This document shows, piece after piece, positions 1-64,000 of a stretch of 64,000 bases of DNA. Both the position numbers and the translations under genes were made by a program. The DNA comes from Acidobacteriota bacterium. GTDB taxonomy: Bacteria > Acidobacteriota > Vicinamibacteria > Vicinamibacterales > CAVVIG01. Under the pieces are notes generated by a model. The model was not told where the DNA came from. It saw nothing but the letters and a program-made list of their open reading frames with translations, and ran no database searches. Location of the stretch: the NCBI GenBank assembly GCA_025463215.1, contig JAOBWF010000296.1, positions 1 through 64,000 on the forward strand, read 5' to 3'. How positions within the stretch are numbered: position 1 is the stretch's first letter; every line of letters starts with the position of its first letter.

Positions 1-2118
1 GCCGAGGATCGCGAGGGCAACCTCTGGGTGGTGACGACGGACGGCGTCGATCGCTTCGCCGATACGCTGGTCGCCAGCCTGTCCGTCGCGGAGGGGTTGT
101 GCTCGAAGGAAGCGTCCTCGGTGCTCGCTTCTCGTGACGGCAGCATCTGGACGGGCGGTGACGGCGCGCTGACCCGTCTCCACGATGGCGGCGTGACATG
201 TTTTCGCAGCGGACGCGAACTGCCTGGGTCTCAGGTCACGTCGCTGTTCGAAGATCACGCCGGCCGGCTCTGGGTCGGTCTCGACCAGGGCCTATGGGTG
301 TACGAGAGCGGCCGATTCCTGCAGGTCACTCGAACGGACGCTCGTCCGATCGGGCTTGTCACCGGGATCACCGAGGACGCCGATCAACGCCTCTGGATTG
401 CGGCCGCCGGACCACCGCGGATCCTGATGCGCGTCGAGGACCGTCTGGTGCGGGAGGACGTCCTGGAGCCGCCGATGCCGCGGCGCGTCGCGCGCGATCC
501 CGCCGGCGGACTGTGGCTGGGGCTCGTCAATGGCGACTTGGCACATGTCCGTGACGGGCGGACGGACATCCACGGGTTCGCGCATCCTGAAGGCCCGTGG
601 CTCTACCAGCTCCTGCCGGACGCAGACGGCTCCGTCATCGCCGCAACGAGCTACGGGCTGATTGGATGGCGGGACGGGCAGGCGTTGACGCTCACTCCGA
701 AGAATGGCCTGCCGTGCGAGCAGGTCTTTGCAATGGCCCTCGACCGTCGCGGTGATCTCTGGCTGTACATGAACTGCGCGCTGGGCGTGCTGAGGGGCGC
801 CGACCTCCGGGCGTGGAAGCAGAACCCGAGTATCGCCGTCACGATACGAACCTTCGACGCCCTCGACGGCGTGCGATCCAATTCTGCCGCGTTCGTGGCG
901 GGGGCACGCTCGCCGGATGGCCGGCTGTGGTTCGCGAACAGTGTGTCCCTGCAGGTCGTCGACCCGGATCGTGTCGGACGAAACAGCATCCCGCCTCCGG
1001 TGCACATCGAACGGGTCGTCGCGGACCGCACGGCCTACCCGGCACAGGACGCCCTGCGTCTTCCACCGCTCACCCGTGATCTGGAAATCCACTACGTCGG
1101 CCTCAGCTTCGCCGCACCGCAGAAAGTACGCTTCCGCTATCGCCTGGACGGTCGTGACGACACGTGGCAGGAGCCGGGGGGCCGCCGTCAGGCGTTCTAC
1201 ACCGATCTTCGCCCGGGCAGGTACCGATTCCGCGTGATCGCCAGCAACAACGACGGCGTGTGGAACGAGGATGGAGCGTCGCTCGAAATTGTCGTCGCCC
1301 CGGCGTGGTACCAGACGCGGGCCTTCCTGGTGCTGAGCATCCTGCTGAGTGCCCTGGCCGTGTGGGTCGCGTATCGCCTACGGGTGCGGCAGGTGGCGCG
1401 CGCCCTCACCGCGCGCTTCGATGAACGCCTGGCGGAGCGCACTCGCATGGCCCGCGACCTGCACGACACGCTGCTGCAGACCGTGCAGGGCAGCAAGATG
1501 GTCGCCGACACGGCACTGGATCGACCGGACGAGGCGCCGGCGCTGGTGCGAGCGCTGCAGCAGGTGTCTGCGTGGCTGGGCCAGGCCAGTGAGGACGGAC
1601 GCGCAACGGTCAAGGCGTTACGCACCTCGACGACAGAGAGCAACAACCTTGCGGAGGCGTTTCGACGTGCGATCGAGGATTGCCAAAGACAAGGCGCCAT
1701 CGACGCGTCGCTGACCGTCACCGGGGACGCCAAGGACATGCACCCGGTGGTACGCGACGAGCTCTACCGAATCGGCTACGAAGCGATTCGCAACGCGTGC
1801 ACACACTCGCGCGGCAACCGCTTGGAGATCGCCCTCAACTATGGTCACGATCTCACGCTGCGCGTCGCGGACGACGGCGCCGGCATGGAGGTGACGATGG
1901 CCGAGCGCGGAAAGGAGGGACACTTCGGTCTGCGCGGTATGCGCGAGCGCGCGGCCCGCATCGGCGCCACGCTATCGATGAACAGCGTACCGGGTACCGG
2001 CACCGCGATCATCGTGACCGTACCTGGGCGCGCCATCTTCCGCAAGACGTCCACTGGCGCCGCCGCAAAGGTCCGATCGATGTTCTCAGGGACTGATGAG
2101 ACACCCACAGGCCAATGA
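1..2118 (+). CDS. Propeller/Y_Y_Y sensor histidine kinase, 5' end missing
   Basis: The reading frame is open from the first base, so the gene starts outside the window; a GTG at 28 is internal. The visible part begins with repeated two-component-regulator propeller blades (patterns such as GNLWV, GRLWVG, GDLWLY), followed by a Y_Y_Y domain (about 1010-1300) and one membrane helix near 1320-1380. The transmitter is of the HisKA_3 type: MARDLHDTLLQ, with the phospho-accepting His codon at 1462. The ATPase domain shows the boxes DDGAGM and GHFGLRGM. Such hybrid sensors sit in the inner membrane with the propeller in the periplasm and phosphorylate a LuxR-type regulator. No partner regulator follows it here; it may lie upstream. 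The 3' end is intact. Confidence 0.92.
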   Translation, partial: AEDREGNLWVVTTDGVDRFADTLVASLSVAEGLCSKEASSVLASRDGSIWTGGDGALTRLHDGGVTCFRSGRELPGSQVTSLFEDHAGRLWVGLDQGLWVYESGRFLQVTRTDARPIGLVTGITEDADQRLWIAAAGPPRILMRVEDRLVREDVLEPPMPRRVARDPAGGLWLGLVNGDLAHVRDGRTDIHGFAHPEGPWLYQLLPDADGSVIAATSYGLIGWRDGQALTLTPKNGLPCEQVFAMALDRRGDLWLYMNCALGVLRGADLRAWKQNPSIAVTIRTFDALDGVRSNSAAFVAGARSPDGRLWFANSVSLQVVDPDRVGRNSIPPPVHIERVVADRTAYPAQDALRLPPLTRDLEIHYVGLSFAAPQKVRFRYRLDGRDDTWQEPGGRRQAFYTDLRPGRYRFRVIASNNDGVWNEDGASLEIVVAPAWYQTRAFLVLSILLSALAVWVAYRLRVRQVARALTARFDERLAERTRMARDLHDTLLQTVQGSKMVADTALDRPDEAPALVRALQQVSAWLGQASEDGRATVKALRTSTTESNNLAEAFRRAIEDCQRQGAIDASLTVTGDAKDMHPVVRDELYRIGYEAIRNACTHSRGNRLEIALNYGHDLTLRVADDGAGMEVTMAERGKEGHFGLRGMRERAARIGATLSMNSVPGTGTAIIVTVPGRAIFRKTSTGAAAKVRSMFSGTDETPTGQ

Positions 2119-2264
2119 TGCGCGCGTCGCGTACGAGCCGGCGAAATGCTCCGGGGCACTGTCGTGCAGTGACATCGCCCTGGAAGGTAAACTTTCCCGT
2201 GAAGCGTGAGACCCGCGTAAACACGCCGCACGCCGAGATTCATTCTTAACTGCGCCTGAAACCG

Positions 2265-2429
2265 ATGCAGAAACGTCTCGCGGACCTTGGCCTCAGCGTG
2301 GGCGCCGAGCGGATGGTCGCGGTCTATCGAGCGCTGATGGACATCGCTGATGAGCGCACGATCATCTCGGACGAGGATCGCGTGACGGTGGTGGAGTCGG
2401 TGAACGAAGCCGCTATCACGCACGCGTAA
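2265..2429 (+). pseudogene. Remnant of an isopropylmalate/citramalate synthase C-terminus
   Basis: A 54-codon frame reads as MQKRLADLGLSV, then ALMDIADERTIISDED. This resembles the helical region of the LeuA/citramalate/homocitrate synthase family that follows the TIM barrel (pattern: alternating KRL.eLG, then a.ADrk..i.DeD). A TAA stop interrupts the same frame just upstream (HS*LRLKP), where the family normally has a conserved HSG motif. Nothing of the catalytic barrel is present. It could still be a translated 54-residue peptide, but I see no convincing ribosome site. The call rests on pattern memory, not alignment. Confidence 0.35.
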
Positions 2430-2441
2430 CGTGAGGAGCCT

Positions 2442-2846
2442 TTACGAGGCCTTGCGACTCAGCGACTGTCCGTCGAATTTCTGGCGCGCCGCCCTGATCG
2501 TCGACCAGTGCGTCTGCAGCCAGGAGACGAGCCCGCGGACCGGCTGCATGAACTGCTTGCCCAATGGCGTGAGCGCGTACTCCACCCGAGGCGGCACCTC
2601 AGCATAGACGTGGCGCGTCAGCAGGCCATCGCGCTCTAGGCTTCGCAGCGTCGCCGTCAACATCCGCTGTGAGATACCAGGAATACTTCGCTTCAACTCC
2701 GAAAACCTGGCTCGTGCCGTCGGCCTCTGTTCGAGCATCGCGATGACGAGGAGGGTCCACTTGTCGCCGACCCGGTCCAGCACTTCGCGAAACTCGCAGT
2801 CGTGATGCGCCGTCAGCGTTGCGGGCGCAGCAGCGTGTCGCGCCAT
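2442..2846 (-). CDS. HxlR-type winged-helix transcriptional regulator
   Basis: 134 residues, the usual length for HxlR regulators. The protein begins with a short tail, then CEFREVLDRVGDKWTLLVI, the family's hallmark opening, followed by the winged helix (FSELKRSIPGISQRMLTATL, RDGLL, then PPRVEYALTPLG as the wing and C-terminal strand). A GGAGGG ribosome site precedes the ATG. It is divergent from a DoxX gene and an LLM flavoenzyme. HxlR proteins commonly sense redox or electrophile stress and regulate the neighbouring oxidoreductase, so it probably controls the genes at 2953-4337. The serine- and lysine-rich C-terminus (QSLSRKAS) lacks domain features. Its DNA site is probably in the 106-base gap. 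Confidence 0.93.
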   Translation of the reverse strand: MARHAAAPATLTAHHDCEFREVLDRVGDKWTLLVIAMLEQRPTARARFSELKRSIPGISQRMLTATLRSLERDGLLTRHVYAEVPPRVEYALTPLGKQFMQPVRGLVSWLQTHWSTIRAARQKFDGQSLSRKAS

Positions 2847-2903
2847 ACGGTTCCCTCCAGGTAACTAGCGCAGCAAAAAGTGCCGTCTTGCGTCTCAGGT
2901 CAT

Positions 2904-2919
2904 GGTAATCGATGATACC
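2904..2919. promoter_or_regulatory. Candidate HxlR operator in divergent promoter
   Basis: A near-palindrome GGTAATCGATGATACC sits midway between the HxlR gene and the DoxX gene and is nested in a wider ATGGT...ACCAT dyad (2902-2940). Position and symmetry suit a dimeric regulator. No experimental motif was available to compare, so this is inference. Confidence 0.35.
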
Positions 2920-2952
2920 TATGTATACAACAGTAACCATTGAGAGGGCCGT

Positions 2953-3285
2953 ATGGTGATTCAGCTGCTTGCGACATGGATTCCTGCGCTGCTCATCGCT
3001 TTGTCCGGTGTGCTGAAGTTGTCGGGCAATCCGAAGATCGTCGAGGGGATGGCGGCGCTGGGCGTTGGGCGCTATGTTCGGCTGCTTGGCGTGATGGAGC
3101 TCGTCTTTGCCGCCTTGTTCGTGTTTCCCGCAACGATGAAGCTGGGCTTTATTCTCGCATCCTGCTACTTCGGCGGGGCCATCGCGACCGAACTGTCGCA
3201 TGACGCGTTGAAGGCCAATCCCTTCATTCCGATTGTGCTGCTCTGGATCGGCGCCTTTGTCCGCGATCGAGCGATCTTCTTCTGA
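2953..3285 (+). CDS. DoxX-like four-helix membrane protein
   Basis: 110 residues with four hydrophobic segments at about 3-22, 42-65, 68-88 and 90-108. The sequence pattern (ALSGVLKLSGNP, LGVGRYVRLLGVMELVFA, SCYFGGAIATEL) is typical of DoxX/DoxX-like proteins of this length. A GAGAGGG sequence lies upstream of the ATG. These proteins are inner-membrane proteins linked to redox enzymes or thiol stress, with no agreed reaction. The gene is 11 bases ahead of the LLM flavoenzyme and divergent from HxlR, so the pair looks like an HxlR-controlled operon. Confidence 0.88.
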   Translation: MVIQLLATWIPALLIALSGVLKLSGNPKIVEGMAALGVGRYVRLLGVMELVFAALFVFPATMKLGFILASCYFGGAIATELSHDALKANPFIPIVLLWIGAFVRDRAIFF

Positions 3286-3296
3286 GGACACTTTTG

Positions 3297-4337
3297 ATGC
3301 AGGTTGGAATTGACAGTTTCGCCGCCGCCTTCGACGAGAACAGCCTCGCCGTGAATCCGTCGGAGCGGCTGCGACAACTCGTGCAGCAGATCGAACACGC
3401 CGACGAGGTCGGGTTGGATGCGTTCGGCGTCGGCGAGCATCATCGTCGTGAGTTTCTGGATTCCGCGCCTGCCGTCATTCTGGGTGCTGCCGCGGCACGG
3501 ACGCAGCGCATCCGGCTGACCAGCGCGGTCACGGTGCTCAGCGCAGAGGACCCGGTGCGAGCGTTTCAGAACTTCGCGACGCTGGATCTACTGTCCCGGG
3601 GGCGCGCCGAGATGATCGTCGGCCGTGGCTCGTCCATCGAAGCGTTTCCGCTCTTCGGCTTCCGGCTTGAGGACTACGACGAGTTGTTTGCCGAGAAGCT
3701 CGACCTTCTGCTCACGATTCGCGACCACGAGCACGTCGAGTGGTCCGGCAAGCACCGACCGGCATTGACCGGCCAGGGTATCTATCCGCGGCCGGTGCAG
3801 AATCCGCTGCCGATCTGGCTCGGCGTCGGCGGCACGCCGCAATCATTCGTCCGGGCGGGCCAACTCGGACTGCCGTTGATGGTGGCCATCATCGGCGGCG
3901 AACCCCGCCGATTCCGACCGCTGATCGACCTCTATCGAGCGACCGGGATGCAGCACGGGTACTCGGCGGGGCAGCTCAAGGTGGGCGTCCACATGCTCGG
4001 GTACGTCGCAGACACCACACAGGAGGCGGCTGACACCTTCTTTCCGGGATACGCCAAAGCCATGACGGATATCGGGAAGGAACGCGGGTGGCCTGCGATG
4101 ACGCGTGCGAGCTTCGATGCGCAACGAGGGCGGGACGGGGCGCTGCTGATTGGCAGCCCCGATGAAGTGGTCGACAAGATTCTGCGGCACGCCGAGGCGT
4201 TGGGCGGCATTTCCCGCATCTCGTTTCAAATGAACGCGGCTTCGCTGCCCCAAGTGAAGATGATGCGTGCGATTGACGCGATTGGCGCGCGTGTGTTGCC
4301 TGCACTGCATCAGGTGGAAACGGACACCGGGAAGTAA
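3297..4337 (+). CDS. LLM class flavin-dependent oxidoreductase
   Basis: 346 residues, a complete luciferase-like (bacterial luciferase fold) protein. It opens with MQVGIDSFAAAFDE and shows GLDAFGVGEHHRREF near residue 40, typical of the F420/FMN-dependent TIM-barrel family, and later YPRPVQNPLPIWLGVGG. The reaction would be reduced-flavin-dependent oxidation of an unknown small substrate in the cytosol. The ATG at 3297 is preferred over a TTG one codon earlier. It follows the DoxX gene by 11 bases. A different, only distantly similar LLM enzyme is at 51512. The start of yet another copy (MQIGIHSFA) is visible at 4940 in the broken region downstream. Confidence 0.93.
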   Translation: MQVGIDSFAAAFDENSLAVNPSERLRQLVQQIEHADEVGLDAFGVGEHHRREFLDSAPAVILGAAAARTQRIRLTSAVTVLSAEDPVRAFQNFATLDLLSRGRAEMIVGRGSSIEAFPLFGFRLEDYDELFAEKLDLLLTIRDHEHVEWSGKHRPALTGQGIYPRPVQNPLPIWLGVGGTPQSFVRAGQLGLPLMVAIIGGEPRRFRPLIDLYRATGMQHGYSAGQLKVGVHMLGYVADTTQEAADTFFPGYAKAMTDIGKERGWPAMTRASFDAQRGRDGALLIGSPDEVVDKILRHAEALGGISRISFQMNAASLPQVKMMRAIDAIGARVLPALHQVETDTGK

Positions 4338-4386
4338 CCCGGCGGCATCGACTCCCTGCGCGCTTCCGCGCCTAGCCCCGGCGGCG

Positions 4387-4929
4387 ATGTTCTGCGCGCG
4401 CCACATGATGGTCACGTACGTGCGCGGCCACTTCAAGAACGTGAGCGGATCACTGGTCTTCGATCCTGAGAATCCAGGCCAGTCTTCTGCGGAAGTGACC
4501 ATCGATGGCGGAACAATCTGGACAGGACAGCCTCAGCGTGACGCGCACCTCCGGAGTGCTGATTTTCTGGATGTCGAGAATCACCCGCGGATCACATTTG
4601 CGGGCAATCGAGTAGAAGTCGCAGGCGCGCGCGACTACACCTTGACAGGCGCGCTGACGATCCGAGGGGTGTCTCGCGAAGTTGAGCTCAAGGTCAATTA
4701 CCTTGGCCAATGGCGAACTCCGTGGTGGGAAGAGAAGGACGGAAAATGGATAGACAAGGGTCCGAAGGTGCGGGCCGGGTTCGTCGCCAAGACCAAGATC
4801 AACCGCCATGATTTCGGCGTCAGCTGGAATGATGTCGTGGACAAAGGCGGGGTCGTTGTCGGCAACACGATTGACATCACGATCGACGCAGACGCGATAT
4901 TGGACGAACACAACGAAGCTGCGCGCTAA
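4387..4929 (+). pseudogene. 5'-truncated YceI copy
   Basis: The frame from MFCARHMMVTYVRGHFKN to the stop is a close copy of the YceI gene at 45421-46017 (same RHMMVTYVRGHFKNVSGSL, WTGQPQRDAHLRSADFLDV and RHDFGVSWNDVV). The intact copy begins MGTWLFEPGHTAAMF; here the DNA matches only from the AAMF point on and the first strand of the lipocalin-like barrel is lost. The upstream frame runs into the end of the LLM gene without a start of its own. A shortened protein from the ATG at 4387 is possible but would lack the first barrel strand. Such YceI proteins bind isoprenoid lipids. Marked as a pseudogene because its downstream neighbours are also broken copies. Confidence 0.7.
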
Positions 4930-4939
4930 GCGAGGCTAG

Positions 4940-5975
<1,036 letters not shown>

Positions 5976-6047
5976 GCGCTGCCGAGGATCGGCGAGGTCG
6001 TCTCCTGCCGACGAACATCGCGGAGTACGCGAACAAGTGTCACACCG

Positions 6048-6215
6048 ACGTTCACGGGGCACGGGATATCGGCCGCGAAGCATGGCGAAATCGCGGAAGT
6101 TCGAGGAAACGGCGTAAACGGGAACCAGCACCTCGCCCGCGCGGCCGTGGACGTCTTCGTCGGGCAGGCGCAGATCATCCAGGGTGGTGAAGCCGGCGAG
6201 TCGGTGAGCCTTCAT
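6048..6215 (-). pseudogene. N-terminal remnant of a zinc-type alcohol dehydrogenase
   Basis: The minus strand from an ATG at 6215 reads MKAHRLAGFTTLDDLRLPDE, then RAGEVLVPVYAVSSNFRDFA and MLRGRYPVP. This is the recognisable first 55 residues of a medium-chain NAD(P)-dependent alcohol dehydrogenase. After GRYPVP the similarity stops and the frame enters the duplicated aldo/keto reductase flank. The GroES-like domain is incomplete and the Rossmann domain is absent. The gene would have followed the AraC regulator at 6253-7266, its likely former controller. Confidence 0.7.
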
Positions 6216-6252
6216 CTGTGCGCTCCAGACACGTCCGAGCGGCTGTGCCCGT

Positions 6253-7266
6253 TCACCGGGATACGGGCAACGGTCGCGGCGAGCGAGAGCGTGAACCGGC
6301 GCCGCGAGCGGCGGACCGCGATGCGGTGTCACGAGGTGAGGCGGTGACAACGGGAGCGAGCCGCATGCGCATGACGTCGCGCTGTGGTGGTGCGCCGAAC
6401 AGGCGACTGTACTCGCGACTGAATTGCGACGGACTCTCGTACCCCACGCGTCCGCCGGCACCGCCGGCGTCTAGGTTCTCGTTCAGCATCAACTGCCGTG
6501 CTTCCTGCAGACGCAATTGCTTCTGGTACTGCAACGGGCTCACGCCCGTGAGGGCGCGAAAATGCTGTCGGAAGGTCGAAGGGCTCATGTGCGCGCGCTC
6601 CGCCAATTCATCCACGTGCAACGCCTGAGCGAAATTCTGCTTGAGCCAGGCGACCACCTTCGCAATCTGTTGGCCTGGGGATCCTGCGACTACGAGGTGG
6701 CGGAGGTGCTGGCCGTGCGGACCCGTGAGCAGACGGACAATGATTTCCTGCTGGATCAGCGGCGCCAGCCGAGGAACCAGGGCTGGCTCCTCCAGGAGAC
6801 TCACCAGCCGGGTGAGCGCGTCGAGCAACGTCGCGTCCAGGCGTTCAAACGAAATCGATCCCTGAGCGTCGTCTCGTCGGGGCCGCGGTGCGTCGCACTC
6901 GGAAGCCATCTGCAGAATTGAGCGAACGTCCAGCGTGAGCATCAGTCCGAGAAACGGTTCGCGGCCGCTCGCTCGCGTGACATGCGACACGACCGGGAGG
7001 TCGATCGTCGTCAGCATGGATTGCCCGGGACCATAGTCGAGCGCCTCCTGGCGGATCAGTACTTGTTTGTCGCCCTGCGCAACCACCCCGAGACCGAGGT
7101 TGTAGATGCAGTGCAACGGCTCGGTTGGCGCGGAGCGGCGGTGCAGTCTGAGCGCCGGAATGGCCGTGTCGTAGTCGCCGTCAGTTTGTGCAAACCGCCC
7201 GATGGCGCGAACCAGTGGGCTCATGGAGAGGCCGTCAGTGATGTGTGGCCGGGCCAGCTGTGACAT
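6253..7266 (-). CDS. AraC family regulator, YqhC-like N-terminus
   Basis: 337 residues from the ATG at 7266. Residues about 20-165 form the AraC_N cupin-type domain of the YqhC subgroup (ALRLHRRSAPTEPLHCIYNL, LTTIDLPVVSHV, PFLGLML). Residues 200-300 form the double helix-turn-helix (LHVDELAERAHMSPSTFRQHF and GYESPSQFSREYSRLFG). The family usually activates a divergent aldehyde reductase or aldo/keto reductase in response to aldehydes; an aldo/keto reductase is divergent here, 354 bases away. The last 35 residues are Arg/Ser-rich and unlike the family, so the 3' end may have been altered when the downstream dehydrogenase was lost. Confidence 0.92.
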   Translation of the reverse strand: MSQLARPHITDGLSMSPLVRAIGRFAQTDGDYDTAIPALRLHRRSAPTEPLHCIYNLGLGVVAQGDKQVLIRQEALDYGPGQSMLTTIDLPVVSHVTRASGREPFLGLMLTLDVRSILQMASECDAPRPRRDDAQGSISFERLDATLLDALTRLVSLLEEPALVPRLAPLIQQEIIVRLLTGPHGQHLRHLVVAGSPGQQIAKVVAWLKQNFAQALHVDELAERAHMSPSTFRQHFRALTGVSPLQYQKQLRLQEARQLMLNENLDAGGAGGRVGYESPSQFSREYSRLFGAPPQRDVMRMRLAPVVTASPRDTASRSAARGAGSRSRSPRPLPVSR

Positions 7267-7620
7267 TCGGGTCCATCCGCGTCGTGTCCATGACACCGAG
7301 TCTAGCATTCGTCAGCGACTGCATTCTGGCCGCTGAGGGCCCACCGTCATTTTAGGCAATAACCTCGGTGGATCCGGCAAACACATCGTCCGGTAGCTCG
7401 CTACAGTGGAAGCCATGGAGACGCGTGATCAAGCCGCACCGAAGACTCGTCAAGCTTTCAGCCGTCGCGACTCCTTGACGCATTCGGCGTTAATCGGAGT
7501 AGGCGTCGCCCTGGGGCCAGCGCAGTTTCGATGCTTCGCGCGCCGCGGTTTCCGCAGGCCCGCCACGTGGGCAGCCGTGACGCCCCACAATCGGCAGAGC
7601 TAGATCGGGGCAGTGGGACC
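7267..7620. promoter_or_regulatory. Divergent gap between AraC and aldo/keto reductase
   Basis: This 354-base gap must hold the promoters of both neighbours. A small frame (7406-7603) reads FSRRDSLTHSALIGVGVALG, which looks like a twin-arginine signal start, but nothing recognisable follows, so it may be the leftover 5' end of an exported oxidoreductase. I could not pick out a convincing operator. Confidence 0.4.
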
Positions 7621-8673
7621 ATGAAATATCGCAAACTCGGGAACTCGGGCCTGTCGGTCTCCAACCTGATTCTTGGAACCATGGGGTTCGGCACCGAGAC
7701 GCCCGACGAGGAAGCGTTCACCATCCTCGACGCCTTCCTCGATGCCGGGGGCAACATGATCGACACCGCCGACGTCTATGGTGGCGGCGCCTCGGAAGAA
7801 CTTCTCGGTCGTTGGCGGGCAAGCCGCCCGGACACAACGAGCCGCCTCGTCATCGCGACCAAGGCCCGGTTTGGGACCGGCCCTGACGTGAACGACGCCG
7901 GCACCTCTCGCCCGCACCTCCACCGCGCCTTGAATACCTCGCTGCGCCGTCTAGGCGTGGAAGCAGTCGATCTCTATCAGATGCATGGTTGGGATCCGCT
8001 GACTCCGGTCGAGGAAACACTGTCCTTCCTGGATGCAGCCGCGCGCGCGGGGAAGATCCACTATGTGGGCCTGTCGAACTTCACGGGCTGGCAACTCCAG
8101 CTTGTCGTTTCGACCGCTCGCGCGATGGGACTTCAGGTGCCGATCACGCTCCAGCAGCAATACAGCCTGGTGTGCCGGGAGATCGAGTACGAGGTCATTC
8201 CGGCGGCTTTGCATAACGGGATCGGCCTATTGCCATGGTCACCGCTGGCTGGTGGGTTCTTGAGCGGGAAATATACCCGTGAGAGCGTTCTGAAAAAGAA
8301 CGGCACACGATACGGCGATGGCAACCCCATGTTCCAGTACATCGGAGCGAAGATCGCCGGCGCCGAGCGGAACTGGGCGACGGTCGACGCGGTGCGAAAG
8401 ACTGCAAAGCGGATCGGCGCAACTCCAAGTCAGGTCGCACTGAGCTGGGTCACGAATCGGCCTGCTGTATCAGCGACCATCATCGGCGCTCGCACGATCC
8501 AACAGCTCCAGGACAACCTCACGGCCGCCGAGCTCAACCTCGATGCTGAGGCGACCTTGCAGCTGGATAACGTCAGCGCTCCGACGCCGGATGAGTATCC
8601 CTATGGTCGGTTCGGCGCTCTCCAACGCGAACGGTATATCCACTCCAGCGAACAGGCCCTTCGCGAGTTGTGA
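7621..8673 (+). CDS. Aldo/keto reductase
   Basis: 350 residues from the ATG at 7621 (MKYRKLGNSGLSVSNLILGT); an upstream in-frame start at 7531 only adds unlikely sequence. It is an (alpha/beta)8 NADPH-dependent reductase of the YajO/YghZ-like group. Catalytic residues are visible: Asp and Tyr in NMIDTADVYGGG, Lys in VIATKARFG and His in LYQMHGWD. The C-terminal NADPH-binding region shows SATIIGARTIQQLQDNL. The full family length is present. It is divergent from an AraC regulator of the YqhC type, which supports a role in carbonyl or aldehyde reduction under its control. Substrate unknown. Confidence 0.95.
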   Translation: MKYRKLGNSGLSVSNLILGTMGFGTETPDEEAFTILDAFLDAGGNMIDTADVYGGGASEELLGRWRASRPDTTSRLVIATKARFGTGPDVNDAGTSRPHLHRALNTSLRRLGVEAVDLYQMHGWDPLTPVEETLSFLDAAARAGKIHYVGLSNFTGWQLQLVVSTARAMGLQVPITLQQQYSLVCREIEYEVIPAALHNGIGLLPWSPLAGGFLSGKYTRESVLKKNGTRYGDGNPMFQYIGAKIAGAERNWATVDAVRKTAKRIGATPSQVALSWVTNRPAVSATIIGARTIQQLQDNLTAAELNLDAEATLQLDNVSAPTPDEYPYGRFGALQRERYIHSSEQALREL

Positions 8674-8739
8674 ATGTACGTGTCTCGGGCCGCACTGCCG
8701 ATCCGGTCGGCGGCCGGGGCGTAAGGGGAGGGATAACAC

Positions 8740-9387
8740 ATGCGCATTGGCATTCTCGGTTCGGGGTTGATGGGCAGCAAGCTCGGAACGATCTTCGCCC
8801 GGGCGGGACACGACGTCGTCTTCAGTTATTCACACAGCGACCGAAAGCTGAAACGACTCGCGAGAGAAGCGGGCGAGCGCGCTTCGGCGGGCACCCCGCG
8901 TGAGGCTGCGGCGGACGCGGATGCGCTGCTCCTGGCTGTCCACTGGTCACGGGTCGCTGACGTATTGAAGCAGGCCGGCGATGTCTCAGGGAAAGTGATC
9001 GTGACGTGCTCGCTGCCGATGAACGCGAAGGACACCGGCCTGGCGATCGCCCACACATCCTCCGGCGCCGAAGCCTTGGCCAAGAAGGCACGAAAGGCCG
9101 CCGTCGTCTCCGCATTCGGCACGGTTCCAAGTGAAGTGCTGTTTGACGTTTTTGATGCGAAGCGGCACAGGCGGCGCCGCCCGAGTCTTCTCTACTGTGG
9201 CGACAACCACGATGCGAAAGACATTGCGTCACAGCTGATTCGGGATGTCGGCTTTGAGCCCATCGACGCCGGACCGCTGCGAATCGCGAGGTACCTGGAG
9301 CCATTCACCCTCGTGATGGCACAGCTCGCGTATGAAGGCGACGAGGGTCCCGAGGTCGCGTACCGCATCGAGCGTTTTGGAAAGTAG
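8740..9387 (+). CDS. NADPH-dependent F420 reductase-like oxidoreductase
   Basis: 215 residues. The N-terminus MRIGILGSGLMGSKLGTIFA is a Rossmann dinucleotide fold with a GxGxMG fingerprint, and the rest (ADADALLLAVHWSRVADVL, VVSAFGTVPSEVLF) follows the F420H2:NADP+ oxidoreductase/NADP oxidoreductase coenzyme-F420-dependent family. Members in bacteria without F420 are thought to reduce other carbonyl or imine substrates. It lies 66 bases after the aldo/keto reductase and 22 bases before an SDR, with which it is probably co-transcribed. GGGAGG precedes the ATG. Confidence 0.9.
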   Translation: MRIGILGSGLMGSKLGTIFARAGHDVVFSYSHSDRKLKRLAREAGERASAGTPREAAADADALLLAVHWSRVADVLKQAGDVSGKVIVTCSLPMNAKDTGLAIAHTSSGAEALAKKARKAAVVSAFGTVPSEVLFDVFDAKRHRRRRPSLLYCGDNHDAKDIASQLIRDVGFEPIDAGPLRIARYLEPFTLVMAQLAYEGDEGPEVAYRIERFGK

Positions 9388-9409
9388 ATCGGACAGAAAC
9401 AGGAAGGTT

Positions 9410-10672
9410 ATGAGCAACAAGAAGGTGTGGTTCGTCACGGGCGCCAGCCGCGGCATGGGAGTTGATTTTGTCAGAGCCGCGCTGGCTGCCGGCCACGCAG
9501 TTGTCGCGTCGGGCCGAGATACTGACCGCCTGTCAAAGGCGCTGGGACAGTCGGACGATTTGCTGCCCGTCAGGTTGGACGTCACGAGCCGCGCAGATGC
9601 CGAGGCCGCAGTGGGAGCCGCAGTCGATCGGTTTGGCGGCATCGACGTGCTGGTCAACAATGCCGCCAGCTTTTACGCGGGCTACTTCGAAGAATTGACC
9701 CCTGAGCAGTTCGATCGGCAACTGGCAACGAGCCTCATCGGGCCGATGAACGTGACCCGCGCAGTCCTGCCCGCGATGCGCAAGCAGCGATCGGGTCACA
9801 TCATCTCGATCTCCTCATCCGCGGGCCTCGCGGCGGGATTTGAGTTCGTGAGCGCCTACGCCGCATCGAAGTTCGGTCTCGAGGGCTGGATGGAGTCGCT
9901 CCAGGCCGAAGTGGCGCCGTTTGGCATCCACACGACCATCGTCAATCCTGGATTTTTCCGCACCGAGCTCCTCACGGAGCAATCCACGAACTATGCCGAA
10001 CCGTCCATCGCGGACTACGACGAGCGCCGAGGGCCGATGGTCGAGTATTGGAAATCACAGAACGGGCGCCAATCCGGCGACCCCGCGAAGCTCGCGCGAG
10101 CGCTCATCACACTTGCCAGCCAGGATCCGCCGCCGCGCCGTTTTATTGCTGGTGCAGACGCGATTGCCGGCGCCGAGCAGAAGATCGCGGACTTGAAGGC
10201 GCAGATTGAGGCGAACCGCGACCTTTCTACGTCGCTCGCGTTCGATCGAGAGTCGGCCGCGACGCGTACGCGGCAGCGACGTGTTTCTAAATGTGCGCGC
10301 CGGCAGCTGGTTTGTGGATGCTCCGTACCTGCCAATCCCGCAGGAGTTGAACAGGTGGGTGCGCAGCGCAGGAGATGCTCCGACCCTGGTCTCGGACATC
10401 TAGTCAGGGTTCAATACACCGAGTGTCGTCCGTTGGCCGATGAAACGAGTTTCGACACAGCTATGGAAGGGCCGTCTCGTCCGGATCAACCGCGACCACC
10501 CGGAGGTGCCATTCGAACTTGGCGAGCGCGCCTTGGCGATTGGTTATGGAGCCGCCGAGACGCTCGCAGCGCTACACGCAGGGGATCGTTAGAAAAGCGG
10601 AGGCATCGTGATTCAAGAAGACAACAAGGCCACCGTTACGGCCTTCTACGACCTGATGTTCAATCACTCTGA
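9410..10672 (+). CDS. SDR family oxidoreductase with abnormal C-terminal extension
   Basis: The ATG at 9410 opens [17 protein letters not shown], a classical short-chain dehydrogenase cofactor site (TGxxxGxG). NNAAS, ISSSAG and the active-site YAASK follow in the usual spacing. The recognisable protein ends near 10250 ([22 protein letters not shown]), which is where relatives stop, at about 280 residues. Here the frame stays open for about 140 further codons rich in Arg, Pro and Gly, unlike any domain, and overlaps the start of the next gene. A lost stop codon or frameshift at the natural end is the likely cause. Catalysis may survive. Confidence 0.85.
10440..10592 (+). CDS. Small unrecognised frame, possible gene remnant
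   Basis: A 50-residue frame begins [20 protein letters not shown] and ends with [12 protein letters not shown]. Its amino-acid composition looks like real protein, and it lies out of frame inside the odd tail of the SDR gene. Another protein-like stretch ([19 protein letters not shown]) precedes it at about 10280-10400 in a third frame. Both may be pieces of dead genes. I do not recognise the family. Confidence 0.25.
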   Translation: MKRVSTQLWKGRLVRINRDHPEVPFELGERALAIGYGAAETLAALHAGDR

Positions 10673-10988
10673 GCCGGCTGAAGCCGTCCGCCGTTACGTC
10701 GGCGCAACGTACACGCAGCACAACCCAGTCGTGGCGGACGGCAAGGAGGCCTTCATCGAATACTTTGAGAAGATGGCGCGCGAATATCCAGGCAAGCGCG
10801 TCGAGTTCCGTCGCGTGCTCGCGGAAGGCAACTTCGTCGTCCTGCACTGCTACCAGCATTGGCCGAACGACGGCGACTGGGCAGGGATTGACATCTTCCG
10901 ATTGGATGGCCAAGGAAAAATTGTCGAGCACTGGGATGTGCTCCAGAGGATTCCGAGCGAGGCTGCAAACGGCAACACGATGTTCTGA
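10608..10988 (+). CDS. SnoaL/NTF2-like protein
   Basis: 126 residues from a GTG at 10608, with a GGAGG-like site just upstream. The alpha+beta barrel pattern of SnoaL-like proteins is clear: [13 protein letters not shown], then [15 protein letters not shown], and near the end [19 protein letters not shown]. Proteins of this subgroup resemble predicted SnoaL-like aldol-condensation or ester-cyclase enzymes and are often encoded beside small oxidoreductases, as here. The pocket His in TQHNP and the EHWD motif are kept. Substrate unknown. A weak hairpin lies about 100 bases past the stop. Confidence 0.9.
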
Positions 10989-11091
10989 CGATTCTTAGTA
11001 AAAGGTTTCGAACAGTGCTGACGCGTACGGCGGACTATCCGGCTAAGTGACTGGCTTGATTGTGATAGAACTGTGATAAGTCAGGCTCGGA

Positions 11092-11111
11092 ACCTCGAAG
11101 AACATCGAGGT
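11092..11111 (+). terminator. Hairpin, possible weak terminator
   Basis: ACCTCGA and TCGAGGT form a perfect 7-base stem around a 6-base loop, followed by only three T residues. It lies downstream of the SnoaL-like gene. The short T run makes it a weak terminator candidate. Confidence 0.35.
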
Positions 11112-11210
11112 TTACGGACGCACACCGAGTGATCGTTCTGGAGGGTTAAGCCGCGAATCGCGTGTGCGTTAGCGTGCTTCCGAGTGGCTCAACATCGCTG
11201 GCGCGCTTTG

Positions 11211-11250
11211 CTTTCCAAGCGTGCTCCTTCAACCACTCGGACATCTCTCC
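11211..11250 (-). pseudogene. 5' half of a tRNA-Ser(GGA) gene
   Basis: Read on the minus strand from 11250, the 40 bases match the first half of a bacterial tRNA-Ser: acceptor strand GGAGAGA, positions 8-9 TG, a D-arm (TCCGAGTGGTTGAAGGA), the base 26 G and the 5' anticodon stem with loop CACGCTTGGAAAG. The match stops inside the 3' anticodon stem: the next bases (CAAAG) cannot pair with CACGC, and no variable arm, T-arm or acceptor 3' strand follows. It therefore cannot yield a functional tRNA. tRNA halves of this kind are usually left by recombination at an integration site. No integrase gene is seen nearby. Confidence 0.8.
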
Positions 11251-11408
11251 GCTTTAGAATCAACAGTTTGCGGACGGTCCGGACAGTGTAGCGCAAAACC
11301 CTCCTTCAAATCCTACTGTTCCGGGATGCGTTTCGTATTCAGCGACTTGCGGACGCGGCCCGATCGACCAGCGCGTAAAATTGTGGCAGACCTTCTAATC
11401 TGCTGCGA
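11251..11408. other. Non-coding flank of the tRNA half
   Basis: Together with 10989-11210 this makes a 420-base stretch with no gene. Apart from the hairpin and the tRNA half I see nothing recognisable in it. Its base composition is less GC-rich than the flanking genes. Confidence 0.5.
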
Positions 11409-11648
11409 TCACTTACGGCGATATCCTTCGGGCTCTTGCTGCGTGTACCACCAGCGTCGCACTGCAACGACCGACCACATCGCCTCGACGACGCCGAACG
11501 GCCAGGCACCTTGAAGAAAGCCGTAGGCCGAGCCGAGCGCACAGGCGACGGCGAACGCGAGCACGAACCAGGAGCTGCGTTGTTCGAGGGCGTAGGTGAC
11601 CAGCATCGCCGTGACGGCGAACAGGCCAAAGGCCGAGAGCGGCGTCAT
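11409..11648 (-). CDS. Small hydrophobic membrane protein
   Basis: 79 residues starting MTPLSAFGLFAVTAMLVTYA with two to three hydrophobic stretches (4-20, 27-46, 48-64) and a basic, aromatic end (RRWWYTQQE). Small proteins of this kind are widespread but of unknown function. Its ATG overlaps the stop of the preceding gene (ATGA at 11645-11648), so the two are translationally coupled. I cannot assign a role. Confidence 0.7.
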   Translation of the reverse strand: MTPLSAFGLFAVTAMLVTYALEQRSSWFVLAFAVACALGSAYGFLQGAWPFGVVEAMWSVVAVRRWWYTQQEPEGYRRK

Positions 11649-11953
11649 GCCTCGTCCAGCAACGCCTCAAGGAATTGCTGTGTCCCTTCCGGTCCCGTCA
11701 GTGTCAGCGTCAGAGGGACGAGGTCGGGGCCGACGCTCAGTTCGAACTGCAAGAACCGGCAGCACTGACGCTCCGCATCGATCATAGTCGCAACCAGCGA
11801 GAGCGTGTCCGAACCGGCGTCAAACTCCAATCGATAGCCGGCCGGAATCTTCGTCATGCCGGTCGCACGGCGCGCGACCTGCGCCAACAGGCCTTGCTTG
11901 CGTGCGCGCAGGCCTTCCGCACTCAACGTGCAGACGATTGGCAGATCGGTCAT
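11645..11953 (-). CDS. Conserved-looking hypothetical protein
   Basis: 102 residues, MTDLPIVCTLSAEGLRARKQ then GYRLEFDAGSDTLSLVATMI, ERQCCRFLQFELSV and TQQFLEALLDEA. It has no signal peptide or membrane helix and reads as a compact cytosolic alpha/beta protein. The paired cysteines in ERQCCRF could bind a metal or metalloid; similar small proteins are often found beside heavy-metal resistance genes, but that is memory and not shown here. It overlaps the next gene by 4 bases. Confidence 0.7.
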   Translation of the reverse strand: MTDLPIVCTLSAEGLRARKQGLLAQVARRATGMTKIPAGYRLEFDAGSDTLSLVATMIDAERQCCRFLQFELSVGPDLVPLTLTLTGPEGTQQFLEALLDEA

Positions 11954-12162
11954 GAGCGCGTGAACTCCTCAACCGCTGCTTGCACCGAATGATGCCGCAT
12001 GAACCATTGTGCGCGCATTCGCGTCCGGATCGTCAAATCCCCTGGGCATCCGAGTTCATTCCGTTCGACGTGTCGCGGTTTCGCGCCGGCGATTGTACGA
12101 AGTCGGCCCGCGACCCGGCGAACTCCACAGTGTGTGCGGCTACGCTGAACCGGAGGACTCAA
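11950..12162 (-). CDS. Possible small gene ahead of the 11645 gene
   Basis: A frame ending RAQWFMRHHSVQAAVEEFTR stops with an ATGA overlap on the next gene, the arrangement seen at the following junction too. The C-terminal 35 residues look protein-like, but the N-terminal part (SPPVQRSRTHCGVRRVAGR) does not and reaches into the dead TonB gene. It may be a truncated gene whose 5' end was lost. Confidence 0.3.
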   Translation of the reverse strand: MSPPVQRSRTHCGVRRVAGRLRTIAGAKPRHVERNELGCPGDLTIRTRMRAQWFMRHHSVQAAVEEFTRS

Positions 12163-12534
12163 AAACCGAGCACGATATTTACGCGGGCCCTACGACGCAA
12201 TGTTGGGTGCTGATCGATGTCGTTCACGCCGTCCAGTGGCTCGTTGGGCAACCGCGACCCGTAGTCGTAGTCGATGTCGCTGTCCGTCGCGCCGAACAGG
12301 TTGAACACGTCGACCAGCAGCGACGGAACCTGGAATGACGTCCCCTGTGGGGTCAGGATCGGTGAAGTGCGCACTCGACCAGGCGACATCGGCATCAAAG
12401 ATCAGCCATGGCAGGGGCGTGTAGTCGTTGGCGAGCTCGATGCCGTAGCGATGGCTCGGACGCCTCGCCTCAGTCGTACCGGCATCTCCCGAGAACACTA
12501 GTTCGGACGCCAAGGACACGGTCCAGAGCGTCAC
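12159..12534 (-). pseudogene. C-terminal remnant of a TonB-dependent receptor
   Basis: Two overlapping minus frames give the end of an outer-membrane receptor: SLASELVFSGDAGTTEARRP, GIELANDYTPLPWLIFDADV and SAHFTDPDPTGDVIPGS in one, then FQVPSLLVDVFNLFGATDSD and a terminal TLRRRARVNIVLGF in the other. The frame change near 12340 and the lack of about 85 percent of the gene upstream show a dead fragment. The strand between PGS and FQVP, which should hold several barrel strands, has also been deleted. Confidence 0.85.
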
Positions 12535-12551
12535 GCTGGTCTGCAGCGCGT

Positions 12552-12686
12552 GTCGAACGGGAACACATTCAACGCGTCGTGGCCGACTGCGAGGGCAACC
12601 TGTCGCGAGCCGCGCTGGTGCTCAGCATCCATCGTCGATCGCTACAGCGAAAACTCGCGAGGAGTCCCGTCGCTGAAAGCGACTGA
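12552..12686 (+). pseudogene. Fis-type tail of a RegA/PrrA-like response regulator
   Basis: The frame VEREHIQRVVADCEGNLSRA, then ALVLSIHRRSLQRKLAR, is the C-terminal Fis-like helix-turn-helix of RegA/PrrA/ActR-type response regulators (HIHRRSLQRKL signature). The receiver domain with its Asp is absent upstream; the DNA there belongs to the dead TonB receptor on the other strand. It is 45 codons long and ends with a normal stop. Confidence 0.75.
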
Positions 12687-12869
12687 CGTGAGAATCCCTC
12701 GCACGCCTCCCGCAGAATCATACCCGCGCGGATTCTCCAGGCGTTTTCCCGGTGGAGTTTCTTTCGCCCAGTGATGTCGCGATGGCGAGATGCTGCCATA
12801 GGCAGGTACGCACGCCAGAACGTAGCCATTTCAAAGCTTGGGAAAAACCACGACGACGGAGAGCGTCGA

Positions 12870-13394
12870 TTATTTTCTCGTCGCCAAGTCGTAAATCAAT
12901 CCGCCGACACCTCCGACGGCTGCGCCGACACCCGCGCCCTTCTTGCCACCCGCGAGCGCACCGATGCCCGCCCCGCCGCCCGCGGCTCCACCGATAATCA
13001 GCGCCTCTTGCTCCCAGGACCGCTTGTTCTTGTGCGCCGGTTCCGCACGCCTCGCAACCACCCGTGGGGCGGTTTGGATGTCGCTCCGCGTGGTGCCCGG
13101 ACTCAGTTCGACCGGGTGCAACCCTTGGTTGTCCTGCAGGTAGACACCGTGCGGCTCGTTGCGTGACCGGGTCGGAATCAGCAGTTGCCCTTGGCGGCCG
13201 TCTGCGAGCGTCACGGGAACAAGCGTGCCCTTCACTCGCCCGTCAGCGGTCGACACTTCGCCCGTGTGCGCACCAGCAACGCCGTAGTCGCTCTCGACTT
13301 GCTGCGGCGAAAGAGCGGCAACATCACGTGAACACGCCGTCGCGAACGTCGCCGCGGTGATGACGAGTGCCGATACAATCAGTTGAAGCTTCAT
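12870..13394 (-). CDS. Exported lipoprotein-like protein with glycine-zipper end
   Basis: 174 residues. The start MKLQLIVSALVITAATFATAC is a signal peptide followed by Cys, compatible with a lipoprotein cut although the -3 residue is Ala. The middle (GRVKGTLVPVTLADGRQGQL) resembles a small beta domain. Residues 134-170 are a glycine zipper (IIGGAAGGGAGIGALAGG, then GVGAAVGGVGGLIYD) of the YMGG-like type, which inserts in or spans the envelope. Proteins of this design act in envelope integrity, but a specific role is unknown. An AAAGGA ribosome site precedes the ATG. Confidence 0.85.
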   Translation of the reverse strand: MKLQLIVSALVITAATFATACSRDVAALSPQQVESDYGVAGAHTGEVSTADGRVKGTLVPVTLADGRQGQLLIPTRSRNEPHGVYLQDNQGLHPVELSPGTTRSDIQTAPRVVARRAEPAHKNKRSWEQEALIIGGAAGGGAGIGALAGGKKGAGVGAAVGGVGGLIYDLATRK

Positions 13395-13976
13395 CAGAAG
13401 AATCCTTTCAAATTTCCACGATAGAACCGGATGGTTGTCGACTGGCGACCATCGAAGTCGCGAACGGTCCCTACAACCAGCTAAGCAGTAACCGTGCCGT
13501 CACCCGCCCGGCGTCGTCTTGGCGCAGAACTTGAATCCGGATGAGCATGGCACCGGGGGACGCTTCCAAGGCCGAGAGGCAGGACAGTCGTGCGGTGGCG
13601 CCCATGCGCAAATCGCTGGCGACGAAGGTAGCGATCGACGCAGAACCTCGCCGGACTCCACGGGAATTGCGAAAAGAGCATCATGACGCGTGCGCGAAAA
13701 CGATTCGCGCTGGAACGTTTGCCGAGCGCCGGCAAGGGCGTTCGTCGGATGAATTACACAAACAGCAGGACGAGTTGCAGCGACAGTGGGAATCGCGCTA
13801 GCCGCGCAAACAAACCAGAAAGGCAGGACTACGGCGAAGCCACGCGCACGATAACGGTGACGACTCGTGCCTTGGACGGTGTGCCCAATGATTCGTTGGC
13901 ACGCGGGAGACGATGGCGCGTCGTCGCGACCGCTTCTGACGCTCTAGCTACCCGGTGGCGGTGGTGACACAGAGCG
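13395..13976. other. Stretch without a convincing gene
   Basis: The left end holds the promoter of the lipoprotein gene. A plus-strand frame at 13541-13801 encodes 86 charged residues (RKSLATKVAIDAEPRRTPRE, HKQQDELQRQWESR) without a ribosome site or family resemblance; I do not call it a gene. Confidence 0.4.
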
Positions 13977-14198
13977 ATGCCGGACAACGATGCCATTTTG
14001 AAGCGGTTGAAACATGCGGAGGCGGAACTCGGCACGGCTCACGAAGCCGCCGAGATGACCATCAAAATCATCGAAAACAGTCAGCGCACGGTCGCACGCG
14101 CCAAGAAGGATGTTCAACTACCGGACACCGCAAGGAAGACCGCTCCAAAGCGGCGTGCGGGAAAAAAGCGATTTCCGGCCACAGTGCCCACTGCGTGA
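13977..14198 (+). CDS. Small basic helical protein, unrecognised
   Basis: 73 residues: MPDNDAILKRLKHAEAELGT, then AEMTIKIIENSQRTVARAKK, then a Lys/Arg-rich end. The first 45 residues have a heptad-like pattern that would form a helix or coiled coil; the tail is disordered and basic. Composition looks genuine, but start, family and function are unknown. Confidence 0.4.
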   Translation: MPDNDAILKRLKHAEAELGTAHEAAEMTIKIIENSQRTVARAKKDVQLPDTARKTAPKRRAGKKRFPATVPTA

Positions 14199-14260
14199 GG
14201 CGCTGCAGCACGCTCTGATTGTAGGCCGCGCTGCGGAAAAGCGCGCCAGATCGCCGTGCT

Positions 14261-14581
14261 ATGATGCGAATCGTGCGCGGCACGATGGGAACACTGCTCG
14301 CGGCGACGCTGTTGACGTTGTCGATCGGCCTGCAGGTCCTCGAGGCGACTGGCCGCTGGGACCGGACGTTTCAAGATACCGGCGACGAGGCGGCGATCGT
14401 CACCGTCGTCCTCTGTATCGGCGCGGCACTCGTCGTCGCTGCGGTGACGCGTCCGCACTTCTGCTTGGTAGCAATCCAAGCGCCCGTGGTGTTCCGACCT
14501 GCCACGGGGTTAGAGTTCATCGCGCCGCTCGGCGCGCCATCACTCGTCGACGCAAGTCCTCCGCTCAGTCTCCGCATTTAG
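14261..14581 (+). CDS. Small membrane protein ahead of a TonB receptor
   Basis: About 106 residues with two hydrophobic helices (GTLLAATLLTLSIGLQVLEA and AAIVTVVLCIGAALVVAAV) and an extended, partly hydrophobic C-terminus. Starts at 14261, 14264 or 14285 are all possible. It is 88 bases ahead of the TonB receptor on the same strand and may be co-transcribed with it. Family not recognised; similar short two-helix proteins occur beside metal-related receptor genes. Confidence 0.55.
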   Translation: MMRIVRGTMGTLLAATLLTLSIGLQVLEATGRWDRTFQDTGDEAAIVTVVLCIGAALVVAAVTRPHFCLVAIQAPVVFRPATGLEFIAPLGAPSLVDASPPLSLRI

Positions 14582-14669
14582 CCCCAGCGCGAATCGAACC
14601 GTAACCGCGGCGGACGCGTGTGCTTCAGCACGCCTGCCCGTCGTTTCTGTCGATTTCCGCTGGAGGTCT

Positions 14670-16805
14670 ATGCATCGTTTGATCGTCGCCACGCTCTTTG
14701 TGCTGCATGCGGGAATCGCCTCCGGCCAGGAGCCCGCGGCACGGCTCCGGATCGAAGTCCGATCCGAGGCTGGTCCGATTCGTGACGCCGACGTCGTCAT
14801 CAATGGAACGACACAAAAGACGGATCCGCAAGGCGTCAGCGCCTTCACGATACCAGCAGGTCATGTCGAAATCGTCGTGGTGAAGGACGGGTTCGCCGCG
14901 GCCTCCGCATCGGTTGATCTCGCCGCCAGTCAACAACAAACCATCGTCATCGACCTGAATCGCGCGGCAACCGCCGAGGAACACGTGACGGTGTCGGCGA
15001 CGCGGACCGATCGTGGCATCGAAGATCAGCCGATGCGGGTCGAGGTGGTCGACCGAGAGGAGATCGACGAAAAGGTGATGATGACACCAGGCGATGTCGT
15101 CATGTTGCTCAACGAGACGGGCGGCGTGCGGGTCCAGGCGACATCGCCGTCGCTCGGCGCCGCGAGTATCAGAATTCAAGGCATGCGCGGCCGGTATACC
15201 CGGTTCCTGTCCGACGGCTTGCCGCTCTTCGGGGAACAGGTCTCGCTGGGCCTGATGCAGATTCCACCGATGGATCTTGGCCGCGTGGAGGTGATCAAAG
15301 GTGTCGCATCGTCGTTATATGGCGCCGGCGCGATGAGCGGCGTCGTCAATCTCGTGTCGAAGCGTCCCGCGGCAAAGGCAGAACACCAAGTCCTGCTCAA
15401 TGCTTCGACGAGAGGCGCGACCGATGCCGGACTGTGGTACTCGACACCACTCGGCAGCAACTGGGGACTGACGTTGCTGGGTAGCGCGAACGGGCAAGCC
15501 AGGGGCGACGTGAATGACGACAGCTGGGCTGACATCCCGAAGTACGTGCGTGCCGTCGTGCGTCCACGGGTGTTCTGGGATGACAAGGCGGGGAAATCGT
15601 TTTTTGCGACAGCCGGCGGCACGTGGGAACACCGGACCGGCGGCACCATGCCCGGACAAGTTCTGCCGACCGGCGGCGAATATGTTGAAGGGCTCGACAC
15701 GCGTCGGTCGGATTTCGGGTCCGCGTTTCAAGCGCTCGCGGCGAACGGTGTTGTGTGGAGCGCCCGAGCGTCGTGGACGATGCAGGATCAGGATCATCGC
15801 TTCGGCGAGATTACCGAGCGTGATCGTCACGACACCGGATTTGCGGAACTGACACTCAGGCGAGCGATCGCGCAGCACACACTCGTGGCTGGTCTCGCGA
15901 TTGAGCGTGATCGATTTCAGCCCATCGACACACCTCGGTTTGCCTACACCTACACGACGCCTGGTGTGTTCGTGCAGGACGATCTCGACGTCGCGCGGTG
16001 GTTGGCGGTGTCGGCGAGCGCGCGTCTCGACCATCACAGCGAGTTCGGGGCGTTCTTGAGCCCACGAATTTCCGCGCTCGTTCGCCGTGGACAGTGGTCG
16101 AGCCGCTTGTCTGTCGGCCAAGGGTTCTTTGCACCGACCGCGATCACGGAGGAGACCGAGGCCGCGGGCCTCTCTCGCTTGACGATCGCTGGTCCGCTCA
16201 AAGCTGAGCGCGGCACGAACACCTCGGTCGATCTCACCCGTGTCGCCGGACCGTTGTCCGCCACGGTCACGGGGTTCTACTCGCGCATCGTCGATTCCGT
16301 CGAGGTCGAACGGACGGATGCGTACGTGCTCAGAAATCTGGTGCAGCCGACAACCAACATGGGCGTCGAAGCAATCGCAATCTGGAAGACCGACGACCTG
16401 TCTATCGTGGCCAATTACGGGTACGTCCGTTCGCGGGAATCGACCGAAGAGGGGCGCGTCGAAGTGCCGCTGACCCCGCGACACACCGTGGGCCTCGATG
16501 GCGCCTGGGAATTCGGAGACGTGTGGAGGCTCGGCGTTGAGTGGTACTACACCGGACCGCAACGGCTGGAGGCGAATCCGTATCGGACGGAAAGTGCCGC
16601 GTACAGCGTCTTCGGTGTACTCGCGAGTCGGCGGCTGGGCCGGGCCCTGCTGTTCATCAACGGCGAGAACCTGACCGACGTCAAGCAGACTGACTGGAAC
16701 CCGTTGCTGCGGCCGTCGCGCGGCATTGATGGCCGGTGGACCGTCGACGCATGGGCGCCCCTCGACGGACGCGTGATCAACGGCGGTGTGCGGATCAGCT
16801 TTTGA
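14670..16805 (+). CDS. TonB-dependent outer-membrane receptor (siderophore/cobalamin type)
   Basis: 711 residues. Signal peptide (MHRLIVATLFVLHAGIASGQ), a carboxypeptidase-regulatory-like or TonB-associated beta domain (25-95), then the plug starting near 105 (EEHVTVSATRTDRGIEDQPM, ASIRIQGMRGRYTRFLSDGL, VEVIKGVASSLYGAGAMSGV). The rest is a 22-strand barrel ending in RVINGGVRISF with the terminal Phe needed for assembly. It resembles BtuB/FepA-type receptors and would import a metal chelate or cofactor by using TonB energy. A GGAGG site precedes the ATG. No ABC transporter genes adjoin it, so the ligand cannot be inferred. Confidence 0.94.
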   Translation: MHRLIVATLFVLHAGIASGQEPAARLRIEVRSEAGPIRDADVVINGTTQKTDPQGVSAFTIPAGHVEIVVVKDGFAAASASVDLAASQQQTIVIDLNRAATAEEHVTVSATRTDRGIEDQPMRVEVVDREEIDEKVMMTPGDVVMLLNETGGVRVQATSPSLGAASIRIQGMRGRYTRFLSDGLPLFGEQVSLGLMQIPPMDLGRVEVIKGVASSLYGAGAMSGVVNLVSKRPAAKAEHQVLLNASTRGATDAGLWYSTPLGSNWGLTLLGSANGQARGDVNDDSWADIPKYVRAVVRPRVFWDDKAGKSFFATAGGTWEHRTGGTMPGQVLPTGGEYVEGLDTRRSDFGSAFQALAANGVVWSARASWTMQDQDHRFGEITERDRHDTGFAELTLRRAIAQHTLVAGLAIERDRFQPIDTPRFAYTYTTPGVFVQDDLDVARWLAVSASARLDHHSEFGAFLSPRISALVRRGQWSSRLSVGQGFFAPTAITEETEAAGLSRLTIAGPLKAERGTNTSVDLTRVAGPLSATVTGFYSRIVDSVEVERTDAYVLRNLVQPTTNMGVEAIAIWKTDDLSIVANYGYVRSRESTEEGRVEVPLTPRHTVGLDGAWEFGDVWRLGVEWYYTGPQRLEANPYRTESAAYSVFGVLASRRLGRALLFINGENLTDVKQTDWNPLLRPSRGIDGRWTVDAWAPLDGRVINGGVRISF

Positions 16806-17335
16806 CGCAGCAACAATTCGTTGACGTGTCCGATGCGTTCACTCTATGGCGTGGGCTGCCGCCTTCGATGTCCGGGTTGCATTACTCGCGACGAGTACGA
16901 AGGCACATCGATTCACACCTGCTAACTTCGTCCGAATTCTGTGCCAGAACCGTGTCACATAACCTTCGGAACCCTGGGGAAACATCGTCATTTACGAGGA
17001 CACGCTGAAGCAGATGGTCGTTGCGGGAAGTCGTTGATCGGAAGTGCGTTCATAAGGCGATAGCAATTGCGCTGGCACACCGCGGCGACACGGACGGGGC
17101 GCGCACACATCAGCGCTCGCTCCAGTTCGAATCGCCCAGCCCGGAAGGCGCAATCATCCAGGACGCGTTGGTGCAGGGCGTGCACCGCAGCGAACCGCTG
17201 CAACGCGTCGATCGCGCGCCGGTTCGCTGCAGCGCTTTAGCCAGTGCGCGAGGAGGCTTCGCCCCGCGTTGGTAGCCTGAAAGCCTGCGCCGGATACGAA
17301 CACGTGAAACCGCGACGGCGCGAAGGGGCGGGAAC
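16806..17335. other. 530-base gap without a clear gene
   Basis: It separates the TonB receptor from the convergent TPR gene. Short frames on both strands (for example minus 16988-17203) have plausible composition but no recognisable domain or ribosome site. I found no strong hairpin terminator for either neighbour. Confidence 0.5.
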
Positions 17336-18961
17336 CTATCGAGGGTTTCGACTTAGCCACTCCTCGGTAATGCGCAGTTCGGGAAGGTCGCGATCGGCGC
17401 CATGCCAGTACTGCCGCGCCAACGAGAACTCTGCGCGCGCGCGGCGGTGGTCGCCGGCGTGCACCGCGCAAAGTGCGGCGGCGTAATGAGTGCCGGCGAA
17501 CCAGCGATCGTGCCCGAACATTTGGCGGGCGACATTGGCGGCGAGCTCCCAATCGCCCACCTCGCGCGCCGTGCGCGCAATTGCCTGGAGTGTGAACAAC
17601 GCCTGGATCCACTCGTCGGGGCCGGTCTGGCGGCGAAGTGTCGTCACCACGCGGGCCAGCATCGCGCGACCCTTGTCCCTCTGCCCCGTCCTCAAGAAGA
17701 ACTCTCCTTGAAGCTCCTCGAAGGATGGCGTTACCAGGCCCGCCCCTTGTGAAATCCCCTTGAGCGTCCGCAGCGCCGTGTTGCTCCGGTCGGCCGCCTC
17801 GGCCAATCGGCCCGCGGAGAGCAAGGCCGCGCCCGTCAGGATGTGACCGGTGGTGGCGACGATCGGGGAGGGGTGCGCGATCATCGTGCCGGCCGCGGCG
17901 ATCGCTTCATCCCAGCGTCCTCGATCGATCAAGAACGCCGGCCACTCGCGCTTCGCGAACTCCTCGACGGTCAGCGGTGAGGCGATCGCAAACGCTTCCC
18001 GGAACCGCAGCTCCGCCGACTTCATCTGACCTACGTACTGAAAGGACGTCGCCATCAGATCGAGGTTGTGCTGATGGTGCCAGTCGGCGTCGATCGGAAT
18101 GCGCTCCGACCGAGCGTAGTCCGTTTCGAGAGCGTCGGCGGCGAGGAATTCGGCAATTGCCTCGTCGGCCCGTCCGACTCGACGAAGGTCGTGACCGTAC
18201 ATGTGCCGCGCGTGCGGCACTGCAGGCGCTAGCGTCGCGAACGCGCAGCCGTGCTGCAATGCCTCGTCGATCCTGCCGGCCGACTCGAGCGCGTGGGTCA
18301 GATAGTGATGAGCCGCCGGCGAGTCCGGGTCGATCGCGAGCACGCGTTCGAAATAGATCGTCGATCCGGCAGGTGCTCCCTGACCGCGATCGCCCGGAGA
18401 CGGCGACTCCGCCATGCCGCGCAACAACCACATTTCCGTGTCGCGCGGATAATGGACGATAGCTTCGTCGAGCCCGCGACGGTACATGGTGAGACGACCG
18501 GGATCGCGCGGATGGGCGATCGCATCCAGTTCTAGGCCGCGAAGAGTGATGCGCAGCCGCTCGCGGTCGCTCGACTCCTTCGCCAGCTCTCGCGCGCGCT
18601 CGAGCGCCGAACCCGCCTCGGCCGGCCGATTCAGCTCTCCTTCGGCGTAGCTGAGTCCGAGCTGCGCCATCGCGAGCCGTGAGTCGATGCGCAACGCCTG
18701 GTGAAATGATCGCGCCGCTTCAATCCAGACAAACGCGTGCAGGTACGCAAGGCCTTGATCGTAGAACGCCTGCGCCTCGCCGGACGTGGTCGAGACCGCC
18801 TCGTGCACCGCTCCCATCCCGTGCCGAAGCGGCACAGGCCGATCCAGGAGATCCACCGGCAGCGTCTGCCGTTCGGAAGAACCGTGCGCGTGCTGCGCGC
18901 TGGCAGGAACGAGGACAAGACAGGACAGCAGCGCCGCAAGCGCCGGGCGCGCCCCGATCAC
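17336..18961 (-). CDS. Exported tetratricopeptide-repeat protein
   Basis: 541 residues from a GTG that overlaps the cupin stop (GTGA at 18958-18961). Signal peptide MIGARPALAALLSCLVLVPA then AQHAHGSS. Repeated helix pairs of the TPR type run through most of the protein (QAFYDQGLAYLHAFVWIEAA, SRLAMAQLGLSYAEGELNRP, AAHHYLTHALESAGRIDEA, TGHILTGAALLSAGRLAEA). It probably works in the periplasm as a scaffold. As the last gene of the TonB receptor-cupin-TPR string, downstream of a PQQ dehydrogenase, it may organise or mature these proteins. No catalytic motif is seen. Confidence 0.88.
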   Translation of the reverse strand: MIGARPALAALLSCLVLVPASAQHAHGSSERQTLPVDLLDRPVPLRHGMGAVHEAVSTTSGEAQAFYDQGLAYLHAFVWIEAARSFHQALRIDSRLAMAQLGLSYAEGELNRPAEAGSALERARELAKESSDRERLRITLRGLELDAIAHPRDPGRLTMYRRGLDEAIVHYPRDTEMWLLRGMAESPSPGDRGQGAPAGSTIYFERVLAIDPDSPAAHHYLTHALESAGRIDEALQHGCAFATLAPAVPHARHMYGHDLRRVGRADEAIAEFLAADALETDYARSERIPIDADWHHQHNLDLMATSFQYVGQMKSAELRFREAFAIASPLTVEEFAKREWPAFLIDRGRWDEAIAAAGTMIAHPSPIVATTGHILTGAALLSAGRLAEAADRSNTALRTLKGISQGAGLVTPSFEELQGEFFLRTGQRDKGRAMLARVVTTLRRQTGPDEWIQALFTLQAIARTAREVGDWELAANVARQMFGHDRWFAGTHYAAALCAVHAGDHRRARAEFSLARQYWHGADRDLPELRITEEWLSRNPR

Positions 18962-19470
18962 TTCAGCGCCACCACACGAGCCGGATCGATCCGGACGACC
19001 AGAATCGTCAGCGTCTCTTCGACGTCGGAAAACCCGTGGGGCGTGCCAGCGGGGATGATCACTAGATCGCCCTTGGTCAGCCGTCGCCGTAGACCACCGT
19101 CGATCCCATTTCCGGCGACGCCGGGCCCGTTCATCTGCGCCACCACTTCGGTGACGTTCCGGCGGCGCTGTGGGTTCACGATCGCACCGCCGGTCACGAT
19201 CGTCCCGACCCCCTCGAGAATTTCGTAGACTTCGGTGACCTGATCGTGGGACGAGGCGGCGGACAACCGCTCGCCCTTCTCGCGGTAGACGATGCCGATG
19301 CCGACGTGGTGTCCGCCCGCATCGACGGTACGGATTTCTGTGTCGCTGATCTTGTTGGCGATCGAACGGGCTGCGGTCGCCTCAATTTCTGCGGCGGTGA
19401 TCGCCGTCGCCGGGAGCGGTGCCGCGGCGATCACCTGGGCGAACGCGAGCCACGCAAGCACGGTCACCAC
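18958..19470 (-). CDS. Secreted cupin-domain protein
   Basis: 170 residues from a GTG inside the end of the TonB receptor gene, so translation is coupled. A short signal peptide (VLAWLAFAQVIAAAPLPA) precedes a single cupin barrel. Metal-site elements are visible: HDQVTEVYEILEGVGTIVTG (motif 1 His and Glu) and KGDLVIIPAGTPHGFSDVEE (motif 2 His). Cupins of this kind bind a metal and may be small dioxygenases, isomerases or sensors. Its position after a TonB receptor and PQQ dehydrogenase suggests it acts on the same imported or oxidised substrate in the periplasm. Confidence 0.9.
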   Translation of the reverse strand: MVTVLAWLAFAQVIAAAPLPATAITAAEIEATAARSIANKISDTEIRTVDAGGHHVGIGIVYREKGERLSAASSHDQVTEVYEILEGVGTIVTGGAIVNPQRRRNVTEVVAQMNGPGVAGNGIDGGLRRRLTKGDLVIIPAGTPHGFSDVEETLTILVVRIDPARVVALK

Positions 19471-22400
19471 TTCACTTGCATCTCCAGCCTAAGCAGGCGC
19501 GGCTGCAGCACGGTCGACGGCTGCAGATACGACGAGGTCAAGTAGTTCATCGACCGCACAGCGTACGCCGCGTGGTTATTGAACGCGTTGAACAGCGAAA
19601 TGCCCGGCTCCAGGCGCAGTTTGCCGATCGCCACGTTCTTGCGCAGCGTCACGTCCATCTGCTTCACGCGATCGGAGAACTCCGTTCCCGGCGGAATCAG
19701 CGGCACCGACAATGACGCAACGGTCATCCCCGGATCGACGAGCGCTCCAGGCGTGCACGCGCCCAGACAATTCGCCGGGTACCGCGTCGTCGGCGTAATC
19801 AACCAGGCCGAGCCGGCGGTTGCCGTCCCATAGGTGTACTTGTACGTGGTGTACGAGGCGCCGAGCTGCAGCCCATACCTCAGCGGCATCGATCCCGCCA
19901 GCTTGAACTGCGGGTTCCAAGGAATGCCGTTTTGCGTCTGATCGCAATACAGCAGCATGTTCGGGTTGGTGAATCCATCGCACTGCACGACGGTGGTACG
20001 ATCGGTCGCCGTGCCGCCGAAAAGGGTCGCGCCGCCTGGGAACCGCGCATTGAACGCGATCTCGATCGCGTTGTTCCAGCGCCTCCCTTGCGGATCGGTG
20101 GTGTTGAGATTCAGCACGGCGCTCTGTTTGGCCGCGCTGACGTTGTAGACCGCGATCGGGCTCCCGGTAATCGGGTTGGCGATCGTCGTCAACGTGTAGT
20201 CGCTGAAACTCTGCAGCGTGTTTTGCGTGAGCGCCAGAGCATAGAAATTCGTTCGTACCCAGTTGGCGGTCACCGACACACGCGGCAGCAGTTCGTGCTG
20301 GATTCCGATGTTGTACATCACTTCGTAGGGGCGCTGCACGTTCGGATCGACCTGCGCCGTGCCGCACGGGGTCACGCCTGGCGTCGCAATTGTCGAGCAG
20401 CCAGGCGTAATCAGACCGAAGTTCTTCGGCAGCTGCGCGTAGTTGATCTCGCAGCCGGCGGTGTTGAACGTGCAGCCCGGCGACTGCTGAATGACGTCGT
20501 CGCCGTTCAGATCGCGCCACGTGACAGTGGCCGATTGCAGGCGCATCGGGTTCAGTGCCGCCGCGACACCGTTGGTCGCGGACAGCTCGTACTTGTTGAC
20601 GCTGAACTTCACCGCCGTCTTCGCATTGCCGCGCAGATCGTAGACGATGCCGAGACGGGGAGCCCAGGTCTTCCAGATCGGCATGTCCTGAGGACCGAAC
20701 GAACGATCCGGGACGTAGACTCCGGCCGTCGAGCTTTCGGCCGCGATCGACGAGTGGAAGTATTCCCACCGCATCCCATAGTTGATGGTCAGGCGGCGTA
20801 CCGTCCAGGTGTCCTGTGCGTAGAGGCCCCATTGTGCGTTCATCGTGAAGCGATCCCGCTCGGGCGTGTTGTAGATCGCGGCCGATGTCGGCACACCGTT
20901 CTGATAGATCTGGCCGACCGCGCCGTTCAACGTCGTGCCCTGTTCGAGGAATCCCCACGTGTCCTGCGCCCCGAACTTCATCGTATGGGAACCGCTCACG
21001 TAAGACGCCGACGACGAGAAGAAGCGGCGCACCGGAATCAAATAGTAGTTGCCGCCCGGGGCGGCATTGGTGACGGTGCCGAGTGACGTGTCCATGTGGT
21101 ACGCAGCCGCGAACCATGGCAGCGTGCCGTACGGAGGCTCGACGCCCGGTTGATACGTCGTGTGCCGCTGCGCGCGGTACTCACCGTATCCCGCTTCGAA
21201 CAGGAGCCGGTTCGACACGGTGGACGTCCATTTGCCCTGCAGCTGCTGATACAGCTTCGATGGCTCCCACACGCGCGAGGCCTTGACCGGGTCGTAGCCC
21301 GCCAGCATGTCGTGCCCTTCGTACTTGTTCACCCGATCGATATAGGCGGTGAACTTATTGCGTGGCGACAGTTGCGTCGTCAAACGGATCGACGCATTCT
21401 CCACGTACTGATCGAGGACACCCTGGGTGCCGTCGGGATAGAACGTGTCGGCGACGGCGGTGTTCGCGCTGATCTTACGCGCCGCGGCGAACCACCACAC
21501 GCGATCCTTCACGATCTTTCCGCCCAGGCCGCCTTCGAGGTCGTAGAGCCCATCGAGCGAATCGCCCTTGGTCAACCCGCGCGCGATCAAATCCGGCGAA
21601 ATGCTCGCCGCCTGCCACGTGTGCCGGCTGCCGTAAGCGTTCATCGAGCCGTGCAGATCGTTGCCGCCCTGACGAGGCACCATGTTCTGGCGGACGCCGC
21701 CAGTCGAGACGTCGGCGCCAGAGGTGGTGGTTTGGAAGACCATCTCCTCGTAGGACTGCGTGTTGGTGTACGCCTGGGTCGAGCCGTTCCCGCACATGCC
21801 GTTCAGCTGAATGCCGTCGAGCGTCACCGTGGTCTCCTGTCCGGCGTTGCCGTGGAGCAGCATCCCGACCTGGTTCATCGCGTGCGCGCCACCGACGTCC
21901 GGCTGCGCATTCGTCACACCGGTGACCAGCTGTCCGTACGACTGCGCGGTCCGGCCGGTCGGAATTGCGTCAAGGATCTCGCGACTCATCACCTGCCCCT
22001 TCGCTGCGCTCTGCACGTCAACGACGGGCGACGCGCCGGAGACGGTGACCGTCTCCTCGAGCTCGCCGACCCGCAAATCGGCATTCACCGTCGCCGTGAA
22101 GTCGGTCGGCAGCTCGATCGCATTGCGCCGCACCGTCGAGAAGCCCTGGAGCGAAACCGTGATGCTATACACGCCGGGTCTCAGGTCCCGGATCTGATAC
22201 GCGCCGCGATCGTCGGTGGTGACCGACCGGATTTTCTCGATCAGCTGCGGGCTGGCGACTTCCACCGTGGCGCCGGGAATCACCGCGCCGGTCGTATCTT
22301 TCACCACTCCGACAATGGCGCTCTGCGCACGGGCAATGCTCGGACAGAACGCGAGGCACATCAGCGCGACGACGAACGACTTTCCTATCAGTCTGCGCAT
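19464..22400 (-). CDS. TonB-dependent receptor with carboxypeptidase-regulatory domain (copy A)
   Basis: 978 residues from the ATG at 22400, chosen for the GGAGGAG site and the following signal peptide (MRRLIGKSFVVALMCLAFCP...ARA). Residues about 25-110 are a carboxypeptidase-regulatory-like beta-sandwich (IVGVVKDTTGAVIPGATVEV). A plug follows (ETVTVSGASPVVDVQS, VTLDGIQLNGMCGNGSTQAY), then a large barrel ending LRLEMQVKW. It is a close relative of the receptor at 29060-31993, sharing domain order, the LDGIQLNGMCGNG motif and the barrel end. It lies 69 bases after the PQQ dehydrogenase at 22470 and overlaps the cupin gene. It would bring large substrates or cofactors into the periplasm. Confidence 0.94.
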   Translation of the reverse strand: MRRLIGKSFVVALMCLAFCPSIARAQSAIVGVVKDTTGAVIPGATVEVASPQLIEKIRSVTTDDRGAYQIRDLRPGVYSITVSLQGFSTVRRNAIELPTDFTATVNADLRVGELEETVTVSGASPVVDVQSAAKGQVMSREILDAIPTGRTAQSYGQLVTGVTNAQPDVGGAHAMNQVGMLLHGNAGQETTVTLDGIQLNGMCGNGSTQAYTNTQSYEEMVFQTTTSGADVSTGGVRQNMVPRQGGNDLHGSMNAYGSRHTWQAASISPDLIARGLTKGDSLDGLYDLEGGLGGKIVKDRVWWFAAARKISANTAVADTFYPDGTQGVLDQYVENASIRLTTQLSPRNKFTAYIDRVNKYEGHDMLAGYDPVKASRVWEPSKLYQQLQGKWTSTVSNRLLFEAGYGEYRAQRHTTYQPGVEPPYGTLPWFAAAYHMDTSLGTVTNAAPGGNYYLIPVRRFFSSSASYVSGSHTMKFGAQDTWGFLEQGTTLNGAVGQIYQNGVPTSAAIYNTPERDRFTMNAQWGLYAQDTWTVRRLTINYGMRWEYFHSSIAAESSTAGVYVPDRSFGPQDMPIWKTWAPRLGIVYDLRGNAKTAVKFSVNKYELSATNGVAAALNPMRLQSATVTWRDLNGDDVIQQSPGCTFNTAGCEINYAQLPKNFGLITPGCSTIATPGVTPCGTAQVDPNVQRPYEVMYNIGIQHELLPRVSVTANWVRTNFYALALTQNTLQSFSDYTLTTIANPITGSPIAVYNVSAAKQSAVLNLNTTDPQGRRWNNAIEIAFNARFPGGATLFGGTATDRTTVVQCDGFTNPNMLLYCDQTQNGIPWNPQFKLAGSMPLRYGLQLGASYTTYKYTYGTATAGSAWLITPTTRYPANCLGACTPGALVDPGMTVASLSVPLIPPGTEFSDRVKQMDVTLRKNVAIGKLRLEPGISLFNAFNNHAAYAVRSMNYLTSSYLQPSTVLQPRLLRLEMQVKW

Positions 22401-22469
22401 ACAGCTCCTCCTCCGGAGCAACCGCGATCGGTCGCTTGCTGCACGATCCTGGACAGGTCTCATAGAGCG

Positions 22470-24398
22470 TTACGGCGTGCCGCCGCGGCCGCCGCCGAGC
22501 GCGAAAGCGACCAGCGCGTTGTCCGCGCCGGTGCCGGTCGCCATGACAATGAATTGCTTGCCCGACGCGGTGCGGTAAGTCATCGGGTTGGCGTTGTTGG
22601 TGTACGGCACGTTGCCGCGCCAGACTTCGCTGCCGGTCAGCGTGTCGAAAGCGTAGAGGTAGCCGTCACCGCCGCCGATGAACACTAGGCCGCTCTTGGT
22701 CACCATCGCCCCGCCGCGGCTGTTGGGGGATCCGAGACGATCGGGCAGGACGACCCCTTTCAGCAGCGGGTTGTTACGCAGCGACGGGCTGCCCTCGCCG
22801 AGTGGCACCTTCCACGCGATCGTCCCCTTGCTCAGATCGAGCGCCGTCAATACCGCGTACGGCGGCGAATTGAGCGGAAGCCCGCGAAGGGTCATCTCTT
22901 CGGCGCCACGCGCGAACATGTTGGAGTACTCGGGATCGACCAGCGCGTCGGTGCCATCGTTCTTCGCGACGCGATTGCGGCCGATCGAGTGCGCCGCGCG
23001 CACGAAGAGGTAACCGCTCCCCGGATCGAACGCGGCGCCTCCCCAGCTCGCGCCGCCGCCCTGCGACGGGCTTTGCAGCGTGCCTTCAAGCGACGGTGGC
23101 GTGTAGAGCGGGCCAAGGCGGTACTTCTTCATCTCCGCCTGCGCCATCGCCTTGATCTCCGGCGTCAGATTGTTCGCGTCCTCGAGCGTGACGCCCTGGT
23201 CGACAAACGCCGGCGGCTTGCTCGGGATCGGCTGCGTCGCGTACGGCTGCTCGCCGGGCACGTTGCTGTCACTCGGAACCGGCTTCTCGACGATTGGCCA
23301 CACCGGTTTGCCGGTCACTCGATCGAACACATACGCGAAGCCCTGCTTGGTAACCTGGGCGATCGCGTCGATCTTCCGGCCGTTCACGGTGATCGTCGCC
23401 AGCACCGGTGGCGCGGGATTGTCATAGTCCCACAGCCCGTGGTGGACTTCCTGGAAGTACCACTTCATCCTCCCGGTCGCGACGTCGAGGCAAACGACCG
23501 ACTCCGCGAATAGGTTGGCGCCTTTGCGATCGCCGCCGTAGTAGTCGCTGCTCGGCGTCGTGGTCGGCAGATAGAGCAGCCCGCGCGCCTCGTCGAGCGC
23601 CATCGGCGCCCACACGTTGCCGTGGCCGTTCTTCTTCCACGACTCGTCGTCCCACGACTTGGCGCCGGCATCGCGCTCCGACATCGGGATCACCGCGAAG
23701 ACCCACTCGCGCTTGCCGGTCCGCGCGTTGATGGCCTGGACCTGTCCGACCGGATCGGCGGACTGGACACGATCGGGGACCTGGCTGCCCATGATCACGA
23801 GGTCTTTGTAGATGATCGGCGGCGAGCTCTGCGTCACATGCGTGAAGTCCGAGACGCGCTGGAGACCGTCGGTGAGCGAGACCGCGCCGTTGTTGCCGAA
23901 CGAGGCGACCGGCCTGCCGGTCTTGGCGTCGAGCGAGAACAGCCGGTGCCGGCTGTTCAGGAATATGCGCAGCTTGTCGCCGTCGCGCCAGAACGCCGTT
24001 CCGCGCAGCTTCCAGCCGCTGCCGGAGAGCACCTGTCCGAGCTTGTAGGCCTCTCCATCAAAGCGCCATAGCTCTTTGCCCGTTTCGGCGTCGAGCGCGG
24101 CGATGCTGTTGTACGGTGTCGTCACGTAGAGGACACCGTCGATCATCAACGGCGTGCTCTCGAAGAAGCCCGGGACCGTGCCGTAATCCGGCAGCGGCGT
24201 TTCCCAGTGCTTCCACTGCCATGCGACGTGCAGCTGCGACAGGTTGTCCTTATTGATGTCGGTGAGCGCCGAGTACTTCATTCCGCCCTGATCGCCACCG
24301 TAATAGGGCCACTCGACCTGCTTGGGCGGTTCGGCCACGGCCGCAGCCAGCCACGAGCCGGTGACAACAACTGCCAGAACCGACAACACCTGCTTCAT
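22470..24398 (-). CDS. PQQ-dependent dehydrogenase, glucose/alcohol dehydrogenase type
   Basis: 642 residues from the ATG at 24398 (GAGAGG 8 bases upstream); signal peptide MKQVLSVLAVVVTGSWLAAA. It is an eight-bladed quinoprotein propeller with W-type blade motifs (YNSIAALDAETGKELWRFDG, VQAINARTGKREWVF, LYAFDTLTGSEVWRG). The active-site region reads VHHGLWDYDNPAPP (residues 318-331), as in membrane glucose-dehydrogenase-like enzymes, whose substrates are sugars or cyclic alcohols. There is no CxxCH, so electrons must leave through a separate carrier. The gene leads the string dehydrogenase, TonB receptor, cupin, TPR and is divergent from the sensor kinase at 24726. PQQ biosynthesis genes are not in the window. 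Confidence 0.94.
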   Translation of the reverse strand: MKQVLSVLAVVVTGSWLAAAVAEPPKQVEWPYYGGDQGGMKYSALTDINKDNLSQLHVAWQWKHWETPLPDYGTVPGFFESTPLMIDGVLYVTTPYNSIAALDAETGKELWRFDGEAYKLGQVLSGSGWKLRGTAFWRDGDKLRIFLNSRHRLFSLDAKTGRPVASFGNNGAVSLTDGLQRVSDFTHVTQSSPPIIYKDLVIMGSQVPDRVQSADPVGQVQAINARTGKREWVFAVIPMSERDAGAKSWDDESWKKNGHGNVWAPMALDEARGLLYLPTTTPSSDYYGGDRKGANLFAESVVCLDVATGRMKWYFQEVHHGLWDYDNPAPPVLATITVNGRKIDAIAQVTKQGFAYVFDRVTGKPVWPIVEKPVPSDSNVPGEQPYATQPIPSKPPAFVDQGVTLEDANNLTPEIKAMAQAEMKKYRLGPLYTPPSLEGTLQSPSQGGGASWGGAAFDPGSGYLFVRAAHSIGRNRVAKNDGTDALVDPEYSNMFARGAEEMTLRGLPLNSPPYAVLTALDLSKGTIAWKVPLGEGSPSLRNNPLLKGVVLPDRLGSPNSRGGAMVTKSGLVFIGGGDGYLYAFDTLTGSEVWRGNVPYTNNANPMTYRTASGKQFIVMATGTGADNALVAFALGGGRGGTP

Positions 24399-24407
24399 CA
24401 CCGGCAC

Positions 24408-24725
24408 CTCTCGCTCGTTAACTGAACTGCGGTCGAGAGCGTCTTCATTGGGACAAATAAGTCGGTGTCAAGAAACAAATTCGTCGGCATCCGCGTGATG
24501 TATAGAGGACCCACCCGCAGACTGCAACCGTTGTGGGACGAATGGCAGTCGGCAGGGGCCAACGGCAATTGCCGGGTACACGTGCTCGTGGATGGTGACG
24601 CTGTCGTCTCGACATAGTCACCGTCGTGTCACGTCACGCGCGTGCAGTGACGTCCGATTACCCAGGAGGAGGACGAAAACCAGAGTTGTCAGCGACCAGG
24701 GTGATCGGTAGAATGCCGCCTACCC
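24408..24725. promoter_or_regulatory. Divergent control region, quinoprotein string and LytS-type kinase
   Basis: Promoters for both directions should be here. A perfect inverted repeat, ACGTCAC (24631-24637) and GTGACGT (24647-24653), sits about 75 bases before the kinase start. Further GTCAC copies are at 24617 and 24628, giving a cluster of repeats that could bind the LytTR regulator encoded next door or another factor. A GGAGGAGG run (24663-24671) has no gene start right after it. The repeats are seen directly; their binding partner is inference. Confidence 0.45.
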
Positions 24726-25919
24726 GTGTCTAGGGTTACGGCTTTTCCAGCCGAGCACCTCCACGTACCGGCCGCTCGCGACACCTCAGTCGCGCTCAAG
24801 GTGCGCCCGGTCGATTCGACGGCATCGCCGCGGAGCGCCGTCGAGCGGCTCGCGCTGTGGGCGGTGGCGGTCCCGTTGGGACTGCTCGACGGGCTGCATT
24901 GGTATCTGCAGACGCCGCCGGTCAATCCCGCGGTCGTCGTGCTCCATGTCCTCGTCGCGTGGACGCTGTATCCCGCGCTGGTGCCGTTCGCGCAATCGGT
25001 CACCCGCCGCTTCCCGCTGGACACGGCCGCGTGGCCGCGCGCTGTTCCAGTGCACCTGCTGGCAGCGGTGGCGTTTCAGTACGTCCACCTGCAAATCACG
25101 CACTTTCTGCTGGTGATGGTGGTGCGGCCCATCTTTTTCCCTGGCGCGACGACTGCGCGCTACTACTTTCCCGGTCTGCCACCGCAGCACCTGCGCGAAT
25201 ACCCGATCGATCTGCTCGCCTACTGGATCATCGTCGGTTTCTTTTACGCGGCGCACTATCGCTCCGAGCTGCACCAACGGGAAGTCGGTGCGGCACGGCT
25301 CGAAACCAGCCTGGCTGAGGCGCGTCTCGAGCTGCTGCGGCGCCAGCTCAGCCCGCACTTCCTCTTCAACACGCTGAACACCATCTCGGTGCTGGCACAA
25401 AACGGCAATCAGACCGCCTTTCTTGAAACCCTGTCCCGGTTGAGTAACCTGCTCCGCGTCGCGCTAGACGAGACGCAGCCGCAAATCGTCCTGCTCTCGG
25501 ACGAGCTGAAATTTCTCGAGGGCTATATCGCTATCCAGCAGATCCGCTTCGCCGATCGCCTGCACGTGCAGCTCAATGTCGAGAAGGTCTCGCGGCGCGG
25601 CCTGGTACCGTTCATGATCCTGCAGCCCTTGGTCGAGAACTCGATCGAGCACGGGTTCTCGGCGCTGACCTCCAGCACGGTGGTGATTATCGAAACGACC
25701 GTGAAACGCTCGACGCTCATTCTGCGCGTCAACGACAGCGGACCGGGATTCACCAACGCGCCGGGGCCGCGCCACGACCGCATCGGCCTCGCCAACACCG
25801 CGTCGCGCCTGCACCAGCTGTACGGCGACCGCCAGACGATCGAGTACGGACATTCTCCTGACGGCGGCGCATCGGTCACGATCTCCATTCCATTTGAGCA
25901 GGCGAGCGACCGCGACTGA
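24726..25919 (+). CDS. LytS/YehU-type sensor histidine kinase
   Basis: 397 residues from a GTG. The N-terminal 45 residues are soluble; then four to five membrane helices (about 45-200: LALWAVAVPLGLLDGLHW, VLHVLVAWTLYPALVPF, AVPVHLLAAVAFQYVHLQI, IDLLAYWIIVGFFYAAHY). A short coiled coil (ETSLAEARLELLRRQ) leads to the His_kinase box QLSPHFLFNTLN with the phospho-acceptor His. The ATPase domain shows LQPLVENSIEHGF and NDSGPGF. Such kinases pair with LytTR regulators; one follows 14 bases downstream. The pair is placed between two PQQ dehydrogenase/TonB modules, which it probably controls. Confidence 0.94.
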   Translation: MSRVTAFPAEHLHVPAARDTSVALKVRPVDSTASPRSAVERLALWAVAVPLGLLDGLHWYLQTPPVNPAVVVLHVLVAWTLYPALVPFAQSVTRRFPLDTAAWPRAVPVHLLAAVAFQYVHLQITHFLLVMVVRPIFFPGATTARYYFPGLPPQHLREYPIDLLAYWIIVGFFYAAHYRSELHQREVGAARLETSLAEARLELLRRQLSPHFLFNTLNTISVLAQNGNQTAFLETLSRLSNLLRVALDETQPQIVLLSDELKFLEGYIAIQQIRFADRLHVQLNVEKVSRRGLVPFMILQPLVENSIEHGFSALTSSTVVIIETTVKRSTLILRVNDSGPGFTNAPGPRHDRIGLANTASRLHQLYGDRQTIEYGHSPDGGASVTISIPFEQASDRD

Positions 25920-25933
25920 ATCCGGGAGGAACA

Positions 25934-26725
25934 GTGATTAACACTCTCATCGTTGATGACGAGCCGTTGGCCCGCGAAGGGATCCGGCTGGCCTTGAAAG
26001 GCGAGGCCGACGTGCGCATCGTGGGAGAGGCCGCCGACGGCGAGGCCGCTTTGAACGCGATGGAGAAACTGGCGCCCGATCTTATGTTCCTCGATATCCG
26101 GATGCCAGGGTTGAACGGCTTCGACGTGCTGGCACGCGCCAGCCACAGCCACACCCGTATGCCGGTGATCGTGTTCGTGACCGCGTTCGATCGTTATGCG
26201 GTCAAGGCGTTCGAAGCGAACGCGCTCGACTACCTGCTGAAACCGGTCGAGCCACAGCGGCTCAGGGCGGCGGTCGAGCGGACGCGGGCCGAGCTGGCGA
26301 AACAGGAAATCATCAAGGACGCGAAGCGGCGCGCCATGGATCTGCAGAGTGTCGAAGAGCGGCCTGTGGCGCCGCGATCCAGCGAGCCGCTCGCGCGAGC
26401 CGAGTATCTCGACCGCGTCGCTGTCCGCGTCCGCGATCGGTTCCTGCTGATCAAGATGAACGACGTTGACTGGATCGAGTCGGCCGCCAACTACGTGCAG
26501 CTGCACTCGCGGTCCCGATCGTTCCTGCTGAGAATGACGATGGGCGAGCTCGAAGCAAAGTTGGACCCGCACCGTTTCTCGCGCATCCATCGATCGACGA
26601 TCGTGAATATCGATCGGCTCGTGGAGGTCAAGCCGTCGCTGCACGGCGATTTCGACGTCGTGCTGCAGGACGGCACGACGCTGCGCATGAGCCGCGGTTA
26701 CCGCGAGGCGCTGCTGCCGCGATAA
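25934..26725 (+). CDS. LytTR-family response regulator
   Basis: 263 residues from a GTG with GGGAGGA upstream. Residues 1-120 are a receiver: acidic pair in LIVDDEPLAREG, phospho-Asp 54 in MFLDIRMPG and Lys 103 in LDYLLKPV. Residues about 160-260 are a LytTR DNA-binding domain (RFLLIKMNDVDWIESAANYV, FSRIHRSTIVNIDRLVEVKP and GTTLRMSRGYREALL). The linker has a proline/arginine stretch. It is the partner of the kinase 14 bases upstream. LytTR proteins bind spaced direct repeats; GTCAC/GTGAC repeats occur in both flanking promoter regions. Confidence 0.95.
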   Translation: MINTLIVDDEPLAREGIRLALKGEADVRIVGEAADGEAALNAMEKLAPDLMFLDIRMPGLNGFDVLARASHSHTRMPVIVFVTAFDRYAVKAFEANALDYLLKPVEPQRLRAAVERTRAELAKQEIIKDAKRRAMDLQSVEERPVAPRSSEPLARAEYLDRVAVRVRDRFLLIKMNDVDWIESAANYVQLHSRSRSFLLRMTMGELEAKLDPHRFSRIHRSTIVNIDRLVEVKPSLHGDFDVVLQDGTTLRMSRGYREALLPR

Positions 26726-26746
26726 TCTAGACTACTGAGCCGGCTT

Positions 26747-27049
26747 CTATTTCGCGGCGCTCAGCGCCTTCAGGTACGCGAACACCTGCTTGACTTCGTC
26801 GTCGCCCATCGACGCCTTGGATACCGGCGGCATCTCGCCGCCGCCTTCGCGGACGCGCGCGACGAACTCATCGACCTCCATGTCGATCGGCACGAGGCGC
26901 GGAGCCGCATCGCCCCGCCCCTCGTCGCCGTGACAGGTTGCGCAGACGCGATCGAACGGCGCTTTTCCGGCCGGCGGCTGGGCCTGGCCGGACATCATCA
27001 CCGCGGAGGTTAGCAGCGTCGCAGCAATACCGAGCGTGAAGGCGCGCAT
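26747..27049 (-). CDS. Small c-type cytochrome
   Basis: 100 residues from the ATG at 27049. Signal peptide MRAFTLGIAATLLTSAVMMS, then one haem site CATCHGDEGRG and the distal Met region GEMPPVSKASMGDDEVKQVF. It is a class I monohaem cytochrome, soluble in the periplasm. It lies 91 bases after the PQQ alcohol dehydrogenase on the same strand, and since that enzyme has no fused haem domain, this protein is its likely electron acceptor. It converges with the LytTR gene. Confidence 0.93.
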   Translation of the reverse strand: MRAFTLGIAATLLTSAVMMSGQAQPPAGKAPFDRVCATCHGDEGRGDAAPRLVPIDMEVDEFVARVREGGGEMPPVSKASMGDDEVKQVFAYLKALSAAK

Positions 27050-27140
27050 AGGGATCACCTGATTAAATGACGGGACAGACGAAGAGGCGGTACGGCTGGC
27101 GACTCTTCGAGCGTGTACAACCGACCGGCCGAACCTTCTT

Positions 27141-28979
27141 CTATTGCGGTAGCGCAAACACCCACACGCCAAACCCTGCCTGCGGCCAGTGGACTTCGGG
27201 GTTCAGTTCCCTCGCGACCGTCGTGATCCAATTGTGCGACATCGACGCGCCGGTGATGAAGGCAAAATATTGCCGCCCCTTGACCCTGAAAGTGATCGGA
27301 CTCCCTTCCATCTTCGTCGCCATCCGCGGCGACTTCCACAGGATATTGCCGGTGCTGAGATCCAGCGCGTACATGTAACGATCCGTGTCGCCCACAAACA
27401 CCAGACCGCCGGCTGTCGTCATAACCGGTGTGGAGAACTGCGTCGCCTGCCGGTGCGTCCAAAGCGTCTTGCCGAACACGTCCATCGCCAACACCTGTGC
27501 CGCCAGACCCTTGAAGTCGGGATGGAACAGGTTGACCCGGCAGCATTCCCCTCCGTACTCGTCAGCACCCGACCCGGGGGTGTAGACCCGAGTGCTGCAG
27601 TTGAGCGACATTGGAATGTAGAACGCCTGGGTGGCGGGGTTGTAGGACATCTGCCGTGAATTCTTGAAGCCGGACGTGCTCGGGCACGTGTAGACCGGCT
27701 GCCCCATCGGAGCGTCGATCACTTCCGGGCGGTAGCGCACGAACCCTCGCTCGGGATCGATCTCCATCATGTTCTGCAGGCCGGTGTCCGTCGCTCGGAT
27801 CAGGCGACCGGTCTGCCGATCGAGGTGCCACAACACGCCGGACTTCCCCATCTCGAAACCGGACTTGCGCGCGTATCCGGGAATGTCGACGTTGATGAAT
27901 TCGTAAATCTCGTCGAGGTCGAAACTCTCGCCAGGAACGTACTGATGGTACCAGGCCATCTTGCCGGTGGCGGTGTCGAGCGCCAGCGTCGAATCGGTGT
28001 AGAGGAGCGACATGCCGTCCTTCTCACCGCGGCTCTTCCGATGCCACGGCTTCGCCTGCGTCGCGCCCCAGTAGGTCAGATGCAGGATCGGATCAAAGCT
28101 GCCGGTAATCCACGGATTGCCGCTGGTGGCGCCGCGTTTCTCGAGCGGGATCCCTTCCCACGTGTCGCCGCCGGGCTCACCGGGCGCCGCCGTCGTGTAG
28201 GTCCGCCACGCGCGCGCGCCGGTCTTGGCGTCGATCGCTCCGATGAAGCAGCGGACCCCCTGCGCACAGTCAACGCCGGAGATGATCTTTCCATCGGCGG
28301 CGAGCCCAGTACCCGACGAAGGGGTGTGACCATCGCCCGCATCGTACAGCGAGCCCTCGAACGCCTTGGTGCCATCGCGAACGTTGATCGCGTCGATCTT
28401 GCCGTCGGCCGGATGAATGAAAGCCTTGTCCTCGTAGAGGACGATCCCGCCGCGGATGCCGCCGGTCGCCCCGGCCGACGTGCCTTTCGCCATCTGGTGG
28501 CGGTACTGCCACAGAAAATCGCCGGTCGCGGCGTCGAGTGCATGCACCACGCCACCCGGCATGCTGAGATACATGACCCCGTCGTGGACGATGGGGCCGA
28601 CCCAATCATCCACGTTCGGTGAGGCGCCCTTCTCGATCCCCCACGACCACACCAGTTGCAGGCCGCGGACGTTGCTCTTGTTGACTTGATCCAGCGGGCT
28701 GAAACTCTGAGCGTCGTAGGTGCGCCGGTACATCAGCCAGTCGCCGGGATCCGGATTGCGCAACATCGCATCGGTGACCGGCCGGGTGGTGGTCACCGTG
28801 CGGTTGATCGGCGACCGAACCGGCGGCTTGTAATTCCGTTGCGCTTCCGACTGCTCCGCGCTGCGGCCGCGTCCCGCCGGGGCCTGACCGGCTTGCTCCT
28901 GCTGTGCCACCGGCGCATCCTGGCTCGTAGCCAGGACCAGCGCGAGCAGCGACAACACCCACGTGACTCGAGTTCGCAT
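27141..28979 (-). CDS. PQQ-dependent alcohol dehydrogenase, Asp-x-Asp type
   Basis: 612 residues from the ATG at 28979 (GGGAGGG six bases upstream), with a signal peptide. It is an eight-bladed quinoprotein of the methanol/ethanol dehydrogenase family: DWLMYRRTYDAQSFSPLDQV opening, VVHALDAATGDFLWQYRH and STLALDTATGKMAWYHQYVP blades. The active site reads PGESFDLDE; Asp 354 is the expected base and Asp 356 lies two residues later. In this family an Asp at that position is the mark of lanthanide-using enzymes. The vicinal Cys-Cys pair of the family is not seen; instead C238 and C244 (CAQGVRC) are nearby. No haem motif; a cytochrome c gene follows and a TonB receptor precedes it. Confidence 0.93.
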   Translation of the reverse strand: MRTRVTWVLSLLALVLATSQDAPVAQQEQAGQAPAGRGRSAEQSEAQRNYKPPVRSPINRTVTTTRPVTDAMLRNPDPGDWLMYRRTYDAQSFSPLDQVNKSNVRGLQLVWSWGIEKGASPNVDDWVGPIVHDGVMYLSMPGGVVHALDAATGDFLWQYRHQMAKGTSAGATGGIRGGIVLYEDKAFIHPADGKIDAINVRDGTKAFEGSLYDAGDGHTPSSGTGLAADGKIISGVDCAQGVRCFIGAIDAKTGARAWRTYTTAAPGEPGGDTWEGIPLEKRGATSGNPWITGSFDPILHLTYWGATQAKPWHRKSRGEKDGMSLLYTDSTLALDTATGKMAWYHQYVPGESFDLDEIYEFINVDIPGYARKSGFEMGKSGVLWHLDRQTGRLIRATDTGLQNMMEIDPERGFVRYRPEVIDAPMGQPVYTCPSTSGFKNSRQMSYNPATQAFYIPMSLNCSTRVYTPGSGADEYGGECCRVNLFHPDFKGLAAQVLAMDVFGKTLWTHRQATQFSTPVMTTAGGLVFVGDTDRYMYALDLSTGNILWKSPRMATKMEGSPITFRVKGRQYFAFITGASMSHNWITTVARELNPEVHWPQAGFGVWVFALPQ

Positions 28980-29059
28980 GACCAACCCTCCCCAACGATC
29001 ATTCCGGAGCGGCCACCGTAGCCTTCCGGCAGTGTCTGCTCACTTGTCCGAAGCGACCC

Positions 29060-31993
29060 TCACCACTTCACCTGCATGCCGAGCCGGACAATCCGCGGCG
29101 GAAGAATCGTCGACGGCTGAAAATAGGATGTTGTCGCGTAGTTGAAGGAGCGGAAGCCGTACGCCGCCAGGCTGTTGAGCGCGTTGAACAGGCTCAACTC
29201 GGGCTCGACCTTGATTCTGCCGACCGTGATCCACCGGCCGACGTTAATATCGAGCTGGTTGATGCGATCGCTCGATTCGGTGCCCGGTGCGATCAACGGC
29301 ACCGACAGCGACGCGACAGTCATGCCGGGATCGACCAGCGCTCCCGGTGTGCACGGTCCGGTGCAATTCGCCGCGTAGCGCGTGGTCGGCGTGATCAGCC
29401 ACTGCGTGCCGTAGTTGGCGGTGACGTTACCGACGGCGGCGCCGCCAATCATGTACTTGTAGCTTTGAAATGACGCTCCCAGCGTGATGCTGTAGGGCAG
29501 CTGCATCGATCCGGACAGCTTCATGTTGATGAGCAACGGAATGTGGCTGGCGCTCTGGTCACAGTACAGCAGGTTGTTCGGATTGGTGGGATCGTCGCAG
29601 GCGATCTGAATCGTCCGATCCATCGACAGGCCGCCGAACAGCACTGCGCCCCGGCTCAGGCGCGCCGAGAAGCCGAATTCGGCGGCGTTGGTCCACTTCT
29701 TCGCGTTGGGATCGTTGGTCAACAGATTGAGCACTTTGGAGCGCGCGGCGGCACTGACGTTGTAAATGGTGATCGCGCTGCCGTCCAGCGGACTCGCGAT
29801 CTGCACCGGAGTGTAGTCGGACGACTGCTGTGCCGCGTTGTAGGTCATCCCCAGATCGTAGAACTCGGTGTGGAAGTAGTTGGCGTTGACCGACACTCGC
29901 GGGAGCAGCTCACGCTGAATCCCCAGGCTGTACTGCAGATTCGCGCCGCGCTTGCGGTTCGGATCGAGTTGGCTCGTGGCGCAGGCCGGTACGCCGGGGG
30001 TGGCAATCACCGAACAACCCGGCGTCACGGTGCCGAAACCGGCCGGGAGCTGCGCCAGATTGAGCTCGTTGGTCTGCGCGATGTTGTCCTTGTTCAGGTC
30101 GTTCCACGTCACGGTCGCCGACTGACTGCGGATTGGATTGTAGGCGTTGGTCAGTCCGTCGGTGAGCTGGGTCTGATACTTGTTGACGCTGAACTTGACC
30201 GCGGTCTTGCCGTTGCCGGAGACATCGTAGACAACGCCAAACCGAGGATTGAGGCTCTTCCACGTCGGAAACGTATCGCCGCCGTAATTTCGGTCGCCGA
30301 CGAACCGCCCCGGTCCCACGACTTCGGCAGGGATCGACGCCCCGAAATCTTCCCAGCGCAATCCGGCGTTGACCGTGAACCGTTTCGCGGTCCATGTGTC
30401 CTGACCGTAGAGGCCCCAGAACGCATCCATCGAATTCGAATACCGCACCGGCGTGTTGAAGATGGCGGCGGATGTCGGCACGCCGTTCTGGTAGTTCAGC
30501 TCGAGGTCGCCGTTCTTGTCGTAGGCGAACGTTTCGAACCCCTTCTGATCCTGAACACCGACTTTGATGTTGTGCGACCCGGTGACGTAGGTCACGGATC
30601 CGTCGAAGAAACGGCGCGTCGGATCCTGCGTCGTCGGTCCGATCGGCGCGGCGCCGGTCAGCGTTCCGAGCGACAGATCCCGGTGCGTCACATTGGCGAG
30701 CCACGCCGCCGATCCGTACGCCAGGCCGTAGCAGCTGCAATTGGGCTCGTACGAGTTGGTGCGGTACGCCTGGTAGTGGTTCGACCCGGCTTCAATCAGC
30801 AGCCGGTTCGACGCCGCGAACGTCCACTTGACCTGCGCCTGATCGTAGAGCGGCGACGGAGAGGTGAGGATGGCCGCGCTCGGCGCCTGTCCGCCGCTCA
30901 TCGCCGCGCCGATGAACTTCCAGACGCGATCGTAGTAGCCGTTGAGCTGCATGCGCGAATTGAGCTGGCCACTCAGCCGGAGCGAGCTGTTCTTCACATA
31001 CTGCGGGTTCACACCCTGAGTGCCATCTGGATTGAACGTGTCGGCGACGAGCGTGTCGACCTCGTTCTTGCGCGCCGCGGCAAACCACCACAGCCTGTCC
31101 TTGATGATTTTGCCGCCGAGACCGGCTTCGTAGTCGTAGATCTTGTCGAAGCTGTCGCCCTTCGTCAGGCCCCGAGCGACGAGATCGGGCGACAACGCAT
31201 TGGCCTGCCACTTGCCGCTCGCGAACGCGAGGGCGCCGGATCCGTGAAATTCGTTTCCGCCTCGCCGTGTGATGAGGTTCTGACGCACGCCACCTGCGGA
31301 CACGTCGGCGCCCGCGCCGCTGTTCTGGACGACGATCTCCTGGTAGTTCTGAGTGTTCGAATACGACTGTGTCGCGCCGTTACCGCACATGCCGTTGAGC
31401 TGAATGCCGTCAAGCAGCACGGTCGCCTGTTCGCCGGCCATTCCGTGCGCCTGTGACGCGTTCTGGTTCATGCCGTTCGAGCCGGCGACATCCGGCGTCC
31501 CCATGACGACGCCCGGCACGAGTGCCGCGGCGGTCTGAGCGCTGCGTCCGGTGGGAATCGCGTCGAGCACTTCGCGGTTGAGCGTCTGCGACTTCGCCGT
31601 GCTCTGAACATCGACCACCGGCGACGCGCCCGATACCGTCACCGTCTCTTCAAGCGCGCCGACGCGTAGCTCCGCATTGACGGTCGCGGTGAAGTTACTC
31701 GGCAGCTCCAGAGCTTCGCGTTTGACGACGCTGAAACCGCCAAGCGTGAAGGTCACGGTGTACGTGCCAGCCACCAAGCCGACGACCTGATACACGCCGC
31801 GATCGTCCGAGGTGACCGCGCGCACTTTCTCGATGAGCGCCGGGCTCGCCGCTTCCACCGTGACGCCAGGCAGCACCGCGCCCGACGTGTCTCTAACTAC
31901 CCCAGCGATCGCACTTTGTGCGAACGCCGCTGACGGCGCCAACCAGGAGCCGACCATCGCGAGCATCAACCAGAGTCCGCCCTTCAATCGCAT
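29060..31993 (-). CDS. TonB-dependent receptor with carboxypeptidase-regulatory domain (copy B)
   Basis: 977 residues from the ATG at 31993, preceded by GGGAGAGG. Signal peptide MRLKGGLWLMLAMVGSWLAP...AFA, carboxypeptidase-regulatory-like domain (IAGVVRDTSGAVLPGVTVEA), plug (ETVTVSGASPVVDVQSTAKS, VLLDGIQLNGMCGNGATQSY) and barrel ending VRLGMQVKW. It is closely related to copy A at 19464 but sits before, not after, its PQQ dehydrogenase. A frame open further upstream to 32362 is not used in my view, as the signal peptide starts at 31993. It probably imports a compound needed by, or oxidised by, the adjacent dehydrogenase. Confidence 0.94.
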   Translation of the reverse strand: MRLKGGLWLMLAMVGSWLAPSAAFAQSAIAGVVRDTSGAVLPGVTVEAASPALIEKVRAVTSDDRGVYQVVGLVAGTYTVTFTLGGFSVVKREALELPSNFTATVNAELRVGALEETVTVSGASPVVDVQSTAKSQTLNREVLDAIPTGRSAQTAAALVPGVVMGTPDVAGSNGMNQNASQAHGMAGEQATVLLDGIQLNGMCGNGATQSYSNTQNYQEIVVQNSGAGADVSAGGVRQNLITRRGGNEFHGSGALAFASGKWQANALSPDLVARGLTKGDSFDKIYDYEAGLGGKIIKDRLWWFAAARKNEVDTLVADTFNPDGTQGVNPQYVKNSSLRLSGQLNSRMQLNGYYDRVWKFIGAAMSGGQAPSAAILTSPSPLYDQAQVKWTFAASNRLLIEAGSNHYQAYRTNSYEPNCSCYGLAYGSAAWLANVTHRDLSLGTLTGAAPIGPTTQDPTRRFFDGSVTYVTGSHNIKVGVQDQKGFETFAYDKNGDLELNYQNGVPTSAAIFNTPVRYSNSMDAFWGLYGQDTWTAKRFTVNAGLRWEDFGASIPAEVVGPGRFVGDRNYGGDTFPTWKSLNPRFGVVYDVSGNGKTAVKFSVNKYQTQLTDGLTNAYNPIRSQSATVTWNDLNKDNIAQTNELNLAQLPAGFGTVTPGCSVIATPGVPACATSQLDPNRKRGANLQYSLGIQRELLPRVSVNANYFHTEFYDLGMTYNAAQQSSDYTPVQIASPLDGSAITIYNVSAAARSKVLNLLTNDPNAKKWTNAAEFGFSARLSRGAVLFGGLSMDRTIQIACDDPTNPNNLLYCDQSASHIPLLINMKLSGSMQLPYSITLGASFQSYKYMIGGAAVGNVTANYGTQWLITPTTRYAANCTGPCTPGALVDPGMTVASLSVPLIAPGTESSDRINQLDINVGRWITVGRIKVEPELSLFNALNSLAAYGFRSFNYATTSYFQPSTILPPRIVRLGMQVKW

Positions 31994-32547
31994 ATATCCT
32001 CTCCCTCTTGTGAGCTGGTGTCCGCGCCGACGAAGCGGACGCTCAGAGATCGAACGGCCAAACCGTGAGACGGGGGATATACCACGCGGCGCGGTGCTCG
32101 CAACGTCATTGGGACGAGACGCAAACGGCGAGGACAACCGGCGGCCGGCCGGGACCAACGATGGGCGCCCCGACGCCGATGAGACCGGCGCGGGACCCGC
32201 GCGAGCACGGTTTACATGCATCCTGCATTGTCGCGAATGTGACGGTGACACCTCGATATGGCATCGCGCTGAACAGAGCGACAGCGCCTCGGCACACGCG
32301 GGGCGCACGCGGACGCGGCGCGCGGGTTGGGACGGACCGCAATGGAGGCGGATGAACAGCAATAGGAAGGTACACAGGCTGATGGATCACGCGGCTCGCC
32401 TCATTTATAGTTGCAGCGCTGAAGCGGCGCGTTGTGAGCGCCGTTCTTCTCACATCGGCGTGATCGCTTTATGTTTTCGCCGAGTCGGTCTTGGCGACTG
32501 GGGCGCGAGGCACCGCCGCGCGGGCTCGCCATACTTGGAGGGGTCGA
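31994..32547. promoter_or_regulatory. Divergent control region, TonB copy B and MBL gene
   Basis: 554 bases without a gene. It contains GTGAC direct repeats at 32239-32243 and 32245-32249, reminiscent of the GTCAC cluster at 24617-24637 in front of the other module, and a short perfect dyad ATGCA-TCC-TGCAT (32216-32228). A GC-rich half (32040-32350) has only shadow frames. AT-richer sequence near 32395-32415 may hold the promoter of the downstream gene. Confidence 0.4.
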
Positions 32548-33684
32548 ATGCTCGCGAAATCGTCACGTCATGTGGTTCGGGTCCTCGCGTGTCTCGTGCT
32601 GAGCGATGCGGCGTTCCTCGCCGCGCAGGTCGCAACTTCACGGCAGAAGCTCGACGCGCAGCTGGCATCGTCGACGAAGGAAGTCCGCACCGGCGAGAAC
32701 CTCACACTGCCTCCGAGCGGGGATTGGCGCGCCCGATACAAGGAGACCGACTTCCCGGTCGTCAAGAAGGTCGCCGACAACGTCTATCTCTTCCAGATGC
32801 CACACCCCGGCATCAAGGGTTGGCTGGTCAACAGCTTGATCGTGATCACCACGGACGGCGTCGTCGTGATCGAGGGTCAGATGAACGGCGCCAAGCTGGT
32901 CGACGAAGTCAAGAAGCTGACGGCCCAGCCGATCAAGTACCTCATCGTCGGCAGCACGCATGGCGATCACGGCGAAACGCAGATGGCCTCTATGCCAGGT
33001 GCGGACAAGATCACGTTTATCGGTCATGCAATCACTAAATGGTGGTTCGAGAACGATTCGAAGATCCCGAACCGGTCCGGCGAACTGCCAAACATTGTCA
33101 AGATCAACGACGTGGTGGGGACCCTGCCGGAAGACCCGAAGAGCGCACCGCCGCATGTGACGAAGATCCTCAAGGTGGGCAACGAAGAGTTCGACATCAT
33201 GTTCATGGGCCGCGGCCACGCCGGACCGGATCTCGAAACCTATCTGCCGAAGCACAAGATTCTGTGGTTAAGCGAATCTTTCGAATCGCGGCAACTTCCT
33301 TCGATGGGCGACAGTTCGTACCCCTCGGAATGGATTGCGATGCTGAAAGAGGCGGCGCTCATGAAGAATGTCGATAACTACCTCGGCGCACACGGATTCA
33401 TGGACACTCCGGCGATCAACAAGGAAGAACTCATCAACGATATCCGCGTGCTCGAACAGACCTACGCCGAAGCCAAGCGTCTGCACGATGCGGGCATTCC
33501 GATCGACGAAGTCCCGAAGCATTGGCACTTCGGGGAGAATGCGGCGCTCTTTTTTGCAGATGCCGCATTGCCCGACATCACGGCGATTTATTGGGAACTG
33601 GACAATAAGCTCCCCGCCTGTCCGCCGTGCCGCCCAAGACGATGGCAAGGAGGGGGCGACACGGCTGTCCTCCCCGTGAAGTAG
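32548..33684 (+). CDS. Exported metallo-beta-lactamase-fold protein with altered zinc site
   Basis: 378 residues from the ATG at 32548 (GGAGGGG upstream); a signal-like N-terminus is followed by the MBL fold from about residue 70. The usual HxHxDH motif reads STHGDH (136-141), so the first His is Ser while His 138, Asp 140 and His 141 remain. Other ligands are His 224 (GRGHAGPD) and His 282 (LGAHGFMD). The bridging Asp is replaced by Glu 243 (LWLSESFES). The protein could bind a single or rearranged metal centre. It precedes the FMN alpha-hydroxyacid dehydrogenase by 40 bases; both are exported, so they may act on related periplasmic substrates. Confidence 0.9.
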   Translation: MLAKSSRHVVRVLACLVLSDAAFLAAQVATSRQKLDAQLASSTKEVRTGENLTLPPSGDWRARYKETDFPVVKKVADNVYLFQMPHPGIKGWLVNSLIVITTDGVVVIEGQMNGAKLVDEVKKLTAQPIKYLIVGSTHGDHGETQMASMPGADKITFIGHAITKWWFENDSKIPNRSGELPNIVKINDVVGTLPEDPKSAPPHVTKILKVGNEEFDIMFMGRGHAGPDLETYLPKHKILWLSESFESRQLPSMGDSSYPSEWIAMLKEAALMKNVDNYLGAHGFMDTPAINKEELINDIRVLEQTYAEAKRLHDAGIPIDEVPKHWHFGENAALFFADAALPDITAIYWELDNKLPACPPCRPRRWQGGGDTAVLPVK

Positions 33685-33724
33685 TTCGTCACATCCGATG
33701 AGTCGCCTAGTGCGTGAGAACACC

Positions 33725-34948
33725 ATGGATGAGCGCCACTCCGAAGCCCGACGCGAATTTCTGAAGTTCCTTGTTGCGAGCCCCTACGTTGCAGCCCTGG
33801 GAGGAGCGGCGGTTTTCCTGCAGCAACACGGCATGGCGCAATCCGCCCAGGAATCAACTGGGGTGCTTGCAACACCGGCTGATGCCTTGAGCGTCCTCGA
33901 CTTCGAGGAGACCGCTCGCAAAAAAGTGAATCCAGGCCATTGGGCCTACATGGCAAGCGGAGTGGACGACGACGCAACACTCCGGGCGAACCGAGAAGTT
34001 TTCAAGCACATCCAGTTGCGCCCGCGTCGATTGCACGATCCGCGAAAAGTCGATACGACAATCAATCTCTTCGGCACGTCCTACGCGAGCCCGATCTATC
34101 TCTGTCCAACGGGCGGAGAAAAATCGTTCAACCGAGATGGCGAGCTGGCGGTCGCTCGAGCCGCGAGGGCGCGCAATACGCTCCAGATTTTATCGACTGC
34201 GTCGTCGACCGGTGTCGAAGAGGTGAACCGGGAACTGGGCCGGCCGGCGTGGTACCAGGTTTATGCGCCGAACTCGTGGGAAGCTAACGCAGCCTTGCTG
34301 AAGCGCGTAGAAGCCGCTGGGTGTCCGGTGATCGCGCTCACGGTCGACAACATCACCGGTCGCAACAGCGAGTTCTATCTTCGCACCCGCCCGAAGGACC
34401 TTTCGCAGTGCACGACGTGCCATCCAAGCGGCCCGGGCAGCGGCCCGCGGCCGATGACGGAGAACCTGCCTCGCGGGGGAGAAAGGGTCGCCGTCGATTG
34501 GGCGCTGGTCGACAATATCCGCAAGACGTGGAAAGGAAAATTCTTCGTCAAGGGCATCGATACGCGTGAGGACGCACGGCTCTGCGTCGAACATGGCCTC
34601 GACGGCATCATGGTCTCGAACCACGGCGGACGTGCGACGGAGACGATCCGCTCCACGGTCGAGGCACTGCCCGAAGTCGTCGCTGAAGTTCGCGGCCGAA
34701 TTCCGGTGTACGTCGACGGCGGTTTTCGCCGCGGCACAGACATCTTCAAGGCTTTGGCGTTGGGAGCCACCGCCGTCGGCATCGGCCGTCCCTTCCTGTG
34801 GGGACTCGGAGCGTTCGGTCAAGCGGGCGTAGACCGTGTGCTGGAAATCCTACAGGGCGAACTGAAACTCGTCATGGGCAATTGCGGTACGCAGACCCTC
34901 CGGGAGATCACGCCGGCCCATGTCGCTACACCGGATTGGAAAACGTAG
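33725..34948 (+). CDS. Tat-exported FMN alpha-hydroxyacid dehydrogenase with a CxxCH motif
   Basis: 407 residues from the ATG at 33725. The N-terminus has a twin-arginine motif and hydrophobic segment (RREFLKFLVASPYVAALGG), so it is exported folded with its flavin. The TIM barrel of the lactate/glycolate oxidase family follows: YMASGVDDD (75-83), WYQVYAP (177-182), Lys 276 in FFVKGI, catalytic His 300 in SNHGGR and YVDGGFRRGTDIFKALALGA. Residues 229-233 are CTTCH in an insertion after the barrel strand 4 region, a c-type haem attachment motif that lactate oxidases lack. It would oxidise a 2-hydroxyacid and pass electrons to a haem rather than to oxygen. Confidence 0.9.
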   Translation: MDERHSEARREFLKFLVASPYVAALGGAAVFLQQHGMAQSAQESTGVLATPADALSVLDFEETARKKVNPGHWAYMASGVDDDATLRANREVFKHIQLRPRRLHDPRKVDTTINLFGTSYASPIYLCPTGGEKSFNRDGELAVARAARARNTLQILSTASSTGVEEVNRELGRPAWYQVYAPNSWEANAALLKRVEAAGCPVIALTVDNITGRNSEFYLRTRPKDLSQCTTCHPSGPGSGPRPMTENLPRGGERVAVDWALVDNIRKTWKGKFFVKGIDTREDARLCVEHGLDGIMVSNHGGRATETIRSTVEALPEVVAEVRGRIPVYVDGGFRRGTDIFKALALGATAVGIGRPFLWGLGAFGQAGVDRVLEILQGELKLVMGNCGTQTLREITPAHVATPDWKT

Positions 34949-35081
34949 CCGTGTTCGTGCGCCGGATTTAGGCGATCCTGACGTCGCGGGGCCGACGCAG
35001 CCGTGCTGGTCAAGCCTGACGTCCGACCGGGCACCAGGAAGGAGCTTGAACTGGTGCTGAGGGTCTCCCGCTTGATCAAGG

Positions 35082-36065
35082 TCAGCGCGCTTCATAGACG
35101 CGGACTGCAGGTTTCTGGCTGCCGCGGTGCGGAACCGCGATGTAAAGGCGTGATTGCTCCGGGACGAAGAGCGACGTGCGGGCTCCCGGCGCGGTCGCGA
35201 CGTGCGCGATTCGAGCGAAGCGGCTCGCATCCCCTTCCTGAAATACGTCGACGTATCCCTCACCACCGCTCACGTACAGACGCTTGCGGACCGCGTCGTA
35301 AAAGAGGTCGTCGGTATCGCCGACGATGTCGAACGAACCCGATTCTTTGCCGGTGGCTGTGTCGTACATAAGGACCTTGGCTGGCCGGCGGCATCCCACA
35401 AACAAGCGGCGGTTCGGTTCGTCCAGCGCCAGCGGGAAGTTCGATTTCGCTCCGACGACCGGCCATGTTGCGATCACCTTCATCGCGGTTCGATCAACGA
35501 CCGCAATCTGATTCGCATCTGGTACATTGACGAATACGCGAGACCCCGAGCGTTCGAGCTGAAATGATTCGGGATGGCCGGCAAGACGCGCTTCGCCGAG
35601 AACTTTGCCATCGGACGGGCTGATGGCAGCCAGGGCGCCGCCGCCAAATCCGACGAAGAGACGCTTGGCGACCGCATCGTACCGGACATTATCCGAATCA
35701 TCGCCGAGCTTGACCGCCCCCGCAGCGTGATGATCGTTCGTGTCGACAAACTGCACGCCATCACCTTGCCCATTCGCGACCGCAACCATGTTCGCCCCCA
35801 CGACGACGGCAATCCCTTGCGGCTCCCGAAATCCGGCAAGGCTCTTTTCGTGAGTGCCGGTCTTCACATCGAGAACTTCGACGGTGTTGTTCCCGAGGGC
35901 TGCGACATAGAGTCGCTGCGCCGCTACGTCGAACGCCAGATGATCGATCCGGCCGTCCACATTCGGAAGCGCAATCGTCCGGACCAGTACTAAGGGCGCC
36001 TGGTCCGACGCCGCTTGAAATGAGGAGAGCACGATCATCGCCGCCGGGATCATCCAGATGCGCAT
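35082..36065 (-). CDS. YncE-like beta-propeller protein
   Basis: 327 residues with a signal peptide (MIPAAMIVLSSFQAASDQ). Seven-bladed propeller repeats of the YVTN/YncE type: RIDHLAFDVAAQRLYVAALG, NNTVEVLDVKTGTHEKSL, NVRYDAVAKRLFVGFGGG, NQIAVVDRTAMKVIATWPV. No catalytic residue set is visible. It is periplasmic and the last gene of the eight-gene octaheme string, 15 bases after the second octaheme cytochrome. Propellers of this type bind DNA, metals or partner proteins; here a docking role for the cytochromes is plausible but unproven. Confidence 0.9.
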   Translation of the reverse strand: MRIWMIPAAMIVLSSFQAASDQAPLVLVRTIALPNVDGRIDHLAFDVAAQRLYVAALGNNTVEVLDVKTGTHEKSLAGFREPQGIAVVVGANMVAVANGQGDGVQFVDTNDHHAAGAVKLGDDSDNVRYDAVAKRLFVGFGGGALAAISPSDGKVLGEARLAGHPESFQLERSGSRVFVNVPDANQIAVVDRTAMKVIATWPVVGAKSNFPLALDEPNRRLFVGCRRPAKVLMYDTATGKESGSFDIVGDTDDLFYDAVRKRLYVSGGEGYVDVFQEGDASRFARIAHVATAPGARTSLFVPEQSRLYIAVPHRGSQKPAVRVYEAR

Positions 36066-36080
36066 TCGCTCCGCACAGGG

Positions 36081-37328
36081 TCACTGACCGACGCGCCACG
36101 GCGAGAACTCGGGCCACTTCTTCAGGGCATCGGTTGCCCACGAATTGGTCTTGTCTTTGTGGCAGCCGATGCAAGGATTCGGCACCTTGAGTGTTTCGGT
36201 GACGGATGGGCTGATGAACTTGAACGTATGGCTGCGCACCATCACGTCGCCGATGGTCTGCTCGATCGCGGGCATGTGGCAGCTGATGCACTCGCTGCCG
36301 GCGGAACCAGCTTGGTGATGCGTGTGGTCCTCGATCGTTCCCGTGTGGGGACCGTTCGGCGATTTCGGCCCGTGGCACGTCAGACACAGCAGCCTGGACG
36401 ACTTGATCAAGTCGGCATTGTTCTGCGTGCCGTGCACGTCGTGGCAACTCGCACAGGTGATCCCGCGCGTGTACATGACGCTCGGCACAAAATCATTGCC
36501 CTGCATACGGTTTTTGTGAGCCGTCCCGTCAGCAAAGTGCGTGAACGTCGTCTCGCCGAGTTTGTGCTCCTCAAGCTCCCAGAAGTCCTTCAGGTTCAAG
36601 CCGACTCGAAATCCGACCGGCCAGTCGTACTGCCGGCCCTCGACCGGATTCACGAGAGGCCGGCCCTGCGAGTGACACTGGATGCAGACGTTGACGGCGC
36701 TCACGGGATCGAGACGCGTCGGGTTGACGATGGTGGCGCGCGAGGGTGTGGCGACATGTTCGCTGCCAGGCCCATGACACTTCTCGCAGCCGACGTTCCA
36801 TTCGGTGACGGCCTTCGTCTTGACGTCGTAGTTCACCGAATGACAACCGTCGCAGGTTGGTCCGGTCGGCCGTTTACTGTTCTCCGGCGGATAGAACGCC
36901 GTCCACCAGTCCGTGCCCATCGCCACGTTGTAGGGGCGCCACTGGCGATGCGTCACGTCCCACTGGGCCGGAAGCGGAAAGTAGTCGTCACCGACCTTCG
37001 TGAAATACCGCTGCTTCCACTTACTGCCGTACACGAACGCGATCTGGTCTCGGCCGAACGTCAGAAGCGGATCCGGCTTGGACAGATCCGGAATGATCGC
37101 GTCGGCATGGTCGTGCGGATCCCGCACGACATTGGCCATCCGGGTTTGCTTCCACCGCTCGTAGATCGGGCGGTGGCAGCGCGCGCACGCCGCCGAGCCG
37201 ACATAGGTCGCTGCTGCCGGCGCTTGCGTCGACGCCTGCTGTGCGGCGACGGCGGGCAGACCGACACCGAGCCACAGCCCGCCGAACAATGCTGACCACA
37301 CCATCAGGCCGGCGCGAAACCAGGTCAT
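36081..37328 (-). CDS. Octaheme c-type cytochrome (copy 1)
   Basis: 415 residues with a signal peptide (MTWFRAGLMVWSALFGGLWL). Eight CxxCH motifs start at residues 48, 159, 181, 215, 292, 315, 347 and 386, so it should carry eight c-type haems. The family resembles cytochrome c554/doubled-CxxCH multihaem proteins (CHGPGSEH, TCASCHDVHG, LCLTCHGPKSPNGPHTG). It ends WPEFSPWRVGQ. The ATG overlaps the DUF1259 stop (ATGA at 37325-37328). Its paralogue at 43009 shares every haem motif position, order and the same end. It is probably a periplasmic electron carrier or reductase; the substrate is not evident. Confidence 0.95.
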   Translation of the reverse strand: MTWFRAGLMVWSALFGGLWLGVGLPAVAAQQASTQAPAAATYVGSAACARCHRPIYERWKQTRMANVVRDPHDHADAIIPDLSKPDPLLTFGRDQIAFVYGSKWKQRYFTKVGDDYFPLPAQWDVTHRQWRPYNVAMGTDWWTAFYPPENSKRPTGPTCDGCHSVNYDVKTKAVTEWNVGCEKCHGPGSEHVATPSRATIVNPTRLDPVSAVNVCIQCHSQGRPLVNPVEGRQYDWPVGFRVGLNLKDFWELEEHKLGETTFTHFADGTAHKNRMQGNDFVPSVMYTRGITCASCHDVHGTQNNADLIKSSRLLCLTCHGPKSPNGPHTGTIEDHTHHQAGSAGSECISCHMPAIEQTIGDVMVRSHTFKFISPSVTETLKVPNPCIGCHKDKTNSWATDALKKWPEFSPWRVGQ

Positions 37329-38236
37329 CGGCTCGCTGTCGCCTTCCCTTTGCCGAGCTCATCGAGCGCGGCCTTGAAGCCGGCCGCGAGTTTGTCCGCA
37401 GGTCCGGTCCCCCAGTAGTGGAGGAAGTAAATCGTCGGACTGGTTCCGGTCATATGGTGGTGAATCGCCACGACGTCGAGGCCATTCTTCCGAAGGGCCT
37501 TCAGCACGGGCGTGACCTCGGCCTGCGTCATGGCGACATCCCCCGCGATCGCGGCATTCTCATTCGTGCCGACGAAGGCCGCCCACGTGTTGAGGCCCAT
37601 CCGAGCATTGATCAGTGCCCCCATCTCGGTCAGCTTCAGATCGTCGCGACCGACGGTGATCTTGTAAACCGCGCCGTTGGTCTCTCCCTGGTGGCCGGCG
37701 ATTTGGGCCATCTTCGCAGTGTCGATCGACGGCGTCTGAGCCGGCGTGCCAGCAGCAGGCGGGGCCGCAGGACGACCGCCCTTCCCGATTAGATCGAGCG
37801 CCGGCTTGATCTTGCGCGCCAGTTCGGCCGGGCTGCCGTGACCATGGACATGCATGTAGAACATCCGCGGCTCGTCCCAGAAGAAATGGTTGTGGAGTGC
37901 GGTCGCTTCAAGGCCGTTGTCGAGGAGCGCAGACATCACTGGGTTGACCTCTTCTTGCGTGAGCACGAGGTCGCCCATCATCACGTCCATCCCACCGGTG
38001 CCCTTGGTCATCGCCACCCAGCCGCCGAAACCAAACGGCGTCGGCGTCTTGACGTTCGCGACAGTAATCGAGAGATCGCTCCGAGGGATATTCACCTTCA
38101 GCACGTTGTCCTTGAAATCCCCGGTCTTTCCCAACGTATCCAACACCTGTTTGTACGGCGCCGGCATCTCCTGCGCCTGCGCAAGAGACGCCAGTGAGAT
38201 CAACAACACAACCGTACACCAGACAAAGCGCTTCAT
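37325..38236 (-). CDS. DUF1259 (LppY/LpqO family) protein, two repeats
   Basis: 303 residues from an ATG with GGAGGATCC upstream; signal peptide MKRFVWCTVVLLISLASLAQ. Two tandem DUF1259 units are visible: DLSITVANVKTPTPFGFGGW, EEVNPVMSALLDNGLEATAL and HNHFFWDEPRMFYMHVHGHG in the first; DDLKLTEMGALINARMGLNT, AEVTPVLKALRKNGLDVVAI and HHHMTGTSPTIYFLHYWGTG in the second. The His-rich segments look able to bind metal. The family has no known reaction. It lies 9 bases after the phosphatase-like gene and overlaps the octaheme gene, so all are one transcript. Confidence 0.93.
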   Translation of the reverse strand: MKRFVWCTVVLLISLASLAQAQEMPAPYKQVLDTLGKTGDFKDNVLKVNIPRSDLSITVANVKTPTPFGFGGWVAMTKGTGGMDVMMGDLVLTQEEVNPVMSALLDNGLEATALHNHFFWDEPRMFYMHVHGHGSPAELARKIKPALDLIGKGGRPAAPPAAGTPAQTPSIDTAKMAQIAGHQGETNGAVYKITVGRDDLKLTEMGALINARMGLNTWAAFVGTNENAAIAGDVAMTQAEVTPVLKALRKNGLDVVAIHHHMTGTSPTIYFLHYWGTGPADKLAAGFKAALDELGKGKATASR

Positions 38237-38245
38237 GGATCCTCC

Positions 38246-38725
38246 CTATCGTTTCTGCAGTTGATCGAGCAGCCGCTCGACATGTTTCTTGATGGCATCG
38301 CGCTGGGCCGCGTACCCCTGATCCTCCGGTACGTCGTCCCAACTCTCCGCCTTGCCGCTCGATGCCGCGTGCGACGGCAGGCTGCAGCCGATGGCAAAGA
38401 TGTGCGTTGCCTTCGTGACATCGCCCGTCGTGATCGGGGACGGCTTGGCACTGGGCACGGCAAGGCCGTCCTCGCGTAGGCCCTTCAAGGCGGAGACCGA
38501 CAGTTCCGCTTGCGGGTTGGCGCCCCGATAGGTGGCGCGGTCCGGCAAGCCGCGCTCTGCCGCGAGCTTGTTGAAATAGGCGGTCGCGATGACGCTCTTC
38601 GCCGCGCCGTGCTCGCATACGAACACAACTCTCTCGTCCCCAGTGTCTTGCGCCGCCCCGGCACGCGCGAGAGCGATGACCATCAGCGTCAGTGATAAAC
38701 CCGCACGAACGCGACGCTTCATCAT
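38246..38725 (-). CDS. Exported ArsC/low-molecular-weight phosphatase-like protein with CX5K loop
   Basis: About 159 residues. An N-terminal signal peptide (RAGLSLTLMVIALARAGAAQ) makes it periplasmic, unlike ordinary arsenate reductases and low-molecular-weight tyrosine phosphatases. The phosphate loop reads VVFVCEHGAAKSVIATAYFN: Cys 37, Gly 40, but Lys 43 where the family has Arg. A later CSLPSHAASSGK replaces the usual catalytic Asp-Pro loop, while SWDDVPE is kept. Catalysis of the normal type is doubtful; it may bind an oxyanion instead. Its ATG overlaps the kinase stop (ATGA) and it is followed by DUF1259. Confidence 0.88.
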   Translation of the reverse strand: MMKRRVRAGLSLTLMVIALARAGAAQDTGDERVVFVCEHGAAKSVIATAYFNKLAAERGLPDRATYRGANPQAELSVSALKGLREDGLAVPSAKPSPITTGDVTKATHIFAIGCSLPSHAASSGKAESWDDVPEDQGYAAQRDAIKKHVERLLDQLQKR

Positions 38726-40113
38726 GCTTGTCCTCTTGGTAACGAGATTCGAAACACCGATCCACTCGTCGCACCAGCATCAACGCGAATGGACCCGCCG
38801 TTGATCTCGACCGCCCACTTCGCAATCGCCAACCCGAGCCCTGTTCCACCGGCATCCCTCGAGCGGGCGGTATCCACCCTGAAGAAGCGATCAAAGATTC
38901 GCTCCCGGTGCTCGGCCGCTACGCCCGGACCTTGATCAGTCACCTCGACCACCGCTTGATTACCATCGGCGAGGATTGACACGGCGATCGACGCTCCCAT
39001 CGGGCTGTATTTGATCGCGTTGTCGATCACGTTCGTAATCGCCTCACGAAGCACGAGCCGATCGGCGCGAACCGACAGACCCTCTGCTCCCTCAATCGAG
39101 ATCCGCTGCCCGCGTTCCTCGGCGAGCACGCCCAGCGAGGCGGCGACGTCTCGCGCCAGTTGTCCAAGATCGAGCGGCTCGCGCGAGAGATGCACGCTGC
39201 CGGCATCGCCATGCGAAAGCCGCAGCAATGTGTCGACCAACGTCGTGAGACGGTCGATCTCCTCGAGCATGCTGCCAATGGCTTCCTTGTACTCGGCAGG
39301 CGTGCGGGTTTCGACCAAGCCGGCTTCGCCAATCCCGCGGATCACCGCGAGCGGGGTCCGCAGTTCGTGCGACGCGTCGGCCGTAAAACGACGCAGCTTG
39401 TCGAACGAGGACTCGAGACGCGCGAAGGTGTCGTTGATTACGGCCGCCAGGCGTCCGATCTCGTCGTGCTGATTCGGAACCGAGACGCGTTCGTGGAGGC
39501 GCTCGGCGGTCACCCGCCGCGCTTCGATCGCGAGGTGATCGATCGGCGCCAGCGCTCGCCGCGCGAGGACATAGCCGCCAAGCCCCGCCAAGACGATGAC
39601 GAGCGGCAGCCCCAGTGCGAGCACTTTGAGCACTTCCGACAGTTGCTCGCGCAGCCGTTCTTCCGAACGCGACACTCTCAACACGACGGAGCGACCGCCG
39701 ACCAGCGTCGTTCCGGTCAACGTCCGCCAGCGCCGCCCGGCAGCGACAATCGAGTCATAGTGCGCCTGCGCTCCGGCGGTCGCGAGCGCGACGGGAGGCA
39801 ATGCCCCCGATGCACCCGAGCGGCCAATCTGATCGCCGCTCGACGACCACACATCGCTGCCGCGATCCTCGTCATTATCCGGATCGTGGTGACGATCGCC
39901 GGTCCAGACAATGCGACCGTCCGGCGTCGGCGCAAGCAGGCCCTCCGCCGATTCGAAGTCATCGTGCAGCTGCTCGTCCACGCTCTCCTGGAATTCCTGG
40001 CGAACGGCAATGAACGTCGCGGCGGCGTACACGACCAGCATCAAGGTTAGCACCACGGCGTACCAGGCGGTCATCCGTACCCGAATCGACGCGGCGGACC
40101 ACGGCACCTTCAC
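38722..40113 (-). CDS. CusS-like membrane sensor histidine kinase
   Basis: 463 residues from a GTG overlapping the regulator stop (GTGA at 40110-40113); a longer frame to 40260 only runs through the regulator gene. Two membrane helices (about 14-36 and 163-185) enclose a periplasmic sensor of about 125 residues, which contains an acidic, His-bearing stretch GDRHHDPDNDEDRGSD (72-87) that could bind a metal. A HAMP domain (187-240), the HisKA box FTADASHELRTPLAV with His 249, and an ATPase domain (NVIDNAIKYSP, DQGPGV, GTGLGLAIAKW) follow. It resembles heavy-metal sensor kinases and pairs with the OmpR-type regulator. Confidence 0.94.
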   Translation of the reverse strand: MKVPWSAASIRVRMTAWYAVVLTLMLVVYAAATFIAVRQEFQESVDEQLHDDFESAEGLLAPTPDGRIVWTGDRHHDPDNDEDRGSDVWSSSGDQIGRSGASGALPPVALATAGAQAHYDSIVAAGRRWRTLTGTTLVGGRSVVLRVSRSEERLREQLSEVLKVLALGLPLVIVLAGLGGYVLARRALAPIDHLAIEARRVTAERLHERVSVPNQHDEIGRLAAVINDTFARLESSFDKLRRFTADASHELRTPLAVIRGIGEAGLVETRTPAEYKEAIGSMLEEIDRLTTLVDTLLRLSHGDAGSVHLSREPLDLGQLARDVAASLGVLAEERGQRISIEGAEGLSVRADRLVLREAITNVIDNAIKYSPMGASIAVSILADGNQAVVEVTDQGPGVAAEHRERIFDRFFRVDTARSRDAGGTGLGLAIAKWAVEINGGSIRVDAGATSGSVFRISLPRGQA

Positions 40114-40802
40114 GGCTCGCCTTCTCGCAGAACGAAGCCGACGCCGCGCACGGTGTGAATAAGCCGATCGGTCGCATCGGAATCGACCTTCTTCCGCAGC
40201 CGAGCCATTTGCACGTCGATGACGTTGTCGAGCGGAGTCGCGCGACGCGGTTCCTTCCACACCTCGCGCGCCAGCATTTCCCTGGACACCAGGTGGCCCT
40301 GGTGACGAAGCAGGTACTCGAGCAGTTCAAACTCTCGGGCCGTGAGTTCAAGCAACCGGTCGCCCCGAATTGCGCGTCTGGCGACGAGGTCCATCTCGAG
40401 GTCTGCCGCCTTCAACCGAAAGGCTTCAGACGGGCGCCCACGGCGCAGAAGCGCTCGAACCCGCGCCAGCAGTTCCGGCAGGGCAAACGGCTTGACCAGA
40501 TAGTCGTCGGCGCCGAGGTCGAGGCCCAGCACACGGTCCTCCACGCCGTCGCGAGCCGTCAGGATCAAGACCGGCGTATCGATGTGCCGCTGCCTCAGAG
40601 TTCGCAGAATTTCAAGGCCGCTTCGGCCCGGCAGCATCACGTCGAGCAGGACCAGGTCGAATGCCTCGGCATTCGCACGGAAAAACCCGTCCTCGCCCGT
40701 TGAGGCGACGACCACGTCGTAATGCTCGCCCTTCAGAGCTGACGCCACGGCCTGGGCCAGTTTTCGCTCGTCCTCGACGATCAGTACCCGCACTCGTCGC
40801 AT
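40110..40802 (-). CDS. OmpR/CusR-type response regulator
   Basis: 230 residues from the ATG at 40802. Receiver domain: acidic pocket VLIVEDERKLA, phospho-Asp 54 in LVLLDVMLPGRSG, Lys 104 in DDYLVKPFA. The winged-helix domain has LTAREFELLEYLLRHQGHLV, DNVIDVQMARLRKKV and HTVRGVGFVLRE. It heads a coupled pair with the kinase. A CTGAC-N6-GTCAG element lies about 27 bases before its start and again before the octaheme gene at 44175, suggesting it controls itself and the whole string. Confidence 0.95.
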   Translation of the reverse strand: MRRVRVLIVEDERKLAQAVASALKGEHYDVVVASTGEDGFFRANAEAFDLVLLDVMLPGRSGLEILRTLRQRHIDTPVLILTARDGVEDRVLGLDLGADDYLVKPFALPELLARVRALLRRGRPSEAFRLKAADLEMDLVARRAIRGDRLLELTAREFELLEYLLRHQGHLVSREMLAREVWKEPRRATPLDNVIDVQMARLRKKVDSDATDRLIHTVRGVGFVLREGEP

Positions 40803-40828
40803 CTTACCGGCCACCCACAAGCGGGAAC

Positions 40829-40853
40829 CTGACTTTTGTGTCAGATTGGTCAG
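40829..40853. promoter_or_regulatory. CTGAC-N6-GTCAG element upstream of the regulator
   Basis: On the plus strand CTGAC-TTTTGT-GTCAG is followed after four bases by a further GTCAG. It overlaps the stop codon of the DUF5916 gene and ends 27 bases before the regulator start. The same layout (CTGAC, 6 bases, GTCAG, spacer, GTCAG) recurs at 44234-44260. Binding by the OmpR-type regulator is inferred. Confidence 0.6.
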
Positions 40854-43027
40854 AAGCGAGTGGTGTACTGGAGCTTCGCCGAGGCTCGATCGAAAACAGG
40901 CTCGAAGCGCCCCTCGTCGAGCGTTCGATGCCAGCCGCGATTAATCGTTAGGAAGAGATCATTGCCGGGCTGGAGGATCCAGCGAAACCGGCTCTGCAAG
41001 CCAAGAACCCTCGACTCATTGTCGTACTGCGCAAGATTCGCCCACGACAGGTTGGGAGTGACGTTATAGTCGGCTTTCACGGTCAGAAGGTCGGTCTGGA
41101 ACGCGCCCTCAGGGAGCATGGCTACATCTCGCTCGCCCTGGACGGACAGTGCCACATGGCGGCTCGGCTTCAACGTGGCTCCAAACTCGACCTGCCCTAA
41201 CGTTCCTTCGTAGAAACCGCCCCACCACACGGCCGCGTCGATCACCCACCACCTCTTGGTCGCGGTGTTCACTTCAGTCCGGTATCTCGTCCACCGGTAC
41301 GACCCGGACGGAATCACGACGCCCGGCGAAATCTCGAACGGCAGATCGAGGTGTTCGAAGGTGGGGACGTAGTCCCATTCCAGGTGCTCGCCGGACTCCG
41401 TCCGCAGATTGACGGGCGCGGTGAACACGCTCCAGCTTTCCAGACGATTCTGCACATTCGTGACCACAACGGGATTCACTTCAAAGAAGAACTGCCTGAC
41501 GCCCCAGCGCTCGGGTCTGGGCTGAAATGCGAGGGAGACATCGGTCTTCCGGATGCCAGTGCGCGGGACGAAGCCGAGTGCGGGTTGGAACCGCTCCCCG
41601 ATCTGTCGCCAGTTCAGCGCGACGTCCCATCGATCGTTCGGATAGTCGATCCGAAATCCGCCGGCGCCATCGCGCGCCCCCGTAGCGCCGTCGTCGGTGC
41701 CAAGCAGGAACAGATCGAGCGACAGGTTCTTGTTGCCGTGAAAGGTCGATGTCGCAAACCGCGCGTCGCCGCCGATCAACGTGTTGGTACCGGAACCGCT
41801 CGGATCGCCGTGCGTCAGGATGCCACCCACCCATGATTGCTGAAACAGATTGCGGCTAACGCGCGCGACGAGAAGATTCTGCCGATCAATGGATCCACCC
41901 GGCAGTGCGGCATCGCCGACTGCCCCCGTCTCCACCTCGAGGACGCCGATGTTGTAGTCGGACTGCCGGCCGGTCAGCTTGACGCCGAGACGCACGGGTA
42001 CCGCCACATCGTCCAGCAGTCCGATGCGCCGGCTGAAGAACGGGCGGAGATCGGTCGTATTGATTAACCCGGCGACGTCAAAGACACCGGCACCTTCGAG
42101 GAAGAAGCTTCGCTTCTCTGGAAAGAACAGCGGAAACCGCGTGAGATTCACCTGGCGAAGATCGGCTTCGGTCTCCGCAAAGTCCGTGTTCACGGTGACG
42201 GCGGCGTTCACACTCGGTGTCAGGCTTTTGAACAGATCAACACCGGCAGCCGCGTCACCGGCGCCGCTGCTCCTCCCGGCCGAACCGTATGGCCGGACGT
42301 CGAGGCCCAGGCCCTGCCCCACACCGTCAAGGCCGTCGAGTTGTCCTACTTCCGCGAGGTTGCTGATCCAGACGTTCTGCCGCGCAGCGGTCCACCGATC
42401 GATCTCCTGCCGGCGTTTGATCTGCCGCTCGACGTTGAAGCCCCAGACTGGCTGACCCGGCTTGAACCGGAGCGTCTTGAACGGAATCTCAATCTCCGCG
42501 ACCCACCCGTCGGTCGTGATGCGGGCGGCGGCGTTCCAGATCCCATCCCAGTCGCGGCTGAGACTCTCGGCGTTGTTCGACACCTGCCCGTCCGCGCGAG
42601 CGCCTGCCGCATTCACTTGAAAGAAGAACCCGTTTCGATGGTCGAAGAAAGGATCAAGGACGATGGTCAGACGATCGTCGACCTCGAGGTCCGCATCGCG
42701 GGATAGCTGGGTCGCGATGATCTCGCGCGGCGATCGGTCATGGCAGACGGCGCCTATGTACAAGGCCGTCCCCGTGAGCAATACTCGGATCTCCGTCTCT
42801 TCGGAGGGTTCGCCGCCCTCGACAGGTTCTCGCTGGACGAACCGACTCAGCGGGATCGTCGATTGCCACGCCGCTTCATCGAGCCGCCCATCGATCCGAA
42901 TCGTCTCAGTGGTGCGCGTCGCCGTCGTGTGCACGATGAGGACGTCGGCCGCTTGCCCCGCCGTGAGCGGCACGCTGAACCACGCGATGACCGCGACACA
43001 CGCCGCAGCTACTGACCGACGCGCCAC
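40850..43027 (-). CDS. DUF5916 outer-membrane protein with CBM9-like domain
   Basis: 725 residues from a GTG (43027) that lies inside the end of the octaheme gene, giving a 19-base overlap; the start is chosen because a signal peptide follows directly (SVAAACVAVIAWFSVPLTAG). Residues about 40-235 form a CBM9/DOMON-like beta-sandwich (IRIDGRLDEAAWQ, DDRLTIVLDPFFDHRNGFFF, WVAEIEIPFKTLRF). From about 245 on is the DUF5916 region with FPLFFPEKRSFFLEGAGVF and many amphipathic strands, ending QYTTRF with the terminal Phe of barrel proteins. Its coupling to an octaheme cytochrome suggests an outer-membrane partner, but the family function is unknown. Confidence 0.93.
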   Translation of the reverse strand: MARRSVAAACVAVIAWFSVPLTAGQAADVLIVHTTATRTTETIRIDGRLDEAAWQSTIPLSRFVQREPVEGGEPSEETEIRVLLTGTALYIGAVCHDRSPREIIATQLSRDADLEVDDRLTIVLDPFFDHRNGFFFQVNAAGARADGQVSNNAESLSRDWDGIWNAAARITTDGWVAEIEIPFKTLRFKPGQPVWGFNVERQIKRRQEIDRWTAARQNVWISNLAEVGQLDGLDGVGQGLGLDVRPYGSAGRSSGAGDAAAGVDLFKSLTPSVNAAVTVNTDFAETEADLRQVNLTRFPLFFPEKRSFFLEGAGVFDVAGLINTTDLRPFFSRRIGLLDDVAVPVRLGVKLTGRQSDYNIGVLEVETGAVGDAALPGGSIDRQNLLVARVSRNLFQQSWVGGILTHGDPSGSGTNTLIGGDARFATSTFHGNKNLSLDLFLLGTDDGATGARDGAGGFRIDYPNDRWDVALNWRQIGERFQPALGFVPRTGIRKTDVSLAFQPRPERWGVRQFFFEVNPVVVTNVQNRLESWSVFTAPVNLRTESGEHLEWDYVPTFEHLDLPFEISPGVVIPSGSYRWTRYRTEVNTATKRWWVIDAAVWWGGFYEGTLGQVEFGATLKPSRHVALSVQGERDVAMLPEGAFQTDLLTVKADYNVTPNLSWANLAQYDNESRVLGLQSRFRWILQPGNDLFLTINRGWHRTLDEGRFEPVFDRASAKLQYTTRF

Positions 43028-44175
43028 GGCGAGAACTCCGGCCATGTCCTCAATGCCGCGGTGGCCCAGGCCGGCGTCTTGTCGGTGTGGCACGTCGTGC
43101 ACGCGTCCGGCATCTTCAGCCGTTCCGCTTCCGCCGGCACGATGAACTTGAACGTATGGCTGCGCACCATGACATCGCCCAGCATCTGGGCAATCTTCGG
43201 CATGTGACAACTGACGCATTCGCTGCCGGCCGATCCCGGTGCGTGGTGGGTGTGTTGCTCGATCGTCGCTGTATGCGGGCCGTTCGGCGACTTCGGGCCA
43301 TGACAGGTCAGGCAGACTGTGCGCGCCGGCTTGATCAAATCGGCATTGTTCGGTGTCCCGTGCGGATCGTGACAGCTCGCACAGGTGACGCCGCGCGTAT
43401 ACATCAGGCTCTGAACGAAGTCGTTGCCCTGCATTCGATTCTCGCGGGCACTGCCCTCGGCAAAATGCAGGGTGTCCTGCGTACCCACGGTGTGGTCGTC
43501 CAGTTTCCAGAAGTCGGCGAGTCGCAGACCAACGCGAAACCCCACCGGCCAGTGAAACTCACGGCCTCCGATGGGACCATGTGGATGGCCTTCGGAGTGA
43601 CACTGAACGCAGACGTCCACAGCCGCAACGGTCGACAGCTTCGCGGGATTCACGATGTTCGTCGCCGCCGGCCGCGCGACGTGATCGCTGCCCGGCCCGT
43701 GGCACCGCTCGCAGCCGACGTTCCATTCCGTCACCGTCTTACGCTCGACGTCGTAATTGACCGAGTGGCAGCCGTCGCAGAGCGCGCTGGTCGCGCGGCT
43801 GACGCCGTACGCGACCCACCGACGATGCGTCACGTCCCAGGTCACCGGGAACGGGTTAAAGTCGTCTCCCACCTTCTTGAAGTAGCGCTGCTTGTATTTG
43901 CCGCCGTAGACGAACGCGATCTGATCCTTCGTGAAGGTCACGAGCGCATCCGGCGTGCTGAAATCCCCGACGATCGCCTCAGGATGCTCGCGCGGGTCGC
44001 GGACGACGTTGGCCATGCGGGTCTTCTTCCAACGCTCGAAAGTCGGCGCATGGCAGCGCCCGCAGGCGGCCGAACCGACATAAGTCGCAGTGGCTGGCGC
44101 CGGCGACTGCGCCACCACCCACATGGTCGCGCACGAGAGACAGCTGGCCAGCACAACGAGCCGCAGTCCGGTCAT
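43009..44175 (-). CDS. Octaheme c-type cytochrome (copy 2), first gene of the string
   Basis: 388 residues from the ATG at 44175; an in-frame start six codons earlier is possible. Signal peptide MTGLRLVVLASCLSCATMWV. Counting from that earlier start, the eight CxxCH motifs begin at 44, 139, 161, 195, 271, 294, 326 and 365, in the same order and context as copy 1 (SAACGRCH, CDGCHSVNYD, CHGPGSDH, TCHGPKSPNGPHT), and the same end WPEFSPWRVGQ. It lacks about 15 residues present in copy 1 before the second haem (the WWTAFYPPE segment). It heads the minus-strand string and is preceded by the CTGAC-N6-GTCAG element. Confidence 0.95.
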   Translation of the reverse strand: MTGLRLVVLASCLSCATMWVVAQSPAPATATYVGSAACGRCHAPTFERWKKTRMANVVRDPREHPEAIVGDFSTPDALVTFTKDQIAFVYGGKYKQRYFKKVGDDFNPFPVTWDVTHRRWVAYGVSRATSALCDGCHSVNYDVERKTVTEWNVGCERCHGPGSDHVARPAATNIVNPAKLSTVAAVDVCVQCHSEGHPHGPIGGREFHWPVGFRVGLRLADFWKLDDHTVGTQDTLHFAEGSARENRMQGNDFVQSLMYTRGVTCASCHDPHGTPNNADLIKPARTVCLTCHGPKSPNGPHTATIEQHTHHAPGSAGSECVSCHMPKIAQMLGDVMVRSHTFKFIVPAEAERLKMPDACTTCHTDKTPAWATAALRTWPEFSPWRVGQ

Positions 44176-44233
44176 TCGTGATCCAGTGCGCACGCGGGTA
44201 AACCTAGCAGGAAACCATTCGATTTCTCCGAAT

Positions 44234-44260
44234 CTGACGCAAACGTCAGGAACATGTCAG
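44234..44260. promoter_or_regulatory. CTGAC-N6-GTCAG element upstream of the octaheme string
   Basis: A perfect dyad CTGACG-CAAA-CGTCAG (44234-44249) is followed by GAACAT and another GTCAG (44256-44260). It lies about 59 bases before the first octaheme start. The match in layout to 40829-40853 supports a shared regulator site. Confidence 0.65.
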
Positions 44261-44319
44261 GCGCGGCGCCGCGATGCATCGCTACGAGTGATCGCCCTTG
44301 CGTCGCGCGGCGCGACCTG

Positions 44320-45144
44320 ACAATTTCCCACACCCTGGCCGGTTCGCTGGCGACCGCGCTGGGCTCCTTGAGCGCCGGCGCCATCGTTCAGGCGCTGCAG
44401 CGGACTGGCGCGATGACCGACGTCAGCAGCTATCGCCTCGTGATCCTCGTCTACGCCGCCCTGGGAGCCGTGCTCGCATTCCTGATCACACGTGTGTCGT
44501 CAGCGTCGGAGGTCGTCGGCCAGGGCGAGCAACTCGCGGCTCGAGCGACGCTCGCCGGTCTTACGGGTCTCCACGAAGGGCGCCGCATCGTGCTCAAACT
44601 CTCGAGTTTGTTCGCGCTCGACTCATTCGGCGGCGGGTTCGTGATCCAAAGTTTCGCGGCCTACTGGTTTCACCTGCGGTTCGGTGTGAATCCAGCAACA
44701 CTGGGTGTCCTGTTCTTCGCCGCGAACGTCCTCGCGGGCATTTCGGCGCTTTTCGCGGCCCGGATGGCCGCCCGCTTCGGCCTGCTCAATACGATGGTCG
44801 CCACGCACCTGCCGTCGAACGTTCTGCTGATTCTCATACCGTTGATGGGGACCCTGCCGCTGGCGGCGCTGTTGCTGCTCGTCCGCTTCAGCATCAGCCA
44901 AATGGATGTTCCAACGAGGCAGTCCTATGTGATGGCCGTCGTCCGGCCGGAGGAACGCTCCGCTGCGGCGGGCATCACGGGAGTGGCGCGAACCCTCGGC
45001 GCCGCACTCAGCCCGATGCTCGCGGGTCTGCTATTCGCCAGACCGTCACTGATCAATGTTCCGTTCTTCATCGCCGGCACGCTGAAGATGACCTACGACG
45101 TGTGGCTGTATCGGGAGTTCAGGGCGGTCCGGCAGCACGACTAA
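44320..45144 (+). pseudogene. MFS transporter lacking its N-terminal part
   Basis: The frame from SHTLAGSLATALGSLSAG to EFRAVRQHD has eight or so membrane helices of a major facilitator (LFALDSFGGGFVIQSFAAYW, LGVLFFAANVLAGISALFAA, VRFSISQMDVPTRQSYVMAV, GVARTLGAALSPMLAGLLFA). Relatives are about 400 residues; here the first four helices are missing and the upstream DNA is the promoter of the octaheme string. The next possible start at 44254 adds only unrelated residues. The break point at about 44320 looks like a deletion junction. Transport activity is unlikely. Confidence 0.75.
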
Positions 45145-45175
45145 GGCGAAGCGACGCTCTCCCAATTAGCGCACT

Positions 45176-45400
45176 TCACCCGAAGGTTAATGCCGCGAGC
45201 TCGTGCGCGAGTGACCCGGTGAACCCTTCGATCGCCATCTTCCTCGCGGTGTATGCCGCAGCCAGCGGCATCGGCGCTCGTGTCACGCTCGACGTGACGT
45301 TCACGATCACGCAGGACCCTCGCACACGAAGCTGAGGCAGCACCGCCCTGCGTCATCGCCATCACGCCGAAGGTGACGCGTGCTCGGACGCTCGTCACTT
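45176..45400 (-). pseudogene. Fragment of a short-chain dehydrogenase
   Basis: The minus strand reads VTFGVMAMTQ in one frame and, after a one-base shift, AVLPQLRVRGSCVIVNVTSS and PMPLAAAYTARKMAIEGFTG in another, ending AHELAALTFG with a stop. These are the central NVFGVMAMT, catalytic Ser and YxxxK regions of an SDR. The Rossmann N-terminus and the C-terminal third are missing. A clear frameshifted remnant between the broken MFS gene and the intact YceI gene. Confidence 0.8.
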
Positions 45401-45420
45401 GGCGGCCGACGCACCATCAT

Positions 45421-46017
45421 CTAGATTGGCTTTGCCTCGCGCGCGCCGTCGTCCGGTCCGTCCAATATCGCCTCGGCATCGATTGTGATGTCGATCGTCT
45501 TGCCGACCACGACCCCGCCTTTCGCGACGACATCATTCCAGCTGACTCCGAAATCGTGGCGGTTGATCCTCGTGTGTGCGACGAATCCGGCTCGCACCCT
45601 CGGACCCTTGTCGATCCATTTTCCCTCCTCCTCTTCCCACCAAGGGGTTAGCCATTCGCCGAGGAATCTGACATTGAGTTCAACCTCGCGCGATACCCCT
45701 CGGATCATCAGCGCGCCTGTCAGGGTGTAGTCGCGCGCGCCTGCGACTTCGACCTGATTGCCTTTGAATGTGATCCTCGGATGATTCTCGACATCCAGAA
45801 AATCAGCGCTCCGGAGGTGTGCGTCACGCTGAGGCTGCCCCGTCCAGATCGCCGCGGCATCGATTGCTACGTCAGCTGAGGACTGAGCGGGATTCTCGGG
45901 ATCGAAGACCAGTGATCCGCTCACGTTCTTGAAGTGCCCGCGAACGTACGTGACCATCATGTGCCGCGCGCGAAACATTGCGGCGGTGTGACCCGGTTCG
46001 AACAACCATGTACCCAT
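45421..46017 (-). CDS. YceI family protein (intact copy)
   Basis: 198 residues beginning MGTWLFEPGHTAAMFRARHM. The lipocalin-like barrel signature is complete: RHMMVTYVRGHFKNVSGSLV, RDAHLRSADFLDVENHPRIT, YTLTGALMIRGVSREVELNV and RHDFGVSWNDVVAKGG. No signal peptide, so it is probably cytosolic. YceI proteins bind long isoprenoid lipids such as polyprenyl quinone relatives; in many genomes they accompany cytochromes or stress genes. It is the parent of, or sister to, the truncated copy at 4387. It stands alone among broken genes. Confidence 0.93.
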   Translation of the reverse strand: MGTWLFEPGHTAAMFRARHMMVTYVRGHFKNVSGSLVFDPENPAQSSADVAIDAAAIWTGQPQRDAHLRSADFLDVENHPRITFKGNQVEVAGARDYTLTGALMIRGVSREVELNVRFLGEWLTPWWEEEEGKWIDKGPRVRAGFVAHTRINRHDFGVSWNDVVAKGGVVVGKTIDITIDAEAILDGPDDGAREAKPI

Positions 46018-46090
46018 CTCACAGACTCCGCTCAGCCGTGACGCCCATTTCGACCTCCATGCCGTGTCGCGCAGTCGCGGACGACGACAG

Positions 46091-46620
46091 TCAGTAGTAC
46101 CGCCGGCGGTAGGTCAGCGCGAACACAATCGGCAGCGCGACGAAGATGCTCAGTGCGAGTACCGGAGCGAGGAACGCGCATGCGATCCCCAGCAGCGCGA
46201 CAAGCAACTGCACACCGAAACGCCGCACAATGTAGCGTCGCTGGTTGACTGTCGGTTGGTCTGTGATGTGAGAATGGTCCGCGACGAACCACACGCCTGC
46301 CAGCGTCGACGTACAAGCGGCGAGATTGGCACCATAAATGGCGAGCGCCACCGGCGCGAGCGGGTAACGACCGAGCACCGCGGTCGAGAAGGGTAACACG
46401 GCAATCGTGAATAGAAACAGCATGTTCGCCCAGATCAGAGTGACCTTGACGCCGCGCAGTGAGGCGAAAATCAGGTGGTGGACGAGCCAGTAGTACGCAA
46501 CGATTGCGAAGCTCAGCGCGAAGGTTCCGAGCTCGGTGCGCTAATCCCTTCTGTCCGGTCGGTTCGATATTTCCGACCGGTTCCTTGTCTTTCCTCGTTC
46601 GACGAACCATCGCTGCTCAT
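46091..46620 (-). pseudogene. TMEM175-like potassium channel gene with a deletion
   Basis: From an ATG at 46620 (GGGAGA upstream) the minus strand reads MSSDGSSNEERQGTGRKYRT then DRTEGIS and soon a stop. In another frame it continues as LGTFALSFAIVAYYWLVHHL, RGVKVTLIWANMLFLFTIAV and FVALPIVFALTYRRRYY. In bacterial TMEM175 proteins, the motif R..(F/I)SDGVFAIA starts the first helix and forms the filter. Here the sequence matches up to that motif and resumes after it in helix 3, so the pore helix and frame are lost. The remaining part would be a nonfunctional membrane fragment. Confidence 0.75.
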
Positions 46621-46665
46621 GACATTCTCCCGACAATTGCCTTTCGATGCGGCGGTCGGCGCTGA

Positions 46666-46809
46666 TCAGAGAATCGCTTTCGCGCTTCCAGGGTAGTCGG
46701 TGCGAAAAGCCATCTCGCGGCCCGCATCGTACTCGGCACGCAGCTTGTCCAGCTTCGCGCCGATCAGGCGATACGCATCGCTTCCGAGGATGACCCAGCC
46801 GTCTGTCAT
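46666..46809 (-). pseudogene. Small protein-like frame, unrecognised
   Basis: 47 codons, MTDGWVILGSDAYRLIGAKL, then LRAEYDAGREMAF and SAKAIL. Composition is that of real protein and it looks like the C-terminal piece of an enzyme, but I cannot name the family. It lies directly after the P-loop remnant on the same strand. Confidence 0.35.
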
Positions 46810-47075
46810 CAACGGTGTTCCGCGCAAAGTCGAACACCACGGACGCGCTTAGCTTCAGGAAATCAATAGACAGCGGCCCGATGACGGTTCGAATTCTGCC
46901 GAGGCGGCCAAGTACTGCAGAAGATTTTTCGACCGGATCGGAGGCGGGACATCCATTCGTCTTCGCAGATCAACACGGCGGGCGCGGTGCGCGCAATCTG
47001 ACGAGCCAGAGTCGTCTTGCCGCTGTCGGCTTTGCCAGAAAAGAAGTGCAGTGCCGCTAGTCGCGATTAACCTGG
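46810..47075 (-). pseudogene. Frameshifted AAA_33-type P-loop kinase-like gene
   Basis: The minus strand reads LAALHFFSGKADSGKTTLAR with a Walker A motif (codons about 47036-47013), then APAVLICEDEWMSRL. After a frameshift it continues IGPLSIDFLKLSASVVFDFA and RNTVDD. This is the zeta-toxin/AAA_33-like small ATPase family, in which the same order (P-loop, DEW, then a VV.DF..NT strand) occurs. A TAA closes the P-loop frame just upstream and another stop follows it, so the gene is dead. The C-terminal third is absent. Confidence 0.75.
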
Positions 47076-47214
47076 TGTTCACGTGACTCGCCGCGGGAAT
47101 CGCGATGGCGGGCGAGGCCTGTCGATCTAGAGGATCCCCAATCGACCATACCGTGAGAGGGTATTGGAACCGCCACCCCCGGCTGTTCACACCACTATTG
47201 GAGACCGATCCAAA

Positions 47215-47574
47215 ATGAAGTATCTGATGTTCATCAAACATGCCGAAGTCGTCGGAGGGACGCAGCCGCCGAACGCGCTTATGGACGCCATGGGCGAGTT
47301 TGTCGGCAGAATGTTCGCGAGCGGCGTGCTCAAGGACACCGGCGGTCTCAAGCCGATCTCCGAGGCTTACCGGATTCGGTCGAGCGGCGGGAAGCTGCAG
47401 GTGATCGATGGACCGTTTGCGGAGACGAAAGAAATCATCGGCGGCTACGCGCTGGTCGAGACGACGTCGAAGGAAGAGGCCATTGCCGTGGCGCGGGAAT
47501 TCATGGAACTGCACCGACTCCATTGGCCGGAATTCGAGTGCGAGTCCGAGGTCCGGCCCGTCGAGGACATGTAG
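47215..47574 (+). CDS. YCII-related protein (DGPF domain)
   Basis: 119 residues from the ATG at 47215: MKYLMFIKHAEVVGGTQPPN, then VIDGPFAETKEIIGGYALVE and EAIAVAREFMELHR. The DGPFAETKE motif defines the YCII/DGPF subgroup of dimeric ferredoxin-like alpha+beta barrels. Members are often encoded next to an ECF sigma factor; none is present here. No catalytic reaction is established. It stands alone between the dead P-loop gene and a convergent large exported protein. Confidence 0.93.
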   Translation: MKYLMFIKHAEVVGGTQPPNALMDAMGEFVGRMFASGVLKDTGGLKPISEAYRIRSSGGKLQVIDGPFAETKEIIGGYALVETTSKEEAIAVAREFMELHRLHWPEFECESEVRPVEDM

Positions 47575-47783
47575 CGCTTCCATCGTTCCCGGCGTAGCCG
47601 ACGATGCTGAGTGTACAAGCTGACGCGTGAGTGGATCGAAGGCGCCCCTGATGCGCATCGCCGGTCAATCGGCGCTGTTCGGGTCGCGATAAACGCCGCA
47701 GCGTTTATCAACGGACGCGGCGACGAGCGGCGAAGTATCCGGTGCAAATCAGAAGCTCGCGTTGGGTCTTCGTTCAGTTCCCG

Positions 47784-49721
47784 TCATCTGAACGTCGCGA
47801 CGACGTCGCGATCCACAATCCTGATGCGTTCTTGTCGTCGTTCTCGCGCCCCGCGCAGCTCGATCACGTAGTCGCCTGGCGGCAGCGGGCCGAGCGACAG
47901 GCGGCCGGGCGGTTCGATAGCGCGATCTGACGCGCTGTCGAGCCGCGCGTCCATCATCTGACCAGCGTCGCTCAGGACACGAACCAGCAGCGAACCCGAC
48001 GCGGCGGGCAGCTCGACGCTGACGTCGGCTCGATATCCGGCGCCGAGCGTCAGCACGACACCCGCCCGATTCTCCTGGGGAACCTGCACCGTCGAGGCCA
48101 CGTACCCAGTCGCGGCCGCCGTCACGCGCAGCGTGCCCACGGGTGCGTCGGACAGCGTGACAGCTCCTTTCGCGTCGGTGACTGCGAGCTGCGGCGCCCA
48201 CAGTGGATTCGCCGATGCCACTTCAACGATGGCATTGGGGAGGGGCGCGCCGGATGCGGTCACCACGCGGACCGCCACGCGCGTGTCCGGCAGCGCCACG
48301 AGCGCCACGTCGTGGAGGATGCCAGGCGGCTCGGGCAAGCGTTGCTCGGTGGCATGAAACCCCGGCGCGGTCACCGTGAGTATCCCCGGGCTGGACCCGA
48401 CAGCTTCGAGCAGCGCTTCGCCGCTGATCGTTGTCGTCGCTTCGGCGCGGCCGCCGCCTTCGACGGTCCACGTGACGAACGCTCGCGGCACCGGCCGGTT
48501 CGTGGCAGCGTTGATGACGCGAACAGGCAGGAAGCCGTCCGGGACGGACACGGCGACCTCGCCTCCGTCGATCGGCACGTCGACCCGCCTCACGTACAGC
48601 GAGTTGGCGAACTGCACGCCAATGTCCGACGGACCTGGCGGGAAACTCGTGAGCGTGACATGCCCGTCGGCAACGGTTGTGCCGCGGCAGTTCGTCGTAT
48701 TGAGCGAGAGTGCGATGAGCGACGGCGCACCCCGTCCGGTCAACCGCACGGGCGATGGAGATGCCGGGTTGTCCGGTCTCGCCGACACCACGGCGCCTTG
48801 GAGGGGACCCACCGGCGACGAGATTCGGAACGTGGCTTTGCCTGCCACGACGAAGCGTGTGTTGACGATGCCGGTGCCGGACACCGGTACGGTCCTCGCG
48901 ACCGAGAGTTGCTGGGTCACACACGGCCCCACCGCCGCCGTCCGCACCCGATACCGTCCCGCCGCGAGCCGCTCGAAGGTCACGCGCCCCGCCGCATTCG
49001 TTTGCACGGGCCACGGGAACTGGAGCGGCGACAGCGGCAGCAGATCTTCGAGCAGCACAAGGTGATCCGGCACTGGCCTGCCCGACGCATCGACCAGGTC
49101 GACGTGAAGGGTGGAGCCGGGCTGCACGATAATCGTTCCGCCGTCGAGGATCGCGTCCGCGCCGGTGACGGAGATATTCGGTACGCGCGTCTGCGCGAAG
49201 ATCGGCATGTCGAGCGCCAGCGCGGTGATGCCGTGCGGCAGCGGACCGACCCGTGTCGCTCCGTCCGCGTCGAGCTCAAACGAGTTCGCATCCGGCGCCT
49301 CAAGGATCGGCGCGCCCCCGCCGTCGAACGAGCGATAGCGGATCACCGGCGAGGTGATCGGCTCACCCGTCGGGGCAATGAACCGGACGCGGAAATAGGT
49401 CGCGGGCTCGAGATGGATCGGTGGCAGGCGCAGCATTCGTGACGCCGGCACTGTGACGCCGAACGGGTATGGCGCGAAACCCGGCACGCTGACCAGGACG
49501 CGATAGAGCCCCACCCGATCACCGAGGATGTGGAAGCGGCCGGTTCTGTCGATCGACGTCGACGCCGGAGCGCCCAACGATGAATAGACGACCGTTCCCG
49601 CCGACACCGGAATGCCGCCGGGCGCCAGGACGTAGCCGTAGATCCCGGGCGCATCGGCCGCGTCTTGTGACGTGAGCCAGACTGGGACGGCGAGCAACGC
49701 GAGCAGTACAAATGGGCGCAT
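47784..49721 (-). CDS. Exported protein with repeated carboxypeptidase-regulatory-like domains
   Basis: 645 residues with a signal peptide (MRPFVLLALLAVPVWLTS). At least five beta-sandwich repeats of the carboxypeptidase-regulatory or big-like type are visible, with recurring patterns such as GRFHILGDRVGLYRVLVSVP, GRVTFERLAAGRYRVRTAAV, GEALLEAVGSSPGILTVTAP and GAVTLSDAPVGTLRVTAAAT. There is no enzyme domain and no TonB barrel. It may be a cell-surface or periplasmic scaffold or adhesion protein. Its neighbours are unrelated. Confidence 0.88.
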   Translation of the reverse strand: MRPFVLLALLAVPVWLTSQDAADAPGIYGYVLAPGGIPVSAGTVVYSSLGAPASTSIDRTGRFHILGDRVGLYRVLVSVPGFAPYPFGVTVPASRMLRLPPIHLEPATYFRVRFIAPTGEPITSPVIRYRSFDGGGAPILEAPDANSFELDADGATRVGPLPHGITALALDMPIFAQTRVPNISVTGADAILDGGTIIVQPGSTLHVDLVDASGRPVPDHLVLLEDLLPLSPLQFPWPVQTNAAGRVTFERLAAGRYRVRTAAVGPCVTQQLSVARTVPVSGTGIVNTRFVVAGKATFRISSPVGPLQGAVVSARPDNPASPSPVRLTGRGAPSLIALSLNTTNCRGTTVADGHVTLTSFPPGPSDIGVQFANSLYVRRVDVPIDGGEVAVSVPDGFLPVRVINAATNRPVPRAFVTWTVEGGGRAEATTTISGEALLEAVGSSPGILTVTAPGFHATEQRLPEPPGILHDVALVALPDTRVAVRVVTASGAPLPNAIVEVASANPLWAPQLAVTDAKGAVTLSDAPVGTLRVTAAATGYVASTVQVPQENRAGVVLTLGAGYRADVSVELPAASGSLLVRVLSDAGQMMDARLDSASDRAIEPPGRLSLGPLPPGDYVIELRGARERRQERIRIVDRDVVATFR

Positions 49722-49882
49722 GACCCGTCGGCAGTTTGCCTGCCGACCGGTGGCAGGTCAACTTGCCGCCATTCCTTGGACTCGCAACGCTGGTTCGTGG
49801 CCTGCAGCTCTTCGACGCCGTTCGCTCGCCGGCCGCGAACCGCTGAAACGAGCCGGGGTGGCGCTAATCGCTACGATCGCTC

Positions 49883-50350
49883 CTAACGATCGTGCTCGAC
49901 AGAACCATGACGCGCTGTCTGCCGAATCATGTGTCCACCGTGCGTGTGGGATCCAAACGCGAATATCGATGGGGCTTCGGCCAGCAACCAGAGCGCGATC
50001 GCCGCGTCGAAGATCATGCATCCAAACGACGACGTCGGCATGAAGGGCCAGATCGGGTTGCCCCAGAGGTGATGGACGATGTCCCAGCAGGAGTGCATGA
50101 GCCACGCCACGCCGATGAACCGATAGGATCGCAGGCCGACGTAGATGACCGGCGTCACGATCGCGGGAAAGACGAGCTCCCACGGACCGAATCCGCCGCT
50201 CAGGTACACACCGCTCGCGCCAGCCGCGAGGATCGCGTTCAAGCGGTGACGGGATGGCTCTTTCACCAGCGACATCAGGACGACGAACGCGACGGCTCCG
50301 ATGACTGGGCCGAGGTAGTCGATGAGGACAACAGGGGGCGCGCTGTGCAT
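49883..50350 (-). CDS. DUF6010 family membrane protein
   Basis: 155 residues from the ATG at 50350. Four membrane helices (VVLIDYLGPVIGAVAFVVLM, RLNAILAAGASGVYLSGGFG, WELVFPAIVTPVIYVGLRSY, MIFDAAIALWLLAEAPS) with the conserved IGVAWLMHSCWDIVHHLWGN, in which two or three His could bind a metal. The His-rich segment is typical of this family, whose function is unknown. It is divergent from a GlxA-type regulator. The C-terminal 25 residues (HTHGGHMIRQTARHGS) are also His-rich. Confidence 0.88.
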   Translation of the reverse strand: MHSAPPVVLIDYLGPVIGAVAFVVLMSLVKEPSRHRLNAILAAGASGVYLSGGFGPWELVFPAIVTPVIYVGLRSYRFIGVAWLMHSCWDIVHHLWGNPIWPFMPTSSFGCMIFDAAIALWLLAEAPSIFAFGSHTHGGHMIRQTARHGSVEHDR

Positions 50351-50398
50351 AGAGTTCCGCCTTCCGGTCATCCTACGGGTTATGGCAGACTGAGCCCA

Positions 50399-51418
50399 GT
50401 GGCTCACAAGACAATGCTCGCGGGATTTCAGCCAACCCGATATGGTGCCCGAAGGCAAAGACACGTGGTCGCCGTGGTGGCCTTCGACGGCGTCGTCCTC
50501 GGTGACCTGTCGACGCCATGCGAGATGTTCGGACGGGCTCGCGGTCGCGATGGGCAGCCGTTCTACGAGGTTCGGATTTGCAGCCTCGCGCCTGAGGTGA
50601 AATCCGAGCACGTCACGCTACGAGTCCCATGGCGACTCTCGTCGTTGAGCCGGGCCGACACCGTGATCGTGCCGGGGATGGCCGACCTTGATGGATCCAT
50701 TCCCGAAGTCCTGCTGCGGGCGATTCGCCGAGCGGTCGATCGCCGAGCGCGTGTCGCGTCCATTTGTACCGGCGCGTTTGTTCTTGCCGCAACCGGAGCG
50801 CTTGACGGCCTGCGGGCCACGACCCACTGGCTCGCCGCAGCGGAACTGGCGCGGCGATATCCGACGATCGATGTCGACGCGGACGTGCTGTATGTGGATA
50901 ACGGCCAGCTGCTCACGTCTGCCGGCGCCGCCGCAGGTTTCGATCTGTGTCTGCACCTCGTGCGACGCGATCTCGGCGCCGAAGCGGCGGCCGAAGTCGC
51001 GCGAGCCGCGGTGATGCCGCTCGAGCGTGCCGGCGGGCAGGCGCAGTTCATTGTTCATGAAGCACCTGTCGGCGATCACACGTCAATTGGCCAGCTTCTC
51101 CCCTGGATTGAACGGAATCTCAGCAGTGATCTCTCGCTTCCAGTCATCGCACGCCAGGCGGCCATGAGCACGAGAACGTTGAGCCGTCACTTCCGCGCGC
51201 AAATCGGTACGACTCCGGCCGATTGGGTTGCCCGCGCACGCATTCGCCGTGCGCAGCGCCTGCTCGAAACAACGGAGTGGACCGTGGAGAGGCTTGCCGC
51301 AGAAGCCGGTTTCCGATCGGCGGCCGTGATGCGCGAGCACTTCAGCCAGATTGTCGGAACCGCACCGCTTGCGTATCGCCGAGCGTTTTACCGTGGAAAG
51401 AAACCGCAGTCGGCCTGA
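50399..51418 (+). CDS. GlxA-type AraC family regulator (DJ-1/PfpI plus HTH)
   Basis: 339 residues from the GTG at 50399, or 334 from the ATG at 50414. N-terminal DJ-1/PfpI-like domain (VVAVVAFDGVVLGDLSTPCE, TVIVPGMADLDG, VASICTGAFVLAATGALDGL with the nucleophile-elbow Cys). C-terminal AraC double helix-turn-helix (LSLPVIARQAAMSTRTLSRH, RLAAEAGFRSAAVMREHF). Such regulators (GlxA, FtrA, CdhR group) respond to small metabolites. It lies 93 bases ahead of the LLM enzyme at 51512 on the same strand and is divergent from DUF6010; either may be its target. Confidence 0.94.
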   Translation: MAHKTMLAGFQPTRYGARRQRHVVAVVAFDGVVLGDLSTPCEMFGRARGRDGQPFYEVRICSLAPEVKSEHVTLRVPWRLSSLSRADTVIVPGMADLDGSIPEVLLRAIRRAVDRRARVASICTGAFVLAATGALDGLRATTHWLAAAELARRYPTIDVDADVLYVDNGQLLTSAGAAAGFDLCLHLVRRDLGAEAAAEVARAAVMPLERAGGQAQFIVHEAPVGDHTSIGQLLPWIERNLSSDLSLPVIARQAAMSTRTLSRHFRAQIGTTPADWVARARIRRAQRLLETTEWTVERLAAEAGFRSAAVMREHFSQIVGTAPLAYRRAFYRGKKPQSA

Positions 51419-51511
51419 CGCGCCGCAGGCCTGGGCGGCCTTGTTGGTGAGCGTTCGAGTTGCTGCCATAGATCGCGATCTTGGTGCGGCCTTCTCTGTG
51501 AGGTAGCTGGC

Positions 51512-52534
51512 GTGAAAACAATCGGCTTTTTGTCCTTCGGCCACTGGACACCGGCGCCGTATTCCGAGGTGCGGACCGCATCCGACGCCCTTCTGCAGTC
51601 GATCGAGTTAGCCGTAGCCGCCGAGGATCTGGGCCTGGACGGCGCGTACTTCCGCGTGCATCACTTCGCACGCCAGCTCGGCTCGCCCTTCCCGCTCCTC
51701 GCCGCCGTCGGCGCGCGCACAAAAACGATTGAGATCGGGACCGGCGTCATCGACATGCGCTACGAAAACCCGATGTACATGGCCGAGGATGCTGGCGCCG
51801 CAGACATCATCGCTGGTGGGCGTCTGCAACTGGGCATCAGCCGCGGATCACCGGAACAGGTGATCGACGGCTGGCGGCATTTCGGCTATGCGCCGCGTGA
51901 CCGCGAGACGACCGCCGACATGGCGCGGCGCCACGCTGAAGTGTTCCTTGAGCGGCTGAAGGGCGAGGGCTTCGCGGAACCCAATCCACGGCCTATGTTT
52001 CCCAATCCGCCGGGGCTGCTGCGCCTCGAGCCCTATTCACAAGGATTGCGCGAGCGGATCTGGTGGGGCTCGAGTTCGAACGCGACGTCCGTATGGGCCG
52101 CGACACTGGGCATGAATCTCCAGAGTTCCACGCTCAAAGATGATGAGACCGGCGAGCCGCTGCACGTACAGCAGCGCAAGCAGATTGAAGCCTATCGTGC
52201 GGCGTGGAAGGACGCCGGACACCGGCGTGAGCCACGCGTATCTGTCAGCCGCAGCATCTTCGCGCTCGTCGACGACCGCGACCGGGCGTACTTCGGTCGG
52301 GACGCCCGCGACCAGGACCAGGTCGGCTACATCGATGCGAACACGCGTGCCATCTTCGGGCGCTCGTACGCCGCGGAACCAGACGTGCTGGTCAAAGCAC
52401 TCGCGGCGGACGAAGCTATCAAAATGGCCGACACGTTGCTGCTCACGATCCCGAACCAGTTGGGTGTCGACTACAACGCCCACGTGCTCGAAAGCATCCT
52501 CAAGTACGTCGCTCCGGAACTCGGCTGGCGCTGA
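51512..52534 (+). CDS. LLM class flavin-dependent oxidoreductase
   Basis: 340 residues from a GTG. Luciferase-like TIM barrel: GFLSFGHWTPAPYSEVRTAS, GLDGAYFRVHHFARQLGSPF, EIGTGVIDMRYENPMYMAED, GRLQLGISRGSPE and a later WWGSSSNATSVWAATLG. It would use reduced FMN or F420 to oxidise a small substrate in the cytosol. It follows the GlxA-type regulator. Its last 180 bases and about 30 bases of 3' flank recur, decayed, at 5205-5412. Confidence 0.93.
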   Translation: MKTIGFLSFGHWTPAPYSEVRTASDALLQSIELAVAAEDLGLDGAYFRVHHFARQLGSPFPLLAAVGARTKTIEIGTGVIDMRYENPMYMAEDAGAADIIAGGRLQLGISRGSPEQVIDGWRHFGYAPRDRETTADMARRHAEVFLERLKGEGFAEPNPRPMFPNPPGLLRLEPYSQGLRERIWWGSSSNATSVWAATLGMNLQSSTLKDDETGEPLHVQQRKQIEAYRAAWKDAGHRREPRVSVSRSIFALVDDRDRAYFGRDARDQDQVGYIDANTRAIFGRSYAAEPDVLVKALAADEAIKMADTLLLTIPNQLGVDYNAHVLESILKYVAPELGWR

Positions 52535-52688
52535 CTGCGAACTCTGGTGACGCAACGCTCAGAACAGCGTGGTAGCGGCCGCCGCGTGCATTGGTATTCG
52601 GGGTTTGACGCCGATCTCAACTACAGACTGTTTCTCCGCAATTTATTGTGGACTCCGCTCAGTCTGAGGCCTTGAGAGCGAGACCACG

Positions 52689-52979
52689 AAGTCGAGAAAC
52701 GCCATCTGCGGCGCGGTCGATGCCCTCACGCGCGCGCTCGCGGTTGAGCTGGCGCCGATCCGCGTCGATGCCGTATCGCCGGGTGTCGTGCGGACGGCGC
52801 TGTGGGACAACATGGCGGAGAACGACCGTGAGGCGCTCTATCGCGAGGTGCGCAGCGCGCTACCGGTCGGCCGCGTCGGCGAGGCGTCCGACATCGCGGA
52901 AGCCTATCTCTATCTGATGCGGGAAGCGTTTAGCACCGGGCAGGTGATTGCCGTCGATGGTGGAACGATGTTGATGTGA
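52689..52979 (+). pseudogene. C-terminal remnant of a short-chain dehydrogenase
   Basis: The frame KSRNAICGAVDALTRALAVE, APIRVDAVSPGVVRTALWDN, GEASDIAEAYLYLM and GQVIAVDGGTMLM is the last third of a classical SDR. The Rossmann fingerprint, the catalytic Ser and the Tyr of YxxxK are missing; the frame opens right after where Y should be. No start codon or ribosome site stands at the left end. It lies 150 bases after the LLM gene. Confidence 0.82.
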
Positions 52980-53248
52980 GGCTCTGTTTTCAGGTACACG
53001 TCAACCTAGCGCGGTAGCCGATGTTCTGGAATCGCCTGCACGATCGAGCGTACGACGCCGCGTGCGTCGGTCTTCCGGGCGACTTGCAGCCGCGTCCAGC
53101 GCACTCGCTGCGGAAATTGTGGAGCGTCCTCGATGCTTCCAATCACCCGCGTGGCAGGACGGTCGGAAGGCACTGTTCTACCCCTACGGAACAACGCGTG
53201 TCCACACTCTCGTTGAACGGGACTGACGGGAGCATCATTACGCCACCC

Positions 53249-53944
53249 ATGCCACTCCATCGAGCCGAAGAGGACCGCGTCACGACCCCGTGCCTGGTCG
53301 GTCTGACGGTGGTGACCGGGATCATTGACGCCGTCAGCTTTCTTGGTCTCGGCCACATCTTCACGGCGAACATGACCGGCAACGTCGTGTTCCTCGGCTT
53401 CGCTCTCGGTGGAGGCACAGGAGTGTCGCCACTGCGTTCGATCACCGCGCTTGGCGCCTTCGCATGTGGTGGCGTTCTCGGCGGGCGCATCAACACTCGC
53501 GAGCTTGCCGCAGGTCCTTCGCTGCTCGCGGCGATGTGTGTCGAGAGCCTGTTGTTGGGTGTTGCGGCGGCATCGACGATGGTGCCTGGGTTTGGCGCGT
53601 CCTCCGGCGCCTACGCCGTGATTGTACTGACGGCTGTCGCAATGGGCTTGCGCAACGCGGTGGTTCGAAAACTCGGCGTCCCCGATCTGACGACTACCGT
53701 TCTCACGATGACGGTTACCGGACTGGCGGCCGACTCGCGACTCGCGAGAGGTCATGGAGTTCGACGAGCGACGCGCGTGCTCTCGATCATTGCGATGGGG
53801 ATTGGAGCGGCATCCGGAGCCGTGCTGCTTCGAAGGTCTGGCCTGTCAGTGGCGATTGGCGTCGCCGCACTCGCGGTTGCAGGGCTGTCGTTATTTTTGT
53901 ATGTAAGACTTCGCCAGACGAATGGCGAACGGATACAGGATTAG
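53249..53944 (+). CDS. YoaK/DUF1275 family membrane protein
   Basis: About 231 residues from the ATG at 53249 (a GTG at 53198 is another option). Six hydrophobic helices with the family hallmark: VVTGIIDAVSFLGLGHIFTA followed by NMTGNVVFLGFALGGG, and later VAMGLRNAVVRKLGVPDLTT TVLTMT in two parts. DUF1275 proteins resemble transporters but no substrate is known. The upstream frame to 53021 is unlikely to be translated. It is followed by a quinone-oxidoreductase-like gene on the same strand, 159 bases away. Confidence 0.9.
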   Translation: MPLHRAEEDRVTTPCLVGLTVVTGIIDAVSFLGLGHIFTANMTGNVVFLGFALGGGTGVSPLRSITALGAFACGGVLGGRINTRELAAGPSLLAAMCVESLLLGVAAASTMVPGFGASSGAYAVIVLTAVAMGLRNAVVRKLGVPDLTTTVLTMTVTGLAADSRLARGHGVRRATRVLSIIAMGIGAASGAVLLRRSGLSVAIGVAALAVAGLSLFLYVRLRQTNGERIQD

Positions 53945-54103
53945 GACCGGCTTTGTGGAGACGCGCTACCGCCAGCAGTAGCGTTCGCGCATCGTCTCCG
54001 GTGACGAAAGACTGAACGATCGTCCCGACTGAGCGGCGGGACCAGAATTGTGCAAGACATCCGAATACTGACGTTTTAGGATCGCAGATAAGAAGGACAC
54101 CGT

Positions 54104-55036
54104 ATGCGAGCAGTGACCATTACCAGACCGGGTGGGCCTGAGGTGCTCGCCGTTATGGACCACCCGGTGCGAGCCGCTGGAACGGGCGAGGTTCGAATCG
54201 CCGTCAGGGCGGCGGCGGTCAATCCGACCGATATCTTGATGCGCAAGAACCCAGAGGTGTACGCGAAGGGTTCGCCGGGCATTCCGGGGATGGATGCAGC
54301 CGGCGTCATCGAATCGATCGGCGAGGGTGTACAGCGATTGAAGGTCGGTGACGAGGTGATGGCCGTCGCGACACCGCGGCGGCCAGAGGGAGGAGCGCAG
54401 ATCGAGCTGCTGGTGGTGCCGGCGGCATCGGTGGTGCCGATCCCGCGCGGGGCGACGCTGGGGCAAGCGTCCACGTTGCCGATGAACGGGTTGACGGCGC
54501 GGCTCGCGCTCGACCTGATCAACTTGTCGGCCGGGCAGACGCTCGCGGTCAGCGGCGGGGCGGGGCTGCTGGCGCACTACATGATCGTGTTGGCGAAGCA
54601 GCGGGCGTTGCGCGTCATCGGGGACGCCAAGCCGTCCGAGACCGAGCTCGTGCGGAGCTACGGCGCCGACGTCGTGGTCACACGGGGCGACCGGTTCTGC
54701 AGTGAGGTGCGCGCCGAGGTGCCCGATGGCGTGGACGCGCTGTTCGACACGGCCCTGCTTGGTCGCGACTCGTTTTCGGCGATCCGCGACGGCGGCGCGT
54801 ACGTTCCGGTGCGAGGCTGGGACGACAGTCCATCCGAGCGCGATATCCGCATCCGGCCGGTCATGGTGATGGAAGCACTCGCGCGTACCGACTGGCTGAA
54901 CGAACTGCGCGACCTCGCCTCCAGCGGTGCCATCACGCTGCGTGTCGCCGCCGAGTACCCGCCGGAGCGTGCCGCCGACGCCCACCGCGCCATGGAGGCC
55001 GGCGGCCTGCGCGGCCGCGGCATCATCGTCTTTTAG
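54104..55036 (+). CDS. Quinone oxidoreductase-like medium-chain dehydrogenase
   Basis: 310 residues: MRAVTITRPGGPEVLAVMDH, GroES-like fold with AAAVNPTDILMRK and GMDAAGVIESIGEGVQRLKV, then the Rossmann domain SGGAGLLAHYMIVLAKQRAL. No zinc-ligand Cys/His set is visible, which fits the zinc-free NADPH:quinone reductase/zeta-crystallin group. The reaction would be NADPH-dependent reduction of a quinone or enone. A GAAGGA site precedes the ATG. It starts a plus-strand run with an SDR and an aldo/keto reductase. Confidence 0.94.
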   Translation: MRAVTITRPGGPEVLAVMDHPVRAAGTGEVRIAVRAAAVNPTDILMRKNPEVYAKGSPGIPGMDAAGVIESIGEGVQRLKVGDEVMAVATPRRPEGGAQIELLVVPAASVVPIPRGATLGQASTLPMNGLTARLALDLINLSAGQTLAVSGGAGLLAHYMIVLAKQRALRVIGDAKPSETELVRSYGADVVVTRGDRFCSEVRAEVPDGVDALFDTALLGRDSFSAIRDGGAYVPVRGWDDSPSERDIRIRPVMVMEALARTDWLNELRDLASSGAITLRVAAEYPPERAADAHRAMEAGGLRGRGIIVF

Positions 55037-55177
55037 GGCTTCTGATGACCACCTCGGGATTTCGTTGCACACGCCAAGTGACGCTGGCGGCGGTCGTGAT
55101 CACGATCAAGCGTCCGCGCCCGATCGGCATACAGCGATTGCCAATCACCCCGGGCAAGTTGTTATGACGGTGCTCTG

Positions 55178-55945
55178 ATGGCTCGCATTTTCATCACCGG
55201 CAGCACGGACGGTCTAGGCCGCGCCGCAGCGAAGGCGCTCATAGACGAGGGCCATCACGTCGCTCTGCACGCGCGATCTCGTGAGCGCGCCTTGGCGGTC
55301 GATGATCTCGCGTCACGATCGGCTGGCGTGGTCATCGGCGACCTAAGCAGCGCTGTCGAGACCCGAAGCGTCGCGGACCAGGTGAACGCGATCGGACGGA
55401 TGGATGCGGTCATCCACAACGCCGGAATATCTTCGACAACCGGCCGCTCAGCGACGCCGGAAGGCCATGCGACCATCTTCGCCGTCAACACCCTCGCGCC
55501 CTACATCCTCACGGCTCTGATCGACCGTCCGCGGCGATTGGTGTACCTCAGTAGCAGCATGCATCGTGGCGGCGCCGGCTCGTTGCGCGACATCGATTGG
55601 ATCGAGCGGCGCTGGGACTCGACCCGAGCCTATTCAGAGAGCAAGCTGTACGTCACAGCACTGGCGTACGCGGTCGCCCGGCGGTGGCCGGATGTTGTGA
55701 GCAATGCCGTCGATCCGGGCTGGGTCGCGACGAAAATGGGCGGCGCGGGAGCGCCAGACGATTTCGAGATGGGGTATCTCACGCAGACCTGGCTTGCGGT
55801 CAGTGATGATCCCACCGCGATCGTCAGTGGCCGATACTGGCATCATCGTCGACCGCAGGTTCCGGCCGGGGAAGTGTCTGATGGCCGCTTTCAAGATGGA
55901 CTCTCGGCCACGCTCGCCGAATTGACCGGCGTGACGCTCTTCTGA
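55178..55945 (+). CDS. Short-chain dehydrogenase/reductase
   Basis: 255 residues. MARIFITGSTDGLGRAAAKA is the NAD(P) site (TGxxxGLG), HNAGISS the structural NAG, and YLSSSMH plus YSESKL supply the catalytic Ser, Tyr and Lys. NAVDPGWVATKMGG follows as the PG motif. It belongs to the group close to retinol-dehydrogenase-like and WW-domain oxidoreductase-like SDRs. Substrate unknown. It is 141 bases after the quinone oxidoreductase gene and 36 bases before the aldo/keto reductase. Confidence 0.94.
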   Translation: MARIFITGSTDGLGRAAAKALIDEGHHVALHARSRERALAVDDLASRSAGVVIGDLSSAVETRSVADQVNAIGRMDAVIHNAGISSTTGRSATPEGHATIFAVNTLAPYILTALIDRPRRLVYLSSSMHRGGAGSLRDIDWIERRWDSTRAYSESKLYVTALAYAVARRWPDVVSNAVDPGWVATKMGGAGAPDDFEMGYLTQTWLAVSDDPTAIVSGRYWHHRRPQVPAGEVSDGRFQDGLSATLAELTGVTLF

Positions 55946-56968
<1,023 letters not shown>

Positions 56969-57119
56969 GCGCCGCCGACGATCGATGTCGTCTCGTACCG
57001 ACGAACATCGGAGCCTTATGTGGCGGGAACTCGTTGGATCGATGATGTGCGAGCGCGCCTGAATCCTACCGGCGGAAACGTCGTGTAGGACGTCGAAGTG
57101 TCTTTGGTCACTTACGCCG

Positions 57120-57366
57120 ATCGCCCCTCCCGGGTCGTGAAAGCGTGGGGGCAGCCCCGTCGGCAACCGCATCGACGATGCCGCGGCAATGCCGCCCGCT
57201 TCAGCGTCGCGAAGCTGCGTGCTTCCTGCGGCCCCGCCCGCCAACACGATTGCGGCGCACACCAACACCGCACGGCGGAATCCTTCTGTCGAGATGACCT
57301 CCATGCTCCAGGCGTCGCGATCGAACCGAGCGCTGCGACGCCGATCAGGCCGGCGGCACGGACCAC
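57120..57366 (-). pseudogene. Possible C-terminal remnant of an MFS transporter
   Basis: Two minus frames read RAAGLIGVAALGSIATPGAW and then EGFRRAVLVCAAIVLAGGAA, which together resemble the last two helices of a drug-type major facilitator. The frame changes near 57305 and nothing earlier in the gene is recognised. The remaining gap 56969-57468 shows no other gene. Confidence 0.4.
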
Positions 57367-57468
57367 CCTATGGTTGGTCGGGACGTGCGTCGGCGCGTGC
57401 GCTCATGACATCGAAGAAACGGTTGTTGACGATTGATGGCCGCCGCTGGCGTTGGGTATCTCTCGCCG

Positions 57469-58638
57469 TCACGTCGCCTGTGCGCTGGCAGGTATCGGTA
57501 ATCTCAGGTCAAAAGAAAACGTCGATCCCTGTCCGGGAACACTTTCTACCTGCACGCTGCTCCCGTACAGTCCGAGCAGCCGTCGTGTGATCGTCAGCCC
57601 GAGACCGCTTCCGCCGAAGCGCAGCGCCGTCTCGTAGCTCGCCTGCGTGAACTCGTTGAAGATGCGATCGACCACGTCCGGCGCGATGCCGATGCCCGTG
57701 TCCGATACGGCAAATGCGAGGGTCACACCGTCGGTGCCCAGTTGCTTCGTCCGGACCGTTAACGTGACCTCTCCTGCGGACGTGAATTTCACGGCATTTC
57801 CGACAAGATTGGTCAGGATCTGCCGAAGCGCCACTGGATCGCCACTCAGCGAGGGCGGAACGCTGTCCGCGATTGACGAACGGATCGTCAGGCCCTTCTC
57901 GCGGACGGCAGCCTCGAACGTCGACATCACATCGTCAACGACGGCCTCGAGAGAGAATGGCGTCTCCACCAGCGCGAACGAGCTCGATTCCGCTTTGCTC
58001 AGGTCGAGCACGTGGTTCAGCAGATTCAGCATGTTCTCCGACGACGATTTGAGCAGTCGCACGAGGCGGCGCTGCGGCTCCGCCAGGTCGCTGCGATCAA
58101 GCATCTGCGCGACGCCCATCAGCGCGTTCAGCGGGTTGCGGATGTCATGACTGAGCATCGCCAGGAGGTCTGCCTTGTCTTTCGCGACTTGCTCGGCTTT
58201 GCGCCGTGCCAGCAGCAGCTCTCGTTCATACCTGCGCCGATCGGTCGAATCGAACAGCGTGATTCGGTTGAACAGCGGCGTGCCGTCGGGGTCGCGCTTC
58301 TCGCGTGAATTCGCCAGAACGGGAAGGATGCGCCCATCATCGCGGACAACCTCGAGCGCGATCTCATTCACGGCACCCTGCATTCGCAGCAGCGGCGCAT
58401 AGTGGGTTTCGTAGTAGATGCGCGAACCGACGGTGAGCAAGGTTTGAAATTTTCTGCCGGCCAGCAACGTCTCGCGTGACGCCCCCGCCCACTCGATGAA
58501 CGTGTGGTTCGCCCTGACGATGGTGCCGTCTGGCAGCGTCGAGAGGTACCCACAAGGGGCGTGCTCGTACAGGTCCTCGGCGCTCTCCTCGAGGAGCGCC
58601 TCGTCGACGCGCGAGCGGAATTCATCACGGGAAGTCAC
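57469..58638 (-). CDS. PAS-domain sensor histidine kinase
   Basis: 389 residues without membrane helices. A PAS/PAC sensor (about 20-135: YEHAPCGYLSTLPDGTIVRA, NEIALEVVRDDGR, FNRITLFDSTDRRRYE) leads to HisKA with His 164 (LLAMLSHDIRNPLNALMG) and an ATPase domain (NLVGNAVKFTSAG, DTGIGI, GGSGLGLTITRRLL). The kinase gene starts inside the end of the alpha/beta hydrolase (ATGA at 58635-58638), hence coupled. No response regulator is nearby. In Bacillus, the RsbQ hydrolase works with the PAS-phosphatase RsbP; here a PAS kinase takes the place of the phosphatase. Confidence 0.94.
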   Translation of the reverse strand: MTSRDEFRSRVDEALLEESAEDLYEHAPCGYLSTLPDGTIVRANHTFIEWAGASRETLLAGRKFQTLLTVGSRIYYETHYAPLLRMQGAVNEIALEVVRDDGRILPVLANSREKRDPDGTPLFNRITLFDSTDRRRYERELLLARRKAEQVAKDKADLLAMLSHDIRNPLNALMGVAQMLDRSDLAEPQRRLVRLLKSSSENMLNLLNHVLDLSKAESSSFALVETPFSLEAVVDDVMSTFEAAVREKGLTIRSSIADSVPPSLSGDPVALRQILTNLVGNAVKFTSAGEVTLTVRTKQLGTDGVTLAFAVSDTGIGIAPDVVDRIFNEFTQASYETALRFGGSGLGLTITRRLLGLYGSSVQVESVPGQGSTFSFDLRLPIPASAQAT

Positions 58639-59495
58639 GTGAGTGAATCGATGAAACCTCTAATCGCATCGACCGTCTCGTCGGGGGCGCTCAGGTTCGG
58701 ACAATGACCCGTGGCTTTCATGACCACGAGTTGACTGCCGGGGATGTGACGACAGACGTATTCACCGACGCCGTGGGGAGCGATCACATCGTCCGAGCAC
58801 TGCAGAATCAAGGCGGGCGTCCGGACTGCGCCGAGGTCCTGCCGGTTGTCTGAGAAGAAGGTCACGCGTGCGAAGTGCGCCGCAATGTCGGGGTCGGTGC
58901 GGCAGAAGCTGTTGGTCAGCTCCTGGCCCAGCTCGGGACGCTCCGCGTTGCCCATGATCACGGGGGCCATCGAGCTCGACCACCCGAGGTAGTTGCTGTC
59001 AAGCGAACTCAGCAGTCCTTCGATGTCCTGTCGTGAGAATCCGCCGACGTAATCGTCGTCGTCGATGTATCGCGGAGAGGGGCCGACGAGGACGAGCGCC
59101 TGGAAACGATCCGGTTCCCTGTTCGCGGCGAGCACGCCGATCATGGCGCTGACCGAGTGTCCGACGAAAATGACATCAGAGAGCTGCAAGTCGCGACAGA
59201 TCTCGAGGACGTCGGTTGCATACCCGTCGAGCGTCGCGTATTTCTTTCGATCATAGGCGGACGCGTCGGATTGCCCCGCCCCGACATGGTCGAACAGCAC
59301 GACGCGATGAGAGTCCTCGAAGGCGGGGACGACCAGACGCCACATGTTCTGATCGCACCCGAATCCGTGGGCGAAGAGCATCGGCGGGTGCCCGTGCCCA
59401 GAGACCCGAACGTTGTTGCGGCGGATGACATCCGGGCGTGCCGAGAAAGACCGAGACACTCGCTCGATTTTGAACGAGCTTCCACACGGATGCAA
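58635..59495 (-). CDS. RsbQ-like alpha/beta hydrolase
   Basis: 286 residues from a TTG at 59495, or 274 from a GTG at 59459. The RsbQ/KAI2/D14-type fold is clear: RNNVRVSGHGHPPMLFAHGF, nucleophile Ser 114 in FVGHSVSAMIG, Asp 236 in LQCSDDVIAP and His 264 in ATGHCPNLS, with DHVGAGQSD and KYATLDGYATDVLEIC close to RsbQ. RsbQ-like proteins bind or hydrolyse a small hydrophobic signal and pass it to a PAS protein. The kinase gene follows with a 4-base overlap, strongly suggesting a signal-input pair. Confidence 0.93.
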   Translation of the reverse strand: MHPCGSSFKIERVSRSFSARPDVIRRNNVRVSGHGHPPMLFAHGFGCDQNMWRLVVPAFEDSHRVVLFDHVGAGQSDASAYDRKKYATLDGYATDVLEICRDLQLSDVIFVGHSVSAMIGVLAANREPDRFQALVLVGPSPRYIDDDDYVGGFSRQDIEGLLSSLDSNYLGWSSSMAPVIMGNAERPELGQELTNSFCRTDPDIAAHFARVTFFSDNRQDLGAVRTPALILQCSDDVIAPHGVGEYVCRHIPGSQLVVMKATGHCPNLSAPDETVDAIRGFIDSLT

Positions 59496-59590
59496 CGGAG
59501 TTCGCCGCCAACAAGAACCTCAGCTAAAGGCGAGCTCTAGCAGGTGATGACGGTACGGGTGTCTAACTTCCCGCGCCGAGGCGGCTTCGT

Positions 59591-60280
59591 TTACTTGCGC
59601 GTTGCCGGGGCGGCGGCGCCGTCGGAGCCGCTGTCCGTTGCGGACCCTCGCTTCGGCCGTCGGACGGTCCTCACCGTGCGGCTCTTTCCTCCGCCGCAGA
59701 AGAACTGCTCCCCGCCATCGGACTCGAGCCCGGACACGCCCATCCCGGCCGGCATCTCCAGCCGCTCCATGACCTCTCCCGTTTGCGGATCCACCCGCCT
59801 CAACTCGCTTTGATCGCCTTCCCAGGTGCCGTGCCAGAGCTCGCCGTCGACCCACGTCACGCCGGTGACGAAGCGGTTCGACTCGATCGTGCGGAGAATC
59901 GTCCCTCTCTCAGGATCGATCTGATGAATCTTGCGGCCCCGATGATGCCCGACCCAGAGCGTCCCTTCGGCCCACGTGAGACCCGAATCGCCGCCGCCGC
60001 CTGGCGCCGGAATCGTGGCGACGACACGGCCGCTCTTCGGATCGATCTTCTGGATGCGATCCTCGGCGAGCTGAAACAGGTGCCGGCCGTCGAACGCCGT
60101 GCCGGCATGCGCGGCGACATCGATCGAGCGCTGCGTCTCTCCACTCGCAGGATCGAAGCCGTTCAGCTTGTCTCCGGCAGCGAACCAGACGTGCTGACCG
60201 TCATAGGTGACCCCATTCACGCTGTCGACATCAGGAAACGGTCCATATTCACGGACGATCTCGGCGCGTGATCGATGCAT
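59591..60280 (-). CDS. Glutamine-cyclotransferase/Vgb-like beta-propeller
   Basis: 229 residues. Propeller repeats are visible: GVTYDGQHVWFAAGDKLNGF, GTAFDGRHLFQLAEDRIQKI, GLTWAEGTLWVGHHRGRKIH and GVTWVDGELWHGTW. There is no signal peptide, so it should be cytosolic, and no evident catalytic residue. The end (SDGAAAPATRK) is disordered. It starts 9 bases after the HTH protein and is probably co-translated with it; the pair is divergent from DUF899 and DUF2182 genes. Confidence 0.88.
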   Translation of the reverse strand: MHRSRAEIVREYGPFPDVDSVNGVTYDGQHVWFAAGDKLNGFDPASGETQRSIDVAAHAGTAFDGRHLFQLAEDRIQKIDPKSGRVVATIPAPGGGGDSGLTWAEGTLWVGHHRGRKIHQIDPERGTILRTIESNRFVTGVTWVDGELWHGTWEGDQSELRRVDPQTGEVMERLEMPAGMGVSGLESDGGEQFFCGGGKSRTVRTVRRPKRGSATDSGSDGAAAPATRK

Positions 60281-60289
60281 GCTTCCACC

Positions 60290-61516
60290 TTAGTCAATCG
60301 GGAGGACAGTTGGGAGTAACAAGGTCGTCGTGAAACCGGGCACGGGCGGGGTCATCCACCGACGCGCTCGCCCGCGACCGAACGACTGCACGCGGGCGCC
60401 TGCCGCCAGCGAGTCGAGTGCCCGCTGCACGGTCCGCTGGCTCGTGCCGAGGGCGAGGGCCAGCGCCGAACTCGACCACGACTCGCCGTCGGCCAGGAAC
60501 GCGAGCACGGCCGCATGCGCCTCGTCGATGTCGACCGGCCACGCCAGCACGACGACCTCGCGCGTGCGGCGCGGCGCCAGCGCAAACCCTCGCTTCGTCG
60601 CGGTCACGTCGGCCAGCGTCCGCAGCACCGTACGAAGCCGCCCGACTTCGACCCGCAACCGCGCGCGATGCGATTCGTCGGCGCGCTTCGCGCCGAAGGC
60701 GCGCGCAACGAGCGTGTCCCGCGGTACGTCTCCCGGCCACGCCTCGGCCAGGACACGGGCCAGCGTGAACAACACCGGGCGGGTGGCGAGCGAGACGAGC
60801 GTGCGGGCGTCGCGCACGACCCGGCGGCACGCGTCCACGACGAATGCGTTCGACGCCAGCAACCGTTCGACGTCCTCGAGCTGGACGAGCTGCTCGCGGC
60901 CGCTCGCGATCAGGCGCGCAGCGGGCCTGTTCAGCACGAGGATCGCGCTGTCGACTTCCGCGGTCAGCGCGGGGATACCGGCGTCGCGCGCGGCGCGCCC
61001 GGCGCGAGCGAGCGCCGCGCGCGCCGCCTTCGTCCGCAACCGCCGAATCGCGATACCAGCGACCACCAACTCGTGGGCGGTCCTCGACGCGGGCGGGAAG
61101 GGCTCCGGATCGACGTTGGCGAGCGTGCGCTCGGCCTCGTCGAGGCGCCCGATCAGGACGAGGCGCCGGACCTCGAGATAGCGCGCATGCGCGGCATTCA
61201 CCCTGTCGCCGTGTTCTTCGAGCGTCGCCCGCGCTGCGTCGAGCGTCTTCGCCGGCCAGCTCAGGTCGCGCGAGACGAGCGCGATCTCGGCCTCGGCGAC
61301 GATGCACCGGGCGCGCGCCACCGCCTCCTTGGGACCAAAGGCACGCGCGGCCCGTCGCAAGAGCGCCTTCGCTCGGACAAGATCGCCGAGCTGCGCCATC
61401 GCGATGCCACGCAGCGCGAGAGCGGGCGCGTCGTCGCGCAGGGCGATGCGCTTCAGTGCGCCGAGGGGATCACCCGCTGCGAGCGCACGCGCCGCGGCCG
61501 TGATTAACGAGTCCAT
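60290..61516 (-). CDS. Multi-domain HTH transcriptional regulator
   Basis: 408 residues, Ala/Arg-rich. Residues 1-200 are helical repeats like TPR (ALALRGIAMAQLGDLVRAKA, AHARYLEVRRLVLIGRLDEA). Residues about 235-310 look like a winged helix (RARLRVEVGRLRTVLRTLAD, TATKRGFALAPRR). Residues about 335-390 are a second HTH (SSSALALALGTSQRTVQRAL). It reads as a regulator with a TPR-type input. It is divergent from DUF899 with 145 bases between and precedes the propeller gene. Its small-molecule or protein signal is not known. Confidence 0.8.
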   Translation of the reverse strand: MDSLITAAARALAAGDPLGALKRIALRDDAPALALRGIAMAQLGDLVRAKALLRRAARAFGPKEAVARARCIVAEAEIALVSRDLSWPAKTLDAARATLEEHGDRVNAAHARYLEVRRLVLIGRLDEAERTLANVDPEPFPPASRTAHELVVAGIAIRRLRTKAARAALARAGRAARDAGIPALTAEVDSAILVLNRPAARLIASGREQLVQLEDVERLLASNAFVVDACRRVVRDARTLVSLATRPVLFTLARVLAEAWPGDVPRDTLVARAFGAKRADESHRARLRVEVGRLRTVLRTLADVTATKRGFALAPRRTREVVVLAWPVDIDEAHAAVLAFLADGESWSSSALALALGTSQRTVQRALDSLAAGARVQSFGRGRARRWMTPPVPGFTTTLLLPTVLPID

Positions 61517-61661
61517 CGGAATCCCGCCACACTTGTCACTCCCACCCGTTCATTGTCAGGCGCTAAATCTATCTCATGACCAACAACCACGGCGGCCGCG
61601 CAGGACGCGACTGCCCCTGCGACCGACGCTGGCAACGCCCGCACACAAGGAGACACGATCG

Positions 61662-62447
61662 ATGACGAAGCACACGACCGGAACACGTGACGAATGGCTT
61701 GCCGCGCGGCTCGAGCTGCTCGATGCAGAAAAGGACCTCACGCGGCGCAGCGACGCGCTGGCGCGCCGGCGGCAGGATCTGCCCTGGGTTCGGATTGACA
61801 ACGAGTATCGATTCGAGACCGACCGGGGAAGCGCCTCGCTGCCGGATCTCTTCGCAGGGCGCTCGCAGCTCCTCGTCTACCACTTCATGTTCGGGCCGGA
61901 CTACACGGCGGGGTGTCCGTCCTGCTCGGCAATCGCCGACGGTTTCAACGGCTCTGTGGTTCACCTGGCGAACCACGACGTCGCCTTCGCCGCGGTGTCG
62001 CGAGCGCCCTTCCCGAAGCTGCAGGCGTACAAACAGCGGATGGGATGGACGTTCCCGTGGGCGTCGTCGTTCGACAAGGATTTCAACTTCGATTTCCACG
62101 TCTCGCTGACGGAGCAGCAACAGCGCGACGGCACGGTCGAATACAACTACCGCCGCGAGGCCGCGTGGACCCTGCGTGGGATCGGCGACGCCTTGACGAA
62201 AGGGGGCGAGGGGCCTGTCGCCGAGATCGCCGCGATGACCGGCACCGACGTGCCCACCTACACGCGCGAGAGGCCGGGCATGAGCGCGTTCGCGCTCGAG
62301 GACGGCGTCGTCTACCACACGTATTCCACATATGCGCGCGGAGTGGACGGCCTTTGGGGGATGTACCAGTGGCTTGATCGCGCACCCAAGGGCCGAAATG
62401 AGGCGGGCGTCTGGTGGCGCCGGCACGACGAGTACAACAAAGGCTGA
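61662..62447 (+). CDS. DUF899 thioredoxin-like protein
   Basis: 261 residues from the ATG at 61662 (AAGGAGA upstream). TTGTRDEWLAARLELLDAEK and LTRRSDALARRRQDLPWVRI are the family's standard N-terminus. A thioredoxin-like fold follows with FMFGPDYTAGCPSCSAIADG (Cys 85 and Cys 88, a CxxC in the position of the redox centre), then PKLQAYKQRMGWTFPWASSF and SAFALEDGVVYHTYSTYARG. Proposed reductant or peroxidase role; the true substrate is not known. It is 10 bases ahead of DUF2182. Confidence 0.94.
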   Translation: MTKHTTGTRDEWLAARLELLDAEKDLTRRSDALARRRQDLPWVRIDNEYRFETDRGSASLPDLFAGRSQLLVYHFMFGPDYTAGCPSCSAIADGFNGSVVHLANHDVAFAAVSRAPFPKLQAYKQRMGWTFPWASSFDKDFNFDFHVSLTEQQQRDGTVEYNYRREAAWTLRGIGDALTKGGEGPVAEIAAMTGTDVPTYTRERPGMSAFALEDGVVYHTYSTYARGVDGLWGMYQWLDRAPKGRNEAGVWWRRHDEYNKG

Positions 62448-62457
62448 GCACTTCGTC

Positions 62458-63249
62458 ATGGCTTCCGAGCGAGCGTCCAAGCACGCCTTCTGCGCGGTTT
62501 CAGCGCTGCTCTTCGCCGCCAGCGCGGCGCTGACGACACTCTGGTGCGCGTCCATGTCCGCGATGGGCGGGATGCCGATGCCTGACGGCTGGACGATGTC
62601 GATGGTGTGGATGCGGATGCCCGGCCAGACATGGCCGGGCGCCGCCGCGTCGTTCCTCGCCATGTGGGTCGCGATGATGGTGGCGATGATGCTGCCCTCG
62701 CTGGCGCCGATCCTATGGCGCTACCACCAGGCCGTCGGCACGAGAGGCGTGACGCACGGCGGTCGGCTGACCACGCTCGTGGGCGTGGGTTACTTCTTCG
62801 TCTGGACGATCGTCGGAATGGCCGCGTTTCCGGTGGGCGTCGCGCTAGCGGCGGTCGAGATGCACGAGCCGGCGATGGCGCGCGCCGTTCCGGTCGCGAT
62901 CGGCGTCGTCGTCCTGATCGCCGGCGCGCTCCAGTTCACCGCCTGGAAGGCGCGTCATCTTGCCTGCTGGCGGCAGGCGCCCGGGCGGGGCCATACGTTG
63001 TCTGCCGACCCGGGCGCGGCCTGGCGACACGGCGTGCGCCTCGGCCTGCTGTGCACCTACTCCTGTGCCGGCCTGACCGCGATCCTCATGGCCTTCGGGG
63101 TCATGGACCTTCGCGCGATGGCCGGCGTGACCGCAGCGATCACCATCGAGCGTCACGCACCTGCCGGTGAGCGCGTCGCGCGAGCCATCGGGGCCGCCGC
63201 GGTGGCGGCAGGGTTGCTTCTGGTCGCGCGTTCAACGGGACTCGGATGA
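62458..63249 (+). CDS. DUF2182 membrane protein, putative metal binding
   Basis: 263 residues. Five to six membrane helices (LLFAASAALTTLWCASM, FLAMWVAMMVAMMLPSLAPI, LVGVGYFFVWTIVGMAAFPV, VAIGVVVLIAGALQFTAWKA, GLLCTYSCAGLTAILMAFGV). The Met-rich first half (MSAMGGMPMPDGWTMSMVWM) and the AWKARHLACWR motif are typical of DUF2182, often described as a predicted metal-binding membrane protein. It is probably translated with DUF899. Confidence 0.92.
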   Translation: MASERASKHAFCAVSALLFAASAALTTLWCASMSAMGGMPMPDGWTMSMVWMRMPGQTWPGAAASFLAMWVAMMVAMMLPSLAPILWRYHQAVGTRGVTHGGRLTTLVGVGYFFVWTIVGMAAFPVGVALAAVEMHEPAMARAVPVAIGVVVLIAGALQFTAWKARHLACWRQAPGRGHTLSADPGAAWRHGVRLGLLCTYSCAGLTAILMAFGVMDLRAMAGVTAAITIERHAPAGERVARAIGAAAVAAGLLLVARSTGLG

Positions 63250-63500
63250 CGCGTCTTCACCGCCCACCTGAACTTCGCGGACGTGGCGGCTTGGGACTCC
63301 AGCGCGCCGATACGCTCCACGCGGTCACCCGCCGCCGCACATCCAGAGCAAGGCCGTCGCGTACACGATTGCGCATCGTTGAGCAGTCAGCCGGACGACG
63401 CGGCCTGCGTGCGGCGCCAGTCGCGCCCGCAATGCGGCACGGTGGTTGCCTCCACTTGCCGAGAGACGAAGTTGGCGCAACGACCCGAGGCAAGAGTGAC

Positions 63501-64000
63501 ATGGACCACTACAGGCCGCCCTTCACGTTCGGTATCGGCGGCGTGCCGTTAGGGAATGAGTTCTCGGTGGTCACCGATGACGATGCGAACGCGATTTTCA
63601 AAGCGGCCTGGTCTGCCGGCGTTCGATACTTCGATGTGGCTCCGTGGTACGGACTCGGTCTGGCAGAGCGCCGGTTCGGCTCCTTTCTCCACGACAAGAA
63701 ACGAACCGACTACGTCCTCTCATCGAAGGTGGGCAAGCTGCTCAAAGCGTCGAAGACCGCACACAATCGGGAGCTGTTTCCGTTTTCGCCGTCGCCGAAC
63801 GACGTGGTGTTCGACTATACGGGCCCAGGCATCCGGCGTTCGATCGAAGACAGCCTGCAACGATTGGGCGTCGACAGCCTCGACATCGCCTTCGTCCACG
63901 ACCTTTCGCCGGACAATGCGCTGCTGCCGACTCCGTGGGAGGAACAGTTCGCGATTGCGACGAAGGGAGCCTTCCCGGAACTGACCCGCATGCGCCAGGA
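63501..64000 (+). CDS. Aldo/keto reductase, 3' end beyond the window
   Basis: The frame from the ATG at 63501 (MDHYRPPFTFGIGGVPLGNE) stays open to the last base, about 166 codons. It belongs to the D-threo-aldose/L-fucose dehydrogenase (AKR15-like) group: RYFDVAPWYGLGLAERRFGS supplies Asp and Tyr, VLSSKVGKLL the Lys and DIAFVHDLS the His. It would oxidise or reduce a sugar or related carbonyl. The 250-base gap before it contains no recognised gene. Confidence 0.92.
   Translation, partial: MDHYRPPFTFGIGGVPLGNEFSVVTDDDANAIFKAAWSAGVRYFDVAPWYGLGLAERRFGSFLHDKKRTDYVLSSKVGKLLKASKTAHNRELFPFSPSPNDVVFDYTGPGIRRSIEDSLQRLGVDSLDIAFVHDLSPDNALLPTPWEEQFAIATKGAFPELTRMRQ

Follow-up and report, generated by a model that had tools for sequence, protein, structure and literature searches.

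Two octaheme cytochromes and an OmpR-type response regulator are encoded in one locus that carries the palindrome CTGAC-N6-GTCAG twice, once ahead of the regulator gene and once ahead of the first cytochrome gene. Are both copies operators of this regulator? In the window, that is the whole stretch of 64,000 nucleotides that was analysed, the gene order on the minus strand is octaheme, DUF5916, response regulator, histidine kinase, phosphatase-like protein, DUF1259 and second octaheme.

Two dyads in a cytochrome and regulator locus

The first octaheme c-type cytochrome (43009-44193), which has eight CXXCH motifs, is the predicted target; its start is either GTG 44193 or ATG 44175, the former being probable. 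In the predicted operon it is followed by the gene for a DUF5916/CBM9_1 outer-membrane-type protein (40850-43030). The regulator (40110-40793) matches the receiver domain PF00072 and Trans_reg_C (PF00486) well above cut-off and is a member of the OmpR/PhoB family, and the sensor histidine kinase (38722-40113; HAMP, HisKA, HATPase_c) is its cognate partner by position. The sensor kinases of the regulator's clade share a largely conserved extracytoplasmic stretch, HHDPDNDED, which could bind a cation, and we offer this as a suggestion only. A low-molecular-weight phosphatase-like gene (38246-38725; weak match, just above cut-off) with the motif CEHGAAKS sits between the kinase gene and the gene for the DUF1259 protein (37325-38236), which repeatedly turns up downstream of the kinase in clade members; among the RR-HK loci L148-L156, a DUF1259 gene of the LppY/LpqO type comes directly after the kinase in L149, L152, L154, L155 and L156. 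The second octaheme cytochrome (36081-37328), likewise with eight CXXCH motifs, is probably encoded on the regulator transcript.

Exact dyads are found at 40829-40844 (CTGACTTTTGTGTCAG) and 44234-44249 (CTGACGCAAACGTCAG), where an earlier note on this DNA had placed them, and there is no third copy in the 64 kb window. The two copies compare with 0.05 expected, and none of 100 dinucleotide shuffles of the window contained two. The view that two copies make chance unlikely thus holds within the window, but the bare motif as such occurs at genome background (see below). On the minus strand, the predicted regulator operator, a 16-bp dyad at 40829-40844, reads CTGACACAAAAGTCAG, and the predicted octaheme operator (44234-44260), which combines the 16-bp dyad at 44234-44249 with an in-phase half-site at 44256-44260, reads CTGACATGTTCCTGACGTTTGCGTCAG. 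The additional GTCAG copies reported at 40849-40853 and 44256-44260 are both present. Distances of 27 and 59 bases had been given to the starts; these figures are correct for the ATG codons, but the genes probably start at GTG codons, the conserved one at 40793 and, nearer to its dyad, that at 44193.

The earlier note had also ascribed the same layout to both elements, which is true of the dyad but not of the third half-site, since the latter is in phase in the octaheme copy alone. There, all three half-sites follow an 11-bp period (CTGAC-N6-GTCAG-N6-GTCAG), whereas the third half-site of the regulator copy (spacer N4) is 9 bp off and thus misses the 11-bp grid, covers part of the DUF5916 stop codon (TTC TGA, 40850-40852) and shows no conservation among the orthologues. 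For these reasons, the GTCAG at 40849-40853 is read as probably incidental to the regulator element. In-phase third half-sites recur in other elements besides the octaheme element: such an AgrR-like repeat is present in the octaheme site and in genomes G042 and G043, and absent from the window's regulator site.

Conservation of the dyad and its distance to the promoter

Regulator homologues were taken with their flanks from 193 genomes of the class, and a tree built from 80 regulators placed the window's regulator in a clade of 13 orthologues (support 100/99). The exact dyad lies just upstream of the gene in eight of the 13; four have a version that departs from it at one or two bases, and in one member, G054, no dyad can be recognised. 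The arrangement of CTGAC and, 11 bp on, GTCAG was observed eight times, as compared to 0.00 expected from dinucleotide shuffles. Absence from related loci with the regulator had been named as grounds for dropping the idea; the element, exact or variant, is present in 12/13, and this strong phylogenetic footprint supports the proposal of a shared operator for an OmpR/CusR-type regulator. The pattern CTGACRNAAARGTCAG occurs at six places in the 193 genomes, all of them intergenic and directly upstream of clade regulators, and its control pattern at none. A scan of named genomes for the regulator returned only relatives of at most 53% identity, which are too distant to help.

The bare palindrome CTGAC-N6-GTCAG occurs at six places in the whole genome and so does the reversed control pattern, so that the bare motif alone is not diagnostic. 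It was counted 71 times in ~69.6 Mb from 12 related genomes with a close regulator relative and 79 times in ~70.3 Mb from 16 family-member genomes without a clade member, i.e. about once per Mb with or without the regulator and with no enrichment in regulator-bearing genomes. Enrichment of the bare motif as proof was rejected because of this background rate. The earlier note had proposed to abandon the motif if it proved common genome-wide. Read literally, this test counts against it, as the bare palindrome stands at background, but the extended motif occurs at regulator promoters only. Four further dyads of the source genome were inspected: the one in G000:C348 falls in the stretch that encodes the C-terminus of an S9 peptidase, the same sequence being coding in G066, and those in G000 C231 and C271 are likewise inside open frames.

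Most clade orthologues have a TAACAT-like -10 box 22-23 nt after GTCAG. Measured from the last half-site, TANNNT is offset by 22 nt in eight members, 23 nt in two, and 27 and 28 nt in one each; the background frequency of TANNNT there is 0.0012 per position. In the window, the -10-like box TAAGAT (40801-40806, minus strand) follows the operator at 22 nt. The spacing of 22-23 nt in most clade members would place a bound regulator in the position of a type II activator relative to the -10 box. The regulator coordinates 40110-40802 of the earlier note had to be revised: ATG 40802 falls within the -10 box, residue 4 of the frame as called from this ATG is encoded by GTG in 12/13 clade members, and orthologue homology begins at that codon, GTG 40793. 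GTG 40793 is therefore the likely start instead of the ATG, and the message is probably leaderless, since the conserved start codon stands 7-9 nt after TANNNT in 12 of the 13. Leaderless genes of bacteria, Acidobacteria among them, are marked by TANNNT ~12 bp ahead of the start (PMC3160421), and the clade regulator promoters appear to conform to this signature.

When dyad, N22 and TANNNT are combined, 11 places remain in the class, as compared to three for the control pattern. Eight of the 11 are at clade-regulator or linked promoters, all in genomes with a clade regulator, and three are unrelated. The eight include regulator promoters, the promoter of a regulator relic in G051:C18, a relic promoter in G061 and a DUF1259 homologue in G051. 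Hence, the bare palindrome is a poor predictor, whereas specificity becomes very high once its spacing from the -10 box is taken into account, and this operator-plus-promoter signature predicts the regulon in relatives. The relic in G051:C18 (L290, 3422-3640) is a regulator gene with a large internal deletion that has kept operator and 22-nt promoter, and it adjoins an intact kinase gene (75%) and a DUF1259 gene. A 260-bp stretch of G061:C838 (L285, 4334-4590) holds three operators, of which two stand back to back and have 22-nt promoters pointing both ways; its neighbours are relic kinase fragments, an ORF for a ChrB C-terminal domain, a beta-propeller protein and a DUF5916 homologue.

Regulator homologues further from the clade, but within the class, show CTGAA/TTCAG direct repeats with an 11-bp period, which lie ~22-24 nt from the -10 box where measured. 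Half-sites of this PmrA-like operator class were seen at the upstream regions L163, L164, L188, L190 and L205-L211. In the recognition helix, Gln is found in all 13 clade members and His in most others, at a position that, by our own mapping of PMC4660055, adjoins but is not among the base-contacting residues of PmrA. As three non-clade regulators with GTCAG dyads have His (two) or Asn (one), the relation of this residue to operator type is a correlation only, and suggestive only.

The octaheme promoter and competing readings

In strand order, CTGACATGTTCCTGACGTTTGCGTCAG is followed by 27 nt, the -10-like box TAGGTT (44201-44206, minus strand), 7 nt and GTG 44193. Near-identical triple elements stand at the regulator promoters of G042 and G043, 28 and 27 nt from the -10 box, respectively. 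G066 holds the sole other regulator-linked octaheme gene; facing its regulator gene, it has a dyad at 28 nt and shares the 27-28 nt geometry with the window site. This operator-bearing gene is more closely related (68%) to the second octaheme of the window. No such site precedes the other octaheme homologues fetched, among them the G066 homologue that best matches the first octaheme. The motif was therefore rejected as a property of octaheme genes, as it is missing unless the regulator is adjacent; it tracks the regulator, not the octaheme. The octaheme link is based on two loci, and the region in G066 is common with the divergent regulator. We favour, with a rough probability of 0.78, the reading that the dyads form an autoregulated Cus/Cop/AgrR-like operator of the 40110-40793 regulator, which would also drive the octaheme operon.

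Alternatively, the site at 44234-44260 could be the remnant of a divergent plus-strand MFS promoter, the octaheme being controlled otherwise, although we consider this unlikely. An MFS transporter remnant without the N-terminal part (44254-45144, plus strand; Pfam MFS_1 matched from profile position 128) begins almost flush with the operator, and its relatives are full-length open frames of 412-466 aa. Toward this gene, the last plus-strand GTCAG is followed at 22 nt by TACGAG (44283-44288, plus strand), one base from TANNNT and possibly a decayed -10 box; for comparison, G061 has TACGAT at this 22-nt spacing, and G042 has TAGGAT. Moreover, a very similar element lies upstream of a full-length, 58%-identical MFS gene in G062, and a homologous MFS gene lies next to the regulator in G064. 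However, the window's MFS gene is 5'-truncated and its -10 box lacks the key last T, whereas the octaheme side has TANNNT at the geometry predicted from other loci. Most MFS homologues are without the site, G062 being the only one besides the window to carry it, and the motif as an MFS-family property was rejected. Both readings can hold at once, since the element in G042 appears bidirectional: efflux genes are faced by a promoter at 22 nt and the regulator, on the opposite side, by one at 28 nt.

Similarly improbable is that the regulator binds the sites but represses, i.e. exerts negative autoregulation. Repression would also be in keeping with sites that overlap the -35 region, and unphosphorylated E. 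coli CusR, described as repressor of its single target without metal, provides a precedent (PMC8249747). A spacing of 22 nt from the -10 box and poor -35 hexamers (GGAAAC, GGTTCC) are, however, in line with promoters that depend on an activator, and AgrR, whose box is similar, is a positively autoregulated type II activator (PMC7380067). Recognition of the dyads by a regulator other than the 40110-40793 product has even less in its favour. Operators can be common to related OmpR-type regulators, as CusR, CopR and CzcR use one palindrome (PMC11195947), and further OmpR-family genes are present in the genome, yet across the 193 genomes the extended motif tracks the regulator clade and is missing from those that have more distant homologues only. 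That the dyads are chance palindromes or short terminator stems is hardly credible at all: the frequency of the bare motif in these genomes and the dyads inside coding frames would fit chance, but the footprint, with its fixed distance upstream of the -10 box and of the orthologous start codon in most of the 13 orthologues, contradicts it, and no T run follows the dyads.

Known operators and the proposed control of the locus

The window shares with Cus/Cop/AgrR-type operators an inverted repeat of ~16 bp with TGAC...GTCA-like half-sites upstream of a regulator gene. The likeness of the TGAC-N6-GTCA core to OmpR/CusR-type boxes, which had been pointed out before, is borne out: the E. coli CusR box, AAAATGACAAnnTTGTCATTTT, has identical half-site spacing, and the P. 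aeruginosa CopR consensus, CTGACAn5GTAAT, is similar, its left half CTGACA being identical to that of the window's regulator-type site (PMC11195947). As in the window, the CusR and CopR sites lie between regulator and target genes, but flanking bases and host lineage differ, and so do the targets, which are CusCFBA or Pco in those systems and, by prediction, multi-heme cytochromes, DUF5916 and DUF1259 here. The AgrR box of Cupriavidus metallidurans has the architecture seen here, an inverted repeat plus an in-phase direct repeat; its half-site, however, is ATTACA with a 4-bp spacer rather than CTGAC with 6, and AgrR has silver/copper targets with binding and activation shown, whereas the window counterpart is predicted from sequence (PMC7380067). 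PmrA, also an OmpR/PhoB-type regulator, shares the 11-bp half-site period, but its box, e.g. CTTAAT-N5-CCTAAG, consists of head-to-tail direct repeats (PMC3973317), as compared to the inverted pair of the window clade, with GTCAG replacing TTCAG.

The best family match of the regulator, TIGR01387 (CzcR/SilR/CopR), scores 236.2 bits and thus below the curated cut-off of 279.2, and that of the kinase, TIGR01386 (CzcS/SilS/CopS), 277.8 bits (280.5 for the G042 orthologue) with a cut-off of 292.55. CusA/CzcA-type efflux as a target was rejected, as the RND pumps beside orthologues reach 367-374 bits against TIGR00914 (HME; cut-off 701). By analogy, the window's system would work like a Cus/Cop/AgrR system, though it scores below the curated heavy-metal family cut-offs.

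The proposed control builds on the motifs, their conservation in the clade, the fixed geometry, the arrangement of targets and the absence from regulator-unlinked octahemes, all of which are seen directly in the DNA. A signal to the adjacent kinase would yield phosphorylated regulator, which would bind the CTGAC-N6-GTCAG dyad as an OmpR-family dimer on half-sites spaced by one turn of the helix (11 bp). In front of its own gene, where 22 nt separate the end of the dyad from the -10 box and the site adjoins or overlaps the -35 region, it would occupy a class II activation position and thereby promote the synthesis of its own, nearly leaderless mRNA (positive autoregulation). In front of the octaheme gene, the dyad and the extra in-phase half-site, 27 nt before the -10 box, would drive the octaheme, DUF5916 and downstream genes. 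From the features listed we infer that the regulator binds, that it activates rather than represses, that translation is leaderless and that the signal is metal-like.

The locus thus appears as a further case, new and well supported, of a known type of control, in which a palindrome-based operator would switch on a regulator and a multi-heme operon. Considerably more tentative is a wider view: a two-component system that is metal-related, outside the curated Cus/Czc families, may directly control octaheme cytochromes via a clade-specific operator, the shift from TTCAG direct repeats to the GTCAG dyad having possibly occurred together with the replacement of His by Gln in the recognition helix, and one element may fire both ways under a 22/27-nt rule. 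For a lineage in which experiments are few, the finding would tie the regulation of multi-heme cytochromes to a metal-type sensor-regulator pair in concrete, testable terms.
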